Part shown: piece by piece, positions 1-20,450 of the stretch
Numbering within the stretch: position 1 is the first letter of the stretch
How the letters are laid out: each line of letters opens with the position of its first letter
DNA from: a virus
Strand: one strand, 5' to 3'
DNA length: 20,450 bases
Virus record (IMG/VR): IMGVR_UViG_3300048589_000133
Coordinates: 1 to 20,450 of that record
Notes under the pieces: model-generated
Told to the model about the DNA's origin: nothing
Database searches by the model: none
What the model saw: only the letters and a program-made list of their open reading frames with translations
Position numbers and translations under genes: made by a program

Positions 1-88
1 TAAACTAGGTTCGTCAAGTTGGCTTTAGGGGTTTCCAGCATATAGCTCCGTTTTATGCGGACATTTACGCCGCGAGGCGATACTGTTT
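1..88 (-). ncRNA. Group I intron, 5' part (runs off the window)
   Basis: Likely the 5' end of a self-splicing group I intron in the capsid gene. Seen: the capsid frame is cut by a stop seven codons after a GAT codon ending at 89. The last six exon bases, GCGGAT (94-89), pair fully with GTCCGC at 62-57, the closing pair being the U.G wobble that defines a group I 5' splice site (P1 and internal guide). The P1 loop holds a small CGCC/GGCG stem (79-68). Then comes ATATGCTGGAAACCCC (43-28), which resembles the conserved P4 region (P element, consensus near AAUUGCGGGAAA). The intron would insert in phase 0 between codons. The catalytic core, any intron ORF, the 3' splice site and exon 2 lie outside the window. 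The structure was folded by eye. Confidence 0.72.
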
Positions 89-835
89 ATCCGCAGCGCC
101 GATGATCGTCGCAGGCTTGGCCCCCGGCGCATCCTTACGGATGTCCGCGATGCCCGTGAAGCCCGAAGCGCGAGCCTTGTTGACCGGGCCAACAATGACC
201 ATCTTCGGCGTTCCGCCGTTCGTCCAGATCTGCTGGATAACGTCCTTCAGGATCGTGTCCGTAAAGGCACGAGCCGTACCGTCATCCGGTGCCGCGTTGG
301 GGTAGCCCTTCGTGGAACCAGACAGGGTAGGATCGCCAGCCGAGGTCGAGGACCGGCTTGCGTTGGTGCGAATGAACGCCTCAAAGCCAGCCGTCTTACG
401 CGCGTTGGAGTCGTCACCAGCGACGGCAGGCTGCGGACCACAGAGAATCTTCTCCATGTCGCGCTTGAGTTCCTTGCCCATCTTGGCAACCTGGTACGCA
501 AGTTCCTCACTGACGCCAGCGTTATTCACTTCGCGCTGGGTGTCCGTGACGAGGACGGTCTTCGTGCTGATCGCGGTGTAATTTCCAAGACGGACACGGC
601 TGGAAGCAGTCGTGTACGACGTGAGGTCGTCACCTTCAATCACGAAGTTGGTCGAGGAAGCCGCCGTCAGCGAGTCGGTCAACCACTCAAAATAAGTGTT
701 ACCGACTGAGCCGCGACCCGCATTGCTCATCAGCGGCGTGTCGGTTGGCGACAAATCGTAGATCAAATTTCCAAGTTCCTCGCGGATGCCATCAGCGGCA
801 TCGTAGGTGGAGAAACTGCCCGTAAACTGCGTCAT
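89..835 (-). CDS. Major capsid protein, exon 1 (SU10-type), interrupted
   Basis: Forms the icosahedral head shell. The protein resembles SU10/DUF5309-type capsid proteins: N-terminal TYDAADGIREEL, then LSPTDTPLM near residues 30-38, a central helical part with KELKRDMEKILCG, and a late segment with KMVIVGP and RKDAPGAKPATIIGAAD. From memory, relatives are about 320-340 residues and continue after this Asp with roughly 80 more. Here the frame reaches a TAA at 67-65 after seven unrelated codons (KQYRLAA), so unspliced translation would give only 256 aa. The end chosen, 89, is the predicted group I splice junction, leaving 249 codons. ATG at 835 has an AAGGGA-like site upstream and follows the scaffold gene by 12 bases. 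A simple truncation is less likely given the intron signals. Confidence 0.85.
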
Positions 836-847
836 TTGTGTAGTCCC

Positions 848-1762
848 TTACTGTTTGAGAAACATCGTCTTGAACGCATTGGCGAAGTCAGTTTCCTTCC
901 CCGTTGTTCTAAGACGTTCCTTAGCTTCCGCAGCAGTACGAGCCTGAGAGTTGGGCTTGAGCGTTCCGGGTTTAGCCGTAGGGGAGACTTTTACGTTCTC
1001 CTTCTTGACCTTAGCGTTGGCAACCATGTCTCGGTACAGCATCCCCTGACGGAGAGCCAATACCGCACGGCTGTCATAGAGGCTGTTTAGTTCCTCCTGA
1101 GAGAAACCAATGGAGAGACCGTATTCAACGATCTTCTCCTTCTCTGCCTTCGCCTTGGTGCCGTCAGACCATTCGGGGATGAGGGTGACAAGTTTCGCTT
1201 GTTCCTCATTGACCAACTGGGCTAACCGCTTCTGCTGTTCCGCTGCGTCCCTTTGAGAGACGCGATATTGCTCCGCCTGGAGCGCGGCCAGCTTTTCCTT
1301 ACGGTCCCTGAAAAGCTCTTTCTGTTTGACGAACTCAATCGGGTCTTCCGCCATCAGGCGTTCCCAATCAGGTTCGGCCACAGACATGATCTGTGACTTC
1401 AGAGCCTCAAGTCCTTGCTTGTACTGCTCACGTTCCACACGAGCGGCTTCAGCCTCAGCCTCAGCGGCTTTCCGCTGTTCGGCAATCTGCTGGGTCTTTC
1501 TCGTGTAGTCCGAAGTGCGTGAGTAACCCTTGAGGAGTTCGTCCAACGGGACTTCTACTTCCTCACCGTCCACCTTAACTTTGTAAGTTGGAACGGGTTC
1601 CTCTTGTGCCTCCGGTGTGACTTCGGGTTCGGTGCTTTCGCTTGCCGGTTCCTCAGTCGGGATGCTGTCGGGTTCCTGAGTTTCCTGCTTCGGATTCAGT
1701 AAGGCCGATAACTTTGCTGCTGCCTCATCAACGGTTGTTCCTTGCGGAGCCGTAACTTCCAT
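848..1762 (-). CDS. Capsid scaffolding protein
   Basis: Probably the internal scaffold that guides procapsid assembly and then leaves the head. It is 304 residues and very charged. An acidic, proline- and glutamate-rich N-terminal part (about 25-60) is followed by a short YKVKVDGEEVEVPLDELLKGYSR segment (about 60-82), a motif common in podovirus scaffolds, then a long Ala/Glu/Arg/Gln coiled coil (about 90-195). The C-terminal 50 residues are basic, which fits capsid binding. It sits immediately upstream of the capsid gene, as expected. ATG at 1762 follows GAGG with a 5-base gap. No catalytic residues are visible. The call rests on composition, coiled coil, short motif and position. Confidence 0.8.
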   Translation of the reverse strand: MEVTAPQGTTVDEAAAKLSALLNPKQETQEPDSIPTEEPASESTEPEVTPEAQEEPVPTYKVKVDGEEVEVPLDELLKGYSRTSDYTRKTQQIAEQRKAAEAEAEAARVEREQYKQGLEALKSQIMSVAEPDWERLMAEDPIEFVKQKELFRDRKEKLAALQAEQYRVSQRDAAEQQKRLAQLVNEEQAKLVTLIPEWSDGTKAKAEKEKIVEYGLSIGFSQEELNSLYDSRAVLALRQGMLYRDMVANAKVKKENVKVSPTAKPGTLKPNSQARTAAEAKERLRTTGKETDFANAFKTMFLKQ

Positions 1763-1769
1763 GTAAACC

Positions 1770-2000
1770 TCAGTTGGGCTTTCTTGCGAATTGGCCCGTT
1801 GCTAGAAAAGTCTCAAGCTGCGCCCTCACGTCCTTGAGTGCTTGCAGCCGTTCGTAAATGCCCTCTCTCACCTTCCAAGCGTCCGGTTCGGACGCCTTCC
1901 AGTTATCAACGAGAGCAGATTCCAACTGTGTGTACGCCTCGCTCCACGCATCGTTTTCGAGGATTTGTGCAGCGAGTAGAGCGTTCTTGTGTTTCGTCAT
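1770..2000 (-). CDS. Small helical protein next to scaffold
   Basis: A 76-residue protein predicted to be all alpha-helical, starting MTKHKNALLAAQILEND and containing WKVREGIYERLQALKDVRAQLE. I recognise it only as a type of small protein often found between tail genes and scaffold in podovirus-like genomes, with no established function that I can name. Its ATG shares one base with the TAA of the 696-aa repeat protein (TAATG at 1998-2002), so translation is probably coupled. Seven bases separate its stop from the scaffold start. A role in head assembly is inferred from position only. Confidence 0.7.
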   Translation of the reverse strand: MTKHKNALLAAQILENDAWSEAYTQLESALVDNWKASEPDAWKVREGIYERLQALKDVRAQLETFLATGQFARKPN

Positions 2001-4090
2001 TACATCAGCAGGAGGATTTCTTCATCCTGTTTCCTGCGCTTCTTCCTCTTTTGTGCTTCCAGTTCTTCGGCGTACCGAAGTTCTTCGGCAATCAGTTTGT
2101 CGATGTCTACCGAGACAGCAACCGACTTTCTCTTTTGCGGGAGCCGCAACAGAGGCCGCGTGATGTCTTGAGAAATCGTGAACGGCTTACGGTAGTCCGT
2201 AAGGCTCACGCCAACTTGTTGACCGGAGATGGAGAGCGTTCCCGCCTCAATCTCTACGTCAATCGGCTGGTATGGCTTCTTTTCAAGCCACTTCTTGAAC
2301 TTCTTGCGGTCGTCCCTCGTGGGGCCGCTACCGCCAATCATCGGGTCTCGCGGGGCTTCAATCCCGCTGACCGCAAGTTCCTGACCGGAAATCGTCAGGT
2401 TCCCGGCTTCAATCTCAATGTCAATCGGGCCGGTGAGGTCCGGCGTCAAGTCTTCGCCAGAGAGCGTCAAAGCTCCGGCGTCTACCGCGACACTTAACCC
2501 GTATGCAAGCGACTGACCAGCAATAGTCAGCGAGCCGTTCGCCAGCGCGACGTTCGTTGCCGCCGTGACCGACTGACCCGTGATGGTCAGCGAGCCAGCG
2601 TCAATGTCTACGGCAATCTCGTCGCCAAGCTCAACCGCAACCGTCTGCCCGGTGAGGGTTAACTGCCCCTCACCCCACGGCACGGTCCACTGGAACTTGG
2701 TGTCTTGTCCTGCAATGGACAGAGCGCCAGCCGTGTCAATTGCGACCGCCAGCCCGGTGGTGAGGTCGGTATCAACCGTCTGGCCGGTGAGGGTTAGTTG
2801 GCCCTCGGTCCACGGGACGGTCCACTGGTACTTCGTGGCCTGCCCTGCGAGGGACAGCGCACCAGCGTCGATGGTGACGGCCAGATCGGTCGGGCCGACC
2901 ATCCCCTGCCAGGAGTTGTTCGCCCAAGCGCCGTACGCCCACGCGCCTTCCGCCCATGCCCGATCCACCGGGATACTCGCCGTGACATCCTGACCCGCGA
3001 CGGTCAGGCTGCCATTGGCGACAGCGACGTTCAGGGCAGCCGTGAAGCTCTGCCCCGCAATCGCCAGCGCACCGGCATCAATACCGACCGACAGGTCTGC
3101 CGATACCGCGGCGTCGACCGTCTGTCCGGCCAGCGTCAGGGCGCCCGCCTCGATCGCGACCCCGAGGCTCACCGCGTGAGCCTGCCCCGAGATCGTCAGC
3201 GAGCCGCTATCTACGGCAACGCCAAGCGTAATGCTGAGGCTCTGCCCGCTGATGGTCAGTGAGCCGGGATCTACCCCTACGTCGAGGTCCGACCCGGCCA
3301 TGCCGACCCAGGAATTCGCCGCCCATGCGCCAGCGGCCCACGCACCCGTCGCCCATGCTTGGGGCGCGGTAATCAGCGGGTCGAGCGTCTGTCCCGAGAG
3401 CGTCAGCGCCCCGGCGGACAGGGCTACGTCCAGCTCTGCCGTGACGCTCTGACCGGCGAGGGTCAGGCTTCCGGCTTCAATGCTAGCCGCAAGGTCTGCG
3501 GACAGGTCCGTGTCGAGCGTCTGACCATCAAGCGTCAGGCTGCCGTTGGACAGCGCCACGTTGACCGACGAGAGGACCGACTGACCGGCAATGGTCAGGC
3601 TGCCATTCGCCGTGGCGATGCTCGTGGCGAGCGTTAGGGACTGTCCTGCGACCGTCAGGCTCCCGGCTGTATCAATAGCCGAGAACAGATCCAGGGTCAG
3701 ATCGGTGTCAACCGTCTGCCCGTCAATCGTCAGTACGCCGTTATCCAGCGCGACGTTGAGCGTCGTGTCTGCGGTCTGTCCAGCGAGGGTTAATGCCCCT
3801 TCGCTGAGAGCAATGCTGACCTCTGCGGTGAGGCTTTGACCAGTTGCGGTGAGCGCACCGGCAACGTCAATGTCGAGCGAGAGTGGGCTTCCGCTCGTCA
3901 TCCCATCCCAAGATCCGGTAGCCCACGCTCCGGTAGCCCACGCCCCAGAGGCCCACGCGGGGCTTCCAGTAATGGAAACAGTTTCGCCGGATGCGGTGAT
4001 CGTTCCGGGCGTGTCTATCTCAACCGATACGCCAGCCGACGCTAATAGCTGTGCCGCAGCCGGTGTAAGTGGCTGGAACGGCCAACTCAT
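2000..4090 (-). CDS. Beta-repeat structural protein (about 23 GxLTLxGQ repeats)
   Basis: A 696-residue protein, probably virion-associated (tail, fibre or decoration). It is built mainly from about 23 copies of a roughly 20-residue unit with core G-(A/S)-L-T-(L/I/V)-x-G-Q, each likely a short beta-strand pair. Three Trp/Ala-rich blocks, AWA.GAWA.GAWA..SW.GM, interrupt the array at about 45-64, 245-264 and 378-397. A KYQWTVPW/KFQWTVPW unit is tandemly duplicated at about 420-485. The last 110 residues differ: basic RDDRKKFKKWLEKK, one final repeat, then a charged helix (660-692). No signal peptide or enzymatic motif is visible. ATG at 4090 has AGGTAG upstream and follows the previous stop by one base. 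The repeats make some plus-strand shadow frames look open. Exact virion role unknown. Confidence 0.78.
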   Translation of the reverse strand: MSWPFQPLTPAAAQLLASAGVSVEIDTPGTITASGETVSITGSPAWASGAWATGAWATGSWDGMTSGSPLSLDIDVAGALTATGQSLTAEVSIALSEGALTLAGQTADTTLNVALDNGVLTIDGQTVDTDLTLDLFSAIDTAGSLTVAGQSLTLATSIATANGSLTIAGQSVLSSVNVALSNGSLTLDGQTLDTDLSADLAASIEAGSLTLAGQSVTAELDVALSAGALTLSGQTLDPLITAPQAWATGAWAAGAWAANSWVGMAGSDLDVGVDPGSLTISGQSLSITLGVAVDSGSLTISGQAHAVSLGVAIEAGALTLAGQTVDAAVSADLSVGIDAGALAIAGQSFTAALNVAVANGSLTVAGQDVTASIPVDRAWAEGAWAYGAWANNSWQGMVGPTDLAVTIDAGALSLAGQATKYQWTVPWTEGQLTLTGQTVDTDLTTGLAVAIDTAGALSIAGQDTKFQWTVPWGEGQLTLTGQTVAVELGDEIAVDIDAGSLTITGQSVTAATNVALANGSLTIAGQSLAYGLSVAVDAGALTLSGEDLTPDLTGPIDIEIEAGNLTISGQELAVSGIEAPRDPMIGGSGPTRDDRKKFKKWLEKKPYQPIDVEIEAGTLSISGQQVGVSLTDYRKPFTISQDITRPLLRLPQKRKSVAVSVDIDKLIAEELRYAEELEAQKRKKRRKQDEEILLLM

Positions 4091-4091
4091 T

Positions 4092-4433
4092 TTAAGCTAC
4101 CTGTCGAATCGACCAGAGTACCGTGATGGTTCCGGCCAGCGCCTCCAGCGTCACGTCCCAGCCGTGCATGAGGATCAACGAAGGGCTAACCCACGTTGTC
4201 GTCATCGTGCCGGTCAGGGTCGCGGTGTAGATTTCGCGCTGCGTCCCGCCTGATGTGACTTTCTCGTAAATCTTGATGCGTAACTGGTCCCCGGCAACCA
4301 TGTCCGAGGTGTCGAGAAACACTTGGAACACACCGTCAGTCGTATCTGCGTCGGGGCCAGCCGTGTCGGTCGTGCAAGACCATTCAGTGGTGCTGACTGC
4401 TTCCGACCCGGTGTAGAGTTCGGCTATTGCCAC
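4092..4433 (-). CDS. Small virion-associated protein, MAIAELYTG family
   Basis: 113 residues, starting MAIAELYTGSEAVSTTEW and containing DMVAGDQLRIKIYEKV and WVSPSLILMHGWDVTLEALAGTI. I recognise this as a family found in the structural module of many tailed phages; it has no assigned function I can state. It looks like a compact beta-sandwich. The start is GTG at 4433, preceded by GGGGG and the TGA of the upstream gene (TGACGTG), and its own stop lies one base before the repeat protein. Gene order implies a role at the tail or capsid surface. Confidence 0.72.
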   Translation of the reverse strand: MAIAELYTGSEAVSTTEWSCTTDTAGPDADTTDGVFQVFLDTSDMVAGDQLRIKIYEKVTSGGTQREIYTATLTGTMTTTWVSPSLILMHGWDVTLEALAGTITVLWSIRQVA

Positions 4434-4434
4434 G

Positions 4435-5274
4435 TCAGCCCCCTAACAGATAAACAGCGGCGTTGTAAGCGTCCAGCGTGGTGCTTGACTGCGCACGCAT
4501 ATAGATGTTCGACCCCGCCGGAATGTCCCACTCCACGCCTGCGGTGAGCGGCGGATTGCCGACATACTCGCCCGAGTCGGTACAGAAGTTCGCGTCCTGA
4601 ATGATGATGTCGTAGTTCGATCCGTCACCAACGGCTACGTCTACGTGGATCGCCGCGAGATTCCAGCCCGTGTCTGCGGTGTTCACCTGAAACCCGAACT
4701 GCACCCACCACGTCCGAAGCGTTGTCGTACCAATCAGGGTCCACGCACCGTCTGACGTAGTGCCGGGTGTGATCGCTACCCCCGAATAGGTGCCGATGCC
4801 GAGTGTTTCGACAAACGATCCCTTGCGGATCATGGCCGCATTGGCTGGCATACCTAACGTGACACAGCCTACACGGATCGCAGTCGTAACCGAGCCGTAG
4901 GCTTTGGCGAAGATCGCAGACCCGGCAGGGATGAACAGCGGGAAGTAATACCAGCTCCCGCCACCGTTTCGCGTGTACGCCGCCGATCCGCCGCACATCA
5001 ACCCGGTGATCTTGTCCGTTGGACTCGTGCCACCTGACTCGTCAATGCCAATCGTAACCACCGTATTCCGCGAGCCTCCGCTCACGAAATTGGTGTTCAT
5101 GTTGATGAGGATGCCGTAAGCGTCCTGCGTCAAGTCAGAACCCAACTGCACCGCCGTCCCGTATGCTCCGGTCCCCGGCGTGACCGATGTACCGTTGGCA
5201 GTATTCGGGCGCGTCGTCCCCCACGATGGTGTCGTGAGGCAAAACGTGTTCGCGCCTGTAGGAACGTGAAGCAT
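4435..5274 (-). CDS. Putative virion structural protein
   Basis: 279 residues when started at ATG 5274, which shares one base with the upstream TAA (TAATG). An in-frame TTG at 5289 would add five residues but lies inside the previous gene. The sequence is rich in Gly, Thr, Ser and hydrophobic beta residues, with WWVQFGFQVNTADTGWNLAAIHVDVAVGD-like strands (about 185-215) and a C-terminal EWDIPAGSNIYMRAQ segment. This resembles phage tail or base proteins with jelly-roll or beta-sandwich folds. No catalytic motif is visible. Function is inferred from position in the structural operon. Confidence 0.68.
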   Translation of the reverse strand: MLHVPTGANTFCLTTPSWGTTRPNTANGTSVTPGTGAYGTAVQLGSDLTQDAYGILINMNTNFVSGGSRNTVVTIGIDESGGTSPTDKITGLMCGGSAAYTRNGGGSWYYFPLFIPAGSAIFAKAYGSVTTAIRVGCVTLGMPANAAMIRKGSFVETLGIGTYSGVAITPGTTSDGAWTLIGTTTLRTWWVQFGFQVNTADTGWNLAAIHVDVAVGDGSNYDIIIQDANFCTDSGEYVGNPPLTAGVEWDIPAGSNIYMRAQSSTTLDAYNAAVYLLGG

Positions 5275-5720
5275 TAAGCCCCATCCCAAGGAGTCGCGTT
5301 GCCGTCGCCCGTGACGTTCGCGGCGTTGATCTGCTCCACGTTGACATCAAGCAGGTCCGTGCCGAAGAACGAGTCGTAAACATTCGCCGGAACGATCATG
5401 AACTCGTGGAACACCGGCAGGTGAACGTCGTCGTCGTTGATGCACAACACCGCCCGCCCCACGTAGTTCGTCTGCGCTGCGGTCAGTTCCAGGTCGTAAT
5501 ACCCGGCCGCATCGCTGGTGATATGCACCATGTCGTTGTTGCCGCCAGATGCGGTCGGGGCCGCGTCGATGACGAGCGTGGGCACGCCACCGTCGTCCAC
5601 CACGAACGTCACGAGACAGCCTGTGACCGTCAAACTGAGTTCGGGGGTTTTCGCATCGGCAACATCGAGGAACGGCCCCACCGTCACCCGCGTTGCGGTG
5701 TTCTGCTTCAAGTACCTCAT
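5274..5720 (-). CDS. Phage structural protein, MRYLKQNTAT family
   Basis: 148 residues beginning MRYLKQNTATRVTVGPFLD. It continues with a beta-rich domain containing VVDDGGVPTLVIDA, an AAGYYDLELTA segment and a late EFMIVPANVYDSFFGTDLLDVNVEQI stretch. I recognise this layout from a common family of tailed-phage structural-module proteins, probably linked to tail appendages, without defined activity. ATG at 5720 overlaps the preceding TGA (ATGA, 5717-5720) and has GAGG upstream. The C-terminal VEQINAANVTGDG is typical of relatives that bridge to a fibre region. The enzymatic role, if any, is unknown. Confidence 0.72.
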   Translation of the reverse strand: MRYLKQNTATRVTVGPFLDVADAKTPELSLTVTGCLVTFVVDDGGVPTLVIDAAPTASGGNNDMVHITSDAAGYYDLELTAAQTNYVGRAVLCINDDDVHLPVFHEFMIVPANVYDSFFGTDLLDVNVEQINAANVTGDGNATPWDGA

Positions 5721-6406
5721 GCTGCCCTCATTCGATAATTAGCCATTGCTTGCGGGACGATGGACGCTGACCCGCCATACGGAACAAGAACCAGCACGCC
5801 CGCAGTGGAGTCTTGCGCCGCGCCCCACGTTGCCACGGTCTGAACGTCCCCGGTCGAAGCCGACGTGTAGTTACGGCGGGCGACGGTCGTGCCGTTGCCA
5901 GTATCAGCCGTGTCTGTAACCGCGCTGCCAAACGAGTTACTGAAGCTCGTCGGGGCCGTGGCGTTCCATTGCGAAGTCCCGGCGAATGCCAACGTTCCGG
6001 CGTCCACGCTCTGCGCCGAGCTTGGAATTGTGTTCGTGGTCGATGCGCTTGTCCCTGAATACCCGACGACCCCGGTTAGGTCTGCAAACGAACCCTCGAT
6101 GACGACCCCAACCGCGCCTCTATTCTCGTATTGCGATGTTAACGTGAGGTCGTAATAGGTCGGCTCAGAGCCACCGGCAACCCGAGCATGGCAGCGAATA
6201 TTCGCGTCTCCGGTCGCGGATACAAGCAACGTGAAGCCGCCACCGTCAACGGACTGTGTGGCGGCGTTATTGTTTCCGAAAAACAGAAGGATCAGATTCC
6301 CGCTTGCCGGAGCAGACGAGAAAGTTACCCGCACTCCGTAGCCGCCAGTCCCGCCGTAGGCACTAATGGAGCCTTCTACTGCTTCAACGATGTCGCCTTT
6401 TGCCAT
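5717..6406 (-). CDS. Putative virion protein, beta-rich
   Basis: 229 residues of Gly/Ser/Thr-rich beta sequence: GGYGVRVTFSSAPASGNLILLFFGN (about 21-45), then GGFTLLVSATGD, VIEGSFADLTGVVGYSGTSAS and a late VLVLVPYG strand. This pattern is common in phage and bacterial surface beta-sandwich proteins whose strands follow an APASGNLLV-like motif. It overlaps both neighbours by 1-4 bases, so it belongs to the same transcript. A role as a tail or capsid surface protein is an inference. I see no active-site signature. Confidence 0.65.
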   Translation of the reverse strand: MAKGDIVEAVEGSISAYGGTGGYGVRVTFSSAPASGNLILLFFGNNNAATQSVDGGGFTLLVSATGDANIRCHARVAGGSEPTYYDLTLTSQYENRGAVGVVIEGSFADLTGVVGYSGTSASTTNTIPSSAQSVDAGTLAFAGTSQWNATAPTSFSNSFGSAVTDTADTGNGTTVARRNYTSASTGDVQTVATWGAAQDSTAGVLVLVPYGGSASIVPQAMANYRMRAA

Positions 6407-7368
6407 TAGAAGTCTGCCGCGTCCGTATCTGGTGAGATGTAGGGTCTGCCGCCACTATCCGTGGTGTTGGGGGTTTCCCTGGTGATGATCATGTTCGCCA
6501 GATACCACGAGCAACTTGATGCCGGAGAGCCGTTCCAGTAATCGCCTATAAACAGGCTCTTGAGGTAGGTCGATGCCCCGGCCAGCGTTGCCGAGTTCTG
6601 CGCCGGTTGCCCGAGATAGGTGTCGTCCAGCCATCCGCGAACGTAGGAACTCGCTCTCGTGCTTCCCCAGTGGAATTGGAGTTGTAGGGCGTGCCACGTA
6701 TTACGGCTAATGACCGAGCCGCCGTTATAGTCGTAGTCCTCGCCAAAGTAGAATGAGCCAGGGCCGGTCTGGTCTGGAAAGCCTTCCATGCTGACGTAAC
6801 TGACGCGCGGCGCATTCGCTGCGGACGCGCACGACCCGCTGGAGAAATTGCCTAGCTGGTAGGTCGCCCTCGACCCCTCCCAGTAGTCTTGTGCTGCGGT
6901 CCCGAACTGGAACCGCAGCCATTTCGTCGCGCCGTAACCGTCCCCGCTGGTCGTGCCATACCCTGCGCAGAACCCGGTCGGGAAATAGTGGTAGATCCGA
7001 ATCCACATATCCCCTTCGGATGCCAGCGTTGAGTTCGCTATGTGCCCGCCGTAGTCGTCGAAGTCGAAATATCCGCCGAAATAGTTGTTCCCGGCGGACG
7101 CAGAGACTTTCGAGACAATCGACTCACCAAAAGGCCCGGTGATGTCGTTGCTGTACTTAATGCCAGCGCCCTCTGGGTTGAACGTCGTGAGGTTGTTCCC
7201 GTTCGTTCCCTCGCCAAGCGTTCTGGCGATGAACGGCGTGTACGTCGCCTCCCCGCCCTGCGACACCCCCACCGTCTGCCCCGCCAGCGTCAACGCGCCC
7301 GCCTCGATGGACAGGGACAGCGGAGCCGATGTCCCGCCATCGACGGTGAGGGTGATCGTTCCAGCCAC
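6406..7368 (-). CDS. Lectin/lyase-like virion protein with one GALTLAGQ repeat
   Basis: 320 residues. The N-terminal 40 carry IEAGALTLAGQTVGVS, the same repeat unit as the 696-aa protein at 2000-4090. Residues about 45-315 look like a concanavalin-type beta sandwich as in polysaccharide lyases and tail lectins: GDMWIRIYHYFPTGF, ATKWLRFQF, TWHALQLQFHWG, VRGWLDDTYLGQ and SLFIGDYWNG. Such domains often bind or cut host-surface glycans, so it may act as an adsorption protein or depolymerase. I cannot identify catalytic residues. The start is GTG at 7368, directly after the upstream TAA. The shared repeat suggests that the two proteins attach to the same virion structure. Confidence 0.68.
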   Translation of the reverse strand: MAGTITLTVDGGTSAPLSLSIEAGALTLAGQTVGVSQGGEATYTPFIARTLGEGTNGNNLTTFNPEGAGIKYSNDITGPFGESIVSKVSASAGNNYFGGYFDFDDYGGHIANSTLASEGDMWIRIYHYFPTGFCAGYGTTSGDGYGATKWLRFQFGTAAQDYWEGSRATYQLGNFSSGSCASAANAPRVSYVSMEGFPDQTGPGSFYFGEDYDYNGGSVISRNTWHALQLQFHWGSTRASSYVRGWLDDTYLGQPAQNSATLAGASTYLKSLFIGDYWNGSPASSCSWYLANMIITRETPNTTDSGGRPYISPDTDAADF

Positions 7369-7806
7369 TTACGAGACCGTCAGTCTCCAGACGCCACTGG
7401 CACCCGGTGTGACCGTCAGGGTGTTCCCATCGGTTACTACGAAGGTCGAGCCGTAGTCCAGATACCCGATCAGCGGATCGGCCACCGGGGAAGTCGGTGT
7501 GTCGTCGTAGATATAAATGTACCGGCCCGTGGCGAAGTCCGCGCTCGAAGCCGTCCACGAGAACGGGTTGCAATCGAATTCCCAAATGCCAGATCCCGCG
7601 CCCGTTTCCGTCCACGCATTACCGGTGATCGTCGCGGCGGCGTACCCGCCATCTGAGGCGATCTGCGTCAAACCAGCCAGCGTGGCGTCGGTAGCCTGGT
7701 TCGGGGCGGAGTTGGTAATGACCGCCTTGAACGTGTGGGAATCATTGTGGATCTGCGCCGTGCCGAGATATTCGGCAAGCTCATCGACAGGAACAAAAGT
7801 AGCCAT
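7369..7806 (-). CDS. Virion-associated protein with LHN/FKAVITN motif
   Basis: 145 residues. The N-terminal half contains IHNDSHTFKAVITNSAPN followed by DATLAGLTQIASDGGYAAATI, a pattern I recognise from widespread phage structural-module proteins (short beta-sandwich, often annotated as hypothetical or decoration-like). The C-terminal half is beta-rich with SWTASSADFATGRYIYIYDDT and ends in TVTPGASGVWRLTVS. ATG at 7806 has AGGAG seven bases upstream, one of the best ribosome-binding sites in the structural block. It starts two bases after the upstream stop. Exact place in the virion unknown. Confidence 0.72.
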   Translation of the reverse strand: MATFVPVDELAEYLGTAQIHNDSHTFKAVITNSAPNQATDATLAGLTQIASDGGYAAATITGNAWTETGAGSGIWEFDCNPFSWTASSADFATGRYIYIYDDTPTSPVADPLIGYLDYGSTFVVTDGNTLTVTPGASGVWRLTVS

Positions 7807-7808
7807 TG

Positions 7809-8018
7809 TTAGCTCCTAGCAGTTGAATTCATGTGCGCCTTGTAAACTTCGCGCTCTACTGCCGTAATCCGGTAGCTGAGGGCGCGGGCGCGGTTAGATA
7901 GCCGTTCGATTTCAAGGTTGATCGCTTCGCGCTCTTTCCGAAGCTCTACAGTGGCGGCGAGCGCCTTTCCTTGAGCGTCGGTTGGGCGGCGATCAGACGT
8001 AATGGAAAAGCCGGTCAA
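7809..8018 (-). CDS. Small coiled-coil protein downstream of portal
   Basis: 69 residues, starting with TTG that overlaps the portal TGA (TTGA, 8015-8018); GAGG lies about ten bases upstream. Residues 15-60 form a strongly charged helix (ELRKEREAINLEIERLSNRA) likely to be a coiled coil. No family is recognised. The tight overlap implies translational coupling with the portal, so a small head-completion or assembly factor is plausible, but this is inference only. Confidence 0.6.
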   Translation of the reverse strand: MTGFSITSDRRPTDAQGKALAATVELRKEREAINLEIERLSNRARALSYRITAVEREVYKAHMNSTARS

Positions 8019-10117
8019 TCGACTTCAACCTCGTCCACAGCAATGATGTCTCCCTGCTCATTTCTGACAGGGATCTTGCGAACTTTCTTTGGCTTTTCGT
8101 TGAATACAACGGCAGGAGATGACGGCCGGGAAGACTCAATCTGAGTCTTGATCTTGGCGACATCCACCGCTTCGTTGTACTTCATCTCAAGTTCTTTCGA
8201 CTTCAAGATGATGTCAGCGTCTAGTTGGTCACGCTTGAAGTCTTGTTCAAGCATGACCTGCTCTCGTTTGATGCGAAGGTCTTCGGCCTTCGTCGCCATC
8301 TCCGTTCTAATCTTCTCCATCTCCAACTGAGCCAACATCTCAGCGGGATCGGGTTTCGGCGGTGGCGGCTCCCAACTTCGGGGATCGGTGAAGAACGTGT
8401 TTGGGTCTTTCCACCCCTGAAGCTCAAGCATCTTGGAGTAGGTGTTGTAGAGGTTTATGGGATTGACCAAAGGATTGTCCATTCCGGCCAACTGGAGAAT
8501 CTGTTCCTGCTTCCCAGAAATCATCCCCAAGAACCCCATGCGGTCTTCGTTCGTCCCGGCACCAATAGCTACATTCACCGTAACGTCCATCTCGGCGTCC
8601 CACGAACGCGGGTCCATCGGAATCCACTCGTTACGGAGACGGACGACTCTAGGAGCGTCCTGATGACGTGAGACCAAACGAAGAAGCCCCTTAAAGAGCC
8701 GCTTCATCCCCGTCTCAGCGAATATCCTCGCCACCAACTCCTGCCGCGCAGCCGCAGCCGAAACAGTCGCACTAACCGCAGCCCGTGTAGTTGACTGAAG
8801 GGCGTCAGCATCCAAGCCCTGCGAGGCTTTACTCTGGCCTGTACGAGACTCCTTAATCGCATCCATATACCCCATCAATGGGAGCATCTGGTTGCCAATG
8901 AACTCTCCACCGAGTTCGCCAATCATCCCCGGAGCGCGGGTTCTGATGACCGCGCCCATCTCTTTATTGAGGACATCGGCCATGTTCACTTGGCCCTCAA
9001 CCGCCCACGTCCTGTTGTGGATGGATTGAGTCGCTGAATCCAAGGTCAACCGCATCATGGTTGACTTGATTAGCTGGAGGTCCATGACCTTATCGGCTTC
9101 AGAGAGGCCAAAGAAGGTATGTGGCTCTGGATCAGGGCAGAACGTCGCAAAGGGAACCTCATCCGTGGGTTCCCAGTGGATTAATTCATTGTTGGCTACG
9201 CAGACCTTAAGAAGTTCTGCAATGCCATCCCCGTCCATATCGAACTTCGTCCACGCCTCGCGGTACATAATCCGCTTGACGTTGTGGCCGACGTAGTTTG
9301 AGGCCGGGTTACGAGCAAGACGCTCGACGTTGAACTGAAGATCCGCAGGAGCCGAACCAAGTCCTTCGATAAGATCCCGGTCGTACCCCATTGCGATGAG
9401 GTCAGAGGGAGTCTTTTCGGACCTGTGTTCAACGTACTCCGCGTCGTCAATCGACCGAGCGTTCTTGTCTACCAAGAATTCCTCGGGAGGCAGGGCGGAG
9501 ATACACGCCCGCTGTTTCTTCTTCTTCCGACGAATCGTAACGTCAAAGACAGGAGCGCCCATCGAATCGACGCCCTGCTCAATCTCTACAGGCTCGACGC
9601 CCTGCTCGTTCAGGAGAGCAACAAGAGCCTGCTCAGAGAGACCCGAGAACTCGTGGGAGGTAACAACCCACGACTCGTCCCACCACCACTTGATGATGCC
9701 GGTCTTTCTTACCAGGGCATCCTTGAACGCGGCGTAACAAACACCGAACCCATCATTGTCCTTCTGGACGATGTGGTTGATGTAGTCCGTAGCCTGTTCG
9801 GCTGTTTGGATGTCTTCAGGGCCAGTGGGCATGAACTCCACTGCCTTTGTCCCAGAGAAGAACACCCGCATGATGTGAGGAAGAAGCGAGAGAACCGAGT
9901 CTCTTACTTCCGTGAGGACGATCTGGCTTTTGCCTTCTTCCTCGTTACCGAACTTCTCGCCCTTGTAATATCGAGTAGCTAACTCACGGACAGGGGCGAT
10001 GTCAGAGTCAATCCAAGTCTCCGCCTCACGGGAGTAACCGAGAACATGGCTCTTTAGTTCTGAAAGGTCGGGGGCTTCCATGCCCCCTTCTTCGACTTCC
10101 GTGTCGCCGTATTCCAT
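8015..10117 (-). CDS. Portal protein (P22/SU10-like)
   Basis: Forms the dodecameric ring at one capsid vertex through which DNA enters and leaves. At 700 residues it matches the large portals of P22-like podoviruses. Visible features: ELATRYYKGEKFGNEEEGKSQIVLTEVRDSVLSLLPHIMRVFF-type N-terminal region (about 45-90), a clip/wing region with ISALPPEEFLVDKNARS, DMDGDGIAELLKV, FATFCPDPEPHTFFGLSEADKVMDLQLIKS, then NPINLYNTYSKMLE and a C-terminal charged coiled coil (roughly 600-670) corresponding to a barrel or tail extension. ATG at 10117 shares a base with the upstream TAA. Portal and large terminase normally neighbour each other; here four enzyme genes separate them. All expected regions are intact. 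Confidence 0.9.
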   Translation of the reverse strand: MEYGDTEVEEGGMEAPDLSELKSHVLGYSREAETWIDSDIAPVRELATRYYKGEKFGNEEEGKSQIVLTEVRDSVLSLLPHIMRVFFSGTKAVEFMPTGPEDIQTAEQATDYINHIVQKDNDGFGVCYAAFKDALVRKTGIIKWWWDESWVVTSHEFSGLSEQALVALLNEQGVEPVEIEQGVDSMGAPVFDVTIRRKKKKQRACISALPPEEFLVDKNARSIDDAEYVEHRSEKTPSDLIAMGYDRDLIEGLGSAPADLQFNVERLARNPASNYVGHNVKRIMYREAWTKFDMDGDGIAELLKVCVANNELIHWEPTDEVPFATFCPDPEPHTFFGLSEADKVMDLQLIKSTMMRLTLDSATQSIHNRTWAVEGQVNMADVLNKEMGAVIRTRAPGMIGELGGEFIGNQMLPLMGYMDAIKESRTGQSKASQGLDADALQSTTRAAVSATVSAAAARQELVARIFAETGMKRLFKGLLRLVSRHQDAPRVVRLRNEWIPMDPRSWDAEMDVTVNVAIGAGTNEDRMGFLGMISGKQEQILQLAGMDNPLVNPINLYNTYSKMLELQGWKDPNTFFTDPRSWEPPPPKPDPAEMLAQLEMEKIRTEMATKAEDLRIKREQVMLEQDFKRDQLDADIILKSKELEMKYNEAVDVAKIKTQIESSRPSSPAVVFNEKPKKVRKIPVRNEQGDIIAVDEVEVD

Positions 10118-10638
10118 TAAGCTCTCGTGTTCCTGTAGATAATCAGGCGGTCGATGTCTGTAGCCATTTCAGCTTCACCTGGGCAGGTCTCAAGGATCTT
10201 TTCCTTGGTTACATCAACCCAGTTAAACTCAGCCAAAGGCCAGTCACCGCATCCACCGGAGACGGTCTTGACGCCCATCAATCTCATGTCGTCAATGATT
10301 ACTACGTCCTTATAAGGACGCTCTGAGATAGCCTTAAGCTCTCTCAGTAAGGGAAGCGGGGTTTCATCTCCCTTTCCGTACCAATGAGCGTCGAGGTAGA
10401 AAACTACCGGCTCTGGTATGTCCAAAGACTCAAGGAATTCACCGGAGTCCCCGCATGACAGGTAAACCCGTGGATCGTCTTCAAACCGTCCGCGAGCGTA
10501 GTTGTATAAAACAGGGTCGGACTCAACAGAGAAGACGATTTCGTAGTCTTCTAAAGCTCGCTCAACACCGTCACCCCTAAAGGTGCCGGTTTCCACGAAG
10601 ATTGGAGAAACTTCTCTAAATCGTTTGAACCAACCCAA
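10117..10638 (-). CDS. Class I SAM-dependent methyltransferase-like protein
   Basis: 173 residues. Motif I FVETGTFRGDG (14-24) is the glycine-rich SAM loop, followed by an acidic strand end SVESDP (37-42), GDS (63-65), FYLDAHW (80-86) and VIIDDMR (113-119). These are hallmarks of a phage and LPS-cluster methyltransferase group (LDAHW and IDDM). The substrate is unknown; the neighbours point to a glycan. The start appears to be TTG at 10638 with GGGA eight bases upstream; no ATG precedes motif I and an in-frame stop lies at 10656. This gives an 88-base overlap with the GH130-like gene, unusually long for this genome. The stop overlaps the portal ATG. Confidence 0.72.
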   Translation of the reverse strand: MGWFKRFREVSPIFVETGTFRGDGVERALEDYEIVFSVESDPVLYNYARGRFEDDPRVYLSCGDSGEFLESLDIPEPVVFYLDAHWYGKGDETPLPLLRELKAISERPYKDVVIIDDMRLMGVKTVSGGCGDWPLAEFNWVDVTKEKILETCPGEAEMATDIDRLIIYRNTRA

Positions 10639-11426
10639 AGTAAATATCCCGATCTATCATGGATTCCAAAGGAGAGGCACAGATCATCTCCATGCCAGTC
10701 AATCCCCGAACAGAACTCCACGCCCTTTCCAAAGAAGCGGAAGGGCCGGGAGAGGCTAGTTGGGTTTAAGTCTTGGTCCATCGTCAGAAAAGCGTGTGTG
10801 TAGTCCCTACAGACCCATCCCACCGCTGTCTTCTCTTTCGACTCATGCCGATGGACAACCCCGAGCCAGCCGTCCCTGAACGGGACAAATTGACTGCCCC
10901 CCGACCAGAACGTGTCGAGTCCCGGCCCTTCCTTAACCGCTTCACCAGAATCTAAAGAAATGATCTTCCAGGGAGAGGTTGACCGTAGGGCCAGAATCTC
11001 TCCATCCCTGACAAACGGCATCCAGTTCTTCTGTCTCTCCCTTTCGGGATAGACCTTGAACTCTGATGTCTGAACGTCCATCAGACACATGGTATTTCTG
11101 GTGACAATCATCGCCCCGGACCCTTGATACAGGGCTGAGAACAATGAGTACAGGCGTCCGTTACAACGGATCAGTCTGCCGTCCTCTAGCCCATTTTGCA
11201 TCACGAGCCGGGAACGATGACCGTCAACAAGCGGGTTCAGGTTTTCGACCTTGCGCCCCCGCAAGCGACCTAGAAAGTTAATGGTCTCCGGTTTCCACCC
11301 CGGAGGCGGTGGAACGTCTAAATCGTAATTCGACGTTCTAACAAGGATGTCCTGTCCACAGATGGACGGGTTGAACCCTCCTTGTAGGGGGATCTTCTCA
11401 ACCTCGCCATAGTTAGCGAGGTTTAT
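10551..11426 (-). CDS. GH130-like beta-propeller protein, apparent ATA start
   Basis: Resembles the GH130/DUF377 five-bladed propeller group, which includes mannoside phosphorylases and glycan-cluster relatives. With the start used here it has 291 residues: NPSI (19-22) and VRTSNYDLD (29-37), then GLEDGRLI (79-86, equivalent to the family EDPR motif), QKNWMPF, SGGSQFVPF, and near the end SRPFRFFGKGVEFCSGIDW and DLCLSFGIHDRSGYL. The NPSI and NYD segments lie upstream of the first ordinary start (TTG at 11264), yet the frame is open back to a stop at 11450-11448. The only well-placed initiation codon is ATA at 11426, overlapping the methyltransferase stop as ATAA with GAGG five bases upstream. 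Its reaction is unknown; glycan trimming or phosphorolysis is inferred. Confidence 0.7.
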   Translation of the reverse strand: MNLANYGEVEKIPLQGGFNPSICGQDILVRTSNYDLDVPPPPGWKPETINFLGRLRGRKVENLNPLVDGHRSRLVMQNGLEDGRLIRCNGRLYSLFSALYQGSGAMIVTRNTMCLMDVQTSEFKVYPERERQKNWMPFVRDGEILALRSTSPWKIISLDSGEAVKEGPGLDTFWSGGSQFVPFRDGWLGVVHRHESKEKTAVGWVCRDYTHAFLTMDQDLNPTSLSRPFRFFGKGVEFCSGIDWHGDDLCLSFGIHDRSGYLLWVGSNDLEKFLQSSWKPAPLGVTVLSEL

Positions 11427-12085
11427 GGCTTCCTCGCTATGGCCTTCTCAGCCACTGCGTCAACTTTCAGCCTCTCATCAATGGCCTTCTTGACGCCAGG
11501 GAAACCGTAGTCGTCAAGGAGCATGACCCCGCCCTTCCTCAGAAGCGGCCAGTAGTCATCAACGTCCCTTGCGACATCCAGATATTCGTGTGATCCATCA
11601 ATGTAGATCATGTCAGCCTGAACGCCCATCTTCCTCAGAAGCGGTGCGGCCACAGTAGAGGGCATTGGCAGAGGACAGATCCTCTCCCTCCCAACATGAC
11701 GAATCACGTTGGAGATGAACGTGAAATACAGCTGCGGCCAGCCGTGCAAACGACGGAAGTGGTCGTAGAGGTTGTTGTTCAGGCTCACCATCTCTGGTGA
11801 ACCCAACCAAGTGTCAATACAGAGGATATGGGCCTCTTGGGCCAATCCGGCCATGTGGACCGCTGAAGCGCCCTTCCATGACCCAACTTCGATGATGAAC
11901 TTAGGTTTGGCTTCCTTGATCGCTAACTCAAACGATCTACTATGGGAAGTCCAGCCCTGCATGTCATCCGAATCAGGCTCAAAGGTCTCTAGAGGATTTT
12001 CTCTGTAGAAGTTCTTCCAGAGAGGGAATTCAAGCGATTTCAAATGGCGGCTCTGTCGGGATAGCCCGGTGCAAAGTTGATCCAA
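11423..12085 (-). CDS. Class I methyltransferase (Methyltransf_24/CmcI-like)
   Basis: Up to 220 residues. SAM-binding motif I is IIEVGSWKGASAV (64-76), followed by ILCIDTW (87-93), MIYIDGSHEY (159-168) and GGVMLLDDYGFPGVKKAI (185-202); the IDGSHxY and DDY motifs typify the Methyltransf_24/CmcI group, often sugar or peptide O-methyltransferases. The start is uncertain: TTG at 12085 gives a 56-base overlap with the GT25 gene and lacks a clear Shine-Dalgarno; TTG at 12043 or ATG at 11962 are alternatives. Conserved-looking sequence (FEPDSDDMQGW) before the ATG argues against the shortest form. Neighbouring glycosyltransferase and propeller genes suggest that it methylates a sugar. Confidence 0.8.
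   Translation of the reverse strand: MDQLCTGLSRQSRHLKSLEFPLWKNFYRENPLETFEPDSDDMQGWTSHSRSFELAIKEAKPKFIIEVGSWKGASAVHMAGLAQEAHILCIDTWLGSPEMVSLNNNLYDHFRRLHGWPQLYFTFISNVIRHVGRERICPLPMPSTVAAPLLRKMGVQADMIYIDGSHEYLDVARDVDDYWPLLRKGGVMLLDDYGFPGVKKAIDERLKVDAVAEKAIARKP
11427..11435 (-). promoter_or_regulatory. Ribosome-binding site deciding an ATA start
   Basis: GAGGAAGCC directly precedes ATA at 11426-11424, giving a GAGG core with a 5-base gap. The ATA overlaps the TAA of the upstream methyltransferase gene, mirroring the ATGA-type junctions elsewhere in the window. No ATG, GTG or TTG is available before the conserved NPSI motif. Confidence 0.45.
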
Positions 12086-12680
12086 TGGTGTCGTTGTACT
12101 TCAGTTGAAAGCACAACTGCGGGTCGGTAATACACTGCTTAAGGCCGTTTGAACGGTGCTTAATCAGGATGTCTACAGGTGCGTGGGCGGGTTGAATCGC
12201 CTTCAAAACTATCGGAATGGCCTCTTTCCTGTACCACACAGCAGCGGTACACAGAGGGTTTCCATAGTAAAGCCCGTGGCCTGCTTTCTTGGCTCCGTTG
12301 GCCTGACAGCAGCAGTATTCCAGCCACACCGCTAAGGTGTCTTTGGGGCAGTTCTTCTTGACCTGTTCGAGTTTTGTTAAGAAGTCTTCAGGGAGAACGA
12401 CATCATCCTCAAAGATGACGAAATCCTCTGCCCCATCCCTCTCTGCCCATCTCAGAGCCATGTAATGACTCAAGACTAAGCAAGCCATCCCTGGCGAGAT
12501 GAAATACCCCTTCTTCTCAGGGGTGTTCCGGTGCATGTAGAGGGTAGGGCCAACGGCGAATTCCTTCGCGTCGAACCCATATACCCACTCTACCGGGACG
12601 TTTTCACGCTCAAATTGAGCTTTGGCGTGGGCAGTACGCTCTGGAGTCCCTTCCAGGGTAATGACGTAGAACTTCGTCAA
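12030..12680 (-). CDS. Glycosyltransferase family 25 (LPS-type)
   Basis: 216 residues. It starts MTKFYVITLEGTPERTAHAKAQFE, the GT25 opening, followed by VYGFDAKEF and SPGMACLVLSHYMALRWA (62-79), then the metal-binding FVIFEDDVVLPEDF (87-100) with the E-D-D triad, and APVDILIKH near 167-175. Family members move galactose or glucose onto lipooligosaccharide in bacteria. In a phage it could alter host surface glycan (superinfection exclusion) or decorate virion proteins; the acceptor is unknown. ATG overlaps the large terminase TGA by four bases, so it is co-transcribed with packaging genes. A Cys-rich CCCQ near 123-126 is unusual. Confidence 0.85.
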   Translation of the reverse strand: MTKFYVITLEGTPERTAHAKAQFERENVPVEWVYGFDAKEFAVGPTLYMHRNTPEKKGYFISPGMACLVLSHYMALRWAERDGAEDFVIFEDDVVLPEDFLTKLEQVKKNCPKDTLAVWLEYCCCQANGAKKAGHGLYYGNPLCTAAVWYRKEAIPIVLKAIQPAHAPVDILIKHRSNGLKQCITDPQLCFQLKYNDTIGSTLHRAIPTEPPFEIA

Positions 12681-14065
12681 ACAATGCCCCTAAGACCCCT
12701 CTTAAGAGGCTCTTTCCACTTATGGGAAACCCCGTTAATCATCAGGGCTTCATTTGCAGCAAAGGTCAGCATGAGAGAGTCTGCAAGGTCAGGGCTTCTC
12801 AATCCCCTCTTTCGCATCTCGTCCTTAGACTCTACTTGGGCCTTTCCGTTGGAGGAGAAGGTGTATCTAACGGAGCAGAGTTCGGAGATGAGATCGTCGT
12901 TCTTAGGAAGCTTGCAGTCTCGTTTTGCCAACCAGTCTTTACACCGATACCACAACTCCGCACGAAGGTTCCTATAGCTCCCCACTGCGGGTGATTCCGA
13001 TACGTTAACGCCCAGAACAGGCAACCCAAGTTCTCGGAGACGGTCAACCACGCCCGCGCCAAGGCCAATCGAATCCACGAGAATTTCCGTAGGTTTCGTA
13101 CTCGACCCTTCGTATTGGGCAACGACCGCTCCGCAGAGTTGCATCAGGTCCAGATTTCTCCAAACCTGTATCTCTGAGACTACATTTGCCTGTCGAACAG
13201 TTAACGCCGACCTGTCAGAACCAAATCTCGCTACGTCCAGCCCCCAAACTGTAGGCGCGTTGGGGTTTACCGAGACATCCCGATACGTAGCTGCTTCCGC
13301 AAGCTCACGAGAAATAATCGTATTGTCGTCAGTCGTCGGGAAATCGCCCAGAACACGGATACGATATTCGTTTGAGTCTTCGCCCGACTTGATCTTGACT
13401 TCTTCAATGAAGTCTTTAGAGACTCTCGGGGATTCAAAACTACTGACATGGTAGGTTTTCCAGTGGTCTTTGAGCCTGTTGTGGGTCTCAAAGAAAAATC
13501 CCGTCGTTCGGGTAGGGTTCCCGGTCAAAATCGTAGTCGCGTTCTCTCCGGACATGCTTCCGGACGCGGCGTTAAATACCGCCTCGTCAATACCCGAAGC
13601 CTCGTCAGCCAAGAGTAAGACGTTGGCCGAGTGGACACCTTGTAAAGCCTCCGGCGTGTCGGCCCTGGAGGTTCTAGCCGAAAGGAATACCTCGTCCGGC
13701 GCGGCCTTGAGGGCGATTCTGTCTGCTGTTACAACCAGAAGCGTCTTCAAGAAATCCGGAAGGTTGTTAATCCACGCCCTCGTTTCGGCAAAAAGCGCGT
13801 CGAACAACTGCGGGCTGGACGGGGCGGTCATTACCACCTTTGCCGGGTATCTGGTCAACAAAAACCAGATAGAGGCCCACGAAAGCACCGCTGACTTGCC
13901 GACGCCGTGCCCGCTGCGTATCGAAATCTTACGGATTCCGTTGGCTACGTCGGTTAGGACATCCGCCTGCCACTTGTCAGGCTCCAACTGGAGCATTTCT
14001 TTGACAAACCGGACTGGATCTTTTGAGTACCGGGAGACGAACTGATCGAACGGATTCTTAGACAT
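12677..14065 (-). CDS. terL: Terminase large subunit
   Basis: The packaging motor: an N-terminal ATPase pumps DNA through the portal and a C-terminal RNase H-like nuclease cuts concatemers. 462 residues. Walker A SGHGVGKS (51-58); Walker B VLLLADEA (149-156) with catalytic Glu155; coupling motif TGNPT (181-185). The nuclease acids are D277 in GLDVARFGSD, D331 in ILVDSIG and D426 in SPDLADSL. All key residues are present, so it should be active. ATG at 14065 overlaps the 3' end of the HNH gene by 8 bases. Downstream it is coupled to the GT25 gene. It is separated from the small subunit by the HNH gene, a small gene and a non-coding stretch with a tRNA. Confidence 0.95.
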   Translation of the reverse strand: MSKNPFDQFVSRYSKDPVRFVKEMLQLEPDKWQADVLTDVANGIRKISIRSGHGVGKSAVLSWASIWFLLTRYPAKVVMTAPSSPQLFDALFAETRAWINNLPDFLKTLLVVTADRIALKAAPDEVFLSARTSRADTPEALQGVHSANVLLLADEASGIDEAVFNAASGSMSGENATTILTGNPTRTTGFFFETHNRLKDHWKTYHVSSFESPRVSKDFIEEVKIKSGEDSNEYRIRVLGDFPTTDDNTIISRELAEAATYRDVSVNPNAPTVWGLDVARFGSDRSALTVRQANVVSEIQVWRNLDLMQLCGAVVAQYEGSSTKPTEILVDSIGLGAGVVDRLRELGLPVLGVNVSESPAVGSYRNLRAELWYRCKDWLAKRDCKLPKNDDLISELCSVRYTFSSNGKAQVESKDEMRKRGLRSPDLADSLMLTFAANEALMINGVSHKWKEPLKRGLRGIV

Positions 14066-14537
14066 GCTTCCAGACTTTGCCCGTCCGGATCATGCTGACC
14101 AGCGCAGGGTCGATCCCGTAGGTTTTGGCTAACGCCCGTCCGCGCTCCTTGGAGCATCGGATCGCCCGAGCTTGATCGTTGGTCAATCGTGAGATTGGGT
14201 GCTTCTCACCGTGAGAAACCGTCCCATGCCGAAGCATGTCCCTTGTATTCTCCTTCGGCGTGCCCCACACAAGATTCTGAAGCCGGTTGTCGCGGGCGTC
14301 CCCGTTAAGGTGCCTAGCTACCTGCCCAGCCTCCGAAGCGCCCCTAAAAGCCTCCAGAACGGCTCTGTGGACGGATACCTTCTGCCTCTGGCCGTCAACC
14401 GACAAACAGACTTGTCCGTGGCCGTACTTGCCGTGGTCAATGACCAGAATCTTGCCAGTACGGATGCTCTTGACTCGCCCGAGGTCCGAAATCTGATAGA
14501 TCCCCTCGTATCCGGGGATGTCCTGCCAGTTTTCCAT
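14058..14537 (-). CDS. NUMOD4/HNH homing-type endonuclease
   Basis: A probable free-standing homing endonuclease, cutting DNA so that its own gene spreads. With ATG at 14537 (GGAG four bases upstream) it has 159 residues; an in-frame TTG at 14564 is less likely. NUMOD4 motif at residues 4-26 (W-x-D-I-P-G-Y-E-G-I-Y-Q-I-S-D-L-G-R-V-K-S); HNH_3 core with H57, H76-x-N78-G-D80, N84 and N88-L, ending WGT (91-93); C-terminal helix-turn-helix (about 115-159) with LAKTYGIDPALVSMIRTG. Its 3' end overlaps the terminase start by 8 bases. It could serve the capsid-gene intron in trans, but no evidence shows its target. Confidence 0.85.
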   Translation of the reverse strand: MENWQDIPGYEGIYQISDLGRVKSIRTGKILVIDHGKYGHGQVCLSVDGQRQKVSVHRAVLEAFRGASEAGQVARHLNGDARDNRLQNLVWGTPKENTRDMLRHGTVSHGEKHPISRLTNDQARAIRCSKERGRALAKTYGIDPALVSMIRTGKVWKHV

Positions 14538-14678
14538 GCAACTCCAAAAAAAATCAGCAGACAACCGAACTCGCCCCTAAGTACAAGCCCAAGCCAAAAA
14601 TCTTACTTCCCGCAAGATAGATCACAAAAAGGACCAAAATGGTCACGAGAATGGCCAAAACAGGGCGGAAGTAGTAAA

Positions 14679-14897
14679 TCACCAGAAATACTCGTGAGGC
14701 TTCTTATGATCCGGCCATCTAATAGGCTCCAAACCCCTCTCTAAACCCTTTAGAAGCACCGTTTCCTCACGTCTGGAGGGCTTGGTGTGGTAAAGATCAT
14801 CGTGCCACCGGGGCCAACTGGAGAGCCACCTCCAATCCCAAGGGGCTAAACCCCTCTTTTGCTTGGCTCTTAATGAGTCCCGATGAGTTCTAGCCAT
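14679..14897 (-). CDS. Small basic protein ending in KPHEYFW
   Basis: 72 residues, rich in Arg, Lys and Trp: MARTHRDSLRAKQKRG, then LAPWDWRWLSSWPRW and a C-terminal WPDHKKPHEYFW. Short basic phage proteins with an aromatic KP-H-x-Y-x-W tail are something I recall from other tailed phages, function unknown. The start context is weak (AAAGG immediately next to the ATG), which is why confidence is moderate. It lies in the leader between the 65-bp hairpin and the HNH gene, on the same strand as the terminase genes. The 114 bases from 14565 to 14678 between the TTG start form of the HNH gene and this stop show A-rich sequence and nothing else recognisable. Confidence 0.5.
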   Translation of the reverse strand: MARTHRDSLRAKQKRGLAPWDWRWLSSWPRWHDDLYHTKPSRREETVLLKGLERGLEPIRWPDHKKPHEYFW

Positions 14898-14933
14898 CCT
14901 TTAAAACCACGCGGGACTCTTAAAGAATACGCG

Positions 14934-14998
14934 CTTACCTAGTAAACTATGTATTTCGACACGCTAAATGGGTCGAAATAGATACTTTACTAGGTAAG
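14934..14998. repeat. 65-bp hyphenated inverted repeat (27-bp arms)
   Basis: Arms 14934-14960 and 14972-14998 match in 25 of 27 positions; the loop is 11 bases, ACGCTAAATGG. Outer arm core is TTACCTAGTAAA against TTTACTAGGTAA. The two mismatches are C.C and G.G, placed at arm positions 14 and 18. It lies between the tRNA and the small basic gene. There is no T-run immediately after either arm, so it is not a standard terminator. Candidate roles are a packaging or recombination site, replication hairpin, or RNA leader structure. Confidence 0.9.
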
Positions 14999-15033
14999 TT
15001 TGGCCCTGTAAGAAAAAAATTGAGAGAGGGGAG

Positions 15034-15050
15034 GCGTGGACTGTGGTGGC
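15034..15050. repeat. 17-bp direct repeat, copy 1 (tRNA 3' end)
   Basis: GCGTGGACTGTGGTGGC. On the minus strand this is the last acceptor bases, the discriminator A, CCA and ten bases downstream of the tRNA. An identical copy lies 96 bases away on the other side of the tRNA. Confidence 0.95.
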
Positions 15051-15117
15051 AAGGCCAGGAGTCGAACCTAGACCGGGCGATTATCGATCGCCTGCTCTAC
15101 CACTGAGCTACCCTGCC
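15044..15117 (-). tRNA. tRNA-Ile (GAT), C at position 33
   Basis: 74 bases, with CCA encoded. Acceptor GGCAGGG pairs with CCTTGCC (one G.U); D stem GCTC/GAGC with loop AGTGGTA; anticodon stem GGCGA/TCGCC, fully paired, loop TCGATAA; variable loop CGGT; T stem CTAGG/CCTGG with loop TTCGACT; discriminator A. The anticodon is GAT, reading isoleucine ATC. Position 33, nearly always U, is C here (loop T-C-GAT-A-A rather than C-T-GAT-A-A). It is on the same strand as the terminase genes. Confidence 0.93.
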
Positions 15118-15129
15118 AAAAAAAAGAAA

Positions 15130-15146
15130 GCGTGGACTGTGGTGGC
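15130..15146. repeat. 17-bp direct repeat, copy 2 (tRNA 3' stub)
   Basis: Identical to 15034-15050. On the minus strand it again reads GCCACCA followed by CAGTCCACGC and a pyrimidine and T-rich run, but the sequence upstream lacks a T arm, matching acceptor or anticodon arm. It is best read as the 3' stub of a lost or decayed second tRNA, or the scar of a recombination event. Confidence 0.9.
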
Positions 15147-15160
15147 CTCGCGCTCCACCC

Positions 15161-15187
15161 GCACCCCCGAATCCTTCAGGGGGGGGC
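15161..15187. repeat. GC-rich hairpin
   Basis: GCACCCCC, a 10-base loop, then eight G and C; five to seven strong pairs. It has no T-run on either side, so a rho-independent terminator is not supported. It lies between the candidate promoter and the tRNA and may be part of a decayed tRNA. Confidence 0.4.
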
Positions 15188-15224
15188 TGTACGTCCATCC
15201 ACCCTGTCTACCCTTACAGTACTG

Positions 15225-15252
15225 GATATACCCCAAGTACCTTACCTTTCAA
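15225..15252 (-). promoter_or_regulatory. Candidate sigma70-type promoter for the tRNA and terminase operon
   Basis: On the minus strand TTGAAA (15252-15247), a 16-base spacer and TATATC (15230-15225). It lies about 108 bases before the tRNA and faces the tRNA, HNH and large terminase genes. The match is moderate, and no start site can be seen. Confidence 0.35.
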
Positions 15253-15255
15253 TGA

Positions 15256-15443
15256 CTTAGCACCAATCCCCTAGCTATTTAACGTAATAGCTATTATGCG
15301 TACCGCCATGATAATCAATGGGTTACGCTTTTACCTACCAGGGATTGTCGGACAATGGGGTATTTAGTGGGGAAAGTGTGTAGTGGATACTATACACTTA
15401 GATACGCACGCGCATATTACTGCGGTCGCGGCCATGACACGCT
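15256..15443. other. Non-coding stretch with dyads, after terS
   Basis: The gap between the small basic gene and terS is 547 bases (14898-15444) and holds the 65-bp hairpin, tRNA, 17-bp repeats and this part. Here I see a 12-bp perfect palindrome TAATAGCTATTA (15285-15296), ATTGTC-G-GACAAT (15344-15356) and a hairpin with 10-bp arms, one G.T pair, and loop GGAT (15375-15398). No ORF is supported. Position next to terS makes it a plausible packaging-start (cos or pac) region, which is inference. Confidence 0.4.
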
Positions 15444-15444
15444 G

Positions 15445-15891
15445 CTATTCCCCTGTTTGCGGGTTAACTGTCCTGAGTCTGTCTCTGAGTGCAGCCAAGT
15501 GCAGCGCTGTAACGTCCGTGACTGCTATATCTAGTTGAGCCTTGTCACTGTACGTTGATGGGTCTAACTTGCTTGCCAGCCACTTCCTATTGTCACTGGC
15601 AACCCTTGCGCTACTACTATCTATCCCGCCTGTCTCTACCTTGTCAGCTAGGTCTGCCACCTTTGACGCGTGGTATTCCGCTTGTGCTTTCTTGGCTTCC
15701 TGGTAGCGGTCGCCAAACGATTGCAAAGTCTTACACACGTAGTATTGACTGACCGGCTGGCCAACTAGTTGGCTTACGTGATCTGCAATCTTACGCTGAC
15801 TCCAGCCCTCGGCCACCATATCGAGCAATTGATCTTCGGATACCGTCCGGGTTATCAGTTGCTTGTGTTGCTGTGTCTTAGGCTGCGCCAT
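15445..15891 (-). CDS. terS: Terminase small subunit
   Basis: Recognises the packaging site and hands DNA to the large subunit. 148 residues. An N-terminal helix-turn-helix part (about 18-58) carries VSEDQLLDMVAEGWSQRKIADHVSQ; a helical middle KKAQAEYHASKVADLADKVE (about 68-87) fits oligomerisation; and the C-terminal region has DNRKWLASKLDPSTYSDKAQLDI (about 100-122), the W-x-x-x-K-x-x-P-x-x-Y-x-D-K pattern typical of phage small terminases. ATG at 15891 lies inside the upstream HNH gene (14-base overlap). It is about 1.4 kb from terL, with a tRNA, hairpin and homing nuclease between. Confidence 0.85.
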   Translation of the reverse strand: MAQPKTQQHKQLITRTVSEDQLLDMVAEGWSQRKIADHVSQLVGQPVSQYYVCKTLQSFGDRYQEAKKAQAEYHASKVADLADKVETGGIDSSSARVASDNRKWLASKLDPSTYSDKAQLDIAVTDVTALHLAALRDRLRTVNPQTGE

Positions 15892-16423
15892 GCTGTCTGT
15901 AATCTGTCTCGTTTATCCGCTTGGCCATGTTGCAGGCTTTACAGAGAGTTTGCAGGTTATCCGGCTCCCAGATTAACAAGGGATACCGCGATCTAGGCTT
16001 AATGTGGTCTACGTGTAGCCTGTCATCCTTTGCGCCACATTTTAGGCACTGGTAGTTATCCCGCTTTAGGATAACTCTTCGTAACAGACTCCACCGCTTA
16101 CTCTTAAGCGGGTGATTCTCTTGTCTGTAGTTCTCTAGATTCCAGTCTAAGTCTGGATGCGAGTAATTCTTATCTAGTATGTCTAGGCTTCGATAATCCT
16201 CACTAGGGTCTAGCTCTTTAATGCTCTGCTCTACCCTGTATCGCTCTAGATAATCCAAGCTACCCTCTTGACTAGGTAGCCTGATATTCCCTGTTGCTCT
16301 AGCTACGGCTCTCTCTAATACTGGATTGATTGCAGCAAACCACCATTTAGCAACTAATCCATTATCCTGAAAGTGTTTAGTCAGGGTGTACCTTAGGATT
16401 CCAGGTCTACTATGTGTGTCCAT
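15878..16423 (-). CDS. HNH endonuclease
   Basis: 181 residues. The C-terminal HNH domain (about 115-168) has RRVILKRDNYQCLKCG with zinc ligands C126 and C129, LHVDHIKPRS with catalytic H140, DNLQTLCKACN with N156 and ligands C161 and C164. The N-terminal 110 residues are charged and not recognised, and contain many Tyr and Asp. HNH proteins beside terminase genes are needed for cos cleavage and packaging in several phages (HK97 gp74 type), so this may be a packaging partner; selfish homing is the alternative. ATG at 16423 has AGGAG four bases upstream. It is the first gene of the leftward packaging transcript. Confidence 0.88.
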   Translation of the reverse strand: MDTHSRPGILRYTLTKHFQDNGLVAKWWFAAINPVLERAVARATGNIRLPSQEGSLDYLERYRVEQSIKELDPSEDYRSLDILDKNYSHPDLDWNLENYRQENHPLKSKRWSLLRRVILKRDNYQCLKCGAKDDRLHVDHIKPRSRYPLLIWEPDNLQTLCKACNMAKRINETDYRQHGAA

Positions 16424-16578
16424 CTAGCTCCTATCTACCGCGTATCACGTTTCTGATCCTCTCATAAGGAAGTATGCGCCCCTGATCGCGTGTTTTAGAA
16501 TTAAGCATTGATTTATAAGGCTTTTTCTCCGGTTATCAGTATCTCGGCACATAATGCTCTAAATGCCTGATTCTATTG

Positions 16579-16596
16579 GACAATACCGGCATTGTC
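16579..16596. promoter_or_regulatory. Operator-like dyad GACAATaCCGGcATTGTC
   Basis: 18 bp with 16 symmetric positions: perfect 6-bp arms around CCGG. It sits in the divergent region, as repressor operators often do. The same half-site, in the opposite arrangement, occurs at 15344-15356. No repressor gene is in the window. Confidence 0.45.
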
Positions 16597-16623
16597 GCTT
16601 AAATTCTCGCGCATCCGAATCAC

Positions 16624-16639
16624 AGTTCCACGTGAAACA
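16624..16639. promoter_or_regulatory. parS-like ParB-binding site
   Basis: AGTTCCACGTGAAACA. It differs at one base (the first) from the degenerate bacterial consensus TGTTNCACGTGAAACA and at two from TGTTTCACGTGAAACA; the inner 14 bases differ at one position from GTTCCACGTGGAAC. Its position is 80 bases before the rightward genes. No parA or parB gene is visible, so any ParB would come from the host or from elsewhere in the genome. Confidence 0.6.
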
Positions 16640-16718
16640 CAATACGTATATGCTCTTATATCTAGCTATGTTTAGGGGTCTATAGTGAAGCCGTAGAAAC
16701 AAGCAATCAGGAGCCGCA

Positions 16719-16901
16719 ATGACCTATCAGGAATCACTAGCCGCAATGCACAAGGCTGAGTCCGAGTATCAGCGCGTGCTTGCCGCTTACCGGGCCATGA
16801 CTATCGGTGACGCTGAATTCCTGGCCGCACGTAAGGTTTACAACGATGCGGTCAAGACATTTGATGATGCATACGCTATCGAGGCAGGTTGGCGCAAGTG
16901 A
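16719..16901 (+). CDS. Small helical protein, first of the rightward cluster
   Basis: 60 residues, mainly helical and Ala-rich: MTYQESLAAMHKAESEYQRVLAAYRAMTIGDAEFLAARKVYNDAVKTF in outline. It looks like a short helical hairpin. A strong ribosome site (CAGGAG, five bases before the ATG at 16719) supports it. I recognise similar short proteins in other phage early regions but no function. It lies directly after the divergent control region, so it would be the first product of a rightward early transcript. Confidence 0.72.
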   Translation: MTYQESLAAMHKAESEYQRVLAAYRAMTIGDAEFLAARKVYNDAVKTFDDAYAIEAGWRK

Positions 16902-16957
16902 CGATTGCAGAAAGGGTACTCCGGTATCCTTTCTGGAATCCACCCGGAGATAAGACA

Positions 16958-17266
16958 ATGACACTTAAACATACGCAAGGACCGTGGGCTACGGATGTTC
17001 ACGGGTTTATTTACGCCGCACCAGATAGTGAATTGCCGGATCGAACCAATCAGGGCGCGAGCATCGTAGTCGCCAAAGTCTTGAAGCATAGCAGCGGCAG
17101 GCCAATCGCCAATGCTCGCCTCATATCCGCCGCGCCCGACTTGCTGACCGCGCTGCAATACGTGACAGATATTCTGTCATCTAGTGTCGCGCCGGATGAT
17201 TACGAGCCTTTCCGCCGCTGCATGAGTCAGGCTCGCGCAGCTATCAGCAAAGCAACCGGAGAATAA
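16958..17266 (+). CDS. Phage protein of the TPGPW/NARLIAAAP type
   Basis: 102 residues from ATG at 16958, with GGAG eight bases upstream; upstream in-frame starts lack this and overlap the previous gene. It has the pattern of a very common phage and prophage family of unknown function: an N-terminal HTQGPWATD, a middle ASIVVAKV, then NARLISAAPDLLTALQ (about 56-71) and a C-terminal RAAISKATG. In phages these often lie in early, small-gene regions. Complete and apparently intact. Confidence 0.8.
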   Translation: MTLKHTQGPWATDVHGFIYAAPDSELPDRTNQGASIVVAKVLKHSSGRPIANARLISAAPDLLTALQYVTDILSSSVAPDDYEPFRRCMSQARAAISKATGE

Positions 17267-17268
17267 CC

Positions 17269-17469
17269 ATGACACGCATGATAAATGACAGGATGTTCTG
17301 TCCGCAATGCGGACAGCAATATTGGACAGTCAGAGGCGGGGCAATAGACCCCAAGCCCCATGCTCGGCAGGATGGTCGTAATTGCCATAGCCGCGATTCA
17401 TACAGAATTCATCCTGGGGCGCGTCCGCTTACATACTCACAGGCAACAGCGATTGCTCAGGGGGAATAA
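17269..17469 (+). CDS. Small zinc-finger-like protein
   Basis: 66 residues, with ATG at 17269 two bases after the previous stop and GGAG seven bases upstream. One CPQCG knuckle (residues 11-15) is followed by a Cys-His pair near 39-40 (NCHS), which could together bind a zinc ion. The rest is basic and unrecognised. A nucleic-acid-binding accessory role is possible but not shown. Confidence 0.6.
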   Translation: MTRMINDRMFCPQCGQQYWTVRGGAIDPKPHARQDGRNCHSRDSYRIHPGARPLTYSQATAIAQGE

Positions 17470-17470
17470 C

Positions 17471-17635
17471 ATGACACGCACATTTGTCGAATATCCGCCG
17501 CTGTCCGAGCTGCTAGACGATTCGTTCACACCTGACTATGTAGTCGAATCGTGCGAACTCACAGACAGCGAGATTCAGGACTTTCGCTATATGTTCCTGG
17601 ATTTCTGTGCCTACAGAGTCCACGATTCTAACTGA
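17471..17635 (+). CDS. Small acidic protein
   Basis: 54 residues from ATG at 17471, one base after the previous stop, with GGGGGAA upstream. Acidic (ELLDDSF, ELTDSEIQDF). The frame is open for 37 more codons upstream but these overlap the previous gene, so the shorter form is preferred. It starts MTRTFVEYPP and shows no motif I recognise. Net negative charge fits a DNA-mimic or a small inhibitor, but this is only a possibility. Confidence 0.55.
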   Translation: MTRTFVEYPPLSELLDDSFTPDYVVESCELTDSEIQDFRYMFLDFCAYRVHDSN

Positions 17636-17649
17636 TAGGGGTTTAGACC

Positions 17650-17874
17650 ATGCAAGCAATTCGTACCAGATACCACGGCCCCGGTAATGTCCGAGGCTCC
17701 CGATTCTCCGCCCAATGTGGGGCAGGCCGCGTGTATGTCTCATATGACGACGCGCTAGACAGCGAAAAGAACCACGAGGCAGCCATGCGAGCCATGTGCG
17801 CCAAGCTCGGTTGGGACGCTGACGCAATGGTCGGTGGCGTATTCGAGAATGACTATTACTGGATATTTGTTTAA
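17650..17874 (+). CDS. Conserved phage/prophage small protein (MQAIRTRYHGPGN type)
   Basis: 74 residues. MQAIRTRYHGPGNVRGSRF, then VYVSYDDALDSEKNHEAAMRAMCAKLGW and a C-terminal GGVFENDYYWIFV. I recognise this architecture from numerous phage and prophage hypothetical proteins whose job is not known; most relatives start with the same M-x-A-I-x-T-x-Y-x-G-P. AGGGG lies upstream of the ATG at 17650. The stop at 17872-17874 is embedded in the left arm of an inverted repeat. Confidence 0.8.
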   Translation: MQAIRTRYHGPGNVRGSRFSAQCGAGRVYVSYDDALDSEKNHEAAMRAMCAKLGWDADAMVGGVFENDYYWIFV

Positions 17875-17921
17875 CCCTGACCTAGTGCGCCTGGGCATCC
17901 GGGCGCATTGGTGAGGGTTAA
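17871..17921. repeat. 51-bp nested inverted repeat between small genes
   Basis: Outer arms TTAACCCT (17871-17878) and AGGGTTAA (17914-17921) are perfect 8-bp complements. Inner arms TGCGCC and GGCGCA flank a roughly 10-base loop. There is no T-run after it, and the next gene starts 16 bases later, so it is not a typical terminator. It may be an mRNA-stability, attenuation or protein-binding element. Confidence 0.7.
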
Positions 17922-17936
17922 CACGAGGGTAAGACG

Positions 17937-18137
17937 ATGTTAAAGCGACACGATCCAAGCAATAGGGCATACGCTGAACGGGCAGCTAGGGCCGCGTCAC
18001 GCGCCCATAACCAGCCTTACATAGTCTTTCGCGGCGGGACGGACACGCCAGATATTTGGCTATGGTCGCCGCTTGGCGATAGGCGCGACCCTGGCCCGTA
18101 TGTCCGTGGCTGCGTGTCATACACCGTGAGGGCATGA
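17937..18137 (+). CDS. Small basic protein
   Basis: 66 residues, Ala/Arg-rich at first (SNRAYAERAARAASRAHNQ), then a beta-like IVFRGGTDTPDIWLWSPL. The ribosome site is GAGGGTAAG, ending just before the ATG at 17937. No family is recognised. It follows the nested inverted repeat and precedes the next gene by one base, within the same rightward unit. Confidence 0.55.
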   Translation: MLKRHDPSNRAYAERAARAASRAHNQPYIVFRGGTDTPDIWLWSPLGDRRDPGPYVRGCVSYTVRA

Positions 18138-18138
18138 A

Positions 18139-18327
18139 ATGGACTCAATGCGCCTGAAATGGTTGCCAGTCAATTGCGCCTACGCTTTCACTTGGCACGG
18201 CCAATTGATCCGGCTAGATAATGCCCCCATGTTCTACGGCACGCGCCTGGAAGCCGCACAAGAGGCGGCACGGTTGGGATTGCATGTAGATACACGGGGT
18301 TTTGTTGAAGCAACACACGCTGCATAG
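18139..18327 (+). CDS. Small hypothetical protein
   Basis: 62 residues. WLPVNCAYAFTWHGQLIRLDNAPMFYGTRLEAAQEAARLGLHVD suggests a small alpha/beta fold with an AAQEAARLGL helix that resembles the R/L-x-E-A-A-x-x-A-G-L pattern of short phage proteins tied to sequence-tag or DUF families. One base separates it from the preceding stop, so it is probably translated by coupling. Function unknown. Confidence 0.6.
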   Translation: MDSMRLKWLPVNCAYAFTWHGQLIRLDNAPMFYGTRLEAAQEAARLGLHVDTRGFVEATHAA

Positions 18328-18336
18328 GGGAATATC

Positions 18337-18534
18337 ATGCTCACTCCGGAACACTATATGTCAACCTCTAACGGTGTTTGGCGCGTCATATGCCAGGGAA
18401 TGCCGCTTTGCGCCGACACCTCCCGCGAACTAGCGGAAAAGGTGGCGCGACACTACGGATACACCCCAGAAACAATGGCAATCTGGAACGGCGATAGAGG
18501 TGAGTTTATCCCGGCTCCCGCAGTCTCCGTTTAA
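18337..18534 (+). CDS. Small hypothetical protein, last of the rightward cluster
   Basis: 65 residues, with AGGGGAA upstream of the ATG at 18337. VWRVICQGMPLCADTSRELAEKVARHYGY resembles the previous gene in layout (short beta part, then a helix with amphipathic ELAEKVARHYG), so the two may be distant paralogues. It ends inside the convergent gene at 18506-18949 (29-base tail-to-tail overlap). Function unknown. Confidence 0.58.
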   Translation: MLTPEHYMSTSNGVWRVICQGMPLCADTSRELAEKVARHYGYTPETMAIWNGDRGEFIPAPAVSV

Positions 18535-18949
18535 TCTGGTCGCCACCGGCCCTACACCATTGATCCAGTCGCGCCCTGAGTCTCAATAGCTCCGGGCGCA
18601 TCTTCTCGCGCCAATCCCTACGGGCGCAATCCAAAACAATATGCTCCGCGCTACTGCTATCGAGTACATCTAACCGTGAGTGCTCCAATGCCAGGACTAA
18701 CCGAGCCAATGGACCGGCACGCTCGCGGACCGCCGGAGAGCGTGACTGTAAGGCGATCTTACCGAGCCTGCTATACAGGTATCCCCGTGCGCCGTCGTCG
18801 CGGAGATGGCGCCATAAGAGCGCGTGCCAGTGCGGGTCCGGCATACCCTTACACGCTAGGGCGAGGTTTAGCAGCGCGTCCGGGCCTGGATGGTCCTCGC
18901 TCAGTGTTGACTGCGGCGAGACTGCGGAGAATAACGACTCAAGGCTCAT
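18506..18949 (-). CDS. Hypothetical phage protein after ninG
   Basis: 147 residues, helical, Arg/Leu-rich. Segments include PDALLNLALACKGMPDP (about 23-39), HLRDDGARGYLYSRLGKIAL, ERAGPLARLVLALEHSRLDVLD and LDCARRDWREKMRPELLRLRARLDQW. I have a sense of related phage and prophage hypotheticals, but no function. ATG at 18949 has GGAAG close upstream. It is the last gene of the leftward DNA-metabolism unit, 64 bases after the NinG-like gene; that gap holds nothing recognisable. Position after ninG is where lambdoid phages carry an antiterminator, but no such motif is visible here. Confidence 0.6.
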   Translation of the reverse strand: MSLESLFSAVSPQSTLSEDHPGPDALLNLALACKGMPDPHWHALLWRHLRDDGARGYLYSRLGKIALQSRSPAVRERAGPLARLVLALEHSRLDVLDSSSAEHIVLDCARRDWREKMRPELLRLRARLDQWCRAGGDQIKRRLREPG

Positions 18950-19013
18950 GCTTCCGCTCGCGTGGCGCAGCCGCCGCCCGTCATACGGTTCACACTGGAA
19001 TTACTGGGACACT

Positions 19014-19454
19014 TCATACTCGGCACTTGCCGGAACTTTCCAGCGCTGCCACCCTGGCCGTGTACGTTTCGATCAGTTCTTGGAGTTCTGCTCGTGTCCA
19101 CTTTTTAGTCTCGTGCTTTTTGCTCAGTAGCTCGTTAAAGGCGTCTAAACCGTAACGATCAATGATCGCTTTGCCAAACTCGTCCTGTTTCCCCCCGTGG
19201 TACAGGTTATCGCTCACACACTGGGCGGCTGTATTCCGCTCGTCCCATCTTACGGCCATATACTGACGCTTCACCCAATGCCCGCAGTGAACCTCAGACC
19301 AATGGAACCGCTTACCACACGTCACACAGGAAATGTTCCCCTCATTGTCCGCGTCCCTCATGCGGATGAACCGTGAGTAGATACGATCCAGCTTGTTCAC
19401 TAACGCTCGCGTGGTGTCGGTCTTGCGACCCTTCATAACGCGCTTCTTATGCAT
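19014..19454 (-). CDS. NinG-like recombination nuclease (Rap-type)
   Basis: 146 residues. Lambda NinG (Rap) is a structure-specific nuclease acting on recombination intermediates. Here: helical N-terminus RALVNKLDRIYSRFIRMRDAD, ISCVTCGKRFHW (C43, C46), VHCGHWVKRQYMAVRWDERN (C57, H59, then R-W-D-E-x-N) and AAQCVSDNLYHGGKQDEFGKAIIDRYG. It is shorter than lambda NinG (about 200) and the usual second Cys of the QC..CN pair is Asp (QCVSDN), so one zinc ligand may be lost or replaced by C57. It overlaps the zinc-ribbon gene by 8 bases and lies among replication or recombination genes. Confidence 0.82.
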   Translation of the reverse strand: MHKKRVMKGRKTDTTRALVNKLDRIYSRFIRMRDADNEGNISCVTCGKRFHWSEVHCGHWVKRQYMAVRWDERNTAAQCVSDNLYHGGKQDEFGKAIIDRYGLDAFNELLSKKHETKKWTRAELQELIETYTARVAALESSGKCRV

Positions 19455-19734
19455 AATCTATTGCTTCTTGCACAAGATCACGCACCAGAACGATTGTCTC
19501 TTCAGACTTACTGGTGTCTCGTTCGCACGGATTTTCCGCGTGGCTGGCCCCACAGTGCGGGCAGAAATCCCATTCAATTTCTTGCTCTTCGCCGCAGGAT
19601 ACGCAGCAAATACCTATCTCCTCAAATACAGTCCAGCCTTGAGATTCCAGCGCCTCACACAGAAACAGCGCCTGCGCATCAGTAAATCTCGCGCTTGCTG
19701 CGCGGCCCTTCATGCCCGATTTCTTGGGCTTCAC
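19447..19734 (-). CDS. Small zinc-ribbon protein
   Basis: 95 residues. The start chosen is GTG at 19734, whose bases overlap the upstream TGA (GTGA) and which has CGGAGG eight bases before it; a GTG at 19770 would overlap more and lacks a site, and an ATG at 19713 is also possible. C44-x2-C47 and C58-x2-C61 (CVSCG and CPHCG) make a clear zinc ribbon, flanked by an N-terminal ARFTDAQALFLCEALESQGW helix and a C-terminal LVRDLVQEAID helix. Zinc ribbons of this size often act in nucleic-acid binding. Its place between an unknown gene and NinG suggests a recombination or replication accessory. Confidence 0.65.
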   Translation of the reverse strand: MKPKKSGMKGRAASARFTDAQALFLCEALESQGWTVFEEIGICCVSCGEEQEIEWDFCPHCGASHAENPCERDTSKSEETIVLVRDLVQEAIDYA

Positions 19735-20051
19735 ACGCCAGCCCTCCGCGTACTCTCCTGGGTCCGCCACATATTGATGAGGATATCCGCGCTCTGCCTT
19801 TGGTAACGCAAGGTTTTATACTCAATCTCCGCCCTCGTCACATCCCCCAGCGCAGCGAGATACTTCGGCTCAGTCTTGGCCTTAGCCTCGCGCTCCCTGA
19901 TATTTGATCCGGTGGCCTCAAGGAATCCCAGTTGTTCCTGAATGTCCGCTCGCTGCTCCGCGTGCCTTAACTCACCTTCAAGCAAAGCTAACTTGTGGTC
20001 GGAGTCCACCAGAAAATCCAGCGCCTTCTCTGCCCTGTCAGACGGGATCAT
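19731..20051 (-). CDS. Coiled-coil phage protein
   Basis: 106 residues, almost wholly helical and charged: KALDFLVDSDHKLALLEGELRHAEQRADIQEQLGFLEA, then REREAKAKTEPKYLAALGDVTRAEIEYKTLRYQRQSADILINMWRTQESTRR. I recognise the late ADILI..WR...ST/SRR ending from phage early-region proteins of unknown function. ATG at 20051 overlaps the upstream TGA (ATGA, 20048-20051), indicating coupled translation. It is probably a partner of the adjacent recombination genes. Confidence 0.7.
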   Translation of the reverse strand: MIPSDRAEKALDFLVDSDHKLALLEGELRHAEQRADIQEQLGFLEATGSNIREREAKAKTEPKYLAALGDVTRAEIEYKTLRYQRQSADILINMWRTQESTRRAGV

Positions 20052-20257
20052 CGCTCGCTCAGATGCTCAATGACGCGAGCTACCACGAACGCACGGTCAA
20101 CTTCGTACTCCGCAGCGAGGAACTTGATTAAGTTATCCAACACCGTGGTCAGGCTGGCGTCGTAAATATCCACGGTATGCACGCCTTCGGTCTGCTCGTC
20201 TTCGATACGCCAGTCTGAGGACAGTTGAATGTGGTGGGCGTATTCGTGGTCAATCAT
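20048..20257 (-). CDS. Small hypothetical protein
   Basis: 69 residues with a mixed alpha/beta profile: MIDHEYAHHIQLSSDWRIEDEQ, then VHTVDIYDASLTTVLDNLIKFLAAEYEVDRAFVVARVIEHLSE. No recognised motif. ATG at 20257 lies two bases after the upstream stop, with GGAGG seven bases before it. Its end overlaps the next gene by four bases. Part of the tightly coupled leftward unit. Confidence 0.65.
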   Translation of the reverse strand: MIDHEYAHHIQLSSDWRIEDEQTEGVHTVDIYDASLTTVLDNLIKFLAAEYEVDRAFVVARVIEHLSER

Positions 20258-20259
20258 GG

Positions 20260-20450
20260 TTAGCCTCCAAATTTACGTTCAAGGTAGGACATGGACAGCG
20301 GCATCACGTCGTAGTCGCCGTCTTTGACTTCATTCAGGACGATGATTCCTCGCCACTCGTTATTACACTGAGGACCACGGTAGCCCTCATCATGGAGGTA
20401 GAAACTCCCGGCCACGAGTCCATGTCTGCGTACCGAACCTGGGTACTGTT
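20260..20450 (-). CDS. 3' end of a possible metallophosphoesterase-like protein
   Basis: Partial: only the last 62 complete codons are in the window and the 5' end lies beyond 20450. Segments are RRHGLVAGSFY, YRGPQCNNEWRGIIVLNEV and MPLSMSYLERKFGG. The NNEW-x-G-I-I-V-L-x-E-V-x-D-G-x-Y-D pattern recalls the tail of phage calcineurin-like phosphoesterases, but the catalytic motifs would be upstream, out of sight. The gene is two bases from the next start, so it shares the same transcript. The family call is a guess from memory. Confidence 0.45.
   Translation of the reverse strand, partial: QYPGSVRRHGLVAGSFYLHDEGYRGPQCNNEWRGIIVLNEVKDGDYDVMPLSMSYLERKFGG

Follow-up and report, generated by a model that had tools for sequence, protein, structure and literature searches.

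A 65-Nucleotide Hairpin between a tRNA Gene and the terL Segment of a Phage Terminase Cluster: A Possible RNA Processing and Stability Element

Introduction

Stem-loops of the type found in E. coli ompA and T4 gene 32 stabilise mRNAs from the 5′ end. Another group of long stems, namely those of the T7 early mRNA and of the E. coli 16S and 23S precursors, is the target of RNase III, and the RNase III sites of T7 carry an internal loop. The double-stranded minimum of an RNase III target is roughly 22 nt, and T7, T3, and lambda are listed as RNase III targets (PMC5371410). At the DNA level, phage pac sites are signals located in or near terS. The pac site of P22 is a 22-bp asymmetric sequence inside terS (PMC9611059), and intergenic pac regions exist as well (PMC11008901). 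Here, we describe a hairpin, H1, from the terminase cluster of a phage and compare it with these systems.

Results

The window, i.e., the whole stretch of DNA analysed, is a virus record of 20,450 bases and represents an incomplete genome. Its genes include those of an SU10-type portal and an SU10-type major capsid protein, terL, terS, and HNH endonucleases. All genes mapped near H1 are on the minus strand, where the order is an HNH gene, terS (15891-15445), a spacer with tRNA-Ile(GAT) (15117-15044), H1, ORF72 (14897-14679), a 42-aa ORF, a NUMOD4-HNH gene, and terL (14065-12677). The small terminase subunit is of the Sf6 type (Pfam PF20901, Sf6_terminase; phrog_1482), and the large subunit matches Pfam PF03237 and phrog_2. 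The tRNA gene, which encodes its CCA, was detected by ARAGORN and by Rfam RF00005 (63.3 bits). A preliminary description had placed H1 upstream of the terminase operon. It sits instead inside the terminase cluster, 46 nt 3′ of tRNA-Ile(GAU) and 36 nt 5′ of the ORF72 start, and the gap to terL is filled by the 72-aa ORF, the 42-aa ORF, and the NUMOD4-HNH endonuclease gene. ORF72, the first gene after H1, codes for a small conserved protein; as judged by comparison, it is a real gene, because homologues of the same length (72 aa) occur in two related contigs, L003 and L022.

Several other features of this region were noted. The NUMOD4-HNH gene (14058-14564, between the 42-aa ORF and terL) is likely a mobile homing endonuclease; it is present in L022 and missing in L003, where the position equivalent to 14061 joins that of 14556. 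A 17-bp direct repeat, GCCACCACAGTCCACGC (minus-strand reading), flanks tRNA-Ile at 15034-15050 and 15130-15146. One copy includes the 3′ end of the tRNA with its CCA. In L003, the second copy is degenerate, and the repeat is possibly a trace of tRNA acquisition. The 13-mer AATCAATGGGTTA, at 15306-15320 in the terS-ORF72 spacer, has opposite orientations to terS in the window and in L022.

H1 is an inverted repeat of 65 nt (14934-14998), whose 27-nt arms (14934-14960 and 14972-14998) are complementary at 25 of 27 positions and enclose an 11-nt loop. The two mismatches in the stem are C.C and G.G, and G-U pairs are absent. No other short-loop inverted repeat of the window comes near it in strength: H1 has an ungapped score of 21, and 200 dinucleotide-shuffled versions of the entire window scored no higher than 13. 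The RNA fold of 14914-15018 had an energy of -39.5 kcal/mol (z -7.8), which was equalled in 0 of 200 shuffles. H1 by itself reached -30 to -32 kcal/mol as RNA, and folding as single-stranded DNA gave a z of -6.4. The GC content of the arms is 33% vs. 55% for the window, each arm holds the near-dyad TTACctaGTAA, and the 11-nt centre, ACGCTAAATGG, is asymmetric and not self-complementary. No second copy of an H1 arm was found elsewhere in the 20,450-base window. A T-run follows H1 on neither strand, the plus strand going on with TTTGGCCCTG and the minus strand with CGCGTATTCT. The near-perfect hairpin, the symmetric C.C and G.G mismatches, and the missing T-run had all been pointed out in the preliminary description and were reproduced here, the pairing being far beyond chance.

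In the minus-strand transcript, H1 is a probable double-stranded RNA stem. With 27-nt arms and 25 pairs, the potential stem exceeds the length of at least about 22 nt associated with RNase III. Like the known RNase III stems, H1 is long, lacks a T-run, and lies between a cistron and the stable RNA or cistron that precedes it. It differs from them as it follows a phage tRNA and precedes a late (packaging) gene, and it is a candidate site; moreover, it has two 1x1 mismatches rather than the T7 internal loop. H1 resembles the leaders of the ompA and T4 gene 32 type in being a stem-loop close before a start codon (36 nt), although in this case a tRNA-bearing RNA probably precedes it. Unlike the phage pac sites, it is outside terS and is missing from relatives with a homologous terminase. 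In the Rfam scan, the tRNA alone passed the gathering score and H1 reached no family. The weak match of H1 to microRNA precursors (mir-4662 and others; 37 bits vs. a gathering score of 97) reflects a generic long imperfect hairpin shape; these families are eukaryotic, and no sequence kinship is claimed.

One IMG/VR contig, L003, shares the H1 arrangement. H1 is identical in the window and L003 at 65/65 positions and tRNA-Ile at 74/74, while the two differ by 7.2% elsewhere in the spacer, 18.6% in terS, and 23.3% in the adjacent HNH gene. At the spacer rate, the chance of zero changes is about 0.008 for H1 and about 0.004 for the tRNA. We regard the identity of H1 as moderate evidence of constraint, with the reservation that this background rate would be wrong if the block recombined. 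The block 14832-15012 is nearly identical overall, and its few differences are all in linkers, with 0 in H1 or the tRNA. The conserved block extends past H1 via the leader into codons 1-22 of ORF72. None of these 22 codons is changed, even synonymously, whereas 18 of the remaining 50 codons differ from L003 (P 4e-4). Both genomes are mosaic, the portal region being 91% and terL 82% identical. In L003, terL is flanked by two ORFs (5169-5870 and 7388-7855) with a nearly equal N-terminus (MSANLFPAKK...PQQVGLLSAA...); the window has neither ORF at these positions.

Homologues of H1 were searched for with arm patterns in 2.9 million viral contigs and 84,980 species genomes. L003 was the sole true homologue among the viral contigs, and the species genomes gave no match. 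Five other pattern matches were rejected: L057 contains a T-run hairpin with 9-10 bases in common, which was read as a coincidence, and the remaining ones pair poorly outside the pattern. H1 was also absent from the loci retrieved via TerS, ORF72, TerL, and portal searches, including some 80 prophage loci that a TerL profile identified and other viral loci. L022 (TerS 66% aa identity, same gene order) and L023 (TerS 61% over half its length, TerL 68%) have neither the tRNA nor H1. The nearest annotated TerL is that of MW202879 (61% aa), and both the tRNA and an H1-like hairpin are absent in the stretch examined. N4-like roseophages match the tRNA only. As far as seen in these comparisons, H1 would be confined to one small clade, where it is found together with the tRNA. 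The pairing has no covariation signal, as the single homologue is identical and no variable one was found. Downstream of terS, at 15375-15398, the window has a further palindrome of 24 bp, which reads AGTGTATAGT-nnnn-ACTACACACT on the minus strand. Unlike H1, it also occurs in L022 and L023; the palindrome that these relatives retain downstream of terS is AGTGTATAGTnnnnACTACACACT.

The minus-strand RNA of 14820-15010 was predicted to fold into three consecutive hairpins, H1, H2, and H3, with an energy of -78.4 kcal/mol (z -6.1); H2 and H3 without H1 gave a z of -2.65. The 5′ arm of H2 (GAGTCCCG) is part of the leader (14898-14933) that connects H1 to the start codon. H2 (approximately 14872-14919) is predicted to consist of GAGUCCCG...CGGGACUC and inner pairs, with the start-codon loop AAAGGAUGG unpaired. 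The predicted probability that the ORF72 AUG is unpaired in this open loop was 0.95-1.0. H3 (AGGGG UUU AGCCCCU, approximately 14820-14871) is predicted within the first codons of ORF72, in the unchanged segment of codons 1-22. The conserved block and the modelled fold pattern fit a structured mRNA start region. The leader piece GCGTGGTTTTAAAGGA was found again before a different gene in L023 (2522-2557).

A second intergenic hairpin without a T-run was observed at 16903-16940, with 17-nt arms and a cUCCGg loop. Among the window, L003, and L022, its apical pairs have changed two-sidedly or via G-U and are still paired, save for one mismatch in L022, and the loop varies as UCCG/UUCG/UUAU. The hairpin stays beside the same upstream gene, and the following gene differs in L022. 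As this stem was kept through changes, intergenic RNA hairpins are selected in these genomes, a point in favour of the RNA reading of H1.

Near-perfect hairpins were enriched within 1.5 kb upstream of terL in TerL relatives (13 of 22 hairpins on 20% of the bases, P 8e-5). This set is a mixture: some members are T-run terminators, others are leader hairpins directly before the ribosome-binding site (L088, L113), and others again are AACGTT palindromes that occur in pairs within terS. Because the hairpin types are mixed, the enrichment was not taken as a sign of one shared packaging function. The AACGTT-centred palindromes were seen in seven prophage terS genes, mostly of Lachnospiraceae, as two copies in the coding sequence just past the HTH domain (L092 3243-3270, L093 2301-2327, L098 3328-3365, L099 3243-3270, L102 3459-3486, L116 2118-2145, and L151 3459-3486). 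The spacing of the pair is 21-22 bp, or 32 in L098, and the density of AACGTT upstream of terL is 4.6 times that elsewhere in these prophage loci. The flanks vary among the phages, together with the residues they encode, and yet stay palindromic (GTAACGTTAC, GCAACGTTGC, CGAACGTTCG). This suggests a DNA-binding site inside terS, perhaps pac.

Discussion

We propose, with about even confidence, that H1 is an RNA element of the minus-strand terS-(tRNA-Ile)-ORF72-HNH-terL transcript and serves as a processing and stability point. According to this proposal, the 27-bp stem of H1 would part the tRNA from the first gene of the terL segment and would be cut by a dsRNA endonuclease, the likeliest being the host RNase III. 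The cut would free the tRNA precursor's 3′ trailer and give the ORF72-terL mRNA a 5′ end that is structured and protected; the start codon of this mRNA would lie in the loop of H2, the hairpin that follows. We infer that H1 and the tRNA belong to one RNA, that RNase III makes the cut, and that mRNA stability or translation is affected as a result.

The preliminary description had suggested packaging, replication, recombination, or an RNA leader. The RNA leader is the best fit of these options, because the conserved block extends over the ORF72 start and codons 1-22 and is predicted to form a series of hairpins. An essential packaging role is disfavoured, since H1 is missing in L022 and L023. 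Several points speak against the RNA reading. H1 lacks covariation, its sole homologue being identical; arms that are low in GC and a stem free of G-U pairs would equally suit a DNA site; the stretch of 98-100% identity could be a recent recombination tract rather than a result of constraint; L022, with the same gene order, manages without H1; and the spacer showed no promoter-like site.

The main rival of the RNA reading is a DNA-level site, i.e., a palindrome that either forms a cruciform or binds TerS, a regulator, or a replication protein of the phage, and that has a role in packaging, replication, or regulation. The Watson–Crick pairs, the base composition, and the near-dyad of each arm are all in its favour, as are the known intergenic pac regions and the position of H1 between terS and terL, a hairpin-rich place in relatives. 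However, most of the hairpins behind that enrichment are terminators or leader hairpins or are inside terS, and H1 is missing from L022 and L023 in spite of their homologous TerS and TerL, the shared palindrome being AGTGTATAGTnnnnACTACACACT. The constraint on codons 1-22 of ORF72 would also be left unexplained, and we consider a DNA-level site unlikely.

It is also quite doubtful that H1 has little function of its own, having arisen as a local inverted duplication that only seems conserved via a recent block exchange between two phages. In favour of this view, just two members are known, both genomes are mosaic, and the block is nearly identical throughout. Nevertheless, the differences within the block are confined to the linkers. 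Long palindromes are generally unstable, and a useless one would be expected to decay.

A transcription terminator or attenuator is highly improbable: the stem is long and stable and lies within a spacer, but an intrinsic terminator combines a GC-rich stem with a following T-run, which H1 fails to provide within reach on either strand, and the terminator scan did not report it. The least probable explanation is a recombination or telomere site (attP, dif-like, or a protelomerase target) or a mobile palindromic element; the palindrome adjoins a tRNA gene flanked by a direct repeat, yet its centre is not self-complementary as in a protelomerase site, the pattern searches revealed 0 other copies, no flanking target duplication was seen, and neither protelomerase (PF16684) nor tyrosine integrase (PF00589) had a match in the window, L003, L022, L023, and L025, all of which are fragments.

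Finally, H1 might be a control element that acts as DNA or as both DNA and RNA, is restricted to this phage clade, and was acquired with the tRNA, linking tRNA release to the switching-on of the packaging genes, for example through a phage protein acting on the palindrome or on the dsRNA stem. We find this improbable; H1 is interesting and yet probably an ordinary kind of element. If the RNA reading is right, H1 would be a simple example of how a phage with a tRNA gene in its packaging operon keeps the mRNA working via a strong RNA stem that sets the tRNA apart from the following message, and general understanding would be unchanged.
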